In this document: piece after piece, positions 1 through 64,000 of the stretch
Layout: each line of letters starts with the position of its first letter
How positions within the stretch are numbered: the stretch's first letter is position 1
Assembly (NCBI RefSeq): GCF_019880225.1
Contig: NZ_CP082284.1
Span: 1,054,001 to 1,118,000, forward strand
Source of the DNA: Halobaculum rubrum
GTDB taxonomy: Archaea > Halobacteriota > Halobacteria > Halobacteriales > Haloferacaceae
Direction: 5' to 3'
Length of the DNA stretch: 64,000 bases
Notes under the pieces: generated by a model
The model's input: the letters and a program-made list of their open reading frames with translations, nothing else
Databases searched by the model: none
Told to the model about the DNA's origin: nothing
Translations under genes and position numbers: made by a program

Positions 1-483
1 ACCGGCCCGTACACGCAGCCGAACCCGTGGACCGACTCGTGGCCGACGTTCTTCGGCGAGCATCGACTCGCGCACGCGGCGACACGGGCGCACGAGGAGG
101 GCGTTCTGCCGGCGACGGACCGTGGACGGATCGAATCGCTCGTCGCCGACCTCCCGGCGCTCCTGGGTCACGAGCCGACGCCGTCGCTGATCCACGGCGA
201 CGTGTGGCGCGGAAACGTCCTGATCGCCGACGGAGCGCTCGCGACGCTGCTCGACCCCGCCTGCTACTACGCCGATCCGGAGGTCGAGTTGGCCTACGTC
301 GAGTGGACGGGAACCGGCGGCGACGCGTTCCTGGACCGCTACCGCGAGGTCGCCGGGATCGCCGACGGCTACCGGGACCGCGAGCCGACGTACCGACTGT
401 ATCCGCTGCTCACGCACCTGCGGTATTTCGGCGACGAGTACCTCGACGACGTGCGGGCGACGCTGTCGGCGCTCGGGTACTGA
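1..483 (+). CDS. Fructosamine kinase family protein (3' part)
   Basis: The reading frame is open from the first base, so the gene starts upstream of the window; 160 C-terminal residues are visible. The frame carries the kinase catalytic loop LIHGDVWRGNVL followed about 15 residues later by LLDPACYYADPEVELAYVE, the Asp-containing metal-binding motif of the fructosamine/ketosamine-3-kinase (APH-like) fold. Family members phosphorylate sugar adducts on protein amines so that they fall off (protein deglycation), in the cytosol. The kinase N-lobe is outside the window, so substrate specificity cannot be judged. Confidence 0.85.
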   Translation, partial: TGPYTQPNPWTDSWPTFFGEHRLAHAATRAHEEGVLPATDRGRIESLVADLPALLGHEPTPSLIHGDVWRGNVLIADGALATLLDPACYYADPEVELAYVEWTGTGGDAFLDRYREVAGIADGYRDREPTYRLYPLLTHLRYFGDEYLDDVRATLSALGY

Positions 484-567
484 GTGTCGGCGTCGAAAGC
501 TGGGAGCGATACGGTCGGCGGTCGGTATGATAGTCGATCGATTCGGCGTCGGTCGCCGGAGCGCGGA

Positions 568-2178
568 CTATCCCTCTCCGACCATCCGGTCTTCCTCTTC
601 CCACTCCTCCTGCCGGAGCTCGTACTTCTGGACCTTCCCGGTGGAGGTCTTCGGGAGCTGTTTCACGAAGTCGATCCGCGTCGGCGCCTTGTAGTGGGCC
701 ATGTTGTCGCGGGCGTACTGGATGAGGTCGTCGGCGGTGACGCCGGGGGTGTCGGGGTCGCCGCTGGTCGGAACGACGTACGCCTTCGGCGTCTCGCCCC
801 AGTCGTCGTGCGGCGAGGGGATGACCGCCACGTCGTCGACCTCGTCGTGGCTGAAGAGGGTGTCCTCGACCTCGATCGACGAGATGTTCTCGCCGCCGGA
901 GATGATGATGTCCTTCTTGCGGTCCTGGATCGATATCATCCCGTTCTCGTCGACGACCGCGAGGTCGCCCATGTGGTAGTACCCCTCGAGGCGGTCGGTG
1001 AACGCCTCCTCGGTCGCCTCGGGCTTGTTCCAGTAGCGGTCCATCACCTGGTTTCCACGGACGACGACCTCGCCGATCGTCTCGCCGTCCTCGGCGACGT
1101 CGTTGCCGTCGTCGTCGACGACGCGGATCTCCGTGCCGATGTAGCCGAACCCCTGGGTCTTCTTCACCGCGAACCGGTCCTCGGAGTCGTCGTCGAAGAA
1201 GCGGCGCGCGTCGCTGGTGGTGATGAGCGGCCCCGTCTCGGTCGCGCCGTACACGTGCTTGATGTACCAGCCGAACTCGTCTTCGGCCGTGCGGATCGTC
1301 GCCTCCGGCGGCGCCGCGCCGGCGACGGCGACGCGCACGTCCTGGCCGGCGTCGGGCTCGCCGCCGTGCTCCTCGAGGTGGTCGCCGAGCATCTTGACGA
1401 CCGTCGGCGCCGCACAGAAGTACGTCACGTCCTCGTTTCGGAGCCTGTCGAACACGTACTGGGCGTCGACGCCACGGGTGCACACGTGGCGTGCGCCCAT
1501 CCCGGTGATCGCGTAGATGTGTCCCCACCCGTTCACGTGGAACATCGGGAGCGTCCAGAGGTACGTGTCGTCGTCGCCGATCCCCTGGTGGATCGTGACG
1601 ATGTACGCGTGCAGCGTCTCCGTCCGGTGGGTCCGGCACACGCCCTTCGGGTCCCCGGTGGTGCCGGAGGTGTAGTTGATCGTGATGACCTCGTCCTCGG
1701 CCATCTCGGGGCGGTCGTAGTCGGTCGACTCCGCGATCACCTCGTCGAACGACTCCCAGTCGCCCTCGACGGCGTCGACGTCGTTCGTGATGAACGTCTC
1801 CGTGGGCACGTCGTCGCGGATCGCCTCGATCTTGTCGGCGTACGCGTGATCGGCGTAGACGGCGTCGACGCCGGCGTCGTTCAGGATGTACTCGAAGTCC
1901 GACTCGACGAGGCGATAGTTCAGCGGCGTGTGGACCGCACCCGCCTGAAAGCTCCCGTAGGCGGCCGCAAGGTGATAGTGCGTGTTCGGGTCCAGCACCG
2001 CCACGCGGTCGCCCTTCTCGATGCCGCGCGCCTGCAGCGCCGCCGCGAACCCGTCGGCGCGCTCGCCCAGTTCGTCGTACGTGAATCGGTCGCCGTCGAC
2101 GCCGAGAACCGCCTCGTGGTCCCCGTAGTTGCGGCGAGCGCGGTCGAGGAAGTCGGTTACTAACAGCGGTTTTTCCAT
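568..2178 (-). CDS. AMP-forming acyl-CoA ligase (fatty-acid type)
   Basis: A member of the ANL adenylate-forming superfamily that activates a carboxylic acid with ATP and CoA; medium- or long-chain fatty acid is the usual substrate of the closest subfamily, but the exact chain is inferred only. It shows the P-loop-like motif TSGTTGDPKGV (about residue 165), YGATETGP, the hinge region GYYHMGDLAVVDENG and the C-terminal lysine motif KTSTGKVQKYELR. The start is placed at the ATG giving MEKPLLVTDF; a GTG seven codons upstream is in frame but a TATA-like stretch (about 2208-2215) sits roughly 30 nt before the ATG. About 536 aa, normal family length. Same strand as acs, separated by 319 bp. Confidence 0.88.
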   Translation of the reverse strand: MEKPLLVTDFLDRARRNYGDHEAVLGVDGDRFTYDELGERADGFAAALQARGIEKGDRVAVLDPNTHYHLAAAYGSFQAGAVHTPLNYRLVESDFEYILNDAGVDAVYADHAYADKIEAIRDDVPTETFITNDVDAVEGDWESFDEVIAESTDYDRPEMAEDEVITINYTSGTTGDPKGVCRTHRTETLHAYIVTIHQGIGDDDTYLWTLPMFHVNGWGHIYAITGMGARHVCTRGVDAQYVFDRLRNEDVTYFCAAPTVVKMLGDHLEEHGGEPDAGQDVRVAVAGAAPPEATIRTAEDEFGWYIKHVYGATETGPLITTSDARRFFDDDSEDRFAVKKTQGFGYIGTEIRVVDDDGNDVAEDGETIGEVVVRGNQVMDRYWNKPEATEEAFTDRLEGYYHMGDLAVVDENGMISIQDRKKDIIISGGENISSIEVEDTLFSHDEVDDVAVIPSPHDDWGETPKAYVVPTSGDPDTPGVTADDLIQYARDNMAHYKAPTRIDFVKQLPKTSTGKVQKYELRQEEWEEEDRMVGEG

Positions 2179-2497
2179 AGACAGGGGAAATTCAGGCACG
2201 TTCGTGATAATCGTTGCGGGGGCGGTACCACCTGCCAGGAGCGGGTCCCAGGGCGTCCGGCCGTGTCACCCACGCCGCGACGCGGTACCGCTGGTCGCCC
2301 GGCAGCCGCGCACACAGTCGCCCCCACCTGTGACGCCGAACTGGAACTGTCCGAGCGACACGTCCCGGTCACCTCCTCGGAGGAGATCGGCGGCGACGAG
2401 CGCCACCACCTCTGTGACGAGCGGTGTGGCGTCGTGGCTGGCCGACGAGTAGCGGGAAAACACGAGATCGACGGCGAATCGGCGCGATCCGGCGCGG
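2179..2497. other. Intergenic region between acyl-CoA ligase and acs
   Basis: 319 bp between two minus-strand genes. Apart from the probable promoter of the downstream ligase near its right-hand gene start (about 2208-2215) I see no convincing gene: the short open frames here have no recognisable domain and look like GC-driven shadows. No clear repeat or RNA fold was spotted by eye. Confidence 0.5.
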
Positions 2498-4492
2498 TCA
2501 GTCGCCCTGAACGACCTGCCGGATGTCCTCGACGATCTCGGGGTTGCGAAGCGTCGAGGTGTTGCCGAGTTCCTCGCCGTTGGCGATGTCCTCCAGCAGG
2601 CGGCGCATGATCTTCCCGGAGCGCGTCTTCGGGAGCTCGGGGGTGAAGATCACCTGCTCGGGGCGGGCGATCGGGCCGATAGCGTCCTCGACGGCCTCGA
2701 CGATCTCCGCGCGGAACTCCTCGGACTCCGCTTGCCCGTCCTCGGTGATGACGTACGCGTAGACGGCCTCGCCCTTCACGGGGTGGTCGCCGCCGACGAC
2801 GGCGGCCTCGGCGACGCCCTCGACGCCGACGATGGCCGACTCGATCTCCATCGTGCCGAGGCGGTGGCCCGAGACGTTGAGCACGTCGTCGACGCGGCCG
2901 AGCACGGTGATGTAGCCGTCCTCGTCGATCTTCGCGCCGTCCTCGGGGAAGTAGATCCAGTCGTCGGAGTCCGAGGAGTCGGTGTCGGAGTACTCGGCCC
3001 AGTACTCCTCGATGAAGCGTTCGTCGTTCTTGTACAGCGTCCGGAGCATCCCGGGCCACGGCTTGTTCACCGTGAGATAGCCCGCACGACCGGGTTCGAC
3101 CTCCTCGCCGTTCGTATCGACGATCTGCACGTCGAGTCCCGGCAGCGGCGGCCCCGCGGAGCCGGGCTTCATGTCCTTCACGCCCGGCAGCGTCGTCACC
3201 ATCATGCCGCCGGTTTCGGTCTGCCACCACGTGTCGACGACGGGGCACTCCTCGTCGCCGATGTGCTTGTAGTACCACTTCCACGCGCGCGGGTTGATCG
3301 GCTCGCCGACCGTCCCGAGCAGGCGGAGGCTGGAGAGGTCGTGCTCGTCGGGGTACTCCGGTCCCCACTTCATGAACGCGCGGATCGCGGTGGGCGCGGT
3401 GTACAGCTGCGTCGCCCCGTACTCCTCGACGATCTCCCAGAGGCGGTCGCGCTCCGGGTGATCGGGCGTCCCCTCGTACATCATCGTCGTCGTGCCGAGC
3501 GCGAGCGGGCCGTAGACGATGTAGCTGTGCCCCGTGATCCAGCCGATATCAGCCGAGCAGAAGTACGTGTCCTCGGGCTTGATGTCGAGCACCGACTGGG
3601 AGGTCCACGCGGTCCACGCGAGGTAGCCGCCGGTGGTGTGTTTCACCCCCTTCGGCTGGCCGGTCGTGCCGGAGGTGTACATCAGGAACAGCATGTCCTC
3701 GGCGTCGCGGTCGACCGGCTCGACCGTCGCGCCCTCGTGGGCGGCCATCAGCTCGCCCCAGTCGTGCTGGTCGTCCGCGAGATCGTGGCCGAAGTCGTCG
3801 CCGTTCGGACCGAGCCGGTCGACGACGACCGTGTCGGTGTCGTGGTCGACGCCCGCGAGCCCCTCGTTGGCCTTGTCGAGATGGTCGAGCGGGTCGCCAC
3901 GGCGGTAGTAGCCGTCGCAGGTGACCAGATACTCCGAGTCCGCCGAGTTCATCCGGGTCGCCAGCGCGTCCGCCGAGAAGCCGGCGAACACGACCGAGTG
4001 GGGCGCGCCGATGCGCGCACACGCCAGCATCGCGATCGGCAGCTCCGGGATCATCGGCATGTACATCGTCACGACGTCGTCCTCGCCGACGCCCAACTCC
4101 CGCAGCGCCGCGGCCGCCTCGTTCACCTTCTCGTGGAGGTCGTTGTAGGTGAGCGTGACGTTGTCCTCGTCGACGGGCTCGCCGACCCACTCGATGGCGG
4201 CCTCGTCGCCGCGCTCGTCGAGATGGCGGTCGAGACAGTTCGCCGAGGCGTTCAGCGTGCCGTCGGTGAACCACTCGTAGAACGGCGGGTTCGAGTCGTC
4301 GAGCACCTGATCGTACTCCTCCTCCCAGTCGAGGAGGTCCGCGGCCCCCTCCCAACACTCCGGCCAGTTCTCCTCGAACTCGTCGTAGATGGCGGCGTCC
4401 GAGACGTTCGCCTGTTCGACGAACGAGTCGGACGGCTCGAACACCTCCTGTTCCTCGAGCCGGGCCTCCAGTTCCACGTCATCGTCAGACAT
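2498..4492 (-). CDS. acs: Acetyl-CoA synthetase (acetate--CoA ligase, AMP-forming)
   Basis: Converts acetate, ATP and CoA to acetyl-CoA in the cytosol. The N-terminal ACAS domain (NPPFYEWFTDGTLNASANCLDRH) is followed by YTSGTTGQPKGVKHTTGGYL, DTWWQTETGG, the ribose-binding region and VSGHRLGTMEIESA, then the catalytic-lysine motif PKTRSGKIMRRLL, which is the site acetylated in many Acs enzymes. At about 664 aa it has full length. Start chosen at the second of two close start codons (ATG at 4492; GTG two codons earlier) because a TTTTATC box at 4521-4527 lies about 30 nt upstream, giving a leaderless message. Works with the adjacent acyl-CoA ligase and mutase in acetate/propionate-type metabolism (inference from neighbours). 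Confidence 0.95.
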   Translation of the reverse strand: MSDDDVELEARLEEQEVFEPSDSFVEQANVSDAAIYDEFEENWPECWEGAADLLDWEEEYDQVLDDSNPPFYEWFTDGTLNASANCLDRHLDERGDEAAIEWVGEPVDEDNVTLTYNDLHEKVNEAAAALRELGVGEDDVVTMYMPMIPELPIAMLACARIGAPHSVVFAGFSADALATRMNSADSEYLVTCDGYYRRGDPLDHLDKANEGLAGVDHDTDTVVVDRLGPNGDDFGHDLADDQHDWGELMAAHEGATVEPVDRDAEDMLFLMYTSGTTGQPKGVKHTTGGYLAWTAWTSQSVLDIKPEDTYFCSADIGWITGHSYIVYGPLALGTTTMMYEGTPDHPERDRLWEIVEEYGATQLYTAPTAIRAFMKWGPEYPDEHDLSSLRLLGTVGEPINPRAWKWYYKHIGDEECPVVDTWWQTETGGMMVTTLPGVKDMKPGSAGPPLPGLDVQIVDTNGEEVEPGRAGYLTVNKPWPGMLRTLYKNDERFIEEYWAEYSDTDSSDSDDWIYFPEDGAKIDEDGYITVLGRVDDVLNVSGHRLGTMEIESAIVGVEGVAEAAVVGGDHPVKGEAVYAYVITEDGQAESEEFRAEIVEAVEDAIGPIARPEQVIFTPELPKTRSGKIMRRLLEDIANGEELGNTSTLRNPEIVEDIRQVVQGD

Positions 4493-4520
4493 AGTCACGC
4501 GATAGGTCGGAATCGACCGT

Positions 4521-4527
4521 GATAAAA
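4521..4527 (-). promoter_or_regulatory. TATA box of acs
   Basis: Reads TTTTATC on the minus strand, centred about 32 nt upstream of the acs ATG. This spacing predicts transcription starting within a few bases of the start codon, the leaderless arrangement typical of haloarchaea. Confidence 0.5.
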
Positions 4528-4690
4528 CTGCCTCACTCCGTCAACATCCACGTGTCGTCGGACGGTTTCGCGGTAAAAAAGCGGGCGACGGTCCGGGAAC
4601 GAACACGCCGGGCGTCGCCGCGCCCGGGCATCCGATGGGGTATCGGCGGCCGGACGGACAGCGCTCCGGGGTACGACCGGCCGAACCTGA

Positions 4691-6394
4691 CTACGACGCG
4701 AGGCCGATCGTCTCGCGGTAGGCGCCGTGGTGCGTCTCGAACACGTCCATGATCTCGCCCATCGTCGCGTACGTCTTCACGGCGTCGACGACGTACGGCA
4801 TCACGTTCTCGTCGTTCTCGATGGCCGAATCCAGCGCCGCGAGCGCCTCCTCGACGGCGTCGTCGTCGCGCTCCTCCTTCACCTCGGCGAGCCGCTCCAG
4901 CTGCCGGTCTTGCACTTCCTCGTCGACGTGGAGCAGGTCCGGCTCGGGGTCGTCCTCGACGGTGTACTTGTTGACGCCGACGACGACCTCCTCGCCGTCG
5001 TCCACGCGTTCTTGGTACTCGTAGCTCGCCTCCTGGATCTCGCGGTGGAAGTAGCCCTGTTCGATCCCCTCGAGGACCCCGTCGCGCACGGAGCCGTCGC
5101 CCATCTCCTTGAGTTCCTCCAGGTACGCCATCGTCTTCTCCTCGACCTCGTCGGTGAGGCTCTCGACCATGAACGAGCCCGCGAGCGGGTCCGTCGAGTC
5201 GGCCGCGCCCGACTCCTCGGCGATGATCTGCTGGGTTCGCAGCGCCACGCGGACCGCCTGTTCGGAGGGCAGCGCCAGCGCCTCGTCGAAGGAGTTCGTG
5301 TGCAGACTCTGGGTGCCGCCGAGCACGCCCGCCAGCGCCTGGATCGTCACGCGGACGATGTTGTTGAGCGGCTGCTGGGCCGTCAGCGACTGCCCGGCCG
5401 TCTGCGTGTGGAACTTCAGGCGCTTGGAGGCGTCCTCCTCCGCGTCGTACCACTCGTCCATGATCCGGGCGTAGATGCGCCGACCCGCGCGGAACTTGGC
5501 GACCTCCTCGAAGATGGAGTTGTGGGAGTTGAAGAAGAACGACAGCTGCTGTGCCACGTCGTCCACGTCCATGCCGCGCTCGACGGCGTCCTCGACGTAC
5601 GCGAAGCCGTCCGCGAGGGTGAACGCGAGCTCCTGGATCGCCGTCGACCCGGCCTCCCGGATGTGGTATCCCGACACCGAGATGGGGTAGATGCCGGGCG
5701 TCTCGTCGATCGCGAACTCGACGGTGTCGGTGACCAGATCCAGCGACGGCTCGGGGGGGATCACCCACTCCTTCTGGGCGATGAACTCCTTGAGCATGTC
5801 GTTCTGGAAGGTGCCCCGAAGCTCATCGCGCGGGACGCCCTTCCGGTCGGCGAGCGCGACGTACATCGCGAAGATCACGGGCGCGCTGGGGTTGATCGTG
5901 AACGAGGTCGACACCTCGCCGATGTCGATGCCGTCGAAGAGGATCTCCATGTCGCGGAGGGTGTCGACGGCGACGCCCTCCTTGCCGACCTCGCCGTCCG
6001 AGAGCGGGTCGTCGGAGTCTTTCCCCATCAGCGACGGCATGTCGAACGCCGTCGAGAGGCCGGTCTGCCCGTTGTCGGTGAGGTAGTGGAAGCGCTCGTT
6101 GGTCTCCTCTGCGGTGCCGAAGCCGGCGAACTGGCGCATCGTCCACGTCTGCCCGCGGTACATCGTCGGGTACGGCCCGCGCGTGTACGGCTCCTCGCCG
6201 GGGAAGCCGATGTCCTCCTCGAAGTCGATGTCGGCCACGTCGTTCGGACCGTAGAGGTCCTTGACCTCCAAGTTCGAAACCGTCGCGAACCGATCCTTGC
6301 GCTCGCCGCGTGCGTCTATAACCGGGTCACGAGTCTCCTCCTCCCACTCCTCGCGGGCTTCACGGATCTCTGCGAGGTCATCATCGTCGTACAT
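4691..6394 (-). CDS. mcmA1: Methylmalonyl-CoA mutase, large (catalytic) subunit
   Basis: Catalytic subunit of the B12-dependent mutase that interconverts methylmalonyl-CoA and succinyl-CoA. Seen: the family N-terminal core GPYPTMYRGQTWTMRQFAGF, STAFDMPSLMGKDSD, SVSGYHIREAGSTAIQELAF and HTQTAGQSLTAQQPLNN. The protein is about 567 aa and ends without a cobalamin-binding domain (no DxHxxG), so a separate small subunit is required; it is not in this window. The start at MYDDDDLAEI is favoured over an ATG nine codons upstream (6421), because that ATG overlaps a TATA-like CGTTAATGG element about 29 nt before 6394. Transcribed away from the next gene. Confidence 0.95.
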   Translation of the reverse strand: MYDDDDLAEIREAREEWEEETRDPVIDARGERKDRFATVSNLEVKDLYGPNDVADIDFEEDIGFPGEEPYTRGPYPTMYRGQTWTMRQFAGFGTAEETNERFHYLTDNGQTGLSTAFDMPSLMGKDSDDPLSDGEVGKEGVAVDTLRDMEILFDGIDIGEVSTSFTINPSAPVIFAMYVALADRKGVPRDELRGTFQNDMLKEFIAQKEWVIPPEPSLDLVTDTVEFAIDETPGIYPISVSGYHIREAGSTAIQELAFTLADGFAYVEDAVERGMDVDDVAQQLSFFFNSHNSIFEEVAKFRAGRRIYARIMDEWYDAEEDASKRLKFHTQTAGQSLTAQQPLNNIVRVTIQALAGVLGGTQSLHTNSFDEALALPSEQAVRVALRTQQIIAEESGAADSTDPLAGSFMVESLTDEVEEKTMAYLEELKEMGDGSVRDGVLEGIEQGYFHREIQEASYEYQERVDDGEEVVVGVNKYTVEDDPEPDLLHVDEEVQDRQLERLAEVKEERDDDAVEEALAALDSAIENDENVMPYVVDAVKTYATMGEIMDVFETHHGAYRETIGLAS

Positions 6395-6418
6395 GGCTTC
6401 AACAACTGCCGGAAGGAC

Positions 6419-6427
6419 CATTAACGA
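6419..6427 (-). promoter_or_regulatory. TATA-like element of the mutase gene
   Basis: CGTTAATGG on the minus strand, centred about 29 nt upstream of the ATG at 6394. It argues for that start codon rather than the ATG at 6421, which it overlaps. Confidence 0.4.
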
Positions 6428-6547
6428 TTCGGGTGGCGGGGGTCCCTGCGAGCCACGCGAGTCGAGTTCCCCGGGCGAAACATGCGGCTCGGTGCGCTCC
6501 GAGCGAAACACGAAACACGCCGGCGGCCCAATCCCCGACGACAGCCC

Positions 6548-6991
6548 GTGCAGGAGTTCCAACGAAAACAGCTCCTCGAACGCGTCAACAAGGAGAGCGC
6601 GACGATCGGCGCGGACATCCCGGACAGTATCGAGGTCCAGGGCGAGGAGATCGACCTCCGGACGTTCGTCTTCGAGATCAAGCGCCGCGAGACGATCCCC
6701 GACGGCGAGCGCGAGCGCGTCGAGCGGGCGAAGCGCAACCTCCGGCGCGAACGCCTCGAACGCCTCGAACGGATCGAGGAGAACCGCGTCGACTTCGAGA
6801 CCGGCGAGGAGCTCGCGGCGTCGATCATCGGCATCGACCGCGCGCTGGAGGCGCTCGACACCCTCCAGCCGGCCGACGTGAACACGGAGGCAGAGCGCCA
6901 GGAGGCGATGGACCGGAAGCGCTGGATGAGCTTCCTCAAGAAGGCGCTCGGGCGGGACGACGCCAGCGGGAGCAAGCGCGGCGGCTACTGA
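6548..6991 (+). CDS. Haloarchaeal hypothetical protein (DUF5788-like)
   Basis: About 147 aa from a GTG start giving VQEFQRKQLLER; an ATG 22 codons upstream (6482) is in frame but the extra residues are Arg/Pro-rich and unlike a haloarchaeal protein. The chain is highly charged and helical, with the segment SIEVQGEEIDLRTFVFEIKRRE and a long run of Arg/Glu (ERVERAKRNLRRERLERLER) predicted to form a helix. I recall similar proteins as DUF5788 in haloarchaea but cannot verify this. No catalytic motif and no membrane segment. Divergent from the mutase gene, followed at 81 bp by polX. Confidence 0.7.
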   Translation: MQEFQRKQLLERVNKESATIGADIPDSIEVQGEEIDLRTFVFEIKRRETIPDGERERVERAKRNLRRERLERLERIEENRVDFETGEELAASIIGIDRALEALDTLQPADVNTEAERQEAMDRKRWMSFLKKALGRDDASGSKRGGY

Positions 6992-7072
6992 CGCGGGGGC
7001 CACGCCGGTGTCCGCGGTACCGCCGGATCCGGCCCGTCGTTCTAAGTTCCGGCCGCCCGGACGAACACGCGT

Positions 7073-8815
7073 ATGCGAAACGCCGAGGTCGCCGCGCTAC
7101 TCGAGGAGTTCGCGGACCTGCTGGAGGCGCAGGACGTCGAGTACAAGCCCACCGCCTACCGCCGCGCCGCCGAGAACGTCCGCGACCACCCGCGCGCGAT
7201 CGAGGACCTCGCCGACGAGGGGGGCGAGGACGCAGTCGCCGAGATCGACCGCGTCGGCGACGCCATCGCCGCGAAGATCGTGGAGTACCTCGAGACCGGC
7301 CAGATGGAGGAGCTCGAGGATCTCCGCGAGGAACTCCCGGTCGACATGGCCGCCCTGACGCGGGTGGAAGGTGTCGGCCCCAAAACCGTCGGCACACTGT
7401 ACGAGGAACTCGGTATCACGACGCTCGAGGAACTGGAGGCGGCCGCGGAGGCCGGCGAGATCCGCGAGGTCAAGGGGTTCGGCGCGAAGACCGAGGAGAA
7501 CATCCTCGACAAGATCGCGTTCGCGAAGGAGGCCGGGCGGCGCCAGCGCCTCGGCGACGCGCGCCCGCTCGCGGAGGACGTGATCGGCCACCTCGATCAC
7601 GAGGCGGTCGTCGAGCGGATCGACGTAGCCGGGTCGATCCGGCGGTGGAAGGACACCATCGGCGACGTGGACGTGCTCGTCGCCAGCGACGACGGCGAGG
7701 CGGTCGTCGACCTGTTCGTCGACTGGTCCGACGCCGACGACGTGATCGAGGCGGGCGAACAGAAGGCGAGCGTCCGCGTCGACGGGATCCGGGTCGACCT
7801 CCGCGTCGTCGTCCCCGAGGAGTTCGGGTCGGCGCTGCAGTATTTCACCGGCTCGAAGGCGCACAACGTCACCCTCCGCAACCTCGCGATCGACCGCGGG
7901 CTGAAGCTCAACGAGTACGGCGTGTTCGAGGTGAGCGACGTTGACGACCCGGATTCGGGCCAGCGCGTCGGCGAACGCCTCGGCGGCGCCGACGAGTCGG
8001 AGATGTACGGCGCGCTCGATCTCCCGGTGATCCCCCCCGAGATACGCGAGGACACCGGCGAGATCCAAGCGGCGCTCGACGGCGACCTACCTGACCTGCT
8101 CACGGAGGGCGAGGTCCGCGGCGACCTCCACACCCACACCGCGTGGTCCGACGGAGCCAATACGATCGCGGAAATGGTCGAGGCCGCCGCCGATCGCGGC
8201 TACGAGTACCACTGCGTCACGGATCACGCGGCGGGACCGGGCGTCTTCGGCGACACCGGACTGACGGACGAAGCGGTCGGAGAGCAGGCCGAGGCGGTCG
8301 CGGCGGTCCGCGGAGACGCCGAGATCGACGTACTTCACGGCGTCGAGGCGAACATCGACGCCAATGGTGACGTGACGACGAGCGACGACGTGTTGGCCGA
8401 CCTCGACATCGTCATCGCCTCCCCACACGCCGCGTTGGATCAGGGCGAGGCGACGGACAGACTGATCCGCGCCGTCGAACACCCACACGTCGACGTTTTG
8501 GGCCATCCGACCGGCCGACTGATCAACCAACGCCCGGGCCTGGAGGTCGACTTCGAGCGCCTCGCGGAGGCCGCCGCGGCGGCAGGGACGGCGCTGGAGG
8601 TCAACTCGAACCCCGCCCGCCTGGACTGCAACGGCGACGCCGTGCGGGCGGCCGTCGAGGCCGGCGCGCCGATCGCGGTGAACACCGACGCGCACTCGCC
8701 GGCCGAGCTCGACAACGTTCGCTACGGCGTTCACACCGCCCGACGGGGATGGGCCGAGACGGCGGACGTGCTGAACGCGCGCGACGCCGAGGGGCTGCGC
8801 ACGTTTCTGGAGTGA
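7073..8815 (+). CDS. polX: Family X DNA polymerase with C-terminal PHP domain
   Basis: A repair polymerase (base-excision repair gap filling) joined to a PHP phosphoesterase. Order: N-terminal helix-hairpin-helix region, second HhH (VEGVGPKTVGTLYEELG, near residue 100), a nucleotidyltransferase palm with the metal-binding pair in GDVDVLVAS (near residue 197) and DLRVV, then the PHP domain starting GDLHTHTAWSDG (near residue 349) with HGVEANID, ASPHAAL, HPTGRL and the final NTDAHS. All expected PHP metal ligands appear present, so 3'-5' exonuclease or AP-endonuclease activity is plausible. At 580 aa it matches bacterial and archaeal PolX-PHP proteins. The downstream Mut7-C gene starts 16 bp after its stop. 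Confidence 0.95.
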   Translation: MRNAEVAALLEEFADLLEAQDVEYKPTAYRRAAENVRDHPRAIEDLADEGGEDAVAEIDRVGDAIAAKIVEYLETGQMEELEDLREELPVDMAALTRVEGVGPKTVGTLYEELGITTLEELEAAAEAGEIREVKGFGAKTEENILDKIAFAKEAGRRQRLGDARPLAEDVIGHLDHEAVVERIDVAGSIRRWKDTIGDVDVLVASDDGEAVVDLFVDWSDADDVIEAGEQKASVRVDGIRVDLRVVVPEEFGSALQYFTGSKAHNVTLRNLAIDRGLKLNEYGVFEVSDVDDPDSGQRVGERLGGADESEMYGALDLPVIPPEIREDTGEIQAALDGDLPDLLTEGEVRGDLHTHTAWSDGANTIAEMVEAAADRGYEYHCVTDHAAGPGVFGDTGLTDEAVGEQAEAVAAVRGDAEIDVLHGVEANIDANGDVTTSDDVLADLDIVIASPHAALDQGEATDRLIRAVEHPHVDVLGHPTGRLINQRPGLEVDFERLAEAAAAAGTALEVNSNPARLDCNGDAVRAAVEAGAPIAVNTDAHSPAELDNVRYGVHTARRGWAETADVLNARDAEGLRTFLE

Positions 8816-8831
8816 CGGACACCCGCACAGA

Positions 8832-9281
8832 ATGGACGACGCGACAGACGACACCGACGACGAGCCCGCAACGATCACCCCGGAGCACGACACGCTACTG
8901 CTCGATGTGATGCTCGGGAAGCTCGCGACGTACCTCCGCGTGTGCGGCTACGACGCGGTGGACGCGCTGGACGAGGGGATCGAGCGCGACGACGAGATCC
9001 GCGAGCGCGCCGCGACCGACGGACGCCGCCTGATAACGCGTGATCGCGACCTGGCTGCCGCGACCCCCGGCTCGGTCCTCCTCACGAGGCGCGACGTGGT
9101 CGCCCAACTCCGTGAACTCCGTGCGGCGGGAGTCGAGCTGACGCCGACGGACCGCCTCACGCGGTGCGGCACGTGCAACGGCCGGCTCGAACCGACCGAG
9201 GACGACACAGATCGACCCGAATACGCGCCCGAAACCGGATTCGTGTGGCGCTTTGTCGACTGTGAACAGTACTTCTGGTAA
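8832..9281 (+). CDS. Mut7-C RNAse-domain protein with damaged C-terminus
   Basis: 149 aa. The PIN-like Mut7-C core is clear: LLLDVMLGKLATYLRVCGYDA, then RRLITRDRDLAA and a first zinc-ribbon knuckle CGTCNGRL. Family members are small predicted RNases. The second knuckle normally reads C-x-x-C-G followed by a FW-K-GSHW motif. Here the first Cys of that pair is Phe, the Gly is Glu, and the Lys position is a TAA stop (9279-9281), after which GSHWDDLTETIERL continues in the same frame to a second TAA. This pattern suggests recent decay or, less likely, readthrough. Follows polX at 16 bp and is probably cotranscribed. Confidence 0.8.
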   Translation: MDDATDDTDDEPATITPEHDTLLLDVMLGKLATYLRVCGYDAVDALDEGIERDDEIRERAATDGRRLITRDRDLAAATPGSVLLTRRDVVAQLRELRAAGVELTPTDRLTRCGTCNGRLEPTEDDTDRPEYAPETGFVWRFVDCEQYFW

Positions 9282-9326
9282 GGGAGCCACTGGGACGACC
9301 TGACCGAGACGATCGAACGGCTGTAA
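9282..9326 (+). pseudogene. In-frame remnant of the Mut7-C C-terminal tail
   Basis: Directly after the TAA ending the Mut7-C gene, the same frame encodes GSHWDDLTETIERL and then TAA at 9324-9326. GSHW is the conserved end of this family, so this is the original C-terminus cut off by a premature stop. An AAA (Lys) to TAA change would be enough to explain it. Confidence 0.65.
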
Positions 9327-9367
9327 GCACGAGGCAACAACAACGGGGAGAGTACCGTTCGCGCCGG

Positions 9368-10417
9368 TCAGCGCGGGCGCCAGTCGTCGCAGGCGTCCAT
9401 GTCCTCCATCAGGTCGTCGTGGAGGCCACAGTACGGCTGCATCCCCTGGTCGGTCCGGACGTACTGGAAGTGACTGCAGGAACCGCAGTAGGAGTCGCCC
9501 GGCGACTGAGACCGCGCCGTGTCACGCTTCGGGGAGACCGATGACTCGACGGCGGCTTGCTCGGCCGACGGACCGATACGATCGATCCCGGGCGTCGAGT
9601 CGGGGTGTTGCCGGTCCGCCAGCGGGGTGATGTCCGACGACGACGCCCCGCCGTCGCTCGTCGGGCTCGCGGCCGCCCCGGCGGCCGATCCGGAGTTGCC
9701 GACGCTGTCGTCACCGGAGTCGGCGGCGGCCGACGCCGACTGCGCCGTCCGATCGCGGCGCTCGTCGAGATCGGGACGGTTCGTCTGCGTCTCGATGTTC
9801 CCGTCCGGAGTGGTGCCGAGCAGCCCGACGCCGCCGACGCGTCCGGTGGTTCCCGTGTCGCCGCGCAGTTCCTCGGCCGTCGATCTCGGCACCTCGATCA
9901 CCTCGGTCTCGCCTTCGCGAGTGATCTCCAGGGTCACCGTCCCGCCGGGGTTGTTGCGCGCCTTGAAGTTCGCGACGCCGGTGAACAGACACCAGAACGT
10001 GGTGAACGCCCCGAGGAAGTACACGCCCGCCGTCGGGAGCGTGAGGTCGGCGTACTCGCCGACACAGCGCGCGCCCGACCAGTGACACGGGTACGCGTGG
10101 GCGAACATCGCCACGCCGAGGACGGCGACGCCCGCGCCGACCACCGCGGCCGCCTGCGTCCGACGGCTCGTCGGCATCACCACCAGCACGCCGAGAAACG
10201 TCGCCGGGAGCCCGAGTCCGGCGAGTATCCCGGCAGTCTCGCGCGCCTGGCCCAGGTTCCAGCCGAGCGTCGCCGTCGTCAGGTCCGTCGCCGCGACGAC
10301 GATGCCGACGACGACGAGGAGCGCACCCAGCGAGAACAGTCCGACACCGAGATACAGCCGCTGGAGGCTGGCGTACTCGCCGACCTGCCCCTCGTACACC
10401 TCGGCGAGGCTGCTCAT
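9368..10417 (-). CDS. Four-helix haloarchaeal membrane protein with Cys-rich tail (DUF7139-like)
   Basis: 349 aa. After a short N-terminal segment there are about four hydrophobic helices (GVGLFSLGALLVVVGIVVAA, GILAGLGLPATFLGVLVVM, AAAVVGAGVAVLGVAMFA, VYFLGAFTTFWCLFTGVANF), then a cytosolic region VTLEITREGETEVIEVPRS, a long Ser/Asp-rich linker and a C-terminal knot CGSCSHFQYVRTDQGMQPYC with further Cys and His residues that could bind metal. I recall it as DUF7139 but this is unverified. Function is unknown. TATA-like TTTTAAC at about 10442-10449. The gene is convergent with the Mut7-C gene. Confidence 0.75.
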   Translation of the reverse strand: MSSLAEVYEGQVGEYASLQRLYLGVGLFSLGALLVVVGIVVAATDLTTATLGWNLGQARETAGILAGLGLPATFLGVLVVMPTSRRTQAAAVVGAGVAVLGVAMFAHAYPCHWSGARCVGEYADLTLPTAGVYFLGAFTTFWCLFTGVANFKARNNPGGTVTLEITREGETEVIEVPRSTAEELRGDTGTTGRVGGVGLLGTTPDGNIETQTNRPDLDERRDRTAQSASAAADSGDDSVGNSGSAAGAAASPTSDGGASSSDITPLADRQHPDSTPGIDRIGPSAEQAAVESSVSPKRDTARSQSPGDSYCGSCSHFQYVRTDQGMQPYCGLHDDLMEDMDACDDWRPR

Positions 10418-10601
10418 ACACCCCTGTTATATCACGATCAGTTAAAAGGATACGTCAGACATCGGCATGACGGGCGGCCCTCTGGTCCTCCGATCCCGCT
10501 GCGACCGCCGGCGATCGAGCCGATATCAACCGCGTGGCGCGAGAGACGACCCGCAACGGCGCTCCGAAAGGATTAGGCGGACCCTGGGCGAATCCGGAGA
10601 C

Positions 10602-10895
10602 ATGGCTGACGACGACGACCCCGAGGAGGAAGAGGCGCCCGCCGTCGAACTCGGCGAGGGTCCGACCGTCGAGGGCGCGCCGCTGGCGCGCGTCGCCTCG
10701 CGACTCACGTGGCCCCAAGAGAAATCGAAGGTACTCGACAAGGAAGGAGACGCGACCATCCGCACGCCCGACGGCCCGCGGGAACTCTCGGACGTGCTGA
10801 GCGAGGTCGACATCACCTACTTCGACCGCCGCCAGACGTTCGTCGACGCCGTGGAGGACGTGATCGGTCGCGGCTCCGTCCGGACCGCAGAGTAA
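10602..10895 (+). CDS. Small acidic haloarchaeal protein (DUF5789-like)
   Basis: 97 aa starting MADDDDPEEEEAPAVEL. The body contains VEGAPLARVASRLTWPQEKSKV and TIRTPDGPRELSDVLSEV, the pattern I associate with the haloarchaeal DUF5789 family. No catalytic motif or membrane helix. Longer in-frame starts upstream (10467) add an Arg-rich peptide that does not look like haloarchaeal protein, so the ATG at 10602 is preferred. Probably monocistronic; the DUF302 gene follows after about 107 bp. Confidence 0.75.
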   Translation: MADDDDPEEEEAPAVELGEGPTVEGAPLARVASRLTWPQEKSKVLDKEGDATIRTPDGPRELSDVLSEVDITYFDRRQTFVDAVEDVIGRGSVRTAE

Positions 10896-11002
10896 CACCC
10901 GCGAAGGGACCGCCTGATTCGCCCTCGGATCGACAGACTGCGGGCGGGCGCGACGCGCGCACTGGCGCCAGTTTTTCCACCGCCGCCGTCGAACCGGAAA
11001 CC

Positions 11003-11452
11003 ATGAGTCTGCCAATCGATCCGGCGGCGGTCAAGGCCGGCGACATCGGTGAAAAACGCGCGACCCTCGAGATGGACCACGAGGAAGCTATCGAGCACGT
11101 CCGCGAGGTGTTCACCGAGAACGGCTTCGGGATCCCCGTCGAGTTCTCCGTCTCGGACATGCTCAACGAGAAGGTCGACGCCGGCCGCGACCCGTACTAC
11201 GTGCTCGGCGCGTGCAACCCATCGGTGGCCGACCGCGCGCTCGAGGCGACCGACAACAGGCTCGGCGCGCTCATGCCGTGCAACGTCGTCGTCTGGCAGG
11301 AGGAACCCGGCGTTCAGACCGTGTACCACGTCTCGATCATGCGGGTCGCGCGGCTGCTCGGGCTCGACGCCGACGGCGACGCGATGGAGGAGATCATCGA
11401 CGAGACCGGCGAGCTCGTCGAGGCCGCTTACGCCGACCTCGGCTCGTCGTAA
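11003..11452 (+). CDS. DUF302 family protein
   Basis: 149 aa with the DUF302 fold signature: EEAIEHVREVFTENGFGI, YYVLGACNPSVADRALEA and GALMPCNVVVWQEEPG. The two conserved Cys (GACNP and MPCNV) are present. The family is widespread and its function is not settled; heme or metal binding has been proposed for some members. Its last 25 bp overlap the end of the convergent TatA-like gene on the other strand. Confidence 0.88.
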   Translation: MSLPIDPAAVKAGDIGEKRATLEMDHEEAIEHVREVFTENGFGIPVEFSVSDMLNEKVDAGRDPYYVLGACNPSVADRALEATDNRLGALMPCNVVVWQEEPGVQTVYHVSIMRVARLLGLDADGDAMEEIIDETGELVEAAYADLGSS

Positions 11453-11748
11453 TCGTCTCCGCCGTCATCGGCGTCGACTGCGTTCTCGGCTACGGTCCGG
11501 TCCTCGGATTCGGGGTCGCGATCGTCACGAAGTTCCGCGAGCTCGGCACGAGTCTCTGCGAGCTCGCGTTCGAGTGCGGCGACGCGCTCGTCGTCGGCTC
11601 GACCGGCGCCGTCGCCGCCCGAGAGCCTGAGCCCGCCGAGGCCGAGAACGAGTACCAGCACGGCGGTTCCCCCGAACAACAACAGGAGGATCAGGAGGAT
11701 GATCAACAGCTCGGGACCGCCCGGTACGCCGCCGAACAGCGGGACCAT
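11428..11748 (-). CDS. TatA-derived membrane protein with coiled-coil tail
   Basis: 106 aa. It begins MVPLFGGVPGGPELLIILL, which is the N-terminal signature of haloarchaeal TatA (PGGPELLIILLI...LLFG). The hydrophobic stretch then continues as a second helix (LLLLFGGTAVLVLVLGLGGL) in place of the usual FGANKIPKLAR amphipathic helix, and is followed by a charged coiled coil (DDERVAALERELAETRAELAEL). It therefore looks like a TatA relative that has lost the amphipathic element needed for pore assembly. The role is unknown; a functional twin-arginine subunit is doubtful. Tail-to-tail overlap with the DUF302 gene. Confidence 0.7.
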   Translation of the reverse strand: MVPLFGGVPGGPELLIILLILLLLFGGTAVLVLVLGLGGLRLSGGDGAGRADDERVAALERELAETRAELAELRDDRDPESEDRTVAENAVDADDGGDDYDEPRSA

Positions 11749-11840
11749 ATGTGACAGGTCGCTGTAGAGGATGGTAATACTGTGGTTCCGCTCTGCCGAC
11801 GCGGATACCCGCTTCCGAAGAGTGAACGGGGCGACCGCAA

Positions 11841-13115
11841 CTACGTCGTGAAGTCGGCGAGGCTCGATTGGAGCCCCGCGACCATCGTTGACTTCCTGCG
11901 GAGCCGCGCGAGCGACACCGGGAGCTGCTCGCTCACGCCGCGAACCGCGTCCTCGAACGTCTCGGCTTCCCCGTGTTCACCCTGGAACGCGTTACGGACG
12001 CTCTCGCGCACCTGCCAGACGCCGACCGGCCCCCAGTAGTCGTCGGAGACGTGCCGGACGACGAGCACCTTCGCCTGTCGGCCGCGCTCGGAGAGCTGCT
12101 CCAGCACGCCGAACCGGGAGGCGTAGTACGCGCCCGCGGTTTCGTCGACGTATCGCGTGCGCCCCTCGCGGTTCTCGTGGGCCGACGAGAGGTACGTGTC
12201 GCCCTCGGGATCGGGGTGCCAGATGCTCCCCGGGGACTTGATCTCGACCAGCTCGAACTCCCAGTCGCCCGGCGCGAGGATCACCCAGAAGGCGTTGCCG
12301 AGATACTCGTTGCGCCACACCTGCACGGTGTCGACGCTCCGCCGGTCGCGGATCGTTCCCCGGAGGTACTTCCCGATCGTGTCGTCGACGGCAGTGATCG
12401 ACCACCGCGTCGGCACGAGCCGTCGCTGGTCGCCCCGACCCAGCGCGCCCGCCGAGAGCACGGTGTTGATGTCGTACACGTCGAACCCGCGCCGATACAG
12501 GTAGTTCATCGCGCCCTCGGCGCGCCAGTCGTCGTCCTCCAGCGTCTTCTTCACCGGTCGCGGGACGTGGGGGTTCTCGGTCAGGTCCGCGGCGGCGGCA
12601 CGAGCGCGCGGGCCCGTCGGCGTCGCGACGTCGTCGGGCGAGACGTCGTAGTCGATGTCGGGGCCGTCGTCGAGGAACACCTCCACGTCGACCGGCTGGT
12701 CCGCGATGGCGACCTCGCGCTGGACGCCGAGGAAGCCGTCCCACGCGTCGTGGACGGAGCCGACGTCCCGTGCGTCGACACCCTGCGTCGAGTTCAACAG
12801 CGAGGTGCGCCGCTCGAAGACGTCCGAGATGGAGACGCCCTCCTCGTACCACGCGCCGCTGGTCTCGTAGGTCGCGGCGTCGTCCTCGTGGCCGACCGGC
12901 GAGAGCAGCCCCGTCGAGAGGTTCGGGTAGTTCGACGAGCCGACGAAGATCGACGGCGAGACGGAGCCGAACACGGAGTCGCCGCCGGTGACCTCGTCGA
13001 AGCGGTGCTGGAACGACTCGAGGTGGTCCATCAGCTCGTAGGACTTCTCCTGGGCGAGCCGTCGGCGCTCGGCCCGCTCGTTCGCCTCGAACTCGACGTA
13101 GTCGTCCAGCTTCAC
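11841..13115 (-). CDS. nreA: DNA repair protein NreA
   Basis: 424 aa from a GTG start (VKLDDYVEFEANERAERRRL). The Nre family is linked to repair of DNA crosslinks in Haloferax together with PCNA. Seen: FVGSSNYPNLSTGLLSPVG near the N-terminus, the central VKKTLEDDDWRAEGAMNYL, and CaaX-like conserved blocks NEYLGNAFWVILAPGDWEFELVEIKS. The extreme C-terminus reads QSSLADFTT, a Q-x-x-L-x-x-F PCNA-interacting (PIP-box) motif. An upstream in-frame start at 13205 would add CPRSGYAEP but no proper N-terminal zinc finger, so I prefer 13115. Function from family knowledge; PCNA binding is inferred from the motif. Confidence 0.85.
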   Translation of the reverse strand: MKLDDYVEFEANERAERRRLAQEKSYELMDHLESFQHRFDEVTGGDSVFGSVSPSIFVGSSNYPNLSTGLLSPVGHEDDAATYETSGAWYEEGVSISDVFERRTSLLNSTQGVDARDVGSVHDAWDGFLGVQREVAIADQPVDVEVFLDDGPDIDYDVSPDDVATPTGPRARAAAADLTENPHVPRPVKKTLEDDDWRAEGAMNYLYRRGFDVYDINTVLSAGALGRGDQRRLVPTRWSITAVDDTIGKYLRGTIRDRRSVDTVQVWRNEYLGNAFWVILAPGDWEFELVEIKSPGSIWHPDPEGDTYLSSAHENREGRTRYVDETAGAYYASRFGVLEQLSERGRQAKVLVVRHVSDDYWGPVGVWQVRESVRNAFQGEHGEAETFEDAVRGVSEQLPVSLARLRRKSTMVAGLQSSLADFTT

Positions 13116-13472
13116 GGTCGGTTCAGCGTAGCCGCTCCGCGGACATGAACGTTCCCCGCGCGGCCCCGTAGCGGCGGACCCAGCACTCGTCAGTGGCGAC
13201 CGCATCGCTCGAAAAGTGGCTGACAGGCGGTCGGTGGGTCGCCGGCGACGGCCCCGACGGAGGCCGGCTGACGACGCGGCGCGCGACGGGCGACCGCACG
13301 CTCACGGCTCGTGCCGTTCCCGTCGAGGGCTCCGGTTCGTCGACCTCGCACCCGCTGACCGTCGCGCGGCGGCGATCAGGTCACGATGGGGCTGGTTCCG
13401 GTATCGCAGAAAAACGTTCGTGAGGTCTCGACGAGGGCGGGAAGCGAGGTGGCCGTCGAGCCCACGATCACC
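13116..13472. other. Intergenic region between nreA and tfb
   Basis: 357 bp separating two minus-strand genes. It holds the presumed nreA promoter and the tfb 3' end. Open frames here are short and arginine-rich without recognisable domains, so I call no gene. No clear TATA element is visible immediately upstream of nreA. Confidence 0.45.
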
Positions 13473-14477
13473 TCAGCCGTGGATCCCCATCGCTTCGATC
13501 TGTTCCTGATAGCGGTTGCGGATGGTGACCTCGGTGACCTGCGCGACGTCGGCGACTTCGCGCTGGGTCTTCTTCTCGTTGCACAGGAGGGAGGCCGCGT
13601 AGATGGCGGCGGCCGCGAAGCCGGTGGGCGATTTCCCCGACAACAGTCCCTGCTCGGCGGTCGTCTCGATGATCTCGTTGGCCTTCGATTTGACCTCCTC
13701 GCTGAGGTCGAGTTCCGAGCTGAACCGGGGAACGTACTGCTTGGGGTCGACCGGCTTCATCTCGAGTCCGAGTTCCTGGGAGACGTAGCGGTACGTCCGG
13801 CCGATCTCCTTGCGCTCGACGCGCGAGACCTCGGAGATCTCCTCCAACGAGCGGGGGATACCCTCCTTTCGACAGGCGGCGTACAGCGTCGCCGTGGCGA
13901 CGCCCTCGATGGAGCGGCCGCGGATGAGGTCCTCCTTGAGCGCGCGGCGGTAGATGACGGAGGCGACTTCCCGGACCGAACCGGGGACGCCCAGCGCTGA
14001 GGCCATGCGGTCGATCTCCGAGAGCGCGAACTGGAGGTTGCGCTCGCCGGCGTCCTTGGTGCGAATGCGCTCCTGCCACTTCCGCAGCCGGTGCATCTGG
14101 GAGCGTTTTTCCGAGGAGAGGCTCCGGCCGTAGGCGTCCTTGTCCTTCCAGTCGATAGTCGTGGTCAGTCCCTTATCGTGCATGGTCTCGGTCACGGGCG
14201 CGCCCACCCGCGACTTCGACTGCCGCTCGGAGTGGTTGAACGCCCGCCACTCCGGCCCCCGGTCGACGTGGTCCTCCTCGACGATGAGCCCCGTCGGCTC
14301 GTGCATCAACTCGCCGTCGGCCGTGCGAACGAGGTCCTCCTCGTCGAGGTCGTCGACGTCGACTTCGTCGCCGTCCTCGGTTCGCTCGTCCGCGCCGGTC
14401 GACTCGGACTCCCCGGCGCGCGCGTCGCCGGTCCACTGCCGTCGCTCGCGTTCGTCTCGCTGACGGGGGCCTGACAT
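13473..14477 (-). CDS. tfb: Transcription initiation factor IIB (TFB), cysteine-less zinc-ribbon variant
   Basis: 334 aa. TFB binds TBP-DNA and recruits RNA polymerase. The two cyclin folds are intact: [20 protein letters not shown] ... [17 protein letters not shown] and [19 protein letters not shown] ... [19 protein letters not shown], ending in an HTH-like [16 protein letters not shown]. The B-reader region is [19 protein letters not shown]. The zinc-ribbon position ([21 protein letters not shown]) contains no cysteine at all. Haloarchaea carry several TFBs and a lineage with a degenerate ribbon is known to me; a second, Cys-bearing TFB lies at 56497. Start chosen at MSGPRQRD; an ATG four codons upstream is possible. 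Confidence 0.93.
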
Positions 14478-14562
14478 CGTACTTATCACGTGTCCCTCGC
14501 AGTACAGTTAAGCGTTGGTCCCGATGACAACGCTTTCTCCCCCTCGTCCGCCAACGATCGGT

Positions 14563-15153
14563 ATGCCGGTCATCGACTGCGACCCCGAGGCGGCCCGCCG
14601 ACGGGTGACGGAGGCGGGCGTCGAGGTTGTCGCGGGCAACACCGACCACGAACGCTGGCGCGCCGAACGTGACGGGGCCGTCGCGGTGGCGTACGACGAC
14701 AAGGTCGTCGTTCAAGGGGGAGACCCGCAGCGACTCGCCGCGCTCGTCCGCGAGGGGGGCGGCCGGGGGCACGTCTACTTCGACGGCGCCTCCAGAGGAA
14801 ATCCCGGCCCCGCGGCCGTCGGCTGGGCGATCGTCACGGGCGACGGCATCGTGGCCGAGGGGAGCGAGCGGATCGACGACACCACCAACAACAAAGCGGA
14901 GTACGAGGCGCTGGTCCGGGCGCTGGAGGCGGCCGTCGACTACGGACTCGACGACGCCGACGTGCGCGGCGACTCACAGTTGATCGTCAAGCAGGTCCGG
15001 GGGGAGTGGAGCGTGAACGATCCCGGCCTCCGCGAGCGGCGCGTTCGGGCGGTGGAGTTGCTGGAGCGGTTCGACCGCTGGAGCATCGAGCACGTCCCGA
15101 GAGAGATAAACGAGCGCGCCGACGAGTTGGCGAACGAGGCGTTCGAGGCCTGA
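14563..15153 (+). CDS. rnhA: Ribonuclease HI
   Basis: Cleaves RNA in RNA-DNA hybrids. About 196 aa: a haloarchaeal N-terminal extension of some 65 residues precedes the RNase H fold. The four acidic active-site residues are present: D in YFDGASRGNPGPAAVGW, E in NNKAEYEALVRAL, D in RGDSQLIVKQVRGEW and D in INERADELANEA. It is transcribed away from tfb, and the next gene begins 1 bp after its stop, so the two are translationally linked. Confidence 0.95.
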   Translation: MPVIDCDPEAARRRVTEAGVEVVAGNTDHERWRAERDGAVAVAYDDKVVVQGGDPQRLAALVREGGGRGHVYFDGASRGNPGPAAVGWAIVTGDGIVAEGSERIDDTTNNKAEYEALVRALEAAVDYGLDDADVRGDSQLIVKQVRGEWSVNDPGLRERRVRAVELLERFDRWSIEHVPREINERADELANEAFEA

Positions 15154-15154
15154 A

Positions 15155-15835
15155 ATGGACCACGCAGAGGACACTACCGACGCGACGCGAGCGGCATCGA
15201 CCGAAGAACACCCGAACGACGTCGGATCCGACGGCGCCGAGGCTGACGATTCCGAACACGCCGAAGTGGACTCGGGCGACGACGAGTGGAACGAGGAGCT
15301 CCCTGAGCCGACCGTCGACGCCGCCGAGCGGCTCACCCGCCTGGCCCGCGAGGCCGTCGACGAGGCGGAGGCGGAGGCCTACCGCGAGGACCGCGCCGAG
15401 CGGCTCGCCGACCACGGCTTCACCGCCCGCGTTCGCGAGGACGACGACACGCTCGTGTGTTACCCGGACGAGTGGATCGAGGACGGGACGGTGCAGATCG
15501 ACCGCATCGACAACACCGACCGCGCCGTCGAGGTGTCGCTGTCGGGACCGGGCGATCCGGACGACTGGAGCGAGGTTGAGGAACACAATGCCGCACTCGT
15601 CGAGCAGGTCGCCGAGGAACACACCGAGGTTCACGCCGCGAACGCGCGGGCGTTCGCCGACTTCATGGGCAATCACTACGCGCGGCCGATGGACTCGGCC
15701 GACGCCGACGAGGTACAGGAGTTCCTCGACGAGTACTTCCCGCGCAACGCGTGGCCGTCGGAAGAACAGCGCGACGCCGTTCGGGCGTCGCTGCGGCACG
15801 TCTTCGAGGCCGCGGACGAGCGGACTCCCTTGTGA
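15155..15835 (+). CDS. rnhA operon protein (haloarchaeal)
   Basis: 226 aa, strongly acidic at its N-terminus (about 45 residues of Asp/Glu/Ser/Thr), then a globular region with ERLTRLAREAVDEAEAEAY, CYPDEWIEDGTVQIDRIDN and FADFMGNHYARPMDSADADE. It resembles the uncharacterised protein that follows rnhA in most haloarchaea. No enzymatic motif was recognised. Starting 1 bp after the rnhA stop, it is expected to be coexpressed with it, which hints at a role with RNA-DNA hybrids, but that is only context. Confidence 0.85.
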   Translation: MDHAEDTTDATRAASTEEHPNDVGSDGAEADDSEHAEVDSGDDEWNEELPEPTVDAAERLTRLAREAVDEAEAEAYREDRAERLADHGFTARVREDDDTLVCYPDEWIEDGTVQIDRIDNTDRAVEVSLSGPGDPDDWSEVEEHNAALVEQVAEEHTEVHAANARAFADFMGNHYARPMDSADADEVQEFLDEYFPRNAWPSEEQRDAVRASLRHVFEAADERTPL

Positions 15836-15907
15836 GCCCGTCCGGGCGGTGACGTTCCGCGAGGGTCGGTTCTGCGAACCGTACGGTTGGTTCGGTGGGT
15901 AGTGCGT

Positions 15908-16273
15908 CTACGCGTCGAGCGCGTCGTCGACGAGGGTACGGACATCGTCCGCGCGCGACTCGTCGGTGACGTACTTGTCGACGACCCAGTTCAGCCGGTC
16001 GAGTACGGCCTTGCGGCCCGTCTCGGTCAGCTCGTACTGGTTCGTCCGCTTGTCGAGTTCGCTCTTTTCCACCAGGTCGAGCTCGACGAGGTCGTCGAGG
16101 TTCGGGTAGAGTCGACCGTGGTTGACCTCGGCGTCGTAGTAGCTCTCGAGCTCACGCTTGATCGCGAGCCCGTACATCGCCTCCTCCGAGAGGATGACGA
16201 GAATGTTCTGCTGGAACGCGGTGAGGTCGCGCGCGACATCGACCACTTCGTGTTTCGATTGTGCCTCTGACAT
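15908..16273 (-). CDS. PadR-family transcriptional regulator
   Basis: About 121 aa. The winged helix of the PadR type is plain: LTAFQQNILVILSEEAMYGLAIKRELE followed by EVNHGRLYPNLDDLVELDLVEK and the wing NQYELTETGRKAV, then a C-terminal dimerisation helix. PadR proteins usually repress nearby genes in response to a ligand. Start chosen at MSEAQSKHEV, because a TTAAAT box lies about 30 nt upstream. Two inverted repeats flank this promoter, suggesting autoregulation (inference). It is divergent from ppa. Confidence 0.9.
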   Translation of the reverse strand: MSEAQSKHEVVDVARDLTAFQQNILVILSEEAMYGLAIKRELESYYDAEVNHGRLYPNLDDLVELDLVEKSELDKRTNQYELTETGRKAVLDRLNWVVDKYVTDESRADDVRTLVDDALDA

Positions 16274-16300
16274 GGTCAGCCGATTGGAGGGTATGGGAGT

Positions 16301-16306
16301 ATTTAA
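16301..16306 (-). promoter_or_regulatory. TATA box of the PadR gene
   Basis: TTAAAT on the minus strand, centred 30 nt upstream of the ATG at 16273, so the transcript should be leaderless. The inverted repeat at 16308-16318 abuts its upstream (BRE) side. Confidence 0.55.
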
Positions 16307-16307
16307 T

Positions 16308-16318
16308 TGTTGCCAACA
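16308..16318. promoter_or_regulatory. Candidate PadR operator TGTT-GCC-AACA
   Basis: A palindrome with 4-bp arms (TGTT/AACA) extended by imperfect flanking TTG/CAAC pairs, positioned over the BRE next to the TATA box of the regulator gene. A second inverted repeat, CTGAC-ATG-GTCAG at 16267-16279, surrounds the start codon. Either could be the autoregulatory site. Confidence 0.35.
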
Positions 16319-16606
16319 CAACATAGAATTCGGAGTCCAGAACCCTTGAGAAGCGACTATTCAGACGATCCGTGATCTGTCATCCCCCGGATTGCCAGTC
16401 GATCGCTGTGTTCGAAAAGACGGGTGACAAACATAAACGCCTTGCCGTCTATATTCGGTTAGTCGGATACAGGCCTTCCCGGGAGACTATCATCGCCACC
16501 CTGACCGCAGCGGTCGGACCCGCGTCGCCGTCGATGGGGACCGCCGTCCGGCGGCGCCATCGCGTGCCGAAAGGTCTTTGCTCGCGTTGACGGAACCGTC
16601 GGGCGC

Positions 16607-17140
16607 ATGACGAACCTCTGGGAAGATCTCGAGACGGGGCCGAACGCTCCCGAAGAGATCTACGCCGTCGTGGAATGTCTGAAAGGCGAGCGCAACAAGT
16701 ACGAGTACGACAAGGAGATCCCGGGCGTGATGCTCGACCGCGTTCTCCACTCGAACGTCCACTACCCATCGGACTACGGCTTCATCCCGCAGTCGTACTA
16801 CGACGACGGGGACCCCTTCGACGTGCTGGTCCTCGTCGAGGATCGGACGTTCCCCGGCTGTGTCATCGAGGCCCGCCCGGTCGCGCTCATGAGGATGGAC
16901 GACGACGGCGAGCAGGACGACAAGGTCATCGCCGTCCCGAGCGAGGACCCGCGGTACGACCACATCGAGGACTTGGAGGACATCCCGCAACAGCAGCTCG
17001 ACGAGATCACCGAGTTCTTCGAGACGTACAAGAATCTCGAGGAGGGGAAGGAGGTCGAGACGCTGGGGTGGGAGGACAAACGGACCGCGATGGACGCGAT
17101 AGCGCACGCCCAGGACCTCTACGACGAGAAGTTCGCGTAA
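16607..17140 (+). CDS. ppa: Inorganic pyrophosphatase
   Basis: Soluble family I pyrophosphatase (177 aa) hydrolysing PPi, pulling biosynthetic reactions forward. The signature DGDPFDVLVLV with its metal-binding aspartates, plus ECLKGERNKYEYDKE, YPSDYGFIPQSYYDDGD and the substrate-binding KVIAVPSEDPRYDHIEDL are all intact. Length is normal for the archaeal hexameric enzyme. Highly acidic, as expected for a salt-adapted protein. Confidence 0.97.
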   Translation: MTNLWEDLETGPNAPEEIYAVVECLKGERNKYEYDKEIPGVMLDRVLHSNVHYPSDYGFIPQSYYDDGDPFDVLVLVEDRTFPGCVIEARPVALMRMDDDGEQDDKVIAVPSEDPRYDHIEDLEDIPQQQLDEITEFFETYKNLEEGKEVETLGWEDKRTAMDAIAHAQDLYDEKFA

Positions 17141-17269
17141 CGCGCCGAACCGTCCCGTTTTTCGCTCTCTCACTGCCCCAGGATTAGGCGTGAGCATCGC
17201 CCCGTTCCCGCGGATACATTATGCGCATGGGTAATCTTTAGTGGCACAACCGGCAAGGTGTATCCGACC

Positions 17270-17437
17270 ATGGCCGCGAAACAGCCCGCCGTCGGCATCG
17301 ACCACGTGACCGTCGTCCCGACGAACGCCGACACCGACGACGAGCGGCCGACCGTCGACAGCGACGAGAAGGGAACCGCCGGGCGCGACGGTAACGACAA
17401 CGGCGACAGTGTCGAGTCCGCCGACGACGACGCGTGA
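17270..17437 (+). CDS. Small hypothetical protein, 55 aa
   Basis: Starts MAAKQPAVGIDHVTVVPTN and continues as an Asp/Gly-rich acidic tail ending SVESADDDA. No domain recognised. The composition is typical of haloarchaeal protein rather than of a shadow frame, and an ATCTTTAG element (about 17233-17240) lies some 33 nt upstream of the ATG, consistent with a leaderless transcript. It could be a genuine microprotein; confidence is limited by its length. Confidence 0.45.
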   Translation: MAAKQPAVGIDHVTVVPTNADTDDERPTVDSDEKGTAGRDGNDNGDSVESADDDA

Positions 17438-17590
17438 TCGAGCACGCCTGAGCGGGAAACGACGTGTCCGAGAACACCTGAGTGGGGCGGGACGGGCGTC
17501 GGAGTTCTGACCGCGATCGCCGACTTCCAGGTGTGCGCTCTCGTTCCCGAGAGGGGCAGACATATACCCCGCCCGCGGCTAGGGCGGGTA

Positions 17591-18514
17591 ATGGCGAAGT
17601 GCGCGGAGTGCGGCGAGTACGAGAACCTCCCGTACCAGTGCAGACGCTGCGGACAGACCTTCTGTTCGGAACATCGCCTCCCGGAGAACCACGACTGTCC
17701 GGGGATGGGCGAGTGGAACGATCCCGGCGGCGTCTTCGACTCCGGCTTCGACGACGGCGTCGAGGGCGACGAATCCGGCGGCGTCGGCGCGCGGGTGAAG
17801 TCCAGGATCGAGCGCGAGACGGGGACCGGCGGCATCATGGGCGCGTTCCGCGGGAACATGACGTACGTGTTCCTCGCGCTGATGTGGGTCACGTTCGCCG
17901 CCCAGTGGGCGGTGATCCTCACCGGGGGGCCGTGGCAGGACATCTTCGTGCTCAGCGAGAGCGCCCTCCTGCAGGGATACGTCTGGACCGTCGTGACGTC
18001 GGTCTTCTCGCACTCCCCGACCGTCTTCTTCCACATCGCGGGCAACTCGATCGCGCTGTACTTCTTCGGCCCGCTGGTCGAGCGCTACCTCGGGTCGAAG
18101 CGCTTCACCGCGATGTTCCTGGTGACCGGCGCGGTCGCCGGCCTCTCACAGATCGGCGTGGGCGCGCTGTTGGGCGCGTCGCCCGCCGGCGGCGTCCTCG
18201 GCGCCTCGGGCGCGATCATGGCCGTTATGGGCTTCCTCTCGGTCGTGAACCCGAACCTGAAGGTGATGCTGCTCATCCCGCCGATTCCCCTGAAGATCCG
18301 GACGATCACGCTGCTGTACGCCGGCTTCTCGCTGTTCGGCGTCGTCTCCAGCGGGAGCGTCCTCGGCGGCGCCGGCGGCATCGCCCACGCCGCCCACCTC
18401 TCGGGGCTCGTGCTCGGCGTCCTCTACGCGACCGTCGCCGACGGTCGACGGGGCGTTCCCGACCAGATCGGCAGTGGCGGCGGCGGACTGGGCGGCGGCC
18501 GGCGACGGCTCTGA
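17591..18514 (+). CDS. Rhomboid-family serine protease with N-terminal AN1 zinc finger
   Basis: 307 aa. The first 36 residues form an AN1-like zinc finger (CAECGEYENLPYQCRRCGQTFC then SEHRLPENHDC). After an acidic linker come about six membrane helices. The protease signature is present: WTVVTSVFSHSPTVFFHIAGN (HxxxN), the serine motif GASGAIMAV and the catalytic His in IAHAAHLSGLVLG. It should cleave within membranes; AN1 fingers are ubiquitin/protein-binding elements, so substrate recruitment is a reasonable guess. The preceding GTG/ATG options (17531) add no recognisable sequence. Endonuclease V follows 4 bp after its stop. Confidence 0.93.
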   Translation: MAKCAECGEYENLPYQCRRCGQTFCSEHRLPENHDCPGMGEWNDPGGVFDSGFDDGVEGDESGGVGARVKSRIERETGTGGIMGAFRGNMTYVFLALMWVTFAAQWAVILTGGPWQDIFVLSESALLQGYVWTVVTSVFSHSPTVFFHIAGNSIALYFFGPLVERYLGSKRFTAMFLVTGAVAGLSQIGVGALLGASPAGGVLGASGAIMAVMGFLSVVNPNLKVMLLIPPIPLKIRTITLLYAGFSLFGVVSSGSVLGGAGGIAHAAHLSGLVLGVLYATVADGRRGVPDQIGSGGGGLGGGRRRL

Positions 18515-18518
18515 CCCG

Positions 18519-19358
18519 ATGCCCGAGCCCGTTCGTCCGGAGTTCCTCCCGGATCCCGAACTCGACCGCGAGGCGATGGAAACGCTCCAGCGCGACATCG
18601 CCGAGGCCGCCCGCTTTCGCGACGATCTCCCGTTCGATCCAGCGAGCGTAGCCATCGAGGACACCGCGAGCCCCGACGCTCCGCCGACGGCGACAGTGAC
18701 GGGGGCGACGCCGACGGAGACGGCGAGCCCGGGCGAACGCCCCTCGGACCCGCCGCTCGTCGCCGGCGTCGATCAGGCGTTCCTCGACGACCGTGCGGTG
18801 TCGGCGGTCGTCGTGTCCCGCGGCGGCGAGGTCGTCGAGCGCACGTACGCGGTGACGGACCTCTCGATCCCCTACGTCCCCGGCCTGCTCGCGTTCCGAG
18901 AGGGTGGTCCCATCGTCGACGCGCTGGCGACCCTGGAGTCCAACCCGGACCTGTACGTCCTCGACGGCAGCGGTCGGATCCACTTCCGGCAGGCCGGCAT
19001 CGCGACCCATATCGGCGTGCTGTTCGACGCGCCCGCCGTCGGCGTCGCCAAGAGCCTCCTGTGCGGGAGGCCCGAGGCGGGGGTCGACGGTCGCCCCGCC
19101 GGGTGGCGAGCGCCGATCCTCGCCGACGAGCGCGTCGACGCGCCCCCGGACACCACGATCGGGTACGCGTACCAGTCGCGCCAGTACGACTCCTCGCCGG
19201 AGATCAACCCGCTGTACGTGAGCCCCGGCCACCGCGTGAGCGCCGAGACCGCGGTCGACCTCGTGGCGGCGCTGTGTGACGGCTACAAGCTGCCCGAGCC
19301 GACCAGGCTGGCGGACGCGTACGCCGACGAGGCGAAATCGGACGTCGCCGGCGACTGA
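18519..19358 (+). CDS. nfi: Endonuclease V
   Basis: Nicks DNA or RNA next to deaminated adenine (inosine). 279 aa. The active-site acids are visible: D in VAGVDQAFLDD, E in SIPYVPGLLAFREGG and D in LYVLDGSGRIHFRQAGIATHIG; further conserved blocks are VGVAKSLLCG, NPLYVSPGHRVSAETAVDLV and LPEPTRLADAYADEA. An extra Thr/Pro-rich stretch of roughly 25 residues precedes the first motif and is not usual for the family. The gene starts 4 bp after the rhomboid gene and is probably cotranscribed. Confidence 0.95.
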   Translation: MPEPVRPEFLPDPELDREAMETLQRDIAEAARFRDDLPFDPASVAIEDTASPDAPPTATVTGATPTETASPGERPSDPPLVAGVDQAFLDDRAVSAVVVSRGGEVVERTYAVTDLSIPYVPGLLAFREGGPIVDALATLESNPDLYVLDGSGRIHFRQAGIATHIGVLFDAPAVGVAKSLLCGRPEAGVDGRPAGWRAPILADERVDAPPDTTIGYAYQSRQYDSSPEINPLYVSPGHRVSAETAVDLVAALCDGYKLPEPTRLADAYADEAKSDVAGD

Positions 19359-19461
19359 CGACCGCTCGGGATCGCTCGGTGGCGACAGCGACCGGCAGCG
19401 ACGGGGAGCGGGCGGAGACGAGACGACGGGAGTTAACTTCGGGGCCCCCGACGGCGTTGAC

Positions 19462-20286
19462 ATGACCAGAACCGTACTCATCACGGGGTGTTCCTCCGGC
19501 ATCGGCCGAGCGAGCGCCGAGGCGTTCCTCGAGGAGGAGTGGACGGTGTACGCGACCGCACGAAATCCGGCCGATATCGAGACGCTCGGCGACCACGAGG
19601 ACTGCCGGATCGCGACCCTCGACGTGACCGACGAGGCGGACATCGAGCGCGTCGTCGACCGGATGCTCGAGGAGAAGGGGCGCATCGACGCGCTCGTCAA
19701 CAACGCGGGCTACGGCCAGATGGGTCCCATCGAGGACGTCCCCACCGAAGCCGTCCGCGACCAGTTCGAGGTGAACGTGTACGGTCCCCACCGGCTGATC
19801 CGCGAAGTGTTGCCGGCGATGCGTCGCCGCGAGGACGGCGCCATCGTGAACGTCTCCTCGGCGGCCGGCCGGATCGCGTTCCCCGGCGGCGGCGTCTACT
19901 GCGGCTCGAAGTACGCCCTGGAGGCGATGAGCGACGCCCTCCGCAACGAGGTTCGCGAGTACGGCATCACCGTCTCGCTGATCGAACCCGGCCCCGTCGA
20001 GACCGGCTTCGATGACCGCGTCGAGTCCGAGATCGACGGTCTCGACCGCTCGGGCGCCTACGAGTCGTTCTACGATCTGGTCGAGGACTACGACGCCGTC
20101 GGCGGCGGCGGGTTCGCGGCCGTCGCGCCGGAGCGCGTCGCCGAGGACGTGGTCGACGCCGCGAGTTCGACGAAGCCGCCCGCGCGCTACCCGGTCGGCC
20201 CGCTCGCGACGGTCGCGGAGATCGGACGGTTCGTCCCGACCCGGATCGCCGACTCGCTGTGGTCGTTCGCGTCGAAGCTGTCGTGA
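19462..20286 (+). CDS. SDR-family oxidoreductase
   Basis: Classical short-chain dehydrogenase, 274 aa. Cofactor motif TVLITGCSSGIGRASAEAF at the N-terminus, NNAGYG after strand 4, catalytic Ser in VNVSSAAGRIAFPGGG and YxxxK in YCGSKYALEAM. The length and the C-terminal region resemble retinol/17-beta-hydroxysteroid dehydrogenase-like members; the substrate is unknown. An Arg at TARNPAD after strand 2 suggests NADPH. Start at MTRTVLITG, since the frame upstream lacks haloarchaeal composition. Confidence 0.92.
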   Translation: MTRTVLITGCSSGIGRASAEAFLEEEWTVYATARNPADIETLGDHEDCRIATLDVTDEADIERVVDRMLEEKGRIDALVNNAGYGQMGPIEDVPTEAVRDQFEVNVYGPHRLIREVLPAMRRREDGAIVNVSSAAGRIAFPGGGVYCGSKYALEAMSDALRNEVREYGITVSLIEPGPVETGFDDRVESEIDGLDRSGAYESFYDLVEDYDAVGGGGFAAVAPERVAEDVVDAASSTKPPARYPVGPLATVAEIGRFVPTRIADSLWSFASKLS

Positions 20287-20290
20287 GCCC

Positions 20291-20602
20291 GTGAGCGACG
20301 ACGACCCGACCGTCGACGACCGGCTCGACGCGCTTCACGAACACCTCGCCGCGACCGCCGAGCGGCCGGTCGCGCGGGCCGCGAGCGCCCACCTCGGGGA
20401 GGCCGAGGCCGTCGCGCGCGACCTCGCGGACCGGCCCGCGGACCCGGACACCGTCCGCGAGCGTGTGGGCCACGTCGTCCGGCTCCTTCGTGAGGCCGGC
20501 GACACCGAGGACGAGGCGGCCGACGAACACGTCGCCGCGGCGTTGGAGCTGGCCGAGGACCTGCTGGCAGAGCTGGCCGACAGGGACGACAGATCGACGT
20601 AG
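20291..20602 (+). CDS. Small acidic helical protein, hypothetical
   Basis: 103 aa from a GTG start 5 bp after the SDR stop. All-helical by eye: DDRLDALHEHLAATAERPV, EAEAVARDLADRPADPDTV and AALELAEDLLAELADRDD. No Cys, no membrane helix, no known motif. Its position suggests cotranscription with the SDR gene, convergent with the arsA-type gene. Confidence 0.7.
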   Translation: MSDDDPTVDDRLDALHEHLAATAERPVARAASAHLGEAEAVARDLADRPADPDTVRERVGHVVRLLREAGDTEDEAADEHVAAALELAEDLLAELADRDDRST

Positions 20603-20611
20603 CCGACCCGC

Positions 20612-21790
20612 TCAGGCCAGACAGGCGGCGACGACGCGCAGGGCCTCCTCGCCGCGCACCTCATCCGCAAGCAGGGGAACGCGCTTCACGTCGCGGCCGC
20701 GGTAGAGATCGGTCGCCTTCGAGAGGCTGTTCTGTTGGACTTCCCACCGACGCTGACAGAACTCACAGTCCTCCAGGTTCGGCGTGACGATCCACGAGGG
20801 GTCGACGCCGTCGCCGAACGCCGCGACCTCGCGTGGGTCCTCCATCACGCGATTCACCACGAGCGTGTTCACCGGAATGGAGAACTCGTCGAGCCGAGAG
20901 ACGAGCCGCTCGGACTCGACGACGCTCATCTCCTCGGGAACCATCACGACGCGGAAGTCCGTCTTCGAAGGGTCCTGTAACGTCTCGCGTAGCCGGGTGA
21001 TTCGCGCCTTCAGCTCGTCGAGATCCGGCTCCTCGCCCGCGCCGTCGCCCATCCCGAACATGCCCTTCATTCCCTCCATCATCCCGGAGAACTGCTGTTT
21101 GAGCTTCATGATACGCCCGACCATCGAGTCGAGCGTCTCGGGCAGTTGCAGCAGGCGGAGCGTGTGCCCCGTCGGCGCGGTGTCGACGACGACGCGGTCG
21201 AATCGGGGGTCGTCGAGGTGTTCGAGCAGCTGTCGCATCGCCGCCGCCTCGTCGGCGCCGGGCATCGTCCCGCCGAGCAGTCCGCCCATCGGCGAGTCGG
21301 CCATCGCCTCGCCCATCCCGCCGAGGCCCCCAAGGGGATTCTCTCCGGGAGTCGCATCGCCGGACCCGGTCCCGGTGTCGTCGTCCTCGCTGCCGGTCGC
21401 CATTCCGGCGCCGAACAGCCCCTCCTCCATCGCGGCGTCGGGGTCGATCTCGGCGGCGTACAGCGGGACGTCCTCGCGGATCCGAGAGGGGTGAGCGGGG
21501 ATGTCGGTGTCGAGGGTGTCCGACAGCGAGTGCGCCGGGTCGGTCGACACCACGAGCGTCGAGACGCCGTCGTGGGCGCTCGCGAGCGCGGTCGCGGCCG
21601 CGCACGTCGTCTTCCCGACGCCGCCCTTCCCGCCGTAGAGGACGTACTTCGGATCGTCCGGGTCGGCGAGCCCCGTCTCGCCGCTCATGTCGATCTCGGC
21701 GCCCATCCGTGAGGCGTCCGGCTCGGGCGGCTGACCGTCCTCTCCGTCGTCGTCGATCTCGTCGACGGGCTCCACGTCGATATCGCTCAT
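20612..21790 (-). CDS. ArsA/Get3-family ATPase
   Basis: 392 aa. An acidic N-terminal tail is followed by the P-loop YGGKGGVGKTTCAAATA (residues about 53-64), switch I region STDPAHSLSDTLD, switch II DTAPTGHTLRLLQLPE and a C-terminal CEFCQRRW zinc-dimer motif (CxxC) as in eukaryotic Get3/TRC40. Between them lie methionine/glycine-rich segments (LGGMGEAMADSPMGGLLGG and SGMMEGMKGMFGMGDG) like the hydrophobic groove region that binds tail-anchored membrane proteins. A role in tail-anchored protein targeting is therefore more likely than arsenite extrusion, for which no arsB is nearby. Start at MSDIDVEPVD; upstream in-frame sequence looks non-coding. Confidence 0.93.
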   Translation of the reverse strand: MSDIDVEPVDEIDDDGEDGQPPEPDASRMGAEIDMSGETGLADPDDPKYVLYGGKGGVGKTTCAAATALASAHDGVSTLVVSTDPAHSLSDTLDTDIPAHPSRIREDVPLYAAEIDPDAAMEEGLFGAGMATGSEDDDTGTGSGDATPGENPLGGLGGMGEAMADSPMGGLLGGTMPGADEAAAMRQLLEHLDDPRFDRVVVDTAPTGHTLRLLQLPETLDSMVGRIMKLKQQFSGMMEGMKGMFGMGDGAGEEPDLDELKARITRLRETLQDPSKTDFRVVMVPEEMSVVESERLVSRLDEFSIPVNTLVVNRVMEDPREVAAFGDGVDPSWIVTPNLEDCEFCQRRWEVQQNSLSKATDLYRGRDVKRVPLLADEVRGEEALRVVAACLA

Positions 21791-21994
21791 TGGCTGGACC
21801 GAGGAGACGGGAACTTGTCTATCCGTTGGTCGCGACGCACCGGGGTCCACGCGAGGATTGAAGTACGATACCGGAAGCAACACCGCCGGACGTTCCGGGT
21901 CGCTGGCGTCGACCCACAGTCCGCGTCGCCCCTCGCGTGCCGTCGGAGCGCCGGGGGCCGAGCAACGAGAGCGCGCGACCGGGTTCGCCGTCCG

Positions 21995-23095
21995 TCAGGC
22001 GAAGTAGTCGGCCAGCCGTCCGGCCGCCTCCTCGGCACGCGGGGTCACGAGCGCGAACCGGAGCCACTCCTCGCGCGCCGAGCCGAAGGTCTCGCCCGGC
22101 ATCCCCGCGACGCCGGCCTCGTCGATCAGTTGCTTGGCGTTCGCCATGGTCCCGGGGAAGCCGTCGAAGCGGGCGAGCACGTAGAACGCGCCCCCGGGAG
22201 TTGTGTATTCGGCCCCGGCGGCGTCGAGCGCGTCGGTGAACGTCGTCACGCGCTCGCGCAGCATCGCGCGGACATCGGCGTAGTAGTCGGCGTCGGTCTC
22301 GCGGAGCGCGCGCAGTACCGCCGCCTGCGGCGGGCGGGATGTGGCGACGTTGACGAGCATGTGCCGGGTCTTTGCGGCGTCGACGAGGTGCTCCGGGAGC
22401 ACCGCGTAGCCGACGCGAAACCCGGTGATAGCCATCGATTTCGAGTAGCCGGTCGTCACGATCACCCGGTCGCTGTCGAGCGTCAGCGCCGATTCGAACT
22501 CGCCGGTGAAATCGAAATGGTCGTACACCTCGTCGACGACGAGCGTCGCGTCGACCTCCTCGGCTATCGCCGCGAGCTCGGCCATCGTCTCTCGCGAGTA
22601 CACGGCGCCGGTCGGATTGTTCGGCGTGTTCACGAGGACGAGACCCGTCTCCTCGCTCGCCGCGTCGCGGAAGCGGTCGGGGTCGATGGACCCGTCGCGC
22701 TCGGTCGGCACGAGCGTCGCGTCGGCGTCGAGCAGCTCGGCTTTCCCCGGGTAGTACGGGTACACCGGATCGGCCAAGAGTACCTCCGAGCCGGCGTCGC
22801 GATCCAGCGCGGCGGCCATCGCGAGGTAGTTCGCCTCGCCGGTGCCGTTGGTGACGACGATCCGACCGGCGTCGACGTTCCGGCGGGCGGCGATCTCCTC
22901 GCGGAGGGCTCGCAGCCCCTCGCTGGGCGGGTACTGGAACTCGTCCGGACTCGCGTCGGCGTACTCGCGCAGCCCGTCGCGCAGCGCGGCGGGCGGCTCC
23001 CAGTCGGGGTTGCCCGACACCATGTCCACCACGTCGCGGTCGGCGGACGCGGCGTACTGCATCACGTGGAAGAACTGCGGGCGCTGATAGTGCAC
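21995..23095 (-). CDS. PLP-dependent aminotransferase, class I/II
   Basis: 366 aa from a GTG start (HYQRPQFFHVMQYA). Shows MVSGNPDWEPP, NGTGEANYLAMAAAL, NTPNNPTGAVYSRE, VVDEVYDHFDF and the Schiff-base lysine in TTGYSKSMAITGFRVGY, then PGGAFYVLARF and the substrate-carboxylate arginine in WLRFALV. Fold type I aspartate-aminotransferase family; the amino donor is not predictable. An ATG 11 codons inside is the alternative start. Confidence 0.92.
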   Translation of the reverse strand: MHYQRPQFFHVMQYAASADRDVVDMVSGNPDWEPPAALRDGLREYADASPDEFQYPPSEGLRALREEIAARRNVDAGRIVVTNGTGEANYLAMAAALDRDAGSEVLLADPVYPYYPGKAELLDADATLVPTERDGSIDPDRFRDAASEETGLVLVNTPNNPTGAVYSRETMAELAAIAEEVDATLVVDEVYDHFDFTGEFESALTLDSDRVIVTTGYSKSMAITGFRVGYAVLPEHLVDAAKTRHMLVNVATSRPPQAAVLRALRETDADYYADVRAMLRERVTTFTDALDAAGAEYTTPGGAFYVLARFDGFPGTMANAKQLIDEAGVAGMPGETFGSAREEWLRFALVTPRAEEAAGRLADYFA

Positions 23096-23170
23096 GGCTT
23101 GTCAGCGGTACTGTGAGCCGTCGCTCCTTCACTCCCGCGGTCTTAAGCCGCAGCCGGGACACCGGACGGT

Positions 23171-23704
23171 ATGTCCGAGTCCGAGGGGGGTGAATCCGGA
23201 TCCGATCCGCCCGTCGAGGAGCGCGTCGGCGACGCGCTCCGGGCCGCAGGCCAGACCGTCGCGATCGCCGAGTCGTGTACCGGCGGCCTGATCGGATCGT
23301 TGTTGACCGACGTTCCGGGCTCCAGCGACTACGTCGACCGCTCGGTCGTCACCTACAGCTACGACGCGAAGCTGGAGGAGCTGGCGGTCCCGCGCGAATA
23401 TCTCGACGAGGAGGGTGCCGTCTCCGAGTCGGTCGCCCGCGCGATGGCCCGCGGCGTCCGCGACACCGCCGGCACCGACTGGGGGGTCTCCACGACCGGG
23501 ATCGCCGGTCCCGACGGCGGCAGCGACGAGAAACCGGTGGGAACCGTGTTCATCGGCGTCGCGTACGCCGGCGCGTGGGGGACCGGCGACAGCGACGCCG
23601 CCGTCGAGCGCTACGAGTTCGACGGGACGCGAACGGAGATCAAAGCACAGATCGCGCGGCAGGCGCTCGCTGACCTCCTCGCGGCGGTCGGCAGACGCGA
23701 CTAG
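23171..23704 (+). CDS. CinA-family nicotinamide-nucleotide amidase
   Basis: 177 aa, the stand-alone C-terminal CinA domain (PncC type) that hydrolyses nicotinamide mononucleotide in pyridine nucleotide salvage. Conserved: VAIAESCTGGLIGSLLTDVPGSS, VVTYSYDAKLEEL, GAVSESVARAMARG and TTGIAGPDGGSDEKPVGTVFIG. The N-terminal molybdopterin-binding domain of bacterial CinA is absent, as is usual for such short forms. Confidence 0.93.
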   Translation: MSESEGGESGSDPPVEERVGDALRAAGQTVAIAESCTGGLIGSLLTDVPGSSDYVDRSVVTYSYDAKLEELAVPREYLDEEGAVSESVARAMARGVRDTAGTDWGVSTTGIAGPDGGSDEKPVGTVFIGVAYAGAWGTGDSDAAVERYEFDGTRTEIKAQIARQALADLLAAVGRRD

Positions 23705-23795
23705 GATCGGTTACGGATAGGACGGGGCTCCCCCACGACACCGGCGTGATCGATCCGGAGGAGCCGAAACGGTTTGGTCGCTCGCGGCGGCACGG

Positions 23796-24308
23796 GTGGA
23801 CGTGAACAAGAAGGGCCACGTGCTGAACGCGATCCTCCTCGCGATCGGACTGGGATACGTCCTCCAGCCGTCGGGGGACGTAGAGACGTTTCGCACCATC
23901 GCCGAGCTGTTCGTCCCAATCGTGCTCGGCGCGCTGTTTCCGGACGTCGACACGGCCTTCGGCAAGCACCGCAAGACGCTGCACAACCTCCTCGTTCTCG
24001 GGGTGGTTCTCGCGTACCCGATCTACTTCGGGAACCTCCAGTTCGTCTGGATCGGCGTCGCCACGCACTACCTCCTCGACGTGGTCGGGAGCAAACGCGG
24101 CATCGCGCTGTTTTACCCGCTCTCGTCGACGGAGTACGGCCTCCCGGTCGGCGTCACGACGTCCAGCAAGTGGGCGGACACGTTCACGGTCGTCATCACG
24201 CTCGGCGAACTCGCGGCGCTGACAGTCGTCCAGTTCTACCTCGTCGACCTCAACACGGGGACGCCGAGAGCGATGGTCGCGACCGCCATCGCCAGTCTGC
24301 CGGTGTGA
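23796..24308 (+). CDS. YdjM/DUF457-type membrane-bound metal-dependent hydrolase
   Basis: About 170 aa. Starts GTG, either VDVNKKGH or two codons later VNKKGH. The signature acids and histidines are NKKGHVLNAILLAIG, LFPDVDTAFGKHRKTLHNLL and VATHYLLDVVGSKRG, between about four membrane helices. The motif resembles the LexA-binding inner-membrane hydrolase family; its reaction is not known. An AT-poor upstream region of about 90 bp separates it from cinA. Confidence 0.85.
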   Translation: MDVNKKGHVLNAILLAIGLGYVLQPSGDVETFRTIAELFVPIVLGALFPDVDTAFGKHRKTLHNLLVLGVVLAYPIYFGNLQFVWIGVATHYLLDVVGSKRGIALFYPLSSTEYGLPVGVTTSSKWADTFTVVITLGELAALTVVQFYLVDLNTGTPRAMVATAIASLPV

Positions 24309-24353
24309 TCGCCCCCGGTTCGATCGGAGGATGGCACCAGCCACGACCGGAAG

Positions 24354-25115
24354 TCAGTAAACAGACACGTCGTCGAAGCGCCCGTTGTAGGCGATGTGTC
24401 GTGGGTGGGTCGCCTCCATCCCCGAGAGCAGCAGGCGGTCGAGCTTCCCCCACGAGTTCTCGTAGCCGAGGTGGGCGAACTCCACCAGCCGTCGCAGCCG
24501 CGTCGCCGGGTCGCCTCGCCTGACGACCGTACGGGGCCGCCGTTCTTTCAGCGCCGTTACGAGCGCCTCCTCCCCGCGAACGTCGCCCTCGAACTCCGTC
24601 CACGCCGTGCCGACAGTGCCGTGGAGGTGTGCGTACGAGGACCCGAACGTCGACAGGTCGAACGCCTCGGCGATCCGACGGCCGCGGTCGTTCTGTCTGC
24701 CGAACAGCTTCGCGTTGTACGCCTCGACGGCGTCGATCCGGTCGCGGTAGGCGCCCGCCTCCGCGCGGGTGAGGCTCACGTTCATGAACCCCGGGTGCGG
24801 AACGAGCACGGCCGCACCCTGGCGTTCGAACTCCGCCAGCGCCGCCTCGAACGTGATGAAGTCGGGGACCGGGTCGTCCAGTCCGACGGCGAGGAGGTGG
24901 CGTCGGTTCCCCCAGTCGCCGGTGAACACTTCCCGCGCCGGCACCACCGTCACGTCCTCGGTCGAGAAGCGCTCGGCGCGCTCGCGGATCTCCGGGAGCC
25001 GCGTGAAGTGCGGGGCGTACACGAGCGTGTCGATACCCGACTGTCGCGCCCGCTGGACGACGCGCTCGTCGAGCAGTTTCACGTGAGCGTCGACCCGCGT
25101 CGGTCCTGCAGTCAC
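24354..25115 (-). CDS. PHP-domain-like phosphoesterase with altered metal motif
   Basis: 253 aa from GTG. The fold resembles PHP-family hydrolases: VDAHVKLLDERVVQRARQSG at the N-terminus, VYAPHFTRLPEI, VPAREVFTGDW (Glu), VPHPGFMNVSLT and a C-terminal GSSYAHLHGTVGTAW. The usual first motif HxH reads H-V-K here and the final D-x-H is replaced by A-H-L-H, so the metal site is unusual. It could be a modified phosphoesterase or a non-catalytic member. Convergent with the YdjM-type gene. Confidence 0.78.
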   Translation of the reverse strand: MTAGPTRVDAHVKLLDERVVQRARQSGIDTLVYAPHFTRLPEIRERAERFSTEDVTVVPAREVFTGDWGNRRHLLAVGLDDPVPDFITFEAALAEFERQGAAVLVPHPGFMNVSLTRAEAGAYRDRIDAVEAYNAKLFGRQNDRGRRIAEAFDLSTFGSSYAHLHGTVGTAWTEFEGDVRGEEALVTALKERRPRTVVRRGDPATRLRRLVEFAHLGYENSWGKLDRLLLSGMEATHPRHIAYNGRFDDVSVY

Positions 25116-25259
25116 ACACGGAGGTACGTCGGGCCGACGTTAGTGATTCCGCTTTTCGGATCAGGTGTGGGCGGGCCCACCGGCAACTGCGGAGGGGGAC
25201 GGCACCGGGAACGCGCCTCCACGGGAACGCTTATGCGAGCCTGTCGTCTGCATCCGGGT

Positions 25260-25556
25260 ATGTCCCGGTGGGCCTGTGGCCTCGAAGGGTGCGACGCGGC
25301 GTTCGACGCGGTCGAGGACGCCGTCGTCCACCAGACGACCGCACACGAGCGACACGAATGTCAGGTGTGTGGCGCCGTCGTTCCCGACGGCTACTTCGCC
25401 ATCCGTCACGCCTTCGACGAGCACACCCGCGCCGAGTTCGTCCGCGCGTACGACGCGGACTCCGACGACGTCCGCGAGCGCGAGCGGATCAAGGCCGACA
25501 TCGAGGATATCGCCGATATGGACCTGGTCGTCGAGCGCGTCGACGGCGACGTGTGA
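25260..25556 (+). CDS. Small zinc-finger protein (DUF7565-like)
   Basis: 98 aa. Two zinc-binding clusters: CGLEGCDAAFDAVEDAVVHQ with HTTAHERHEC, and CQVCGAVVPDGYFAIRH followed by AFDEHTRAEFVRAYDADSDD. The layout resembles two C2H2-type fingers as in haloarchaeal DUF7565 proteins (recalled, unverified). It may bind nucleic acid or protein. Convergent with spt5, with an 79-bp gap. Confidence 0.8.
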   Translation: MSRWACGLEGCDAAFDAVEDAVVHQTTAHERHECQVCGAVVPDGYFAIRHAFDEHTRAEFVRAYDADSDDVRERERIKADIEDIADMDLVVERVDGDV

Positions 25557-25635
25557 CGCGGGCGACCCCCGCGAACGCCGGTCGCACTTCCGATCGAGAA
25601 CAGTCCTGACAGCCAACTCGGGCGCGTTCGTCCGA

Positions 25636-26091
25636 CTATCGCTCGTCGGAGTCGAGCACGCGGATCTGGTCGCCCCGCACCGTCACCGGGATCGGGACGG
25701 TCGCCTCGTACAGTTCGACGGTCACCTGATCTTTGCCCTCGTCGATGCGCTGCACCTGCGCCTTCTCGCCTTTGAACGGACCGGCGATCAGCTCGACGAT
25801 GTCGCCCTCCGCGATGCCCTCCACGTCGGGCGTCGGGGAGAGGAAGTGCTCGACCTCCGACATCGACGATCGGCCGGCCTCGCCGCCGGGGCCCTCGACG
25901 AGCCCGCGGGCGTGCGGAACTTCCTCCAGCACGCGCCGGATGACGGCGTCGCCGTCGGCCTCGACCATCACGTAGCTGGTGAGCTGGTCGGGCGCGAGCA
26001 CGGCGTAGATCCCGGCCATCTCCTTGCTGGCGATCATGTCGGCGACCGTTCGCTCCTGGCTGGCCGTCGTCTTCACTGAGTAGATCGGCAC
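25636..26091 (-). CDS. spt5: Transcription elongation factor Spt5 (NusG-type)
   Basis: 151 aa from GTG (VPIYSVKTTASQERTV). Processivity factor that bridges the RNA polymerase clamp with Spt4. NGN domain: ADMIASKEMAGIYAVLAPDQL, YVMVEADGDAVIRRVLEEVPHARG. C-terminal KOW domain: EGDIVELIAGPFKGEKAQVQRID and VTVELYEATVPIPVTV. The start codon lies 2 bp after the secE stop, so the two are cotranscribed. Confidence 0.95.
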   Translation of the reverse strand: MPIYSVKTTASQERTVADMIASKEMAGIYAVLAPDQLTSYVMVEADGDAVIRRVLEEVPHARGLVEGPGGEAGRSSMSEVEHFLSPTPDVEGIAEGDIVELIAGPFKGEKAQVQRIDEGKDQVTVELYEATVPIPVTVRGDQIRVLDSDER

Positions 26092-26093
26092 CG

Positions 26094-26267
26094 TCAGATC
26101 CCTCCGGTGAGGACGGACATGACCGCGAAGATGATGAATCCGAGGAACCCGACGAGGAAGATGCCCGCACCGGCGATCTTGGATATCTGGGAGAACTCCT
26201 CCCAGGAGGGCGTGCTCGCCAGTTTGAGCACCCTGACGTAGCTTGTCAGGTCGTACTTGACATCCAT
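26094..26267 (-). CDS. secE: SecE / Sec61-gamma protein translocase subunit
   Basis: 57 aa reading MDVKYDLTSYVRVLKLASTP, then SWEEFSQISKIAGAGIF and a single C-terminal membrane helix LVGFLGFIIFAVMSVLTGG. It is the small tail-anchored-like subunit of the SecYE translocon. Too short to stand out on its own but confirmed by sequence and by the standard haloarchaeal order ftsZ-secE-spt5. Confidence 0.93.
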   Translation of the reverse strand: MDVKYDLTSYVRVLKLASTPSWEEFSQISKIAGAGIFLVGFLGFIIFAVMSVLTGGI

Positions 26268-26457
26268 GGGTACTGGGCGTACTTCGCCGCACCTTCTATA
26301 TCTGTTGCTCTGACCCCGAAGCGCCCGTCACGGCGACGCACGCGCCGCGGAGGAGAACTGCGTGCGCCGCGTGACGTGCGGGACGCCGAACCGTTGAGGG
26401 CTCCGCGACTGGGGTAGCGCCGCCGCGGGACTCCGTCGTCGACGACGAGCGGCCGCG

Positions 26458-27648
26458 CTAGTCGACGTAGTCGATATCCTCGAGGTTGTCGCCGGCGGCG
26501 ACCTGCGCGGCCTCGTTGCGGCCGTAGATCTGCGGGGAGTCGACACCGGTGACGACGATCATCGTGCGCATCTGGCCCTCGAGTTCCTCGTCGATCGAGG
26601 TGCCCCAGATGATCCGCGCGTCGGGGTCGATCCGGTCGTAGATCTCCTCGACGACACCCTCGGCCTCCTCGATGGACATGTCCGAGCCGCCGGTGACGTT
26701 GACGAGCGCGGAGTTGGCGCCGGAGATGTCCACGTCCAGCAGCGGCGAGCGCAGCGCCGACTGAACGGACTCCTGTGCCTTCGTGTCGGAGTCGGACTCG
26801 CCCAACCCGATCATCGCGACGCCGCCCTTCTCCATCACGGTGCGGACGTCGGCGAAGTCGAGGTTGACGAGGCCGGGCTTGGTGATCAGCTCGGTGATGC
26901 CCTTCACGCTGCGCATCAGCACCTCGTCGGAGATCTTGAACGCCTGACGTACGGGGAGCTTCCCGACGGCGTCGAGCAGGCGGTCGTTCGGTACCACGAT
27001 CACGGTGTCGGCCACGTCGCGCAGGCGTTCGAGGCCGGCCTCGGCGTTCGTCCGTCGAACCTCGCCCTCGGCGGTGAACGGCGTCGTGACGATGGCGATG
27101 GTGAGCGCGCCGATCTCGCGAGCCGCCTTCGCGACGACGGGCGCCGAGCCGGTGCCGGTGCCGCCGCCCAGTCCGGCGGTGACGAACACCATGTCCGAGC
27201 CCTCCAGCGACTCCCGGATCTCCGACTGCGACTCGATGGCCGCCTCCTCGCCGACCTGCGGGAGTGAGCCCGCTCCGCGACCCTGGGTCTTCTCTTGGCC
27301 CATCAGGATCTTGGTGTCGGCCTGGATGTTGACGAGGTGCTGGACGTCGGTGTTGGCCGCGACGAGATCGGCGCCGTGGATCCCCTCCTCGGCCATCCGG
27401 TTCACCGTGTTGCCGCCGGCCCCGCCGCACCCGACGACGGTGATGTTCGTCTGGAGGTCCTTCAGGACGTCCTGAAGCTCCTCGTCGGTCATCTTCCCTG
27501 TGCGCGAAGCGTCGTCCCCCGATCCGGACGACTCCGCCCCGGCGTCGCCGCCGGCCTCGCCGGACGCCGGGTCCGCGGAGGCGCCGTTTTCCCCCGCTTC
27601 CCCGGCCTCCTCGGCCTCGTTGATCGCGTCCTCAACGATGGAGTCCAT
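26458..27648 (-). CDS. ftsZ1: Cell division GTPase FtsZ1
   Basis: 396 aa. Tubulin-fold GTPase of the division ring. After an acidic, disordered N-terminal 55 residues: [25 protein letters not shown], the tubulin signature [40 protein letters not shown] and [19 protein letters not shown] with the T7-type acidic loop. The short C-terminus (NLEDIDYVD) fits the FtsZ1 group. The gene lies 190 bp upstream of secE on the same strand, the common haloarchaeal arrangement. Confidence 0.95.
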
Positions 27649-27821
27649 AGGTATGGACAGCCGTTGCCGACGGAGAGTTATTATCCTTCCCCCTCGTGTC
27701 TTGCACCCGTCAGACGCGTTCTCGGCGGCCGACACGCGCTCGGAACACGGAGACTGCGCCGGCATCGACTCCATCGGCGACGACCGATTCGCCGCCCGTT
27801 CGAACGGAGCCGGCCGATCGG

Positions 27822-29285
27822 TCAGACGGAAAACAGTTCCTCGTGCTCGCGAGCGACCGTCTCCGGGCGGATCGTCTTCCCGTCGACCTCGACCGGGTCG
27901 CCCGCCGAGAGCGCGCCGAACTTGGGTCCCTCGGGGACGCCCAGCGTCGCCGCCCGTTCGGGGTCGAACGACTCGATTCGCGCGCGAACGGCGCCCGTCT
28001 CGCGGATGACCTCGTCGTACTTCTCGGCCAGCACTGCGGCGAGATCGTCGACGAGTGCGTCGTACGGATCCGGGGAGTCGCCGCCGTCGGCCTCGCCGGC
28101 GGTTCCGGAATCGGCGGGAAGCGCGGCCCGGCCGGCGGCGCGCGTGCCGGCCTGCTCGGTCTCGAAGCCGACCGCGTGGCGCTCGACGGCCGCGCGGGCG
28201 GCGTCGGCGTCGATCCCCTGCGCCTCCGCGAGCAGGTCGGCCGGCAGGTCGACGACGCGGTAGGCGTCCGCGGGGTCGCCGTCCTCGCCCGTCCCGGCGC
28301 CGGCGACGCGGTCGCCGAACCGGAGCCCGTCCTCGACCGCACGGAGGTCGGCCTCCAGCGACGCGACGAGACCGAGCGGGCGATCGTCGACCGCGCGGAG
28401 CCACGTCTCGCTCACGACCCGCACGTCGCGGGCCGCGAGCGCCTCCCGAAGCACGGGGTACTCGCCCTCGACGAGCGCGAACTCCGCGTCGCTGGCGCGA
28501 ACGGCCGCATCGAGCACGTCGGGGTGCTCCTCGGGGTGGCCCAGTTCCTCCAGCTGCCAGTCCGAGGCGATGTGTCCGACGCCCCACGCGGTCTCGCGGA
28601 CCACCCGCTCGAACCGCGGGGCGTAGTGGCCGCCGCCGAAGCCGACGACGTGGCGCGGGCGGTCGGGGTCGCCGACGGCGACGCTCGCGCGACGAGCGGG
28701 GAGGTCGAGGACCGCCCGGGCGACCGCGGCGGCGCCGTCGGGGTCGTCCCACTGCTCGTCGTCGCTGCCGAGCTCCGCGAACACCGCGGGCGTCGCGAGG
28801 TCGGTCGGTCCGTGGTGGGTCCCCTCGATGGCGACGTCGTATCCCTCGGGCGCGTGCTCGTCGAAGCCGGCGACGAGCCCGCGCTGGACGCCGGGACAGG
28901 CGGGCGCGAACGACCCCGGCTCGCCCCCGTACTCCGCGTCCCCGAAGTTCCCTGTGAAGTGACACGTCAGGAGCGGGCCGGTGTCCCCGGAGTGCCGCGA
29001 GACGAACACGAGGAACCCGGGCTCCTCGGAGAAGGCGGGGGTCGGATCGTCGAGGTGGATGTGGAGCCCGTCGAAGGTCCGGAGTTCGAACCCGCAGCCC
29101 CCGTCCGCCCCGTCGCCTGCGGCGGCGGCAGGAGCGTCGACGGCGTCGAGCGTGTGGTACGTGCCGCCGCCGTCGCCGTCGGCGCGGGACGGGTCGGTCC
29201 GCTCGGTCCACTCCGCCCGCGCGAGCAGTCGCTCGGCGATGTGGGTCGAGGCGCGGTCAGCTCGGGAGACGACGATACCGATCAC
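27822..29285 (-). CDS. dtdA: D-aminoacyl-tRNA deacylase (GEK1/DTD2 type)
   Basis: 487 aa from GTG ([20 protein letters not shown]). It removes D-amino acids misacylated on tRNA. Core motifs of the archaeal/plant DTD2 family: [51 protein letters not shown] and [17 protein letters not shown] with [17 protein letters not shown]-terminal region of about 190 residues beyond the core (from [14 protein letters not shown]) ends in a small domain ([23 protein letters not shown]) and is typical of haloarchaeal versions. Confidence 0.93.
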
Positions 29286-29400
29286 TGACGGGGAATAGCG
29301 GCCCGGCGCTGGAATACGCGTCGGTTCCGGACGAACGGGCGGAACGAACGACGAGGGCGAGGCGAACGGGAAGCCCGGAGGAACGACCGCCGGCGGTCCG

Positions 29401-30726
29401 TCAGTCGGCCGGTTGTTCCGAGTCGTCGCCGACGGCGTCGCGGACGGTGGCTCCCGTGAGCGATGCGACGGTGCGGATCTCGTCCCGGCGGGTCGCGAGG
29501 AGCCCGATCGTGAGCACGAGATAGAGGACCGTGTACGCCTCGAGCAGGAGGATCGAACTGGCCTCGGCGGCCGCCTCCGTCATCGTCCGGATGAAGTAGA
29601 ACTCGGTCACCACCTGCGAGAGGAACAGCACCAGCAACACCAGCGCCTCGCGTACGGAGATCTGGAAGTTGATCAGGATGGCGAGCGCGAAGAAGCTCTG
29701 TGCGGCGGTGATCCAGATCTCCGCCGCCTGCTTCTCGTCGAACATGAGCACGCCGTACTGGCCCGCGGAGATGCTGTACACGACCGCGAGCGTCCCGATG
29801 AGCAGCGTCCACTGGTTCAGCTTCGAGGAGATGAGCGCGTTGAACGCCGCCGTCGCGCGCGCCTTGTTGACGAGATACGCGGTGACGATGAGCTCCGGGC
29901 TCTCGGAGGCCAGCGGCGCGATCCACTGGATCATGAAGAACTCGGGGATCCCGTACTGGAGACCGAGGGCCTCGAGCCCGTGGGCGAACGGCTCGACGGC
30001 GGTGAAGATGAGCAGCCCGGAGTAGCCGAACAGCGCGAGCACCGAGGCCGCACGAACGCCGAACGGCTTCGACTGGAGGTATGCGGGAACGCCGACCTGC
30101 TCTTCGACCTCCTCGACGTCGCCGCGGATGATGACGAGGATGTACGCGGCGTACAGCCCGACGAGCACCAGCGTGTCGATGCCGCCGATGCCGCCGCCCA
30201 ACGGAACGAAGAACGCGAACAGGGTGGCGGCGAACAGGAACGCGATCTCCAGCGAGATGTCGCGGTCGAGCGAGACGTAGTCGCCGAACCTGCTGTCGGT
30301 CGTGACGACGTTGGGGTCGCCGCTGCCGGCGTACGCCTGGTAGATGGAGAACAGCGCGATGCCGGACCAGCCGATGCCGATGAGGATCCGGTTCGCGCCG
30401 GTCATGTTCGCGACCGCGAGGTTCGCCGCCGCCGCGTCGCCCTGACCCGCCTGCCAGGCGTACAGCGCGTCGACGGCGTACTCCGGGGCGACCGCAAGCA
30501 CCGCCAGCACGGCGATCGCGAACGCGCGCGGCACGTCCTTCTCGGCGGTCTCGGCGCCCCACGCGAGCAGGAACGACGCCCCGAGCACGGCGACGCCGCT
30601 CACGGCGACCGTTCCGAGCGTCGAAAAGCCCGCGGCTCGGCCGGTCAGCCACGAGACGATCCAGGGGAGTGTCAGCGCCAGCCCGCCGAACAGCGCGACG
30701 AGCGGACTCCGAAGCCGTGAACTCAT
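29401..30726 (-). CDS. Sodium:calcium antiporter (CaCA family)
   Basis: About 441 aa with roughly ten membrane helices. The two inverted alpha-repeats are visible: AVAPEYAVDALYAW...LAVANMTGANRILIGIGWSG and APLASESPELIVTAYLVNKARATAAFNALISSKLNQWTLLIG, each with the acidic residue (E of APEYA and SESPE) that coordinates the cation. Between the halves is a cytosolic loop (EEVEEQVGVPAYLQSKPFG). It exchanges cytosolic Ca2+ or another cation for external Na+, apt for a hypersaline cell. ATG at 30726 preferred over a GTG three codons upstream. Confidence 0.9.
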   Translation of the reverse strand: MSSRLRSPLVALFGGLALTLPWIVSWLTGRAAGFSTLGTVAVSGVAVLGASFLLAWGAETAEKDVPRAFAIAVLAVLAVAPEYAVDALYAWQAGQGDAAAANLAVANMTGANRILIGIGWSGIALFSIYQAYAGSGDPNVVTTDSRFGDYVSLDRDISLEIAFLFAATLFAFFVPLGGGIGGIDTLVLVGLYAAYILVIIRGDVEEVEEQVGVPAYLQSKPFGVRAASVLALFGYSGLLIFTAVEPFAHGLEALGLQYGIPEFFMIQWIAPLASESPELIVTAYLVNKARATAAFNALISSKLNQWTLLIGTLAVVYSISAGQYGVLMFDEKQAAEIWITAAQSFFALAILINFQISVREALVLLVLFLSQVVTEFYFIRTMTEAAAEASSILLLEAYTVLYLVLTIGLLATRRDEIRTVASLTGATVRDAVGDDSEQPAD

Positions 30727-30950
30727 TATCGCCACGGAACCGGGGGCTCTCCCTTACTCTTGCGTTTCGCGGTGATCCGTAGAAGTCGAACGACATCGCC
30801 CGCTCGTCCCAGCCAGTGTGCCGTTTTCGGTCGATGAGTCACGGCAAGGGCAGAGAGAAGCACACGAGAGACCAGTCGATCGGTGCGATCGCTTGGACCG
30901 GTCGAGCCCGTCGTCGGGACCCTTTTCCGGCCGCTCCGGGAGGGACCCGT

Positions 30951-31787
30951 ATGGACGTGTACGGACTCATCGGGAGCCCGGTCGAGCACTCGCTGTCGCC
31001 GCCGATGCACGAGGCGGCGTACGACGCGCTCGGGCTGGACGCCCGCTACGTCACCTTCGAACCGGACGCCGACGACGGGGCCGCCGCCGTCGAGGCCGCG
31101 GCCACGCTGGGCGTCGCGGGACTGAACGTGACGGTGCCGTTCAAACGGGACGTGCTGTCGGCAGTCGAGCCCGACGATCTGGCGGCCGAGGTCGGCGCGG
31201 TCAACACCGTCGACTTCTCGGCCGACCCGCCGCGGGGGTACAACACCGACGTGGCGGGCGTCCGCCGGGCGTTCGACCACTACGGCGTCGAACGCGAGGG
31301 CGCCGCCGCCGTCGTCGTCGGCGCCGGCGGAGCGGGACGGGCGGCGGCGTTCGCGCTCGCGGAGGGCGCGGTCTCGCTCCACGTCGCCAACCGCACCGCC
31401 TCGCGAGCGGCATCGCTCGCGGCGGAGATCCGTTCGGCGCTTCCCGACGACCCCGACACGTCGACCGCCGTCTCCGCGAGCGGACTCGACTCGCTGGCCG
31501 AGCGCGTGCCGGAGGCGGACCTGCTGGTGAACGCGACGACCGTCGGGATGGAGTCCGACGACACGCCCGTTCCCGCGGAGTATCTGCACGACGAACTGGC
31601 GGTACTGGACGCCGTGTACGCCCCGCTGGAGACGCGCCTGTTGCGGGAGGCAGCCGACGCCGGGGCGACGACGATCGACGGCGCCTGGATGCTGTTGTAT
31701 CAGGGCGTCGAGGCGTTCGAGCGCTGGACCGGCGAGGGCGCGCCGGTCGACGCGATGAACGAGGCGCTCCGCGCGGAACTCCGGTGA
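30951..31787 (+). CDS. aroE: Shikimate dehydrogenase
   Basis: 278 aa. NADP-dependent reduction of 3-dehydroshikimate in aromatic amino acid synthesis. Substrate-domain motifs [35 protein letters not shown] (catalytic Lys) and GAVNTVDF...GYNTDVAG (Asp); cofactor loop [16 protein letters not shown] and NRTASRA; end motif [19 protein letters not shown]. All expected residues are present. It produces precursor for the chorismate-using pab genes downstream, though with another promoter between. Confidence 0.97.
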
Positions 31788-31840
31788 CACCGGGGCGTCA
31801 CCGCTCCTCCGCGGTGTTTTCCCGAGGATCTGCGCTGGAT

Positions 31841-31850
31841 TTTTAAAAAG
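31841..31850 (+). promoter_or_regulatory. TATA box of the HHH-protein gene
   Basis: TTTTAAAAAG, centred about 26 nt upstream of the ATG at 31871; a textbook leaderless haloarchaeal promoter separating this gene from aroE. Confidence 0.65.
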
Positions 31851-31870
31851 CGGCGGCGTGGGTTCGCTCA

Positions 31871-32671
31871 ATGGGACTCCTTCAGCAGATCAAACGACTG
31901 CTTGGTATCGGGCGCGATCAGTCGGGCAGTCGTTCGACCGAGACGGCGGTGACGGTGGAGCGCGAACGCGACGAGCCGGACGCGGCGTCGGCGCCGGAAA
32001 CGACGACCGAGGGCGCCGTCAAGGGCACTGACGAGGACGCCGGGGCCGGCGGCGACGACAGCGAGGCCGACGACGAACCCGTCGCCACGGGGACGGACGC
32101 CGCCGCCTCAACCGGGTCGACTGTCGATACGGACCACGAGGACGCCGCCGAGCCCGCGGAAGCCGCCGCGAGCCCCGGAACGGAGTCGGTCGGCGACGGT
32201 GAAGACGACGAGGTCGCGGGGACTGACGGCGAGTTGGCGGAGGACGACGACGAACCCGTCGCCACGGAGACGGACGCCGCCGCCTCCACGGATTCGCTGG
32301 TCGACGAGGCGGAAGCGGCCGACGACGCCGCCACGAGGGCCGAGCCCGCGGAGGCCGCCGGTCCGGAGTCGGAGGACGTCACGACCGACGTCGACGAGCT
32401 TGAGCCGGCGACCGACGAGAGCGAGTCGGCCGCCGACGAAGCGACGGACGACGGCGATGACGCCGACAACGCTGACGACGGCGATGCCGACGTTCCGGTC
32501 GACCAGATCAAGGGGATCGGTCCGGCCTACGCCGAACGCCTCGAGGAGATCGGGATCGAAACGGTCGCGGATCTCGCGGCCGCCGACGCCGAGGACGTCG
32601 CAGCACAGACCAGCGTCTCCGAGAAGCGCGTCGGGCGCTGGATCGACCGCGCGGTCGACTTCGAGTCGTAG
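31871..32671 (+). CDS. Acidic protein with C-terminal helix-hairpin-helix domain
   Basis: 266 aa. A short amphipathic start (MGLLQQIKRLLGIGRDQ) and then about 185 residues of Asp/Glu/Ala/Thr-rich disordered sequence, and finally a helix-hairpin-helix: VDQIKGIGPAYAERLEEIGI and AQTSVSEKRVGRWIDRAVDF. HhH domains of this kind bind DNA backbone or stack as in the DUF4332 family. The acidic part contains an internal duplication (see repeats). It looks like a DNA-associated protein with a charged tether; exact role unknown. Confidence 0.85.
   Translation: MGLLQQIKRLLGIGRDQSGSRSTETAVTVERERDEPDAASAPETTTEGAVKGTDEDAGAGGDDSEADDEPVATGTDAAASTGSTVDTDHEDAAEPAEAAASPGTESVGDGEDDEVAGTDGELAEDDDEPVATETDAAASTDSLVDEAEAADDAATRAEPAEAAGPESEDVTTDVDELEPATDESESAADEATDDGDDADNADDGDADVPVDQIKGIGPAYAERLEEIGIETVADLAAADAEDVAAQTSVSEKRVGRWIDRAVDFES
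32069..32109 (+). repeat. Internal repeat copy 1 in the HHH protein
   Basis: Encodes DDEPVATGTDAAAS. A near-identical copy lies 177 bp (59 codons) downstream at 32246-32286, differing by one or two bases. The repeat keeps the frame and expands the acidic linker. Confidence 0.7.
32246..32286 (+). repeat. Internal repeat copy 2 in the HHH protein
   Basis: Encodes DDEPVATETDAAAS; partner of 32069-32109 at an exact 59-codon spacing, so the duplicated unit is probably the whole interval. Confidence 0.7.
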
Positions 32672-32743
32672 CGAACCGGGCTGTCGGACGAGCGTCCCGG
32701 TCGGAACCGAACCCGCTTTTTCGGTGCCGCGACACCACCACCC

Positions 32744-34405
32744 ATGGAGACGGTTACGGACCGCGAGGCGTTCCGTCGCCTCGCGGTCGACGCCCCCGCG
32801 GACGCCCGGATCCCCGTGGAGCGCCGGGTCGCGGTCGACGACCCGTTCGACGCCTACCGCCGCGCCCGACGCGGCGATCGATCGGGCGTGTTCTACGAGA
32901 CCACCGGCGGCCAGCCCGGTTGGGGATACTTCGGCGTCGACCCCGCGGAGACGCTGACGGTCGGTCCCGACGCGGCCGTCCGCGACCCCGATCACCCGGG
33001 CCACGGTGACTACGCCGCGCCGTCGCCGACGCTGTCGGCGCTTGAGGGACTGCTCGACTCCGGAACGCTCGTGCGCGGCGACTGCGACGTGCCGTATCCG
33101 TGCGGCGCCTTCGGCTGGCTCTCGTACGACGTCGCTCGGGAGCTGGAGTCGTTCCCCCACGACGGCGCGGTCGACGACCGCGGTCTCCCCCGCCTCCAGG
33201 CCGCGGTGTACCCGACGCTCGCGTCGTGGGCGGAGCCCCGAACGGACGGAACGACCACCCTTCGGATCACGTCCTGCCCCCGGCTCGATGATCACCCGGG
33301 CGCCGACGCGGCCTACGAGGCCGGCCTCGCCGCCGCCGGCGACCTCGCCCGGCGGGCACGGACCGGCGACCCGTCGGTCGCCCCCGCGCCCGCCGCCGGC
33401 GCCGACGCCGCGTCCGCGACGTTCGAGAGCGACTGCGGCCGCGAGGCGTACGCCGAGCGCGTTCGCCGCGTCAAGGAGTCGATCCGCGCGGGCGACACCT
33501 TCCAGGCGAACGTGAGCCAGCGCCTGGCGGCGCCGGCAGCGGTGCACCCCGTCACGGCCTATGCGGCGCTGCGGGCGCGCAATCCCGCGCCCTACTCGGG
33601 GCTGGTGGAGTTCCCCGGCGTCGACCTCGTGAGCGCGAGCCCGGAACTCCTGTTGCGCCGGGTTCCCGGAGCGGATCCGGACGGCGACGGCAATGTGGAA
33701 ACGGACGACCGGGAGGACGGCGCTCGACTCGAAACGGAGCCCATCGCCGGGACCCGGCCGCGCGGCGGCGACCCGGAGGCCGACGCCGCGCAGGAGGCCG
33801 AACTCGCCGGCGACGAGAAAGAGCGCGCCGAGCACGCGATGCTGGTCGACTTAGAGCGAAACGACCTCGGAAAGGTCAGCGAGTACGGCAGCGTCTCGGT
33901 GCCGGAGTACCGCCGCGTCGACCGCTACTCGGAGGTGATGCATCTCGTCTCGCTGGTCGAGGGCACCGAGCGCCCCGACCGCTCGCTGGCGGACACGCTC
34001 GCGGCGGTGTCCCCCGGCGGCACCATCACCGGCGCGCCGAAGCCGAAGACGATGGCGATCATCGACGCGCTGGAGGGCACCCGGCGCGGGCCGTACACGG
34101 GCTCGATGTTCGCCGCCGGCCTCGACGGGCGGCTCGTCGCCAACATCGTCATCCGAACGCTCGTGCGGACGGACGATGAGTACCACCTCCGTGTGGGCGC
34201 GGGCGTCGTTCACGACTCCGACCCGAACGCCGAGTACGAGGAGACGCTTGCGAAGGCCCGCGCGCTCGTCAGGTCCGTGGACGACGCCCTCGACGCGGAC
34301 ATGGCGGTCGAGGGGGACGGTACGGGCGGGGAGAAGCGCGACGCGGAGGGGCGCGACACAGCGGAGCGCGACACAGCGGAGCGCGACACGGGGGGAGACG
34401 AGTGA
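32744..34405 (+). CDS. pabB: Chorismate-binding aminase, PabB-like component I
   Basis: 553 aa, the large subunit that aminates chorismate. Core motifs: [26 protein letters not shown], the active-site [46 protein letters not shown] and [30 protein letters not shown]. Immediately downstream are a glutaminase (pabA) and a class IV aminotransferase-fold lyase (pabC), so aminodeoxychorismate synthase for p-aminobenzoate is the likely role. The position that is a nucleophilic Lys (PIKGT) in E. coli PabB is Ala here, as in anthranilate synthase. The C-terminus is a Arg/Asp/Thr-rich tail made of a 15-bp tandem repeat. Overlaps pabA by GTGA. Confidence 0.88.
34351..34389 (+). repeat. 15-bp tandem repeat in the pabB tail
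   Basis: Unit GCGCGACACAGCGGA occurs twice exactly and is followed by a partial third copy; a degenerate copy precedes it. It encodes repeated RDTAE and lies after the last conserved pabB residue, so it should be neutral to catalysis and prone to length variation. Confidence 0.8.
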
Positions 34406-34992
34406 CCCGCGTCCTCGTCGTCGACAACTACGACTCGTTCGCGTACAACCTCGTCCAGTACGTCGGCGAGTTGGCCGACGAAGTGCTCGTTCGGCGCAAC
34501 GACCGGATCGAGGCGGACGGGATCGGCGCCCTCGACCCGGACGGCATCGTCGTTTCGCCCGGTCCCGGAACCCCCGAGGATGCGGGCGTCTCCATCCCGG
34601 TGTTCGAGGAACTGACGTACCCCACGCTGGGCGTGTGTCTGGGCCACCAAGCCCTGTGCGCCGCCAACGGCGCCGCGGTCACGCTCGCGCCGGAGGTCGT
34701 CCACGGGAAACCCTCCGAGGTGCGCCACGACGGCCGCGGCGTGTTCGCCGGCCTGTCCGACCGCGTCGATGTCGGGCGGTATCACTCGCTGTGTGTCGAG
34801 CACGACGCGATCCCGCCGGAACTCGTCGAGACCGCCTGGACCGACGACGAGCGCGAGGTCGTGATGGGCGTTCGCCACACGAAACGACCCCACGTCGGCG
34901 TGCAGTTCCACCCCGAGAGCGTCCTCACGCCCGGCGGGAAGCACATGATCCGAAACTTCCTGGGGGTCTGTGAACGAGGTGGGTTCGAATGA
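34402..34992 (+). CDS. pabA: Glutamine amidotransferase component (PabA/TrpG)
   Basis: 196 aa from GTG within the GTGA overlap with pabB. Class I glutaminase that feeds ammonia to component I. Catalytic Cys in [13 protein letters not shown], His-Glu pair in [14 protein letters not shown]-terminal [32 protein letters not shown] oxyanion strand and GRYHSLCVE. Overlaps pabC by ATGA, so the three genes form one tightly coupled operon. Whether it also serves TrpE is not visible here. Confidence 0.93.
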
Positions 34993-36014
34993 GCGACGAC
35001 GAGGACCACGCCGGTACCGACGGGAACCGCGCCAGCGACGACGACGCGACGGCGGCCGTCGGCGACCGCGTCTACCACGTCGACGGCGAGTTGGTTCCCG
35101 CGACCGAGGCGTCGGTGTCGGTGACGGATCGCGGCTTCCAGTACGGCGACGCCGCCTTCGAGACGGTCCGCGCGTACGGCGGAACGCTGTGGCGGTGGGA
35201 CGCTCACGTCGAGCGCCTGTTCGGCAGCCTCGACGCCCTCGGGATGCCGGCGGACGAGCTCGGGCTGTCGGCGCTGGATCTGGAGGCCCGCGTCCGCGAC
35301 ACCCTCCGCGCGAACGACCTCGCGAACGCATACGTCCGCCTGTCGGTGACGCGCGGGGAGACGGCGGGATTCGCGCCGCCCGCGGCCGGCGAGACGGACC
35401 CCACGGTCGTCGTCCTCGTGAAGCCGCTCCCACGGGGCGGCAGCCCCGACGCCGGCGGCGAGTCCGTCTGGGACGGGCCGGCGACGCTGCAGACGGTGAA
35501 GACCCGCAGAGTGCCCGACCGCGCGGTCCCGAGCGACGCGAAGACGCACAACTACCTCAACAACGTCCTCGCCCGCGTGGAGACGCGCGTGACCGGCGCC
35601 GACGAGGCGGTCATGCTCGACGACGACGGCCACGTCGCCGAGTGCGCGACGGCGAATCTGTTCTTCGTCGCCGACGACGCCATCCACACTCCCTCGCTCG
35701 ACGGACCGATACTCCCCGGCGTCACCCGCGCCGAGGTGCTCGATATCGCCCGCGAGGAAGGGTTCCCCGTCGAGGCGGGCGCCTACACCCCCGACGACGT
35801 GCGCGGCGCCGACGAGGCGTTCATCGCCTCCTCGATACGGGAGCTCCGACCCGTCGGGACCTACGACGGCGTCGACGTGGGAGGTGGCCCGGTGACGACG
35901 CTCCTGTCGCGGCTGTACGACGAGCGCGTGGAGGCTGTATGCTACGCCGACGACCCGGCGGAGGGAGCCGGCGCCGGCGGCACCGACGGCGACGGCGGGC
36001 ACGATCCGGAATAG
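34989..36014 (+). CDS. pabC: Class IV PLP enzyme, probable aminodeoxychorismate lyase
   Basis: 341 aa. The class IV fold (D-amino acid/branched-chain aminotransferase family) is shown by TDRGFQYGDAAFETVRAYGG, VKTRRVPDRAVPSDAKTHNYLNNVLAR with the PLP-binding Lys, EAVMLDDDGHVAECATANLFFV and ILPGVTRAEVLDIA. In this operon a role as 4-amino-4-deoxychorismate lyase giving p-aminobenzoate is the most likely; branched-chain aminotransferase is the alternative. An Asp-rich N-terminal tail of about 25 residues is an added haloarchaeal feature. Confidence 0.88.
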   Translation: MSDDEDHAGTDGNRASDDDATAAVGDRVYHVDGELVPATEASVSVTDRGFQYGDAAFETVRAYGGTLWRWDAHVERLFGSLDALGMPADELGLSALDLEARVRDTLRANDLANAYVRLSVTRGETAGFAPPAAGETDPTVVVLVKPLPRGGSPDAGGESVWDGPATLQTVKTRRVPDRAVPSDAKTHNYLNNVLARVETRVTGADEAVMLDDDGHVAECATANLFFVADDAIHTPSLDGPILPGVTRAEVLDIAREEGFPVEAGAYTPDDVRGADEAFIASSIRELRPVGTYDGVDVGGGPVTTLLSRLYDERVEAVCYADDPAEGAGAGGTDGDGGHDPE

Positions 36015-36048
36015 GGACGCATACAAGCGCGCCGCCTTACCTCGCCGT

Positions 36049-36474
36049 ATGGACGAAAACGCGCGTGTCGCCGACGGCGACGAGGTCGTCGAAGGCGAGA
36101 CGGTGTTGTTCACCCTCCGCGACGACGAGGGCGAACTGGCGGAGGCGTTCTGCACCCGCCTGGCGGACGGAACGGTCGTCGCGTACCGCAACTACTGCCA
36201 GCACTGGACCGACGTGCGCCTCGACAAGGCCGACGGCGCGCGCGTCACGAACGGCGAGGTGTGGTGTCAGAAACACGGGGCCACCTTCCAGCTCGACACC
36301 GGCTACTGCGACTTCGGCCCCTGTGAGGGCTCGGTGATGGAGGCCGTCGACGTGACCGTCGCCGACGGCGGCGTGTACGTCGACGACGAGGGGTACACCT
36401 TCGAGCAGCTCGGCCCCGGCGGCGTCGACGAGGGCGACGGCGGCGACAGCCGGATCGACTTCACCGGGAACTGA
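36049..36474 (+). CDS. Rieske [2Fe-2S] domain protein
   Basis: 141 aa. The cluster ligands are NYCQHWTDVRLD (C-x-H) and VWCQKHGATFQLDTGYC (C-x-x-H), the soluble Rieske ferredoxin pattern, preceded by GETVLFTLRDDEG and followed by AVDVTVADGGVYVDD. No membrane anchor, so it is a cytosolic electron-transfer protein; partner unknown. It lies 34 bp after pabC and may be part of that transcript. Confidence 0.92.
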   Translation: MDENARVADGDEVVEGETVLFTLRDDEGELAEAFCTRLADGTVVAYRNYCQHWTDVRLDKADGARVTNGEVWCQKHGATFQLDTGYCDFGPCEGSVMEAVDVTVADGGVYVDDEGYTFEQLGPGGVDEGDGGDSRIDFTGN

Positions 36475-36505
36475 GCTGGCGGTCGGGCCGAGCGGACGAC
36501 TGCTC

Positions 36506-36958
36506 TCAGGCGTCGGGCGAGGAGAGCGAATCGCCCGTCGCGCCCAGATCCCGGTCGATCGCGTCCCGGACGGCCTCGACGGCCGTCGTCACGTTCGCGT
36601 CGGGATCGAGCGTGAGCAGCAGTCCCTCCCGCCCGGTGTACACGCGGACGATCGTGAGGTGCTCCATCCCGGTGGCGACGTACTCGACGCCGCCGCCGAC
36701 GGGGAACAGTTCGTCGACGAACAGCCCGATCTCCGAGAAGTCGATCCCCGCGTAGCGGTGAATCCGGTCGAAGTGGCCCGCCATCTCCTCGTCGTCGGCG
36801 TAGAACGACCGCGTGAACTCGTCGCAATGGACGATATCGTACGTCTCGGCCGTGAACGCGGCGGCGACGTGGAGGTCGGAGTTGTCGTCGATCGCGTCTC
36901 GGATGGCCGCCGTCGCGGCATCGACGTCGAACGAGACGACCTCGTCACCCCCTGTCAT
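36506..36958 (-). CDS. Haloarchaeal hypothetical protein (DUF7522-like)
   Basis: 150 aa. Alpha-beta composition with FDVDAATAAIRDAIDDNSDL, FTAETYDIVHCDEFTRSFY, YADDEEMAGHFDRIHRYAG, GGVEYVATGMEHLTIVRVY and LLLTLDPDANVTTAVEAV. The strand-rich core and the final helix look like a roadblock-type sensor fold, but no function is known. I recall it as DUF7522 (unverified). Convergent with the Rieske gene. Confidence 0.75.
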   Translation of the reverse strand: MTGGDEVVSFDVDAATAAIRDAIDDNSDLHVAAAFTAETYDIVHCDEFTRSFYADDEEMAGHFDRIHRYAGIDFSEIGLFVDELFPVGGGVEYVATGMEHLTIVRVYTGREGLLLTLDPDANVTTAVEAVRDAIDRDLGATGDSLSSPDA

Positions 36959-37100
36959 GGCATCGGATTTCGGCAGATGTGTGAAAATATCGTCGGTCAG
37001 TCATCGAACGTATCAGCGAGGTGTTGTGTCGGTGCGGTCGAACGATGTGCCTCGGCGTTACACGAACTTCTCGGCGACGGAAGTGTCGATCCGAAGGAAG

Positions 37101-37175
37101 TAGCGGGAGGTAGATTTGAACTACCGATCTCCGGGTTATGAGCCCGGCGGAATCTCCTGGCTATCCCATCCCGCT
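37101..37175 (-). tRNA. Initiator tRNA-Met (CAU)
   Basis: Folds as a full cloverleaf of 75 nt including discriminator A, without encoded CCA and without an intron. Acceptor stem AGCGGGA/TCCCGCT begins with an A1:U72 pair; the anticodon stem CCGGG/CCCGG closes a CTCATAA loop (anticodon CAT) with three G:C pairs beside the loop; the T arm reads GGTAGTTCAAATCTACC. A1:U72 and the three G:C pairs mark archaeal initiator tRNA rather than elongator. A CTTACAAG element about 27 nt upstream (near 37199-37206) is a plausible promoter. Confidence 0.95.
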
Positions 37176-37288
37176 ACCGGAGACAAAACGACCGCCGCTT
37201 GTAAGGGTTGTGTTTCACATCCCGCCGCCGTGTGGGAGTTTCCCCCACGATACGCGACCGCACCGAGACGCGACCGCTCGCCGGAGCG

Positions 37289-37738
37289 TCACTCCAGCAC
37301 GCGCCAGGTGAACACGCTCTCGGCGACGTAGTTGACGACCATTCCGACGCCGATGCCGCCGGCCCGGGATATCACGAACCAGAGATCGATCCCGGCGACC
37401 GACACCGGGAGCGCGAGCCCGCGGAACAGCGCCGTGAACACGAGCAGTTGGACGGCGATCCCGCCGGCGCGCACGAGGTTCGACTTCGCGAGCCGGCGAA
37501 GCGTCGGAGCGAGCCCGCCGAGCCCCTCCTCGGCGAACGTCACGCGGTCGTTGAGCAGGAACATCACGACCACCGCCACCTCGATCCCGACGAAGGCGGC
37601 GAGTTCCGGGAACACGCCGAGCTCGCGCAGCGCCGTCGAGGTCGCGATGTCGAAGGCGAAGCCGACGACGCCGACGGAGACGAACTGCCCGATCCGCGTC
37701 CCCGAGGCCAGCGCGGCGAGCGCACCGTCGTCGGTCAT
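37289..37738 (-). CDS. GtrA-family membrane protein
   Basis: 149 aa with four membrane helices in the GtrA pattern: RIGQFVSVGVVGFAFDIATSTALRE, FVGIEVAVVVMFLLNDRVTF, GIAVQLLVFTALFRG and ISRAGGIGVGMVVNYVAESVFTWR. GtrA proteins help move or present polyprenyl-linked sugars across the membrane. Its start overlaps the upstream glycosyltransferase stop (ATGA), so the pair likely works together in cell-surface glycan or glycolipid assembly. Confidence 0.9.
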   Translation of the reverse strand: MTDDGALAALASGTRIGQFVSVGVVGFAFDIATSTALRELGVFPELAAFVGIEVAVVVMFLLNDRVTFAEEGLGGLAPTLRRLAKSNLVRAGGIAVQLLVFTALFRGLALPVSVAGIDLWFVISRAGGIGVGMVVNYVAESVFTWRVLE

Positions 37739-38646
37739 CGCGACTCGGTCCCGTCGGTTTCGCGGCCGTCGACGGCGGTCTCCACGCCGGTGCCGCGGTC
37801 GGCCGTAGCTCTCGGGGTCGCACTCCCGTCGCTCACGGCGCCGCTGTCGTCGGACCGGTCGATCAGTGCGACGCCGTCCTCGCGGTCGATCAGGCGGTGG
37901 AGCCGGTCGTCGCGGATGAGTCGCGCGCGGTGGCGCGCCACCAACAGCCCGCGCCCCATGTCGAGCGTGTCGCCGACGGGCGACACCGTCGACCCGGGCT
38001 GGTCCTCCCACGCGATCGGCACCTCCGCGATCCGGTAGTCCAGCGCCGCCGCGACGGCGACGAGTTCGATGTCCCACGCGAACCCCGGCTCGTACAGGTG
38101 GTCGCGGACGCGCTCCCACGCCGTCGCCGTGATCGCCTTCGCGCCGCACTGGTAGTCGTACAGCTCCGCGTCCAACAGGCGGCGGGCGATCCACGCGAAC
38201 CCGTCGCCGAGGAACCGCCGGGCGAACGTCTGGTGGGATCGAACCACGGAATCCGGGTGGCGCCGCGACCCCGCCGCGAGGGCGGCGTCGCCGTCGCACG
38301 TGGGGGCGATCACGTCCGCCAGCGACGCCGCCGGAGTGGCACCGTCGGCGTCTGCGAAGGCGTACACGTCCGTCGAGAGCGCCTCGAACCCGGCGGTGAC
38401 GGCCGCTCCCTTCCCGCGGCGGCGGCGGACGACGCGGCAGTCCACCTCGTCCGGGAGATCGAAGGGCACGGAAGCGTCGGATGCGGCGGCGGAGTCGGCG
38501 TCCACGCTGTCGGCGCCGTCCGGGAGGTCGAGTTCGACGCGGAGCTCGGCGGGGTCGATCGTCTCGCGGATCGCACGGAGGTACGTCCGGAGCCGACCGG
38601 GGTCCGGATGGTAGGCGGGGACGACGACGCCGACGGTCGGCTGCAT
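37735..38646 (-). CDS. Family 2 glycosyltransferase (polyprenyl-phosphate type)
   Basis: 303 aa. GT-A fold: VGVVVPAYHPDPGRLRTYLRA, VVRRRRGKGAAVTAGFEALSTDVYAFADADGATPA (DxD-like) and the acceptor-site region DYQCGAKAITATAWERVRDHLYEPGFAWDIELVAVA with the ED/Q-x-x-RW-like part reduced to VPIAWEDQPGSTVSP. This matches dolichyl-phosphate glucose/mannose synthases. An acidic C-terminal tail of about 55 residues is unrelated. It forms a two-gene operon with the GtrA protein. Confidence 0.9.
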   Translation of the reverse strand: MQPTVGVVVPAYHPDPGRLRTYLRAIRETIDPAELRVELDLPDGADSVDADSAAASDASVPFDLPDEVDCRVVRRRRGKGAAVTAGFEALSTDVYAFADADGATPAASLADVIAPTCDGDAALAAGSRRHPDSVVRSHQTFARRFLGDGFAWIARRLLDAELYDYQCGAKAITATAWERVRDHLYEPGFAWDIELVAVAAALDYRIAEVPIAWEDQPGSTVSPVGDTLDMGRGLLVARHRARLIRDDRLHRLIDREDGVALIDRSDDSGAVSDGSATPRATADRGTGVETAVDGRETDGTESR

Positions 38647-38697
38647 GGGGGTGGCTTCCGCGCGGTCGGGTAAAAACGGTGCGAACGTGGTCGGCGC

Positions 38698-38967
38698 CTA
38701 CCGCCGAAGGATCGACCCGACCAGCACGAGCAGTCCGAGGAACGCGACCACCGTGAACACGGGGAGCATGGTCGCGTCGGTCCCCTGAGGAAGCGTTCCC
38801 CCGGCGACCAGCGTTTGGACGGCGAGGTTGCCCGCGACCGCACCGACGAGCGCGAGTCCGCCGACGATCGGCAGCCGACTGCCGCCGAAGGCCGCCCCGT
38901 CGTCGATCGCGTCCGCCTCGGCTCCGTCGGTCCCATCGTCGCCGGGAGTCGTATCCTGACGTGGCAC
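38698..38967 (-). CDS. Small two-helix membrane protein, hypothetical
   Basis: 89 aa from GTG. An Asp/Gly-rich N-terminus of about 30 residues is followed by two hydrophobic helices (RLPIVGGLALVGAVAGNLAV and MLPVFTVVAFLGLLVLVGSIL) and a basic end (RR). No known domain. It sits 51 bp upstream of the GT2 gene on the same strand and may belong to the same membrane-glycan group. Confidence 0.65.
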   Translation of the reverse strand: MPRQDTTPGDDGTDGAEADAIDDGAAFGGSRLPIVGGLALVGAVAGNLAVQTLVAGGTLPQGTDATMLPVFTVVAFLGLLVLVGSILRR

Positions 38968-39093
38968 ACGCTCACTCGGGGCGGTCGACGCTTAGTGGTT
39001 GGTATCGGGGCGGCGAGAGCGGGACGCACGCCGCGGGCGACGGAGCGGGGCGGAGGGAAAGGAACTTACCCCGGCGGCGACCCGTGGGAAGCG

Positions 39094-41484
39094 ATGGAGT
39101 ACGGTCTCGTCGTCCGCTGGCTCGTGGTCCTCCTCGCGCTCGGCGCCGTCGGCGTCCCGATCGCCGCCCGACTGTTCCCGCGGTCGGCGACGCGGGGCGC
39201 GGGGTTCGGGCTGCCCGTCGCCGCGCTGATACTGGGCCTCGCTACCTTCTGGATCGGCCGCGTGGCGTTCGGTCCGGTCGCGCTCATCGCCGGCCTGCTG
39301 GTCCTGCTCGGGCTCGCCGCGCTCGCGACGGTCGATCGCGGGGCGCTCCGCGACGGAACCGTCGCGCTCGACGGGGACGCCCTCGATCGGCTGCCCGACC
39401 GGGGCGTCGTCGCCGAGACGGCCGCGGTGTTCGCGGTCGCGTTCCTGTTCGTCGTCCTGATCCGCGCGTTCGACCCCGGCGTCGACCCGAGCGCGGGCGA
39501 GAAGTTCCTCGATTACGGCATCCTCAAGTCGCTGCTGCGGGCCGGAACGCTCCCGCCGGAGGACATGTGGTTCGCCGGCGAGCCGGTGCGCTACTACTAC
39601 GGCGGCCACCTGCTCGCGGCGCTGTTCACGACGCTGACGGCGACGCCGGCGCGCTTCGGCTACAACCTCGCGCTCGCGGGCTTTTACGCGATGCTCGTGA
39701 CGGCCGTCTACGACCTCGCGGGGTCGGTCGCCGCGAGCCGCGGACGCTCGCGCCGAACCGCCGGGGTGCTCGCGGCGTTTTTCGTCGGGATCGCGGGGAA
39801 CCTGCACACCGCCGGCTGGGTGTTCGTCCGCGCGCTCCCGTCCGGCCTCCGGGGCTCGGTCGCCGGCGCCTTCGGGCTCGACGCGACCGAACTCGTCACG
39901 CGGGAGTTCTCCTACTGGACCGCCAGCCGCATCATCCCCCGGACGATCAACGAGTTCCCGCTGTTCGCGTGGCTCAACGGCGACCTCCACGCGCACATGA
40001 CGATGACGCCGTTCCTCCTGCTCGGGGCGGCACTCGCGTTCGCGCTGTATCGCACGCCCGCTTCGGAGCCGCGCCGCCGGCGACTCCTCCTGTTCGGCGC
40101 CGTCCCGCTCGTGGGCGGCTTTCAGGTCGTGCTCGACACGTGGAGCTTCCCGAGCGTGTTCGGGCTCGCGTGGCTGGCGGTGGCGGCCGCGCCGGCGGCG
40201 CCGCGGACACTGCTCCCCGCCTCGCTCCGGGGCCGCCTCGACGCGCGGCTCGACGGCGACGACGCCGACGCTCGACTGCCCGCGGAACTCGCCCGTCCCG
40301 TCGTCGCGGCCGCGCTCGTCGCGGGCGCCGGACTGCTCGCGGTCGCCGTGGCCGCGCCGTTCCTGCTCGTCGCCGTCGCCGGCGGCGGGAGCGAGCGCGA
40401 GCTCGCGGTGTTACCTCTCGAGATGCGCTCGTCGCTGGGTAGGCTGCTCGTCGTCCACGGCGCCTTCCTCGCGACGTTTTTCGTCGGGCTGCTCGGTGCT
40501 GTCGGCCGAGAGCGCCCCCTAACGGTGATCGCCGGCGCCGTCGCGCTGACGCTCGCCGGCATGGCCGTCGGGCTGCCGGCGCTCGGGCTCTTCGGCGTCC
40601 TACTGGTCGCCGGCTGGGTCGCGCTCCGGACCGACCGCGCGGGCTTCGAGACGGTGTTGATCGTCGGCGGCGCGGGACTGGCGCTCGTGGTCGAACTCGT
40701 CTACCTGAACGAGCAGGCCGGCCCCGGGCGGATGAACACCGTGTTCAAGACGTACGCGCAGGTGTGGCCGCTGTGGGCCGCCGCCGCGGGCGTCGTTCTC
40801 GCCGGGATCTTGGAGGCCGTGCCCCGCCCGGACGCCTCGATACTGTGGCCGAGCTCGGGCACGCGCGACGTGGCGGCGGCGATGTTCGTCGCCGTCCTGG
40901 TCGTGTCGACGGGGATGTACGCCGCCTTCGCCCTCCCGGCGCACGTGGACGAGGGGTATCCCGACGAGCCGACGCTCGACGGCACGCACTTCGTCGGCGC
41001 GTTCCATCCCAGCGAGGAGCGCGCGATCGACTGGCTGGACGCCCGCGAGGGCCAGCCCGCGATCCTCTCGGCGCCGGCGACGAGCGTGTACCCCGGCGCG
41101 GAGTCCAGGTACGGCCACTCGCCGACGATGTACCGGTGGGACGCGAGCCCCGCCGCGAGCCTCACCGGCCTGCCGACGGTCGCCGGCTGGCACCACGAGG
41201 TCGGCTATCGGGGTCCCGAGGCGTACTTCGCGCGGGTCCGCGCGGTCGACGACGCGTACACGTCGCGGGCGGCCGCCGTCGAGGCGTTCCGCGAGCACGA
41301 CGTGCGCTACGTGTGGGTCGGCCCCGCCGAGCGCGAGCGCTACGACGGCCGCGGCATGATCGACTTCGCGTCCATCGACGGCGTCGAGGTGGTCGAGGCG
41401 GCCTCGACGCCGTCGGTGACGGTGTTCGAAGTGACGGAGGCGGAGCTGCCGGCGTCGTCGTCGCTGCGGGACGACGAGAACTGA
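39094..41484 (+). CDS. Large DUF2298 membrane protein
   Basis: 796 aa with about sixteen or more membrane helices. DUF2298 motifs are clear: RAFDPGVDPSAGEKFLDYGILKSLLRAGTLPPEDMWFAGEPVRYYYGGHL, the aromatic YWTASRIIPRTINEFPLFAWLNGDLHAHM, LNEQAGPGRMNTVFKTYAQVWPLW and, near the end, a soluble region with PTMYRWDASPAASL and AGWHHEVGYRGPEAYF. The family resembles GT-C glycosyltransferases and is thought to act on polyprenyl-linked sugars outside the membrane; no reaction is proven. Start at MEYGLVVRW. Divergent from the small membrane protein. Confidence 0.9.
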   Translation: MEYGLVVRWLVVLLALGAVGVPIAARLFPRSATRGAGFGLPVAALILGLATFWIGRVAFGPVALIAGLLVLLGLAALATVDRGALRDGTVALDGDALDRLPDRGVVAETAAVFAVAFLFVVLIRAFDPGVDPSAGEKFLDYGILKSLLRAGTLPPEDMWFAGEPVRYYYGGHLLAALFTTLTATPARFGYNLALAGFYAMLVTAVYDLAGSVAASRGRSRRTAGVLAAFFVGIAGNLHTAGWVFVRALPSGLRGSVAGAFGLDATELVTREFSYWTASRIIPRTINEFPLFAWLNGDLHAHMTMTPFLLLGAALAFALYRTPASEPRRRRLLLFGAVPLVGGFQVVLDTWSFPSVFGLAWLAVAAAPAAPRTLLPASLRGRLDARLDGDDADARLPAELARPVVAAALVAGAGLLAVAVAAPFLLVAVAGGGSERELAVLPLEMRSSLGRLLVVHGAFLATFFVGLLGAVGRERPLTVIAGAVALTLAGMAVGLPALGLFGVLLVAGWVALRTDRAGFETVLIVGGAGLALVVELVYLNEQAGPGRMNTVFKTYAQVWPLWAAAAGVVLAGILEAVPRPDASILWPSSGTRDVAAAMFVAVLVVSTGMYAAFALPAHVDEGYPDEPTLDGTHFVGAFHPSEERAIDWLDAREGQPAILSAPATSVYPGAESRYGHSPTMYRWDASPAASLTGLPTVAGWHHEVGYRGPEAYFARVRAVDDAYTSRAAAVEAFREHDVRYVWVGPAERERYDGRGMIDFASIDGVEVVEAASTPSVTVFEVTEAELPASSSLRDDEN

Positions 41485-41515
41485 CGGAGAAGATCGGGGC
41501 GGGGTTAGCGGACTC

Positions 41516-41782
41516 TCAAACGTTGAGGTCGCCGCCGGACTTGACGATGTCCAGCGCCTCGCCGTCGATCGTGTCGACCTCCAGCCAGTGGGGGACGTAC
41601 GTCTTCGTCTCGAAGTCCTCGCGCTCGTCGTCGGTGCCGATGGTGCACCACAGCTGCGGCTCGTCGGGGCCGTGGTAGTCGCCCTGCCGCTGAATGGAGA
41701 AGACGCGCATCTCCTCGCCGTCGTACTCGATGATACCGTCCTTGCGCAGGCCGGGATCCCCGTGGACGATGAGCTTCTTCAT
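41516..41782 (-). CDS. HAH_0734 family protein
   Basis: 88 aa: MKKLIVHGDPGLRKDGIIEY, EEMRVFSIQRQGDYHGP, QLWCTIGTDDEREDFET and YVPHWLEVDTIDGEAL. This is a conserved small haloarchaeal protein of unknown function; the sequence matches what I know as the HAH_0734 family. Rich in beta strands, no membrane helix, no metal cluster. Convergent with the DUF2298 gene. Confidence 0.85.
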   Translation of the reverse strand: MKKLIVHGDPGLRKDGIIEYDGEEMRVFSIQRQGDYHGPDEPQLWCTIGTDDEREDFETKTYVPHWLEVDTIDGEALDIVKSGGDLNV

Positions 41783-41912
41783 GCGCCCGGCTTGGCGGGT
41801 TCATACACTAAGGGTTTCGATGGCGCGCGTCTTCAGGCGCCGCGGCGGCGTGATGACACCGACGTGGCAGCGACGACGCAGCGTCGACGACTGGACGACA
41901 ACGGGGCGACGA

Positions 41913-42737
41913 CTACCCGCCGAGATACAGCCGCGACACGTCGGGGTTGTCGAGCAGCGCGTCCGCCTCGTCGGCGTACGCGACGGTCCCCTGATCGAGC
42001 ACGTAGCCCGAGTCGGAGATGGACAGCCCCTTGCGGGCGTTCTGCTCGACCATCAGGATCGCCGTCCCGAGGTCGTTGACCGCGAGCACGTCGTCGAACA
42101 CCTCGTCGGCGGTGTTGGGCGCCAGGCCCGCCGACGGCTCGTCGATCAGCAGCACGTCCGGCTCCATCACGAGCGCGCGCGCGAACGCCAGCACCTGCCG
42201 CTGACCGCCCGAGAGCGTCCTTGCTTTCGCGTTCCGCTTCTCCGTGAGGATCGGGAACCGGTCGTACAGTTGGTCGATCACCGGTCCGAGGTCGTCGTCG
42301 CGGGCGACGCCGCCCATGCGGAGGTTCTCCTCGATCGTGAGGCTCCCGAACACGTTCTCGGTCTGGGGGACGTAGCCGATCCCCTCGCGGACGATCTCCT
42401 CGGGAGCCAGCCCGCCGATGTCGTCGCCGCGGTAGCGGACGTGCCCCGACCACGGCGTCAACAGCCCGAACACCGTCTTCAGCACCGTCGACTTGCCGGC
42501 GCCGTTCGGCCCGATGAGACACGCGACCTCGCCGGCCGACAGCGACAGCGAGAGGTCGTCGAGCACCTGCACGTCCCCGTAGCCGCTGTCGACGTGCTCC
42601 ACCGAGAGCACGGTCTCCTCGGTGGCGGTGTCGCCGGCGGCGGCAGCGGTGCCGTCGCCTGCGACGTTTTCGTTGTCGTCTCCGCCGCCGTCCCCGGCGT
42701 CGCCGTCGGTCGCGGACGAGGTCGGTCGATCGCTCAT
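41913..42737 (-). CDS. livF: ABC transporter ATP-binding protein LivF
   Basis: 274 aa. Walker A IGPNGAGKSTVLKTVFGLL, Q-loop VPQTENVFGSLTIEENLRMGG, signature LSGGQRQVLAFARAL, Walker B VLLIDEPSAGLAP and H-loop region MVEQNA. The order and lack of the usual His (MVEQN) match the LivF branch of amino-acid uptake ATPases. An N-terminal acidic Gly-rich tail of about 40 residues is dispensable-looking. Overlaps livG by ATGA; last gene of the five-gene transporter operon. Confidence 0.93.
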   Translation of the reverse strand: MSDRPTSSATDGDAGDGGGDDNENVAGDGTAAAAGDTATEETVLSVEHVDSGYGDVQVLDDLSLSLSAGEVACLIGPNGAGKSTVLKTVFGLLTPWSGHVRYRGDDIGGLAPEEIVREGIGYVPQTENVFGSLTIEENLRMGGVARDDDLGPVIDQLYDRFPILTEKRNAKARTLSGGQRQVLAFARALVMEPDVLLIDEPSAGLAPNTADEVFDDVLAVNDLGTAILMVEQNARKGLSISDSGYVLDQGTVAYADEADALLDNPDVSRLYLGG

Positions 42738-43555
42738 TCGCCCGGCCCTCCGAGGTAGGCGTCGATGACGCGGTCGTCGTTACGGACGGCGTCGGGCGTT
42801 CCCTCGACGAGGACGCTTCCCTGGTCGAGAACGACGATCGGGTCGGCGAGGTTCATGATGAACTCCATGTCGTGTTCGATGATGCACAGCGTGACGCCCT
42901 CCTCGTTGAGGCGGGCGATATGGTCGCGCAGTTTGTTCGCGAGGGTCGGGTTGACGCCCGCGACCGGTTCGTCCAGCAAGAGCAGTTCGGGCTCGGCGAG
43001 CATCGCCCGCGCGAGCTCCACCAGCTTCAGCTGCCCGCCCGAGAGGTCGGTCGCGGGCTGGGTCGCGAGGTGGTCGATCTCGAATCGCTCCAGCATGCGC
43101 TGGGCGTCCTCGATGTTGCGCGTCTCCGCGGCCTCGACCTCCCCGGGGCTCGTGAACAGCTTCACGAACGACTCGCCGGGCTGGCGCTGCGGCCCGACGA
43201 GCATCGCCTCGCGGACGGTCATTCCCTCCAACGTGCGGGGCGTCTGGAACGTCCGGATGAGCCCCTCGTCGGCGACCTCGTGGGGTTCGGCGCCGGTCAC
43301 GTCGACCCCGTTGACCGTGACGGTGCCCCCGTCGGGCTCGTAGAAGCCCGAGACGAGGTTGAAGATCGTCGACTTGCCGGCGCCGTTCGGGCCGATGAGG
43401 CCCGTAACCGTCCCTCGCTCGACGGCGAAGGAGGCGTCGTCGGTGGCGACGAGGCCGCCGAACGTCTTCCGGAGCCCGTCGACGCGCAACACGACGTCCT
43501 CCTTGTCGAGGTTCGGACCGTCGGTCAGCGCGGGCGTCCGTTCGCCCTCACTCAT
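42734..43555 (-). CDS. livG: ABC transporter ATP-binding protein LivG
   Basis: 273 aa. Walker A LIGPNGAGKSTIFNLVSGFYEPD, TFQTPRTLEGMTVREAMLVG, signature DLSGGQLKLVELARAML, Walker B LLLLDEPVAGVNP and CIIEHDMEFIMNLADPI. Start at MSEGERTPAL, overlapping the livM end by 8 bp; a start three codons upstream is possible. Forms the ATPase heterodimer with LivF. Confidence 0.93.
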   Translation of the reverse strand: MSEGERTPALTDGPNLDKEDVVLRVDGLRKTFGGLVATDDASFAVERGTVTGLIGPNGAGKSTIFNLVSGFYEPDGGTVTVNGVDVTGAEPHEVADEGLIRTFQTPRTLEGMTVREAMLVGPQRQPGESFVKLFTSPGEVEAAETRNIEDAQRMLERFEIDHLATQPATDLSGGQLKLVELARAMLAEPELLLLDEPVAGVNPTLANKLRDHIARLNEEGVTLCIIEHDMEFIMNLADPIVVLDQGSVLVEGTPDAVRNDDRVIDAYLGGPGE

Positions 43556-44945
43556 CGTCCTCACCTCCGTTTCGGGCCGCGGGATCGTCGGGCTCCGCGT
43601 CGGAGTCGGAGCCGGTCTCGGGCGCGCCCGCGGCGGCGTCCTCCGTGACCGTCTCGCGGGGGTCCGTCTCGCCCGGTCCCGCCGAGGCGGCGACCGACGC
43701 CGGCCAGATGAGTTCCCGCTGGGGCGGGAGCACGCCCTGGGGGCGGAACCGCATGACGAGGATGATCAGCAGGCCGACCGCGAGCAGCCGCGTCGACGCG
43801 AAGTTGTTCACGACCGTCGCGTACGTGCTCGTCACGAGCGGCAGGTCCAGCGGGAACGACGCCGGCAACACCTCCCCGAGGAAGCGGGTCCCCTCGCGGA
43901 TGGCGATGACGACGAAGCCGCCGAAGATCGCCCCGCGGTTCGAGCCGCTCCCGCCGAGGATCACCGCGATCCACACGTAGAACGTGTTGATCGGCTCCAG
44001 GTTCCCCGGGCTGACGAACAGGTTCAGGTGCGCGTAGAACACGCCCGCCAGCGCCATGATCACGCTCCCGAGCACGAACGACTGCATCTTGAACGCGTAG
44101 GTGTCCTTCCCCAGTGCCTCCGCGAGGTCCTCGTCCGAGCGGATCGTCCGAAGCACGCGCCCCCACGGCGAGCGATGAACCCGGCGAAGGACGGCGAAGA
44201 CGACGGCGACCATCGCGAGCACGAGCCCGACGTTCAACAGCGCCTGCCAGAACGGCGCCCCGAGCGTGAACCCGAGCAGCCGCGTGGACCCGAGTCCCGG
44301 GACCGCCACTTCGTGGACTTGGACCCCGGGCAACGTCTGCGGGAGCGTTCCCAGCACCGGCCAGCCGTCGAAGAACCCCGGGAGGCCACGAAGGCCGGCG
44401 CTCCCGTTGGTCACGCCGCGCTGGTTCAAGAACAGCAGGCGGACGACCTCCGCGAGCCCGAGCGACGCGATAGCGAGGTAGTCGGCGCGCAGGCGCAGCG
44501 TCGGGATCCCGATGGCGACGGCGACGACCGCCGCGAGCGCCACCGCGACCAGCAGGCCGAGCACGGTGAGCGGGAGGAGGCCGTAGAGGCGAGCCCCCGA
44601 GACCCACACCAGCTCCACGCCGGCGAGGCTGAACTGCCATCCGTCAGCCCCGATCGGGGAGTTGTCGGCGGTGAGCAGCGCCGTGCCGTACGCGCCGATC
44701 CCGAAGAACGCCGCGACCGAGAAGTTGATCAGCCCGGTGTACCCCCACTGCACGTTCAGCCCGAACGACAGCAGGACGTACATCCCGACGAGGCCGACGA
44801 GATACAGGAAGTACGTCGGCGCGAGCCCGCCGGTGACGAGGCCGAACAGCAGCAGCGCCGCCAGCAGGACGACGAATCCCACGACGCCCTGTTCGGCGCG
44901 AGTGAGGTCCGCGAACCGTCCGCGGGCTGCGTCCACGGCGCTCAC
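43548..44945 (-). CDS. livM: ABC transporter permease LivM
   Basis: About 465 aa from GTG in a GTGA overlap with livH. Around nine to ten membrane helices: LSFGLNVQWGYTGLINFSVAAFFGIGAYG, IGIPTLRLRADYLAIASLGLAEVVRL, the EAA-like loop RTIRSDEDLAEALGKDTYAFKMQSFVLGSVIMALAG and VILGGSGSNRGAIFGGFVVI. The acidic cytoplasmic tail of about 55 residues is a halophile addition. Pairs with LivH in the membrane channel. Confidence 0.93.
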   Translation of the reverse strand: MSAVDAARGRFADLTRAEQGVVGFVVLLAALLLFGLVTGGLAPTYFLYLVGLVGMYVLLSFGLNVQWGYTGLINFSVAAFFGIGAYGTALLTADNSPIGADGWQFSLAGVELVWVSGARLYGLLPLTVLGLLVAVALAAVVAVAIGIPTLRLRADYLAIASLGLAEVVRLLFLNQRGVTNGSAGLRGLPGFFDGWPVLGTLPQTLPGVQVHEVAVPGLGSTRLLGFTLGAPFWQALLNVGLVLAMVAVVFAVLRRVHRSPWGRVLRTIRSDEDLAEALGKDTYAFKMQSFVLGSVIMALAGVFYAHLNLFVSPGNLEPINTFYVWIAVILGGSGSNRGAIFGGFVVIAIREGTRFLGEVLPASFPLDLPLVTSTYATVVNNFASTRLLAVGLLIILVMRFRPQGVLPPQRELIWPASVAASAGPGETDPRETVTEDAAAGAPETGSDSDAEPDDPAARNGGEDDE

Positions 44946-45889
44946 GTCGCCTCCTCCCCGGCGATGCCGGACGGTCGCACGAGCAGCACGGCGACCATGA
45001 TGAGGAACACGATGGCGTTCGCGTACTCGATGCCGATGGGGATGCCGAAGCTCTCGGGGACGAACGGGATCTCCTGTCCGAGCCGCGGGAGGATCGGGGT
45101 CAGTTGGTTGATCATTCCGATGAGGAAGCCGCCGACCATCGCGCCGTAGACGGAGCCGATCCCGCCGAGGATGACGGCCGCGAACACGACTAGGAGGATA
45201 TTGAATCCCATCCGGGGCGAGATGTTGTTGTAGAGCCCGAGGAAGACGCCGCCGGCGCCGGCGAGTCCGGCGCCGATGACCCACGTCCAGATCTCGATCC
45301 GGTCGGTCCGGATCCCCGAGACGCGTGCCAGCGAGGGGTTGTCAGCCGTCGCGCGCATCTTCCGGCCGAGGTCAGTGTACTGGAGCAGGGCGTGGAGCCC
45401 GGCGACCAGCACGGCGGCGCTGCCGACGATCGCCACGTCGTGGAGCGTCATCCGGATCCCGTACGGGAGCAGCGCCTCGATCGGTCGCAACAGCGGGATC
45501 TGGAACTCGACGAACCCGGTTCCGAAGCCGAGTTGGATGATCGCGCGATACACGAACGCGACCCCGATAGACGTGATGAGCAGCCCGATCGAGCCGATAT
45601 CGAGCGGCTCGTAGACGATCTTGTGGGTGAGCACCGCGACCGCCGCGGCGACCGCGACGCCGACGACCAGCGCGAGGAAGAAGCCGAGCGGCAGTCCGAG
45701 CACCTCCGCGCCGAGCGTGCCCACGAAGCCGAACGTCACCAGCGCGGTGTAGGCGCCGACGGTCATCGTGTCGCCGTGGGCGAAGTTGGCGAAGTTCGCG
45801 ATCGAGTACACCAACGAGAGCCCGATGCTGGACAACACGATGATGCTGCTGAACACGAGCCCGTTCGCCAGATATTCGAGAACCGACAT
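44942..45889 (-). CDS. livH: ABC transporter permease LivH
   Basis: 315 aa, about eight membrane helices. Family motifs: SSIGLSLVYSIANFANFAHGDTMTVGAY, QFGTGFVEFQI-like region, the EAA loop MRATADNPSLARVSGIRTDRIEIWTWVIGAGLAGAGGVFLG and VVFAAVILGGIGSVYGAMVGG. Located 6 bp after the binding-protein gene and overlapping livM by 4 bp. Confidence 0.93.
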   Translation of the reverse strand: MSVLEYLANGLVFSSIIVLSSIGLSLVYSIANFANFAHGDTMTVGAYTALVTFGFVGTLGAEVLGLPLGFFLALVVGVAVAAAVAVLTHKIVYEPLDIGSIGLLITSIGVAFVYRAIIQLGFGTGFVEFQIPLLRPIEALLPYGIRMTLHDVAIVGSAAVLVAGLHALLQYTDLGRKMRATADNPSLARVSGIRTDRIEIWTWVIGAGLAGAGGVFLGLYNNISPRMGFNILLVVFAAVILGGIGSVYGAMVGGFLIGMINQLTPILPRLGQEIPFVPESFGIPIGIEYANAIVFLIMVAVLLVRPSGIAGEEAT

Positions 45890-45895
45890 CGAGGG

Positions 45896-47212
45896 TTAGC
45901 CCTCGATCGTGCCCGAGGAGACGTACTCGTGGTTCTCCACGGTGAGGATCTGCAGGAACCCGACCGGGTCGCCGTTCTCGTCGAAGTCGATCGGGCCGGA
46001 AACGCCCTGGTAATCGATGTCGGAGGGGGAGCCGTCCTCGCCGAGCACCTCCATCGCCTCCGCGAAGGTGAACACCTCCTCGCCCTCCGGACGCGTCACG
46101 TCGCGGACGGTCTCCTGCAGGGCCGCGCCGGTGAACTCGTCGGCGGTCGCGACCGACAGCGCCGCCGTGACCACGCAGTCGTAGGCGAACGCCGACCACG
46201 AGGACGGGGTCTCGCCGTACTCCGACTCGAACTCCGAGGCGAACGTCTGGTAGTTGTCCTGGTCGACGGCCGCGGAGGGAACGACGACTTTCATGCCGTC
46301 GAGGCTCCCCTCGGGCGTGTTGCCGAGCACGTCCGACCCCTGGACGGAGTCGGCGCCGTAGAACTGGGCCTCGTAGCCGTTGGAGTACGCCTCCTGTGCC
46401 ATCGAGGTGAACTCCGGCTGGTAGGTGATGAACAGCCACGCGTCCGCGCCGGAGTTGGCCATCCCGGACACCGTCGAGGAGTACGACGACTGCCCCTGAT
46501 CGTGAGGCTCGTCGTAGACGATGTCGCCGCCCCACTCCTCCCGGAACGCCTCGGCCAGGCCCTGCCCGTAGTCGTTGTTGACCCACGCGAGCGCGACGGA
46601 GTCGTAGCCGTCCTCTCCGATGATGCGCGCCAGCGCCGTCGACTGGGTGCTCCCCGTCGGCGACATCCGCAGAAGCCCCGGGAAGTCCGTCAAGTCCGGG
46701 CTGGTGGAGTTCTGGCTCAACTGCACCACGTCGGTCCCCTGGATCACCGACTCGTAGATGGCCAGCGAGACGCCCGAGCCGACCGCGCCGATGACGAACG
46801 GCACGCCGTCCTGGTTGACGAGCTTCTGTGCGGCCGAGACGCCGGCCTGCGACTGGCTCTCGGAGTCCTCGACGGTGATCTCCAGATCGCGACCGCCGAT
46901 GCCGACCTCGTTCACGTCCGCGAGCGCGAGCTCCTTCCCGCGCTGGTTGCGCTGGCCGAACGCCGACAGCGACCCGGTGAGCGAGTTGACCATTCCGATC
47001 GAATACGATCCGGTCTCCCCGCCGCCTCCGTTCCCGCCGTCGTCGGCGGTCGTCTCCTCGTCGCCGCCGCCACCGTCGCCCGATTGCTCGGTGTCGGTCG
47101 CCGCGTCGTCGGTCGTGCTACAGCCGGCGAGTCCCGCCAGCCCTGCGAGGCCCGCAGCCCCTGACGCCTTCAGTACGTCCCGCCGGTTCGGTCCGATGTC
47201 ATCCGATACCAT
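45896..47212 (-). CDS. livK: ABC transporter substrate-binding lipoprotein (LivK-type)
   Basis: 438 aa. The Tat signal (GPNRRDVLKASGAAGLAG) ends in a lipobox LAGC with the lipidated Cys at residue 31, then a Asp/Gly-rich linker and the periplasmic binding fold: YSIGMVNSLTGSLSAFGQ, AVGSGVSLAIYESVIQG, ALAWVNNDYGQGLAEAFREEWGG, YGADSVQGSDVLGNTP and AYDCVVTAALSVA. The family binds branched-chain or related amino acids; adjacency to proline oxidation genes and a shared palindrome suggest proline or a related amino acid (inference). First gene of the operon and divergent from proline dehydrogenase. Confidence 0.92.
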   Translation of the reverse strand: MVSDDIGPNRRDVLKASGAAGLAGLAGLAGCSTTDDAATDTEQSGDGGGGDEETTADDGGNGGGGETGSYSIGMVNSLTGSLSAFGQRNQRGKELALADVNEVGIGGRDLEITVEDSESQSQAGVSAAQKLVNQDGVPFVIGAVGSGVSLAIYESVIQGTDVVQLSQNSTSPDLTDFPGLLRMSPTGSTQSTALARIIGEDGYDSVALAWVNNDYGQGLAEAFREEWGGDIVYDEPHDQGQSSYSSTVSGMANSGADAWLFITYQPEFTSMAQEAYSNGYEAQFYGADSVQGSDVLGNTPEGSLDGMKVVVPSAAVDQDNYQTFASEFESEYGETPSSWSAFAYDCVVTAALSVATADEFTGAALQETVRDVTRPEGEEVFTFAEAMEVLGEDGSPSDIDYQGVSGPIDFDENGDPVGFLQILTVENHEYVSSGTIEG

Positions 47213-47244
47213 GACTAACGATATCCCCCTCCAGAACCGTATGC

Positions 47245-47250
47245 CTATAT
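47245..47250 (-). promoter_or_regulatory. TATA box of the liv operon
   Basis: ATATAG on the minus strand, about 36 nt upstream of the livK ATG, predicting a leader of roughly 10 nt. The palindrome at 47257-47270 lies directly upstream of it. Confidence 0.45.
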
Positions 47251-47256
47251 CCCACC

Positions 47257-47270
47257 CCGACCATGGTCGG
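47257..47270. promoter_or_regulatory. Palindromic operator CCGACCATGGTCGG, copy 1
   Basis: A perfect 14-bp inverted repeat between the divergent livK and proline dehydrogenase genes, just upstream of the liv TATA box (activator-type position). The identical 14-mer occurs only once more in the window, at 49042-49055, also in a divergent promoter region of the same gene set. This makes it a strong candidate binding site for a dimeric regulator, most simply the HTH protein encoded at 48275-48991. Confidence 0.7.
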
Positions 47271-47395
47271 AGCCGTGACGACGACGCCGGCGGTCGCGCC
47301 GAACTGATACCGTCAGCGAGGTTGTGTTCACGTGTATCGACGCGGATTATTTGGTCGGGGTTCGATTGATGGGGAAACCGGTCGGACGGGAAGCC

Positions 47396-48274
47396 GTGAT
47401 ACCGCCTATCGCGAACAACTTCGTCGCCGGGGAGACGCCCGAGGCGGCCCTGTCGCACGTCGAGGACCTGAACGGGCAGGGGATCGGGGCCATCCTGAAC
47501 CTCCTCGGCGAGCACTACCACGAGCGAGACGCCGCCGACGCGGACGCCGACGCGTACGTCGCACTGGTCGAGACGATCGCCGAGCGCGACCTCGACGCCT
47601 GCGTCTCGGTGAAGCCCTCGCAGATCGGGCTCGGCGTCTCGTCGGCCGCGTTCGAGGAGAACCTCGCGCGCATCGTCGACAGCGCGTCGGGTTCCGACGC
47701 GGACCGGACGACCGGGCGGGGCCCGGGAGCCGACGACGACTGCTTCGTCTGGATCGACATGGAGGACCACGACACCACCGACGTGACGCTCGACGCCTTC
47801 GAGCGCCACGCCGTCGAGACGGACGGAAACGTGGGCGTCTGCGTGCAGGCGAACCTGCAACGGACGCCGGATGACCTCGAACGGCTGGCGTCGCTCCCGG
47901 GGACGGTTCGACTCGTGAAGGGCGCCTACGACGAGCCGGGGGAGATCGCCCACCGGAAGAAGGCGCGGGTCGACGAGGCGTACCGGAACTGTCTGGCGTT
48001 CATGTTCCGCGAGTTCGACGATGGCGTCGCGGTCGGGAGTCACGACCCGGCGATGATCGACCACGCTCGCGACCTCCACGCCGAATACGGGACGCCCTAC
48101 GAGGTGCAGATGCTGATGGGCGTCCGCGAGGAGGCACAGGTCGACCTCGCCGCCGAGGGGATCGAGGTGAACCAGTACGTCCCGTACGGCAGCAAGTGGT
48201 TCCAGTACTTCACGCGGCGGGTGCGCGAGCGCAAGGAGAACGCGCTGTTCGCGCTGCGGGCGGTCCTCGGGTAG
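47396..48274 (+). CDS. Proline dehydrogenase
   Basis: About 292 aa. FAD-dependent oxidation of proline to P5C, TIM-barrel type. Seen: PPIANNFVAGETPEAALSHV, NGQGIGAILNLLGEHYHER, SVKPSQIGLGVSSAAFEENL, WIDMEDHDTTDVTLDAFE, VQANLQRTPDDLERL, VRLVKGAYDEPGEIAHRKKARVD, VGSHDPAMIDHA, QMLMGVREEAQVDLA and VPYGSKWFQYFTRRVRERKENA. The GTG start gives the usual N-terminus VIPPIA; an ATG nine codons upstream (47369) is possible but falls before the transcription start predicted from an ATTATTT box at 47346-47352. It is divergent from the liv operon and abuts the regulator gene tail to tail with no gap. Confidence 0.9.
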   Translation: MIPPIANNFVAGETPEAALSHVEDLNGQGIGAILNLLGEHYHERDAADADADAYVALVETIAERDLDACVSVKPSQIGLGVSSAAFEENLARIVDSASGSDADRTTGRGPGADDDCFVWIDMEDHDTTDVTLDAFERHAVETDGNVGVCVQANLQRTPDDLERLASLPGTVRLVKGAYDEPGEIAHRKKARVDEAYRNCLAFMFREFDDGVAVGSHDPAMIDHARDLHAEYGTPYEVQMLMGVREEAQVDLAAEGIEVNQYVPYGSKWFQYFTRRVRERKENALFALRAVLG

Positions 48275-48991
48275 TCAGGGGTCCAGCAGCTTCGACTCGG
48301 CCTTTCGCAGATGTTCGAGCAGCGTCGTCTTCGAGCGGTCCACGCGGTCGGCCAGCTCCCGCGTCGAGCAGCCGCGGGGCCACTCGTAGTAGCCGGCCGC
48401 GCGGGCCGCCTCGAACACTTCCCGCTGGGTCGGCGTGAGCGTGTCGAGGCGCTGTTCGCGCTCCGTGCGGTCGGCCGCGCCGTCGGCGGCCGTGATCGAG
48501 ACGACGGACACCTCCGCGCCGGCGTCCTCCCGGACGTCGTCGAGGGCCGCCTCGATGCCCGACCGATCGCCGGTGAAACAGAGCTGCCACTCCTCGCGAC
48601 CGTTCTCGATCCGGACCGGCGCGCTGTGGACGAAGCCGTGGCGCAGCAGCGTCGGACAGACCATGTCGTTCGGGTCGTACTCGAGGAAGAACTCCCGGAC
48701 GACGTTGCCCGGGGCGTCGCGGGCGCGACCGAACCGCTCCTGGAGTTCGAGCACCTCCCCCGCGTACTCCGACGCCCGGATCTCCTCAAGGAGCGCCTGC
48801 ACCTCCCGGTTCGTGTCGCCGAAGGCCGTGAACAGTCCGTTGACCGACTCGGGTGCCGTCTTCGGGGTGTCGTAGATGGCGTGGGCCAATACGCCGCCTC
48901 CGGCCCGTTCGGTCGCCTCGATAGCCCAGCAGTTCGGGTGCCAGAGGTCGAGCGTGAGTCGGGTCCCGGCGTTCATCTCCTGGTGCATCAT
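48275..48991 (-). CDS. Bacterio-opsin-activator-type HTH regulator
   Basis: 238 aa. The C-terminal HTH_10 domain is typical of haloarchaeal Bat-like regulators: LDTLTPTQREVFEAARAAGYY followed by WPRGCSTRELADRVDRSKTTLLEHLRKAESKLLDP. The N-terminal half (about 150 residues, TLDLWHPNCWAIEATERAGGG, FTAFGDTNREVQALLEEI) is the effector-sensing part seen in this class. It is placed between proline dehydrogenase and the aldehyde dehydrogenase, so it should control them; proline or P5C sensing is an inference. Three ATGs at 48991, 48988 and 48976 are possible starts. Promoter shared with the divergent aldehyde dehydrogenase gene. Confidence 0.88.
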   Translation of the reverse strand: MMHQEMNAGTRLTLDLWHPNCWAIEATERAGGGVLAHAIYDTPKTAPESVNGLFTAFGDTNREVQALLEEIRASEYAGEVLELQERFGRARDAPGNVVREFFLEYDPNDMVCPTLLRHGFVHSAPVRIENGREEWQLCFTGDRSGIEAALDDVREDAGAEVSVVSITAADGAADRTEREQRLDTLTPTQREVFEAARAAGYYEWPRGCSTRELADRVDRSKTTLLEHLRKAESKLLDP

Positions 48992-49010
48992 GGCACTGGT
49001 ATCACGCGAG

Positions 49011-49020
49011 CAAATATATG
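49011..49020. promoter_or_regulatory. Shared divergent TATA element CAAATATATG
   Basis: Reads CATATATTTG on the minus strand, 25 nt upstream of the HTH gene start, and AAATATA on the plus strand, about 30 nt before the palindrome and the first internal ATG (49048) of the aldehyde dehydrogenase frame. One AT-rich box can thus serve two opposite promoters, which would couple them. Confidence 0.45.
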
Positions 49021-49041
49021 CTACCGGTTACCAACCCCGAC

Positions 49042-49055
49042 CCGACCATGGTCGG
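49042..49055. promoter_or_regulatory. Palindromic operator CCGACCATGGTCGG, copy 2
   Basis: Same 14 bases as 47257-47270. Here the symmetry extends outward with single mismatches on each side to a 26-bp element (49037-49060, CCCGA/TCGGG arms). Relative to the aldehyde dehydrogenase gene it overlaps the predicted transcription start, which suits a repressor; relative to the HTH gene it is upstream of the TATA box. Confidence 0.7.
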
Positions 49056-49092
49056 TTCGGGAGTTACCACCGCCGGCAGCGCAGTCGGATCC

Positions 49093-50613
49093 ATGCCGGC
49101 AGCCTACCAGCACTACATCGACGGCGAGTGGACCGACGGGACGGGCGAGGAGACGTTCGTCTCGGAGAACCCCGCGAACGGCGAGGAGCTCGGCGAGTTC
49201 CGCCGCGGCACCGAGGCTGACGTCGACCGCGCCGTCGCCGCCGCCGACGACGCGTTCGAGGAGTGGAAGGAACTCTCCCACATCGACCGCGCGGAGTACC
49301 TCTGGGACATCTACCACGAACTCAAGGATCGCCACGACGAACTCGGCGAGATCGTCACCATGGAGTGCGGCAAGGAGATCTCCGAGGGGAAGGCGGACGT
49401 AACCGAGGCGTGGCACATGGTCGAGTGGGCCGCCGGCGACGCCCGCCACCCGAAAGGCGACGTGGTTCCCTCCGAGATCCCCAGCAAGGACGCCTACATG
49501 CGGCGCAAGCCGCGCGGCGTCGTGGGCTGCATCACTCCCTGGAACTTCCCCGTCGCCATCCCGTTTTGGCACATGGCCGTCGCGCTCGTCGAGGGCAACA
49601 CAGTCGTGTTCAAGCCCGCCGAGCAGACGCCCTGGTGTGCGCAGATCCTCGCGGAGATGTTCGAGGACGCGGGCGTCCCCGACGGCGTGTTCAACCTCGT
49701 CCAAGGGTTCGGCGACGCCGGCAACGCCATCGTCGAGGACGACCGCGTCGACACGGTCCTGTTCACCGGGAGCGCCGAGGTCGGCCACAAGATCGCGAGC
49801 AAGGTCGGGGGCGAACCCGGGAAGCTCGCGGCCTGCGAGATGGGCGGGAAAAACGGGATCGTGGTCACCGAGAACGCCGATCTCGACACGGCGGTTCACT
49901 CGGCGACGATGTCGAGCTTCAAGACGACGGGTCAGCGCTGCGTCTCCTCCGAGCGCCTGATCGTCCACGAGGACGTGTACGACGAGTTCAAGGAGCGGTT
50001 CGTCGAGAACGCCCGGAACGTCGCGGTCGGCGACCCGCTCGACGAGAGCACGTTCATGGGGCCGCTCATCGAGCCAGAGCACAAGGAGAAAGTCTCCGAG
50101 TACAACCAACTCGCGAAAGACGAGGGCGTGAACGTCCTGGTTGACCGCGAGGAGTTAGAGGACTCCGAGATCCCCGAGGGCCACGATGATGGCCACTGGG
50201 TCGGGCCGTTCGTGTACGAGGCCGACGCGAAGGAGGACCTCCGCTGCACTCACGAGGAGGTCTTCGGCCCGCACGTGGCGCTGTTGAAGTACAGCGGGGA
50301 CATCGAGGAGGCGGTGGAGATCCACAACGACACGGACTACGGGCTCGCCGGAGCGATCATCTCGGAGGACTACCGGCAGATCAACTACTTCCGAGACAAC
50401 GCGGAGATCGGGCTGGCGTACGGCAACCTGCCGTGCATCGGCGCGGAGGTCCACCTCCCGTTCGGCGGCGTGAAGAAGTCGGGCAACGGCTACCCCTCGG
50501 CGCGTGAGGTCATCGAGGCGGTGACCGAGCGCACCGCGTGGACGCTCAACAACTCCAAGGAGATCGAGATGGCGCAGGGCCTCTCGGCCGACATCAAGAC
50601 CAGAGACGACTGA
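49093..50613 (+). CDS. Aldehyde dehydrogenase, probable P5C (glutamate semialdehyde) dehydrogenase
   Basis: 506 aa from MPAAYQHYIDGEWTDG. NAD(P) site motifs GCITPWNFPVAIPFWHMAVAL, NTVVFKPAEQTPWC and TGSAEVGHKIAS; general base Glu in AACEMGGKNGIVV; catalytic Cys in FKTTGQRCVSSERLIVH; late motifs HEEVFGPHVALLKY and LPFGGVKKSGNG. The broad family is ALDH; the GQRC-SSERLIV context resembles the ALDH7 branch. Its regulatory link with proline dehydrogenase makes P5C/glutamate semialdehyde oxidation to glutamate the likely job. A second start at 49048 inside the palindrome would give a 15-residue longer leaderless product. Confidence 0.88.
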   Translation: MPAAYQHYIDGEWTDGTGEETFVSENPANGEELGEFRRGTEADVDRAVAAADDAFEEWKELSHIDRAEYLWDIYHELKDRHDELGEIVTMECGKEISEGKADVTEAWHMVEWAAGDARHPKGDVVPSEIPSKDAYMRRKPRGVVGCITPWNFPVAIPFWHMAVALVEGNTVVFKPAEQTPWCAQILAEMFEDAGVPDGVFNLVQGFGDAGNAIVEDDRVDTVLFTGSAEVGHKIASKVGGEPGKLAACEMGGKNGIVVTENADLDTAVHSATMSSFKTTGQRCVSSERLIVHEDVYDEFKERFVENARNVAVGDPLDESTFMGPLIEPEHKEKVSEYNQLAKDEGVNVLVDREELEDSEIPEGHDDGHWVGPFVYEADAKEDLRCTHEEVFGPHVALLKYSGDIEEAVEIHNDTDYGLAGAIISEDYRQINYFRDNAEIGLAYGNLPCIGAEVHLPFGGVKKSGNGYPSAREVIEAVTERTAWTLNNSKEIEMAQGLSADIKTRDD

Positions 50614-50675
50614 GGCGACCCGCCCACCGCGACGCCTTCGGGGGGCTTATTCGGCCCGCCTTCGCACGCCAGCGT

Positions 50676-51554
50676 ATGCCAACTATCGCCGAGAAGCGCG
50701 TGTTCACGAAGCGCGACGACGTGGTTCGGGCGCTCGTGGCGAGTTCGATGGGCGTCGTCGGGGTCTCCCTCTCGGGCGACATCGTGGGCGAGTTCGGGAT
50801 CGAACACCGCTGTGACGCCCGCGACGTGGCCGCCCGCGGCGACGCCGTCGCGGTGGCGACCGACGAGGACGTGCTCGTCGGCGACTTCGAGCCGACGGGC
50901 CACGGCCCCGCCGTCGCCGTGGGCGTCGCGGACGAAGGTGTCATCGCGGCGGCGCCCGACGGCGCCGTTTCGGTGCTCGCCAGCGACGCGGACGCCGACG
51001 GTTCGAACGCCGACAACGCGGACGCCGACGACGACGTGTGGACCGCCGTCGGCTCGGTCGACGACCCACGCCGGCTGGACGGTCGGCTCGTCGCCGCCGC
51101 CGACGGCGTCCACCGCCTGGCCGACGGGAGCCTGGAGTACGCCGGGCTGGACGACGCGAGGGACGTGAGCGACCGGGGCGTTCCGCTGGCGGTGACCGAC
51201 GAGGCGCTGTACACCCTCGGCAACGGCTGGATGCGCGACCTCGACCCGGCCGACGACGAGACCACGGATCCGGGCGTCCAGGCCGGGCCCGGGTTCCGCT
51301 GCGTCGCCGCGGACGGAGGCGGGGAGCGCGCAGTCGCCGCGACGGGTGCGGCGCTGTACGAGCGCGCCGACGCGACGGCGACCGACTGGGTCCGGCACGA
51401 CGAGTCGGGCGTGGTCGACGCCGCGTTTGCGGGTCGCCACCTCGTCGCGGTCACCGGCGGCGGCGAGGCCCGGGTGTACGCCGACGGAGGGTGGCGCGGA
51501 CGGACGCTCGGGCTGCCCGAGGTTCGGGCGGTCGCAGTCCCGGGCGACCACTGA
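50676..51554 (+). CDS. HVO_0234-family beta-propeller protein
   Basis: 292 aa. Repeated short blades of about 35-45 residues such as VVRALVASSMGVVGVSLSGDIVGEFGI, VAARGDAVAVATDEDVLVGDF, GHGPAVAVGVADEGVIAA and VAVTGGGEARVYADGGWRGRTL give a beta-propeller. It matches the haloarchaeal HVO_0234 family, whose function is unknown; the family begins MPTIAEKRVFT as here. Asp/Asn-rich insert in the middle. It follows the aldehyde dehydrogenase by 62 bp. Confidence 0.85.
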   Translation: MPTIAEKRVFTKRDDVVRALVASSMGVVGVSLSGDIVGEFGIEHRCDARDVAARGDAVAVATDEDVLVGDFEPTGHGPAVAVGVADEGVIAAAPDGAVSVLASDADADGSNADNADADDDVWTAVGSVDDPRRLDGRLVAAADGVHRLADGSLEYAGLDDARDVSDRGVPLAVTDEALYTLGNGWMRDLDPADDETTDPGVQAGPGFRCVAADGGGERAVAATGAALYERADATATDWVRHDESGVVDAAFAGRHLVAVTGGGEARVYADGGWRGRTLGLPEVRAVAVPGDH

Positions 51555-51695
51555 TCGGTCGGCAGCGACGCCGCGATCACGGGTCCCGGACCCGCGTCCC
51601 GTACGGGTGTCGCCGCCGCTTCCGTCGGCTGTGACGCCGCCGCACGCGTCGGCCGAGTAGGAACGCGTTTGTATCCGGACGCGGGAACGACGTGT

Positions 51696-52547
51696 ATGAT
51701 CGTACCCGGGTCCGCATCGCAGGCGCTCGCGGCCGCGCTCGCCGACCACGCCGAGCGGCCGCTCGCCACGCCGGAGTACCGCTGGTTCCCGGACGGCGAG
51801 GCGTGCGCCTCCGTGCCCGACTTCGCCGGCGAGGAGGCCGTCGTCGTGGCCGCGACCGACTCCAACGACGCGCTCGTCGAACTGCTCCAGTTACAGGACG
51901 CCGTCCGCGAGGCCGGCGCCGAGACCGTCACGACCGTCCTGCCGTACATGGGCTACGCCCGCCAGGACCGCGCGTTCGAGGAGGGACAGCCCGTCTCCGC
52001 GCGGGCGGTCGCCCGCGCTGTCTCGACCGGAACCGACCGCGTCCTCCTCGTGACGCCCCACGAGGCCGGCGTGGCCGACTACTTCGACGTGCCCGTCGAG
52101 GTGCTCGAGGCCGCGCCGTTGCTGGCGGAGCCGCTCCCCGCGGACCTGTCGGAACCGCTGTTTCTCGGCCCCGACGCCTCCGCGGAGGAGTTGGCCGTCG
52201 CCGTCCGCGACGCCTACGGCGGCGGCGAGACGGACTTCTTCGAGAAGGCGCGCGACTACGACACCGGCGAGGTGACCGTCACGCCCGGCGACGCCGACGT
52301 GGCCGGCCGCGACGTGGTCGTCGTCGACGACATCATCGCGACCGGGTCGACGATGAGCGAGGCGGTCGCCGCCCTGCACGAGCGCGACTGCGACGACGTG
52401 TACACCGCCTGCGTCCACGGGATGCTCGCGAGCAACGCCCGCACGAAGCTCGCCGCCGCCGGCGTCACGCGCGTCGTCGCCAGCGACACGCTCGAGCGTG
52501 CCGAAAGCGACGTGTCGGTGGCGCCGCTGGTGGCCGACGCGCTGTAG
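51696..52547 (+). CDS. prs: Ribose-phosphate pyrophosphokinase (PRPP synthase)
   Basis: 283 aa. Makes PRPP from ribose 5-phosphate and ATP for nucleotide, His and Trp synthesis. Motifs: YRWFPDGEACASVP, TDSNDALVELLQLQDA, VLPYMGYARQDRAFEEGQPVSARAVARAVS with the catalytic His replaced in its usual context by Arg-Gln-Asp, the flexible loop region FFEKARDYDTGEV and the PRPP-binding VVVVDDIIATGSTMSEAV. Short archaeal class. The start gives MIVPGSASQ; the upstream in-frame start is unlikely. Confidence 0.95.
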   Translation: MIVPGSASQALAAALADHAERPLATPEYRWFPDGEACASVPDFAGEEAVVVAATDSNDALVELLQLQDAVREAGAETVTTVLPYMGYARQDRAFEEGQPVSARAVARAVSTGTDRVLLVTPHEAGVADYFDVPVEVLEAAPLLAEPLPADLSEPLFLGPDASAEELAVAVRDAYGGGETDFFEKARDYDTGEVTVTPGDADVAGRDVVVVDDIIATGSTMSEAVAALHERDCDDVYTACVHGMLASNARTKLAAAGVTRVVASDTLERAESDVSVAPLVADAL

Positions 52548-52700
52548 TCGCGGACGGGACGGACGGGCCCCCTCGGAACGGGCGTCGCCATCGGGACCCG
52601 AACGCGCGATTTCCAGACTGGTCCTCGGTCGGCGTGCCGAATCCGGATGTCGATCGGATAGCGATCGTATATTTTGTGTATCGCATTCGATATTCAACCA

Positions 52701-52710
52701 GTATATTTAT
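52701..52710 (+). promoter_or_regulatory. TATA element of the TM2 protein gene
   Basis: GTATATTTAT within an unusually AT-rich stretch (about 52660-52715), centred about 33 nt upstream of the ATG at 52739. Further TATA-like sequence occurs just upstream (GTATATTTTGTGTATC), so there may be more than one start. Confidence 0.45.
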
Positions 52711-52738
52711 TGTACGTGCAGAGAGGTTTGACACGAAG

Positions 52739-53065
52739 ATGAGTAACGAAACACCCGGAGCGGACGAGCAGTTCTGCAGCAGTTGCGGTTCAGTGATCAA
52801 GAAGGAAGCGGAGATCTGCACCGAGTGCGGCGTCCGTCAGTCGACCCCGTCGAGCGGTGGTTCGAAGGACAAGACCAGCGCGGCGCTCCTCGCGATCTTC
52901 CTCGGCTGGATCGGGGGGCACCACTTCTACCTCGGCAACACCACCCGGGGGATCATCTACCTCCTGTTCTCGTGGACGGCGATCCCCGCGCTCCTCGGCA
53001 TCATCGAGGGGATCATCTACCTCACGAAGTCCGAGGACGAGTTCCAGCGCCAGTACAGCAACTGA
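52739..53065 (+). CDS. Zinc-ribbon TM2-domain membrane protein
   Basis: 108 aa. A double zinc knuckle FCSSCGSVIKKEAEICTECG is followed by the TM2 pair: SAALLAIFLGWIGGHHFYLG and NTTRGIIYLLFSWTAIPALLGIIEGIIYL. TM2 proteins are two-helix membrane proteins of unknown function. A zinc-ribbon twin (53135) starts 70 bp after it, on the same strand, suggesting a joint unit. Confidence 0.9.
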   Translation: MSNETPGADEQFCSSCGSVIKKEAEICTECGVRQSTPSSGGSKDKTSAALLAIFLGWIGGHHFYLGNTTRGIIYLLFSWTAIPALLGIIEGIIYLTKSEDEFQRQYSN

Positions 53066-53134
53066 GGTCTCACCCCGACATTTTCCGATGTACACCACAC
53101 CAGTAAGCCCCGAGACCGGCAACAGCCGATCGCC

Positions 53135-53593
53135 ATGAGCAAACGGAAGGCCGCCGACGAGGTGTTCTGTCGCTCCTGCGGCGAGGCGATCAAGCGGGCG
53201 TCGGAGCTGTGCCCCAACTGCGGGGTCCGCAACGACAAGTACAGCCCGACCGGGGGCGGCTCCGCGGACGGTTCTCGCGACCTCACGCAATACGAGACGT
53301 CGGTGTCGGACACGTGGTGGTACGGGGTCGCCGCGGGAACGGGGATCTGGCTGCTGCTCGTGATCGCGTCCGCCGCGACCAGCGACCTGGGCGCAGCGGG
53401 CGGGTTCCTCGTCCTGATCGGGTGGGTCGGCCTCCCGCTGTCGGTGTACTTCGACACCCGATACGTCCGGGCGAACTCCGAGTGGGATCCGAACGTCGCG
53501 GTCTGGGTGGTCCTGACGGCGGTGTGGTTCCTCAACGTCCCCGCCGGCGCGGCCTACCTCTACCGGCGCCACCAGGTGCTCGGCGTTCCCTGA
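53135..53593 (+). CDS. Zinc-ribbon protein with three membrane helices
   Basis: 152 aa. N-terminal knuckle FCRSCGEAIKRASELCPNCG is closely like that of the preceding TM2 protein. Then helices WYGVAAGTGIWLLLVIASAA, GGFLVLIGWVGLPLSVYF and NVAVWVVLTAVWFLNVPAGAAYL. Function unknown. The common N-terminal ribbon makes it likely that the two proteins share a partner. Confidence 0.85.
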   Translation: MSKRKAADEVFCRSCGEAIKRASELCPNCGVRNDKYSPTGGGSADGSRDLTQYETSVSDTWWYGVAAGTGIWLLLVIASAATSDLGAAGGFLVLIGWVGLPLSVYFDTRYVRANSEWDPNVAVWVVLTAVWFLNVPAGAAYLYRRHQVLGVP

Positions 53594-53642
53594 CCGCGCC
53601 CGGACCGAAACCTCCAATCGCGCAGCTCACCGATCCGGCCCC

Positions 53643-54266
53643 GTGACGGGCTCGGAGGACTCGCTTCGCCACCCCGACCCCGAGGACCGGCTTGTCCTCG
53701 ACCCGGGCTGTTCGCGCTGTCCCGCGCTGGTGGAATCACGGACCCGCATCTCGTGGGGCACCGGTCCCCGGGACGCGAGCGTGCTCGTCGTGGGCGAGGC
53801 GCCCGGCGCGGGCGACGCCGACGCCGAAACCTGGAGGGGCGGCAACCACACCGGCTGCGCGTACACCTCCCGTCATTCCGGTCGCCGGATCCGTCGCCTC
53901 ATTCGGGACCTCGGCTACGGCGACGACTGCTTCCTCACGAACGCGGCGAAGTGCCATCCCGAGAGCGACCGCGATCCGACCGACGAGGAACTGGCGAACT
54001 GCCGCGGCCACCTCGAGACCGAGCTGGACGTCGTCGATCCGGAGGTCGTCGTCACGACCGGAAAGCACGCGACCGCGACGCTGCTCGCGTTCGAGGGGAT
54101 CGAGCTGGACGGGTTTCTCGACGCGGTGTGCGAGCCGATCGAGTGCCCGACGCTCGGCGTGACGTGTCTGCCGATCCTTCACCCGAGCTATCGGGAGGTG
54201 TGGCTGTCGCGGCTGGGACTGAGTCCCGAGGAGTACAGGGAGCGGATCGCGGCGGAGTTGCCGTGA
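53643..54266 (+). CDS. Uracil-DNA glycosylase (Fe-S family 4/5 type)
   Basis: 207 aa from GTG. Removes uracil from DNA. N-terminal Cys pair in DPGCSRCPALVESR and a later pair (NAAKCHPESDRDPTDEELANC) supply the four ligands of a 4Fe-4S cluster. Active-site segments are ASVLVVGEAPGAGDADAETW and the C-terminal ILHPSYREV. The lack of a catalytic Asp in motif 1 (GEAPG-AGD) resembles family 4 and 5 enzymes. It begins 49 bp after the previous gene. Confidence 0.92.
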   Translation: MTGSEDSLRHPDPEDRLVLDPGCSRCPALVESRTRISWGTGPRDASVLVVGEAPGAGDADAETWRGGNHTGCAYTSRHSGRRIRRLIRDLGYGDDCFLTNAAKCHPESDRDPTDEELANCRGHLETELDVVDPEVVVTTGKHATATLLAFEGIELDGFLDAVCEPIECPTLGVTCLPILHPSYREVWLSRLGLSPEEYRERIAAELP

Positions 54267-54332
54267 GCTGGGGCCGGCAGCTCCCCTCGCCGCCCGCAGT
54301 TTCAAGCGCCCGGACGACGGACGGTCACGTAC

Positions 54333-54752
54333 ATGAGCGACGACTGCATCTTCTGCTCGATCGTCGCGGGCGACATCCCCGCCCGCGTGGTCGCCGAGAC
54401 CGACGACGCGCTCGCGTTCCTCGACGCGAACCCGATGGCCCGCGGCCACACCCTCGTGATCCCCAAAGGCCATCACCAGCGCATCGCGGACCTCTCGCGA
54501 GCGGAGTCGCGCGCCGTCTTCGACCTCGTACACGAGCTCGCCCCCGCGGTCGAGGACGCGGTCGACGCCGACGCCCACACGATCGGCGTCAACGACGGCC
54601 CGGACGCCGGTCAGGAGGTCCCCCACGCGCACGTGCACATCATCCCACGCTTCGAGGGCGACGGGGGCGGGCCGATCCACGTCGCCGCCGGGGACCGGCC
54701 GGACCTGGGGGACGACGAGTTGGACGAGATCGCCGACGCGATCGCCGAGTAG
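54333..54752 (+). CDS. HIT-family nucleotide hydrolase
   Basis: 139 aa. N-terminal CIFCSIVAGDIPARVVAETDDALAF and the catalytic HAHVHIIPRF (His-x-His-x-His) give a Hint/HIT-type AMP-lysine or dinucleotide hydrolase. The Cys pair CIFC could bind zinc. Acidic C-terminus. It follows the glycosylase by 66 bp. Confidence 0.95.
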   Translation: MSDDCIFCSIVAGDIPARVVAETDDALAFLDANPMARGHTLVIPKGHHQRIADLSRAESRAVFDLVHELAPAVEDAVDADAHTIGVNDGPDAGQEVPHAHVHIIPRFEGDGGGPIHVAAGDRPDLGDDELDEIADAIAE

Positions 54753-54782
54753 TCCGGCTTGTTCCGCGGCCGAACACACGCA

Positions 54783-54790
54783 ATTATTTA
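54783..54790 (+). promoter_or_regulatory. TATA box of the MinD-like gene
   Basis: ATTATTTA centred 27 nt upstream of the ATG at 54814, a leaderless promoter in the gap after the HIT gene. Confidence 0.55.
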
Positions 54791-54813
54791 TCGGATGCGG
54801 GCACAGCAGTCAC

Positions 54814-55614
54814 ATGGCCAGCATTCGATCGCTCGCGTTCGTCGGCGCCGTCGGCGGCGCCGGCACGACCCGAACGGCCGTCGAGTGCGCCGCCGCGCTC
54901 GCTCGCGACGGCCGCGAAGTCGTCGTTCTCGACGCCGCCTACGCCACCCAAGGGCTCGGCGAGTTCGTCCCGGGGCGCATCGATCCGGACATAACCGCGC
55001 TGTGTCTCGACCCGCAACGGCCGCTCGCCGACGGGCTGTACGACCTCGATGCGGCAGTCGACGGCCGAGTCGCGCTCGCGCCGGCGCAGGCACCCTTCGA
55101 ACGCGTCGCCCGCGCGACCGGCGACGACGCGGCGCAGGCGCTCGCCGACAGAGTGGCGGAGGCCGTCGCCGGCTTCGATCACGTCCTCCTCGACGTGCCG
55201 CCGGTCGCCGCCAACCCGGCGATCGCCGCGGTCCACGCCGTCGACCGCGTCGCGATCGTCGCGCCCGACACGGAACACGGCGCCGACGGTCGACGGCGAC
55301 AGCACGACGTGCTTCGGGACATCGACGCGCCCGACGGTGACCCCGCCAGCGTCGGGGTCGCCGTCTCCGGGCCCGACGAACGCGACGACGGGACCGGAAA
55401 CGGGGGCGACGAGCCCGGGACCGACGCGACGATTCCGCACGGGCCCGGCGAGTTCACCGCCGCGCCCGCGTGTCTCGGGACGGACGCGTTCGCCGCCGGA
55501 GTCGTCGCCGCAACGGAGACGCTGTTCGAGACGCAGGTGAGTGTCGAGTTCGAGGACGGCGGGGTGATCGGCCGTCTCAGCGCCGGCGTCGACCGCGTCC
55601 GCGGCGGCGAGTGA
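54814..55614 (+). CDS. MinD/ParA-like protein with altered P-loop
   Basis: 266 aa. The fold of the deviant-Walker MinD/ParA family is clear: SLAFVGAVGGAGTTRTAVECAAAL at the P-loop position, VVVLDAAYATQGLGEFVPG (Walker A'-like) and DHVLLDVPPVAANPAI (Walker B). Both conserved lysines of the MinD P-loop (K-GGxG-K-T) are absent here: GAVGGAGTTRT carries Val and Thr. ATP hydrolysis is therefore doubtful; ATP binding may persist. I recall this variant form in other haloarchaea, so it is probably a conserved lineage and not a random lesion. It opens the mcm-side cluster; TATA at 54783. Confidence 0.85.
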   Translation: MASIRSLAFVGAVGGAGTTRTAVECAAALARDGREVVVLDAAYATQGLGEFVPGRIDPDITALCLDPQRPLADGLYDLDAAVDGRVALAPAQAPFERVARATGDDAAQALADRVAEAVAGFDHVLLDVPPVAANPAIAAVHAVDRVAIVAPDTEHGADGRRRQHDVLRDIDAPDGDPASVGVAVSGPDERDDGTGNGGDEPGTDATIPHGPGEFTAAPACLGTDAFAAGVVAATETLFETQVSVEFEDGGVIGRLSAGVDRVRGGE

Positions 55615-55707
55615 CACGTACCGAGCGTCGGCCGAGGACCGGCACCCGCGCCGCTGTGAAGGCCGAGAACCATCCACAGGAGAGATCGACGGTTGCGGAG
55701 GTCCTTG

Positions 55708-55788
55708 ACATCGGTCAGTGAGTTCCGTTTCGAACGGCACGCCCACCGAAGTCAGCGCAGGTCCGAGACGGAACTCATCGACCGATGC
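55708..55788. repeat. Inverted repeat in the convergent gap
   Basis: Arms 55708-55732 and 55764-55788 (25 nt each) pair with 21 matches around a 31-nt loop; the core TGAGTTCCGT/ACGGAACTCA is perfect. It lies downstream of the MinD-like gene and could act as a terminator-like hairpin. It has no oligo-T run, so archaeal termination cannot be claimed from sequence alone. Confidence 0.6.
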
Positions 55789-55826
55789 CGCGAACGTGTG
55801 CCCCGACCGGAGTCAGCGCAGGTCCG
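55745..55826. repeat. Direct repeat copying the end of the HTH gene
   Basis: Sequence ACCG(A/G)AGTCAGCGCAGGTCCG occurs at 55745-55765 and again at 55806-55826, 61 bp apart, with 20 of 21 bases identical. The second copy contains the stop codon and last codons of the minus-strand gene (ends at 55813); the first contains a copy of the same stop. It looks like a small local duplication joined to the inverted repeat. Confidence 0.6.
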
Positions 55827-56328
55827 CGGCATCGGTCATCGTCTCCCCGAGTTCGTCCCGTTTCTCCACGCTCGCGTTGCCGCCGTCGGCGAGCGCGCCG
55901 CGGGCGACGTCGGCCAGTTCCGGAACCGGCTCGTGTGACTCGACGTAGCTCGCGAGCGCGAACGCCGCCTCGTCGCCGCCGGTCAGTTCGAGCGCGTCCA
56001 CACGCGAGATGTCGCCGGAGAGCCAGTCGCGGACCACGCGACGGGCCGTCGGCGCGAGCGGAGAGACGCCCTGTACGCCACAGCGGTGAAGCACCTTCGC
56101 GGCGGTCATCGCGGAGACGCCGGCCTCGCGGGCGCTCGCACCCACGCGCTCGCCTCGGGCGTAGTGCTCGAGCACGACCGCGGCCGCCTCGGGCGTACAC
56201 GCCAGCGCGTCGGCGTGTGGGGCGAGCCGGGACACGAGGTCGCCGCCGGTGTCGTCCACCGAGGCGACGCCGCGTGGCTCCTGCCGGGCCGTCACCTCGA
56301 TACCGGCGGCGATGTCGGAGAGCGCCAT
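55813..56328 (-). CDS. HTH-like haloarchaeal protein of unknown function
   Basis: 171 aa (start at MALSDIAAGIEV). The middle carries a helix-turn-helix-like stretch: TPEAAAVVLEHYARGERVGASAREAGVSAMTAAKVLHRCG, followed by APTARRVVRDWLSGDISRVDALELTGGDEAAFALASYVE. I do not recognise the family with certainty. It is divergent from the following TFB gene and convergent with the MinD-like gene, so it sits inside the same cluster. Confidence 0.75.
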   Translation of the reverse strand: MALSDIAAGIEVTARQEPRGVASVDDTGGDLVSRLAPHADALACTPEAAAVVLEHYARGERVGASAREAGVSAMTAAKVLHRCGVQGVSPLAPTARRVVRDWLSGDISRVDALELTGGDEAAFALASYVESHEPVPELADVARGALADGGNASVEKRDELGETMTDAADLR

Positions 56329-56465
56329 AGTCACTCTCGATCGGCATGCGGTATAAATTCGTCTGCCAGGATTGCTACGATAACGCTCGATCTCCCTGCA
56401 ACGTACCGGTTATCGGTACGTTCGAGCGCGCTCGAACGGTCGGCGGGCTGCCGATCTCCCCACAC

Positions 56466-56473
56466 ATAAGTAT
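56466..56473 (+). promoter_or_regulatory. TATA box of the second tfb gene
   Basis: ATAAGTAT centred 28 nt upstream of the ATG at 56497, the leaderless spacing. Confidence 0.5.
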
Positions 56474-56496
56474 GGGTTCGCGACCGACGTTCGAGT

Positions 56497-57357
56497 ATGG
56501 CAACGAGCACGACGGTGTGCCCGGAATGCGACGGTCGAGTGCAAGCCGACGGCGACGAGGCGGTGTGCAGCGAGTGCGGACTCGTCGTCTCGGCGGACCG
56601 TATCGATCGCGGTCCCGAGTGGCGGAGCTTCGCGGACGACGACCACGATCCCAGACGGACGGGAGCGCCGTTGACGCGCTCGCGTCACGACCGCGGGCTC
56701 TCGACCGAGATCGGTCACACGCGAGTGAAGGGCCGCAAGCGTCGCCAGTGGGCGCGGATGCGCAGACAACACACGCGAGCGCAGATCTCCTCGAAGCGGG
56801 ACCGCAACAAGGTGTACGGCTTCACCGAGATCCGGCGGATCGTCTCGTGTGCTGGACTTCCTGATTCGCTTCGCGATCAGGCGTGTTCGCTGTTCACGTC
56901 GGCGCAGGACGCCGACCTGCTTCGGGGGCGGTCGCTGGAGGGGTTCGCCGCCGCGTCGGTGTACGTCGCCTGCCGGGTCGCCGGCGTCTCGCGCACCCGC
57001 GGCGAGCTGGTCGCCGACGCCAAAGCCGACGCCGACGAGCTCCGCGCAGCCTTCGACGCGATGAACCGTGAGCTCGGCCTCCCGGTGGGTCCCATCGATC
57101 CGGTCGAGTACCTCCCGCGGTTCGCCACGGAGCTGGGACTCGACACCGACGTCGAGCGCGCCGCCCGCGAGTATCTGAGCCTCGCCCGCGACGAGGGACT
57201 CACGAACGGCCGGAACCCCTCCGGCGTCGCCGCGGCGTGTCTGTACGCCGCCGCGCGCGACGCCGGCGCCGACTGTACGCAGGCGGCCGCAGCCGACGTC
57301 GCCGACGTGACGCCCGTCACGCTCCGCTCGTCGTACGTCGAGCTTCGCGAGGAGTAG
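56497..57357 (+). CDS. tfb: Transcription initiation factor IIB (TFB), complete zinc ribbon
   Basis: 286 aa. All four zinc-ribbon cysteines are present (TVCPECDGRVQADGD...AVCSECGLVVS), then RIDRGPEWRSFADDD, the B-reader HDRGLSTEIG and two cyclin repeats (VYGFTEIRRIVSCAGLPDSL and ATELGLDTDVERAAREYLSL with NPSGVAAACLYAAARDAG). Short and distinct from the TFB at 13473. Haloarchaea use several TFBs to direct promoter sets. Its placement beside mcm and partition-type genes suggests a specialised role (inference). Confidence 0.93.
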   Translation: MATSTTVCPECDGRVQADGDEAVCSECGLVVSADRIDRGPEWRSFADDDHDPRRTGAPLTRSRHDRGLSTEIGHTRVKGRKRRQWARMRRQHTRAQISSKRDRNKVYGFTEIRRIVSCAGLPDSLRDQACSLFTSAQDADLLRGRSLEGFAAASVYVACRVAGVSRTRGELVADAKADADELRAAFDAMNRELGLPVGPIDPVEYLPRFATELGLDTDVERAAREYLSLARDEGLTNGRNPSGVAAACLYAAARDAGADCTQAAAADVADVTPVTLRSSYVELREE

Positions 57358-57398
57358 CCGGTCGGCGCCGGGGCGGGTGAACGGGTCGCCGTTCTCGG

Positions 57399-58061
57399 CT
57401 ACCCGACCGCGCAGCGCCGGACGGCCCCGGCGAGTTCCTCGACCGCTCGGGCCGCGGCCGACCCCGGAGCCGTCCTCCCCACCGGTTCCCGGGCGACGAT
57501 CGACTGTCCGAGCCGCGGGTCGGCCGGCACCGCCGTCGTCGGCGCGCCGAGCGCGCGCTCGACCGCCTCCGCCGGCGGGTCGTCGACGACGCGGTTGAGC
57601 GCGACGGCCGCGAGCCCGCAGTCGAGCTCCCGGGCCAGCTCGCGGGCCGCGACCGCGTTCGCCAGCGCCCACCGCGTCGGCGACGCGACGAGGAGACACG
57701 CGTCGGCGACGGCCAGCGGCGCGCCAGCGTCGACGCGGAGTCCGGCGGGCGAATCGACGACGACGTGTTCGTACCCGTCGACCGCGACCGCGTCCGGGAG
57801 CCGGCGCACGTCCGCCAGCCGCGCGCCCGCGAGAGTCCGACCGCACGGGAGCACGTCCACGGGCCCCGGCCGAACGGCCTCCGCGGGCGTCGCCCGACCG
57901 GCGAGCACGTCGTGGAGGTCCGGGCCGCGCTCGCGCCCGCCCGGCAGGTCCGCCATCGCGAGGTCCGCGTCGACGACGAGCGCGTCGAGCGCGTCCGCGA
58001 CGTTGTACGCCAGCGTCGACTTGCCGACCCCGCCCTTTCCGCCGGCGACCGCGACGATCAC
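57399..58061 (-). CDS. MinD/ParA-family ATPase
   Basis: 220 aa from GTG in a 4-bp overlap with the gene upstream. Canonical P-loop VAVAGGKGGVGKSTLAYNVADAL with both lysines, Walker A' VVDADLAMADLPGG and Walker B YEHVVVDSPAGLRVDAGAP; LVASPTRWALANAVA follows. It is short for a ParA and lacks an N-terminal DNA-binding extension, closer to MinD. It may position chromosome or division factors; the companion MinD-like protein at 54814 lacks the catalytic lysines. Confidence 0.92.
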   Translation of the reverse strand: MIVAVAGGKGGVGKSTLAYNVADALDALVVDADLAMADLPGGRERGPDLHDVLAGRATPAEAVRPGPVDVLPCGRTLAGARLADVRRLPDAVAVDGYEHVVVDSPAGLRVDAGAPLAVADACLLVASPTRWALANAVAARELARELDCGLAAVALNRVVDDPPAEAVERALGAPTTAVPADPRLGQSIVAREPVGRTAPGSAAARAVEELAGAVRRCAVG

Positions 58062-58885
58062 GCGAGTCGCTCCATGGCGTCCGTGGGCACGTCGACGACC
58101 TCCGCCCGCGCGACGAGCGACTCGGCTCGCTCCGCGATCCGCGCCAACGTCCGGGCGTCGGTCGCGACCAGTTCCTGTAACCCGGCGGGACCGATGCCGG
58201 CATCGAGCACCGCCGTCACGTCCGACACCGATCCGTTCTCGAGGGTCTCCGCGTGCGAGATCCGACCGTCGGCCGCCTCGAGGTAGCGCGCCACTCCCGG
58301 CGGGAGCGTCGCCGGGTCCGGATCCGACCCGTCGGAAGTCGACCGTGGAGAGGTCGATCCACCCGAGTTCGCGCCACCGGACGCCGGTCCGTCCGAACCC
58401 GCTCCATCGGCCGACGGTCCGTCGACGGCGGCTCCACTGGATTCCGGCGGGCCGCCAGCCTGACCGCCGACCGGACCGAGCGCGTCCGGCGGCGGCCTGT
58501 GATCCGCCAACTCGGCGAGCGCGTCGTTCAGCGGGTCCGCCTCATCGGTCGAGGGATCGGAAACGGCGACGAGTTCGACCGGATCCTCCGTCCCCGAAGC
58601 GTCTGGTCCTTCCCGTGAGAGCGCCTCATCGCCGGACGTGGCGCCGTCCGCGAGTCGACAGGCGTAGCCGAGCGCGAGCTCGTCGTGCGCGTCGACGACG
58701 CCCGCGTACCCGTCGGCCGACCAGCCCGGTTCGGGCACGCCGTGTCGCCGCGGCGGGAGTACCGAGCCCTGGAGACGGTTCTCGACGGCGACACGTCGGT
58801 CGACCGGCTCCGTGTTCCGGACGTGGACGGCGACGAGCGCGATGCCCGATTCAGTCGTCACGCTGGAGTCCAGCGATATCGGCAT
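58058..58885 (-). CDS. Haloarchaeal protein with disordered acidic middle
   Basis: 275 aa. N-terminal region MPISLDSSVTTESGIALVAVHVRNTEPVDRRVAVENRLQG is beta-rich and conserved-looking; a long Asp/Gly/Ser/Pro linker follows and the C-terminus forms an HhH-like helical end (VSDVTAVLDAGIGPAGLQELV and ARTLARIAERAESLV). No enzymatic motif is recognised. It overlaps the ParA gene by 4 bp, so the two are translated together and may interact. Confidence 0.72.
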   Translation of the reverse strand: MPISLDSSVTTESGIALVAVHVRNTEPVDRRVAVENRLQGSVLPPRRHGVPEPGWSADGYAGVVDAHDELALGYACRLADGATSGDEALSREGPDASGTEDPVELVAVSDPSTDEADPLNDALAELADHRPPPDALGPVGGQAGGPPESSGAAVDGPSADGAGSDGPASGGANSGGSTSPRSTSDGSDPDPATLPPGVARYLEAADGRISHAETLENGSVSDVTAVLDAGIGPAGLQELVATDARTLARIAERAESLVARAEVVDVPTDAMERLA

Positions 58886-58979
58886 GCCCGGAGTGGTCCC
58901 GTCATCGGCGATAAACGTCCGCTCGGGCGAGTCGACGGACGGAACTCGTGCGGTCGCCGGGGAGGGGTTCCGCGGTCGG

Positions 58980-59891
58980 TCAGTCGGGGCGGACGAACAC
59001 GACCGGCGCACGGAGCCACTCGCGCGCCGCCGCCGGGGTCGAGAACCGGTCGACGCCGACGACGACAGGATCGCTCCGGCGGGCGACGCGCACCGCGGCC
59101 GCGTGCGCGACGACGGCGTCGCCATCGAAGTCCGCCGGACCGTCGCCCGGTCGAGCAGTGAGAGACGCTTCGGCGACGGAGTCGCCGCCGAGGACGCACG
59201 CGGCCTCCGAGCGGAACGCCTCGACCGCGTCCGCGAAGGCTGGATACATCTCACGAGCGAGATCACGCCGGACCGTACGGCGGCGGTTATCGAGCGCGTC
59301 ACGCAGACGGAGGCGGTGCTCGCGTGCGTCGCGAGCCGCCCGCGAGCGCTCGGCGGCGTCGGCGAGCGCCTGTTGGGCCGCGACTCGGTCGGTCTCCGCC
59401 TCGGTCAGCGCCCGCGTCGCCGCGTCGAACTCCGCCTGCAGCGCGTCGACCGTCGATTCCCCGGCGTCCGCGTCGGCGTCAGTGTCCGCGTCGGCGTCCG
59501 TCCGCTCGCGAGCCTGGGCGAGCCGGCCACGGAGCGTCGCCGCCCGCTCGCGCAGCCGCTCCACGTCGGCGCCGGCCGCCGCCGCGCGACGGCGCGCTGC
59601 CGCCAGCGCGTCGCTCGTGTCGCCCGCGGCGTCGACGTCCGCGACGACGGCCTCGAGTTCGCTCCGGAGCCGACGGCACTCGTCGTCCAGTCGATGCGCC
59701 CGTCCACGCTCGCGAGCCGCGGCTGCGAGGGCACGCCACAGCGACGGGGGGCGTTCCGTCACCGTCGCCAGCGGGTCGTCCGGGTCGAGATCGAGCGCGA
59801 CACACGCGCCGTCGACGGTTCCCTCGGCGGCGGCACGCCCGAGTTCGGTCGATCCCGCCGGGGCGAACCGGTCTTCGAGCCGCTCGGTCAC
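58980..59891 (-). CDS. Coiled-coil protein of the mcm-linked cluster
   Basis: 303 aa from GTG in a GTGA overlap with the next gene upstream. The middle 150 residues are heptad-rich and charged: LDDECRRLRSELEAVVADVDA, VERLRERAATLRGRLAQARE, then a Asp/Thr repeat and LTEAETDRVAAQQALADAAERSRAARDAREHRLRL, giving an elongated SMC- or Rad50-like coiled coil without ATPase heads. The C-terminal part (REMYPAFADAVEAFRS to WLRAPVVFVRPD) is globular. It is probably a scaffold or tether; no known name. Confidence 0.78.
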   Translation of the reverse strand: MTERLEDRFAPAGSTELGRAAAEGTVDGACVALDLDPDDPLATVTERPPSLWRALAAAARERGRAHRLDDECRRLRSELEAVVADVDAAGDTSDALAAARRRAAAAGADVERLRERAATLRGRLAQARERTDADADTDADADAGESTVDALQAEFDAATRALTEAETDRVAAQQALADAAERSRAARDAREHRLRLRDALDNRRRTVRRDLAREMYPAFADAVEAFRSEAACVLGGDSVAEASLTARPGDGPADFDGDAVVAHAAAVRVARRSDPVVVGVDRFSTPAAAREWLRAPVVFVRPD

Positions 59892-60226
59892 AGCTCGGCG
59901 TCGCGCATCGCCGCCGGGTCCGGGTGATCGGCCCCGACGGCGAACTTCGCGTACGGCGTGCTCGGCGCGTCGCGGTCCTCGTAGGCGACGGCGGCCTCGC
60001 GCACCGCCGGTCGAACGGCCGCGAACTCGTTGAACGGCTCGGTGTGTTCGACCTGCACATCGGCGCCGTGTTTCGCACGGAGGCGACACGCGAGAAAGGC
60101 ACCCAACTCCGTCTCCGCGAACAGCGCCGCTCGACCGAACCGCCGGATGACGGTGTCACAGTGGCTGCGACAGACGTTGCGGAGCGTCGTCCGCGCCCCG
60201 CGGGAGTACGTCACGACGAGGATCAT
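59888..60226 (-). CDS. Small conserved haloarchaeal protein
   Basis: 112 aa: MILVVTYSRGARTTLRNVC, TVIRRFGRAALFAETELGAF, AKHGADVQVEHTEPFNEFAA. An alpha/beta protein with a beta strand start. No motif recognised. A TTTATATTT box at 60247-60255 is 25 nt upstream, so it starts its own transcript that should continue into the coiled-coil gene (4-bp overlap). Confidence 0.75.
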   Translation of the reverse strand: MILVVTYSRGARTTLRNVCRSHCDTVIRRFGRAALFAETELGAFLACRLRAKHGADVQVEHTEPFNEFAAVRPAVREAAVAYEDRDAPSTPYAKFAVGADHPDPAAMRDAEL

Positions 60227-60246
60227 ACGGTCACAGGTTCGAGATG

Positions 60247-60255
60247 AAATATAAA
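60247..60255 (-). promoter_or_regulatory. TATA box inside the mcm cluster
   Basis: TTTATATTT on the minus strand, centred 25 nt upstream of the ATG at 60226. It marks a separate promoter for the small protein and coiled-coil gene, downstream of mcm and the 94-aa gene. Confidence 0.6.
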
Positions 60256-60293
60256 CGTTCGGAGTCGCGTATCGAAGTCGAGACCGCCGCGCC

Positions 60294-60578
60294 CTACAAC
60301 GGTTCGACCAGCACGTCTTCCGGGTCGACGTCGTCGTCGACGGCGGCGAGCGAGGCGATCCGTTCGCGGGCCTCGAGTGGGTCGGCGGCGACGACGACAC
60401 GCCCCTCGCCGGGACCGTCGACGGCGTGGTACGCGCGGCGGTTCTCCACCTCGAACTCCGTTGCGTACGTCCGCAGGACGGTCGCGACGCGGCGCTCGGT
60501 GTCGGCGAGGTCGGCCTCGCCGTCCTCGAACGCGCGGATGGCGTCCTCCACGTTCCGGAGGGCTGAGATGCGGTCCAT
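60294..60578 (-). CDS. 94-aa protein downstream of mcm
   Basis: Starts MDRISALRNVEDAIRAFEDG and continues EADLADTERRVATVLRTYATEF, EVENRRAYHAVDGPGEGRVVV and DPEDVLVEPL. Helical N-terminal half, beta-strand C-terminal half. The ATG lies 5 bp after the mcm stop, so it is cotranscribed with the helicase; function unknown, possibly a regulator of it. Confidence 0.8.
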   Translation of the reverse strand: MDRISALRNVEDAIRAFEDGEADLADTERRVATVLRTYATEFEVENRRAYHAVDGPGEGRVVVAADPLEARERIASLAAVDDDVDPEDVLVEPL

Positions 60579-60583
60579 CGGTG

Positions 60584-63500
60584 TTACGTCGTCCGGACGT
60601 ACCCCGGCTTCGGCTCGTAGATCTCGCCTTTCGTTCGGAACTTCTCGATCTGCTTTTCGGCCTTGTCCGCGTCCATTCCGGCCTCCTCCGCGCGTTCGAG
60701 GATCGTGTCCACCGGTGCGCCGGGCTCGTCGTCGTACTCTTCGACGATCGTCTCGATCAGCTCCTTGACGCTCTTGATCCGGTCGCGCTGGCTCTTGCTG
60801 GTTCCGGTTTCGACGACATCGGCGTCGAACTGCCCCGTCTCCGGGTCGACGCCGATGTCCTGCAGACACGAGCGGACGATCTCGATGATGCGCGTGGCGT
60901 CCTCCTCCTCGACGGTGTCCGAGAGGCGCACGCGGGCGCTCGCCTCCGAGAGCCGCACGAGCGCCTCCAGCTTCCGGGCGGTGACGGGGACGGGCGCGTC
61001 CTCGTCGGCGCCCTTCGCCCGAAGGTCGACGTAGAACTCGCGGATCGCCGCCCGCGCCTCGTCGCTCATCGTCGGGTAGCAGTTGCGCTTGGCGTACGCG
61101 ATGTACTTCCGGAGGAGCTCGGCGTCGATGACGGGCGCGACCTCCTGAGTCACCTCGTCGACCTGCTCCTGGGTGAAGTTCGAGGTCGCCATCTCCGTGC
61201 GCTGGGTGTTCAACTCGCCCGCGTAGTTCGTCGTCAGGATGTGGTCGGCCAGCTTGGCGTCGTGCTCGGGGTCGGGGCTGTCGGTGACGGTGAAGATGAG
61301 GTCGAACCGGGAGACGAGTGCGGGCTCGAGGTCGATCTGCTCGCCGATCGGCTCGTACTGGTCGAAGCGGCCGTACTTGGGGTTCGCAGCGCCGAGGAGG
61401 GAGCACCGAGACTTGAGCGTCGCATTGATTCCGGCCTTGGAAATCGAGATGGAGTTGTGGAGCGCCACCCCCGAACTGACGAACGTGTTCGTCGGCTCGA
61501 CCGTGACATCGTACACCCACTCCGTCTCGTACTCACCCGCGTTCGCGACGGATTCGACGTCCGTTACGCGGTAGTACCGGAGGTCGCACCGGTCGGCGAG
61601 CGTCTCCGTCCGCCGTTCGGCCTCGTGCATTGCCTCGTGAACCGCCGTCGCCGCCCGTTCAGCCAGGCTCTCACGAGTCTCGGAGTCGTATCCGCCCTTC
61701 TCGGCGTAGTGGATTCGGCTCGTCGGTACGCCGTCCAACCGTTCCGCGAGTTGCCGCCCCGACCAACCGACCGCCGACCGGATCGCACCGAGTTCGCCCG
61801 CATGGTCGATCGTTTCGCGGACGGTTCCGATCCGTTCGTGAAGCGTCTCGATCTCCTCGGAGACGGTTTCGACGCGAACCCCGTACCCTTCATCGAGGTT
61901 CTCTCGGAACCGCCCTGTCTTTCCGAGTCCGGTAAGCGTTCGTAGTTCTCGGATCTCCCGAGCAGCGCTCGTCGGCAGTACGTCGTGATGACGCGGTGTC
62001 CGTTCGCTCCGGTCGACGAACTCCTCCGCCTGTTCGTGACGGTCGTCCGCCGGGTCGACGACCGCGTCGACGAATCGCTCGGTCGAGTCACCCATCACGT
62101 ACGTCTTCCACGAGTTCTCCGCGGCGTCGTGACGGATCCGGGAGGCGATCCCGAGCTTCGCGAGCGCGTCGGCGTAGTCGCGAGCCAATCGCTCTGAGGC
62201 CGTCGAAAAGGACATCGCCTCGCTCTCGACGCCGCCGTCGCCGGCGAACGCTCCGACGAGGAACCGTCGGATCTGATCCTCGGAGCCGCCGAGGACCCGG
62301 GCGGGAATCCGTTTTTCGCGAGCAGTGTGCATGAGTTCGGGGAAGTTCTCCTCGAACCACCGGTAGAGTTTGGTCGACACCCATCGCTGAGTTACTGTTC
62401 CCGCAGCGTTCGTCGTGTCAGTACTCTCGAACCCGAATACGCAGGACATCAGTTCGGCCATCCGCGCGAGAAGTCGTTCGTCCTGGTTCGAGAACCCGAT
62501 CTCGTGTGTCGACCCCGCGTACGAATGCCCCTCCGCGGTGAGGAAGCCGAGGATCTCGGCGAGGTCCCCACTCAGATTCTCCGGGAGCGTAACGTCGCGT
62601 TCCGTCCCGACGTGAGGCTCGTCGGCGAGGTCGACTGGCTTGGCGGAGTTCGGGAGTTTTCGGGGTGCCGGAACGAACGCTCCCTCGTCGATGTCGTTCG
62701 CGTCGACCGTTCCGATCGAACCGTCGTCGTCGACGAACATCGGGTGATCCGGAGTTACGAGTACGTCGCGGCCGTTCGAGAACGTTACACGGACGAACTC
62801 CTCGGGTGCCTCGTGTCTGCTCACTCGATCGATCGGGAGTTTCGTCGTCTCGTTCGTCTCGAAGTCGACGGAGTGAACGCGAGCGTCCTCGATCGGAAGG
62901 ATCTCACAGTCGACACCCTCTACCACGTCGTCCGAGCGTGCAGCCATTCGATCGTCCACGAACTCGCCGATCCGAACGCGTCGGCCATCCGCGAGGAACA
63001 CCTCCGATCTCGGGTGATATGACTGCTGTTCGAGCGCTTCGTGCATTGCCGACCGGTCGTTCGAATCCATCTTATCCAGCTCGTCGACGGCGGCGATCCC
63101 CTTGTCGGCGAGCACGAGCGCACCGGCCTCCAACGTCCACTGCTGGCCGTCGCCGAAATCGTCGCGAACAGCTGCAGCAGTAAGCCCTGCAGCCGAGCTG
63201 CCCTTCCCGGATGTGTAGACCGACCGCGGAGCGATGTTCTGAATGTATGAGAGCATCTGGGAGTTGTGGGAGACCACCCCGTTCGAGACGTAGCTGTGCG
63301 TTCCTTCGACTTCGAGGTCGTAGACCCACTCCTCGTTGGGTTCGACGCGTTCGATGGACTCGATCCGTTCCCACGTTCGCTTGAACGACGTAGATCGGGG
63401 CGCCGACTCCGACGTGCGAATAGCGGCCGTTCCGCCGTCGGGTAGCGGCTCTGACACGGCAGCGATCGCTGTCGATTCGGAGAGTTGGTCGGCACGAACC

Positions 63501-64000
63501 GCATGGTGGCTCTCACCTGCTTGGACGAACAGCGGATGCGACGGCGTCATCTCCAACTCTCGCCCGCTGTTCGTGCGGACCCGGAGCATCTCATCGGGTG
63601 CCTCACGCTTCCACACCTTCGTCGCCCGCCGCGACTCGATATCGCCGTTCGGTCCGAGCGACGGCACCGAGAAGTCGGCGTGGTCCCACACCCCGTCGTC
63701 AACTGGCTTCGAGTCGTCGAGATTCGACTCGACCAACTCCCGGATCGGCACGTCACGGCCGTCTGCGAGCGAGACCCGCGTGTCCCCGTCGAGACACTTC
63801 CCCGTACCCGGATCCCCTATCAGAAGCATATGTAAGTCGCCCCGGATCCGCGACCCGTCCGGGAGGTGCTTCGTCACCCCCGAGAACAGTTGAAGGATCA
63901 TCGAGAGCTTCTCCTGCTCGTAGCCGTAGATGGAGGGCGCGACCGAGGCGACCATCTCGTCGTAGATGTTCTCGTGCGTCGAGAGCTCGAGGATCTCCTG
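60584..64000 (-). CDS. mcm: Replicative DNA helicase MCM (5' part outside window), with two inteins
   Basis: The frame is open to the window edge; the AAA+ domain and C-terminus (437 extein residues) are visible. Extein motifs: SIYGYEQEKLSMILQLFSG, Walker A GDPGTGKS, ALVLADKGIAAVDELDKM (Walker B), the sensor/arginine region ALVSRFDLIFTVTDSPD, and the C-terminal winged helix ending KPGYVRTT. MCM is the replicative helicase. Two inteins interrupt it: one between Lys and Ser of Walker A, and one after EALEQQ. Both must splice out before the ATPase can work. The downstream 94-aa gene starts 5 bp after the stop. Confidence 0.95.
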   Translation of the reverse strand, partial: QEILELSTHENIYDEMVASVAPSIYGYEQEKLSMILQLFSGVTKHLPDGSRIRGDLHMLLIGDPGTGKCLDGDTRVSLADGRDVPIRELVESNLDDSKPVDDGVWDHADFSVPSLGPNGDIESRRATKVWKREAPDEMLRVRTNSGRELEMTPSHPLFVQAGESHHAVRADQLSESTAIAAVSEPLPDGGTAAIRTSESAPRSTSFKRTWERIESIERVEPNEEWVYDLEVEGTHSYVSNGVVSHNSQMLSYIQNIAPRSVYTSGKGSSAAGLTAAAVRDDFGDGQQWTLEAGALVLADKGIAAVDELDKMDSNDRSAMHEALEQQSYHPRSEVFLADGRRVRIGEFVDDRMAARSDDVVEGVDCEILPIEDARVHSVDFETNETTKLPIDRVSRHEAPEEFVRVTFSNGRDVLVTPDHPMFVDDDGSIGTVDANDIDEGAFVPAPRKLPNSAKPVDLADEPHVGTERDVTLPENLSGDLAEILGFLTAEGHSYAGSTHEIGFSNQDERLLARMAELMSCVFGFESTDTTNAAGTVTQRWVSTKLYRWFEENFPELMHTAREKRIPARVLGGSEDQIRRFLVGAFAGDGGVESEAMSFSTASERLARDYADALAKLGIASRIRHDAAENSWKTYVMGDSTERFVDAVVDPADDRHEQAEEFVDRSERTPRHHDVLPTSAAREIRELRTLTGLGKTGRFRENLDEGYGVRVETVSEEIETLHERIGTVRETIDHAGELGAIRSAVGWSGRQLAERLDGVPTSRIHYAEKGGYDSETRESLAERAATAVHEAMHEAERRTETLADRCDLRYYRVTDVESVANAGEYETEWVYDVTVEPTNTFVSSGVALHNSISISKAGINATLKSRCSLLGAANPKYGRFDQYEPIGEQIDLEPALVSRFDLIFTVTDSPDPEHDAKLADHILTTNYAGELNTQRTEMATSNFTQEQVDEVTQEVAPVIDAELLRKYIAYAKRNCYPTMSDEARAAIREFYVDLRAKGADEDAPVPVTARKLEALVRLSEASARVRLSDTVEEEDATRIIEIVRSCLQDIGVDPETGQFDADVVETGTSKSQRDRIKSVKELIETIVEEYDDEPGAPVDTILERAEEAGMDADKAEKQIEKFRTKGEIYEPKPGYVRTT
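61454..63022 (-). mobile_element. Full-length intein with LAGLIDADG endonuclease in MCM
   Basis: 523 aa. It begins with Ser instead of the more common Cys (SYHPRSEVFLADGRRV), contains block B (TPDHPMFV), two DOD endonuclease motifs (LGFLTAEGH and LVGAFAGDGG), then a probable HTH region (IRSAVGWSGRQLAERLDGV) and ends VSSGVALHN followed by extein Ser (EQQ/SISISKAG). The acidic residues of both DOD motifs are present (Glu and Asp), so it may still be an active homing element. Confidence 0.9.
63263..63796 (-). other. Mini-intein in the MCM Walker A motif
   Basis: 178 aa, starting with catalytic Cys (CLDGDTRVSLADG) and ending VVSHN followed by the extein Ser. Block A (CLDGDTRV), block B (TPSHPLFV) and blocks F/G (WVYDLEVEGTHSYVSNGVVSHN) are present; there is no homing-endonuclease region. 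The junction GDPGTGK/S disrupts the P-loop itself, a recurrent intein site because it is strictly conserved. Confidence 0.9.

Follow-up and report, generated by a model that had tools for sequence, protein, structure and literature searches.

The genes beside mcm in the stretch of Halobaculum rubrum DNA analysed here (64,000 nucleotides, hereafter the window) belong to a real, widely conserved neighbourhood of independent small units, and not to one chromosome-partition machine. The interpretation that we favour, with confidence just short of even, is that this neighbourhood harbors a positioning pair made up of MinD1 and DUF7857 and, separately, a dispensable complex of DUF7855, DUF7856 and DUF7858 that is probably DNA-associated. 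This narrows a vague 'MinD-TFB cluster by mcm' to two testable pairings, one of MinD1 and DUF7857 and one of DUF7855-DUF7856 and the often unlinked DUF7858.

Units of the mcm neighbourhood

All genes that an earlier, sequence-only reading had placed in this region were recovered where it had put them (Table 1). Five of the encoded proteins match the consecutive Pfam families DUF7854 to DUF7858; because these matches lie far above the cut-off, we regard all five as genuine genes.

Table 1. Genes and promoter elements of the block and the adjoining mcm (positions in the window)
Feature	Coordinates	Strand	Evidence
Pseudo-MinD, MinD/ParA-like pseudo-ATPase lacking the Walker A lysines	54814..55614	+	AAA_31 E 2.5e-6
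DUF7858, 171 aa, weakly HTH-like, divergent from TFB	55813..56328	-	PF25257 E 7.1e-77
TFB with a zinc ribbon and a pair of TFIIB repeats	56497..57357	+	PF00382 E 2.2e-36; PF08271 E 9.9e-11
MinD1, intact deviant Walker A GKGGVGKST	57399..58061	-	TIGR01969 E 2.2e-34; 1hyq E 8.5e-42
Protein with a DUF7857 domain, a low-complexity linker and a helical C-terminal region	58058..58885	-	Pfam PF25256 E 1.8e-33
TATA box TTTATCGC of the DUF7857-MinD1 unit	58908..58915	-	Sequence; AT peak near -30 in 115 distinct upstream regions
DUF7856, protein with a coiled-coil hairpin, start codon GTG	58980..59891	-	Pfam PF25254 E 2.8e-49
DUF7855, 112 aa, small alpha/beta protein, strongly conserved	59888..60226	-	Pfam PF25253 E 3.6e-57
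TATA box TTTATATT of the DUF7855-DUF7856 unit	60248..60255	-	Sequence; AT peak near -30 in 132 distinct upstream regions
DUF7854, 94 aa	60294..60578	-	Pfam PF25252 E 2.7e-33
mcm, replicative helicase, 3' part, intein-bearing; neighbour, outside all other units save that of DUF7854	60584..64000	-	

Gene order beside mcm passes the check across Halobacteria that the sequence-only reading had proposed: it recurs in loci of several haloarchaeal families as mcm-DUF7854-DUF7855-DUF7856-DUF7857-MinD1, followed by TFB, DUF7858, pseudo-MinD and HIT. The helicase gene adjoins in 128 of 139 loci bearing DUF7855; the other 11 have no mcm within the stretch examined, which in some cases was ended by a contig end. 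Within this order, conserved TATA boxes divide the block into mcm-DUF7854, DUF7855-DUF7856, DUF7857-MinD1, TFB, DUF7858 and pseudo-MinD. DUF7854 starts 5 bp past the mcm stop codon, has no AT peak of its own in 118 distinct upstream regions, and is probably transcribed by read-through from mcm. TFB and pseudo-MinD lie on the opposite strand, and the block is therefore not one operon. As for the several 4-bp overlaps reported previously, only two exist, DUF7855/DUF7856 (kept in 118 of 133 loci) and DUF7857/MinD1 (kept in 106 of 112 cluster loci). The promoters showed no common element upstream of their TATA boxes.

The units also move and disappear separately. Both the DUF7857-MinD1 pair and the TFB-DUF7858-pseudo-MinD block relocate independently of mcm, as separate blocks; pseudo-MinD travelled with TFB and DUF7858 in all seven such loci fetched, and it travels with HIT as well. 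In several species, most or all of the block is deleted with mcm intact alongside, and masked sequence was ruled out as the reason for gene absence in 18 genomes, where mcm is present and there are no runs of N. The block, repeatedly deleted while the adjoining mcm is retained, is dispensable. The naturally deleted genomes provide ready comparisons, and caution against taking the block as part of core replication.

DUF7855, DUF7856 and DUF7858 as an inherited set

With few exceptions, DUF7855, DUF7856 and DUF7858 are retained or lost as a group, whether linked or far apart. The 120 genomes with DUF7856, of 195, are also those with DUF7858 (phi 0.989), the sole mismatch being a DUF7858 stub of 36 residues. 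The new result is that this co-inheritance persists when the two genes are unlinked, and that their co-loss spans genes that are retained: in 18 genomes from seven genera they lie 69 kb to 2.4 Mb apart on one contig, genome G125 has lost DUF7854 to DUF7856 together with DUF7858 and retains DUF7857, MinD1, TFB and pseudo-MinD between and around them, and genome G138 has lost DUF7856 and DUF7858 and kept DUF7855, DUF7857, MinD1 and TFB. Mapped on a 71-genome mcm tree, the presence of DUF7856 matches that of DUF7858 in every row; the traits change 13 times, and supported branches force at least seven of these changes. Block deletions of contiguous genes account for most co-losses and would by themselves produce co-occurrence; the non-contiguous co-losses are few (G125 and the f4 clade).

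DUF7855 shows 73% mean column identity over 44 sequences, and its AlphaFold2 model has a pLDDT of 88. An orthologue of DUF7856 is modelled with a pLDDT of 94 as a hairpin of a 35- and a 77-residue helix, flanked by N- and C-terminal strands. Sequence profiles of DUF7855, DUF7856 and DUF7858 gave no credible match in the PDB, and Foldseek searches with the DUF7855 and DUF7856 models returned nothing significant; the HTH similarity of DUF7858 is weak, with matches only at E 0.02–0.1. In the open full-text literature, we found no paper naming HVO_0221–HVO_0224, HVO_0227–HVO_0230, DUF7856 or DUF7504, and no interaction, localisation or deletion data for DUF7854 to DUF7858.

This set may have a role in chromosome biology. 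DUF7855 and DUF7856 would form a complex that the HTH-like DUF7858 probably tethers to DNA, and in which the long coiled-coil hairpin modelled for DUF7856 would serve as a rigid arm. The three proteins may then constitute an accessory nucleoid- or replication-associated complex used by most, but not all, haloarchaea. A bolder version has, in our judgement, little chance of being right as a whole: that the three form a haloarchaea-specific DNA-organising complex, an SMC-type arm without its own ATPase, in which DUF7858 binds DNA and the DUF7856 hairpin and DUF7855 bridge DNA or act at replication forks, the complex being encoded beside mcm and optionally driven by MinD1-DUF7857.

MinD1, its partner gene and the neighbouring TFB and pseudo-ATPase

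DUF7857 and MinD1 constitute a nearly inseparable, overlapping gene pair of an ATPase and a partner, with its own promoter-like TATA box. The ATPase had been labelled ParA; it is an archaeal MinD, whose profile matches PDB entry 1hyq far better (E 8.5e-42) than ParA/Soj (about 1e-9), although its score against TIGR01969 (118.8) lies under the curated cut-off of 201.75. The Walker A motif in the window, GKGGVGKST, recurs in this form or as GKGGVGKTT in 109 of 115 gene models, the D-x-P-A-G columns of the Walker B region are invariant (20 sequences). Where an amphipathic membrane-targeting helix was looked for, the C-termini look short and variable on inspection of the alignment, with no conserved extension seen.

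DUF7857 adjoins MinD1 wherever a relocated or second copy of it was fetched (13 of 13 loci). In its occurrence across genomes, this partner gene of MinD1 is only loosely correlated, in contrast to DUF7856 and DUF7858. Eight loci, several of them from Natronomonas, keep DUF7857 without MinD1, and DUF7857 therefore has some use alone. The DUF7857 C-terminal helical region was considered as the part that docks MinD1, and rejected, since those eight loci contain both N- and C-terminal parts of DUF7857 and no MinD1, and since 16 loci have MinD1 without a detectable DUF7857 C-terminal part. The DUF7857 profile, too, found no credible match in the PDB.

By gene numbers, HVO_0220 (mcm) to HVO_0226 (TFB) of Haloferax volcanii form the orthologous locus, and four Haloferax loci match the gene order of the window. 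By gene order, MinD1 is thus the equivalent of HVO_0225, and the TFB that of HVO_0226. MinD1 is named in two studies (PMC11621097, PMC11312570); no function is described for it (PMC11621097). Haloferax from which all four minD genes have been removed, that for MinD1 among them, shows normal growth and division (PMC11312570). Like other MinD proteins, MinD1 may act as an ATP-driven dimer, its localisation set by its partner DUF7857, and the pair would then position some cargo or act redundantly with other MinDs. A partner gene, DUF7857, can now be named for this protein of a model archaeon.

The P-loop of the second MinD relative had been described as damaged. Its Walker A lysines are indeed missing, but this is not local damage, as GGxGTT[R/W] recurs in aligned orthologues, among which the lysine-free motif GGxGTTR is conserved; the protein is, by its sequence, a conserved pseudo-ATPase. 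Its profile matches MinD, McdA-type and ParA structures at about 1e-5 to 1e-7. The TFB, with a zinc ribbon (PF08271) and two cyclin-like repeats (two PF00382 stretches), is one of six two-repeat TFBs in the Halobaculum rubrum genome. The suggestion that it gives the block a transcriptional programme of its own is unsupported: the promoters share no element except the TATA box.

Alternative readings and known systems

It is unlikely that the block is a cell-shape or motility locus, with MinD1 acting in positioning like Haloferax MinD2 and MinD4 and the TFB belonging to a motility and shape regulon. Motility does depend on both MinD2 and MinD4, and MinD2 has a further effect on cell shape and on where CetZ1 lies (PMC11621097, PMC11312570); a layered model proposed for the regulation of motility and shape lists HVO_0226 as a TFB variant (PMC13286277). 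However, the motility defect of the quadruple minD deletion equals that of minD2/minD4 alone, so that no contribution of MinD1 is seen (PMC11621097), HVO_0226 has also served as an RT-PCR reference transcript (PMC7714728), and nothing connects DUF7854 to DUF7858 with motility.

A single module for partition or replication control, linked to MCM and served by the TFB as a transcription factor of its own, had been the best guess of the sequence-only reading and now appears quite improbable. Such a module would fit the conserved adjacency to mcm, and partition systems usually have parts of the kinds seen here: a coiled coil, an HTH-like protein and an ATPase of the MinD/ParA class. By contrast, the separate conserved TATA boxes, the missing shared promoter element, the independent relocation of sub-blocks and the deletion of the block next to an intact mcm all count against it, as do an ATPase that is MinD rather than ParA, the absence of any ParB-like Pfam match among the eight neighbour proteins, and the normal growth and division of the quadruple minD mutant of Haloferax (PMC11312570).

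We also give little weight to neutral synteny, in which housekeeping genes without a common function would stay neighbours because rearrangement is slow: the separate TATA boxes agree with it, and the farther a gene lies from DUF7855, the fewer loci retain it (PRPS in 20 of 61 loci, UDG in 13), but DUF7856 and DUF7858 are co-inherited when unlinked and co-lost across retained genes, and DUF7857-MinD1 and TFB-DUF7858-pseudo-MinD move as units. Viral contigs gave no sign of a viral origin, being without any relative of DUF7855, and an anti-phage defence system was rejected, PADLOC giving only matches to the DUF7856 coiled coil (JetC, LmuB, LeoBC; best E 5.7e-5).

Several known systems are comparable in part. 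ParABS and SegAB likewise place a deviant Walker A ATPase beside a candidate DNA-binding protein, but the ATPase here is of the MinD clade and has no ParB-like neighbour by Pfam. The hairpin of the DUF7856 model, set between small N- and C-terminal alpha/beta parts, resembles SMC, condensin and Rad50 heads, and SMC heads top its Foldseek list (E 0.012), but with a TM-score below 0.3; DUF7856 has no Pfam match to an SMC ATPase domain, and NCBIfam matches only coiled-coil stretches of SMC models. Pseudo-MinD, in which the loss of the Walker A lysines is conserved, may be an atypical ATPase of the CpaE/TadZ-like kind, a MinD/ParA fold without these lysines. MinD2-HVO_0596 of Haloferax is likewise a MinD with a small operon partner, in a synteny kept across haloarchaea (PMC11312570); in gene arrangement, that partner lies downstream of minD2, whereas DUF7857 lies upstream of MinD1 and overlaps it.

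The neighbourhood and its genes

The neighbourhood beside mcm is genuine and conserved in haloarchaea, and its genes make up two or more functional sets, one being the MinD1-DUF7857 pair and another DUF7855-DUF7856 together with DUF7858, the latter often unlinked. The genes named in the sequence-only reading are all present in the window at the positions it gave, and the evidence is against one obligatory MCM-coupled module. Five of them are members of the consecutive Pfam families DUF7854-DUF7858, with every score far past the cut-off. The ATPase next to DUF7857, previously called ParA, is a MinD instead, its family profile matching archaeal MinD (1hyq) at E 8.5e-42 versus only ~1e-9 for Soj/ParA; by gene order it corresponds to Haloferax MinD1, HVO_0225, and the TFB to HVO_0226. 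This TFB, one of six two-repeat TFBs in the Halobaculum rubrum genome, has a zinc ribbon and both repeats. The second MinD/ParA-like protein (pseudo-MinD) lacks the Walker A lysines, taken earlier for a damaged P-loop; because the lysine-free motif GGxGTT[R/W] recurs in orthologues from many genera, it is a conserved pseudo-ATPase rather than the product of a damaged gene.

Features of the window and, where a locus handle (L) is given, of other loci
Feature	Position	Description	Source
DUF7854	60294-60578		Pfam
DUF7855	59888-60226		Pfam
DUF7856	58980-59891		Pfam
DUF7857	58058-58885		Pfam
MinD1	57399-58061 (-)	220 aa ATPase	TIGR01969, E 2.2e-34
DUF7858	55813-56328		Pfam
pseudo-MinD	54814-55614 (+)	MinD/ParA-like
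mcm	60584-64000	two intein-like insertions
near-repeats around 'AGTCAGCGCAGGTCCG'	55735-55840	in and beside the DUF7858 end; resemble a local duplication
DUF7504 gene	L088 8941-9668; L107 9185-10004; L112 9222-10004	KaiC-like, DUF835-related
DUF7857-MinD1, convergent to ATPase-DUF7125 fusion	L201 4765-7330
same	L203 5002-7636
same	L205
same	L207

Gene order, relocation and transcription units

Across 60 genome stretches and 80 named loci, the suspected conservation was borne out: the order mcm, DUF7854, DUF7855, DUF7856, DUF7857, MinD1, TFB (opposite strand), DUF7858, pseudo-MinD (opposite strand), HIT is shared by Haloferax, Halobaculum, Halobellus, Halogranum, Halorussus, Haladaptatus, Natronomonas (without MinD1), Halosimplex and other genera. 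The 4-bp overlaps are kept between DUF7855 and DUF7856 (118 of 133 loci) and between DUF7857 and MinD1 (106/112). No DUF7858 was found beyond the taxonomic order in the phylum sample, and no DUF7855 relatives in viral contigs. In many genera a DUF7504 gene lies between DUF7854 and DUF7855; it is missing in the window and in the Haloferax loci seen.

In averages taken over many genera, AT content peaks sharply at about -30, the archaeal TATA-box position for short-leader transcripts, upstream of DUF7855, DUF7857, TFB, DUF7858 and pseudo-MinD; no such peak precedes DUF7854, DUF7856 or MinD1. This pattern most likely indicates six separate units, predicted as mcm-DUF7854, DUF7855-DUF7856, DUF7857-MinD1, TFB, DUF7858 and pseudo-MinD, and relocation patterns agree with them. 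TFB-DUF7858-pseudo-MinD-HIT has moved as a block in Halorubrum-type genomes and genome G137 (L190-L195, L199), and DUF7857-MinD1 has moved elsewhere as a pair in some Halorubrum-type genomes, G137, G142, family f4 and some genera of family f3. In G058 and G161 there is a second such pair (L208, L209) besides the near-mcm one, and DUF7857 adjoins MinD1 at each of the 13 loci fetched in which DUF7857 is relocated or present as a second copy. In f4 and some f3 genera, the pair lies in convergent orientation to a gene that fuses a MinD-type ATPase with a KaiC-like DUF7125 domain.

Co-inheritance and natural deletions

DUF7856 and DUF7858 occur together in 120 of 195 genomes, with one mismatch, a 36-residue DUF7858 stub in G056 (phi 0.989; contiguous deletions make up most losses). 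DUF7855 occurs in four additional genomes, once as a fragment only, and DUF7857 reaches just phi 0.56-0.60 against these families. Linkage alone does not explain the coincidence, because DUF7856 and DUF7858 lie 69 kb to 2.4 Mb apart on one contig in 18 genomes of seven genera and on separate contigs in others, and because G125 has lost DUF7854-DUF7856 and DUF7858 while retaining DUF7857-MinD1-TFB-pseudo-MinD, and G138 has lost DUF7856 and DUF7858 while retaining DUF7855, DUF7857, MinD1 and TFB. In an mcm phylogeny covering 71 genomes, with fragments scored as absent and many branches weakly supported, both genes require 13 changes, at least seven of them forced by supported branches, and are concordant in every independent pair.

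The block is dispensable for replication as such, since mcm is retained in all 18 inspected genomes without an intact DUF7855-DUF7858 set. Different genes occupy the HIT-mcm interval in G110, of the window's genus; HIT immediately follows mcm in G067; DUF7854 and pseudo-MinD persist as stubs in G012; the pseudo-MinD side alone remains in G190 (genus g7); and TFB still stands beside mcm in G044 and the f4 genomes fetched. At L076 (G101), an N-terminal DUF7856 stub immediately precedes a C-terminal DUF7858 stub, a probable scar left when DUF7857, MinD1 and TFB were deleted.

Possible roles and known systems

Haloferax with all four minD genes deleted grows and divides unaffected (PMC11312570), and the motility defect of this quadruple deletion equals that of minD2/minD4 alone (PMC11621097). 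A network proposed for motility and shape includes HVO_0226 (PMC13286277), whose transcript has also been used as a reference (PMC7714728). The open full-text literature yielded no paper that mentions HVO_0221-HVO_0224 by name. The model of DUF7855 (pLDDT 88) shows a small alpha/beta protein that matches nothing in the PDB significantly, and DUF7858 has weak HTH similarity and nothing stronger. DUF7856 was modelled from the orthologue at L167, since the window protein has a divergent N-terminus, and forms a helical hairpin, one helix spanning 77 residues, between small N- and C-terminal alpha/beta parts (pLDDT 94). We hypothesize that the DUF7855-DUF7856-DUF7858 set might act in partition or replication. 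SMC, cohesin and condensin heads come first in the Foldseek list for DUF7856, yet at E 0.012 and TM <0.3 they do not constitute a match.
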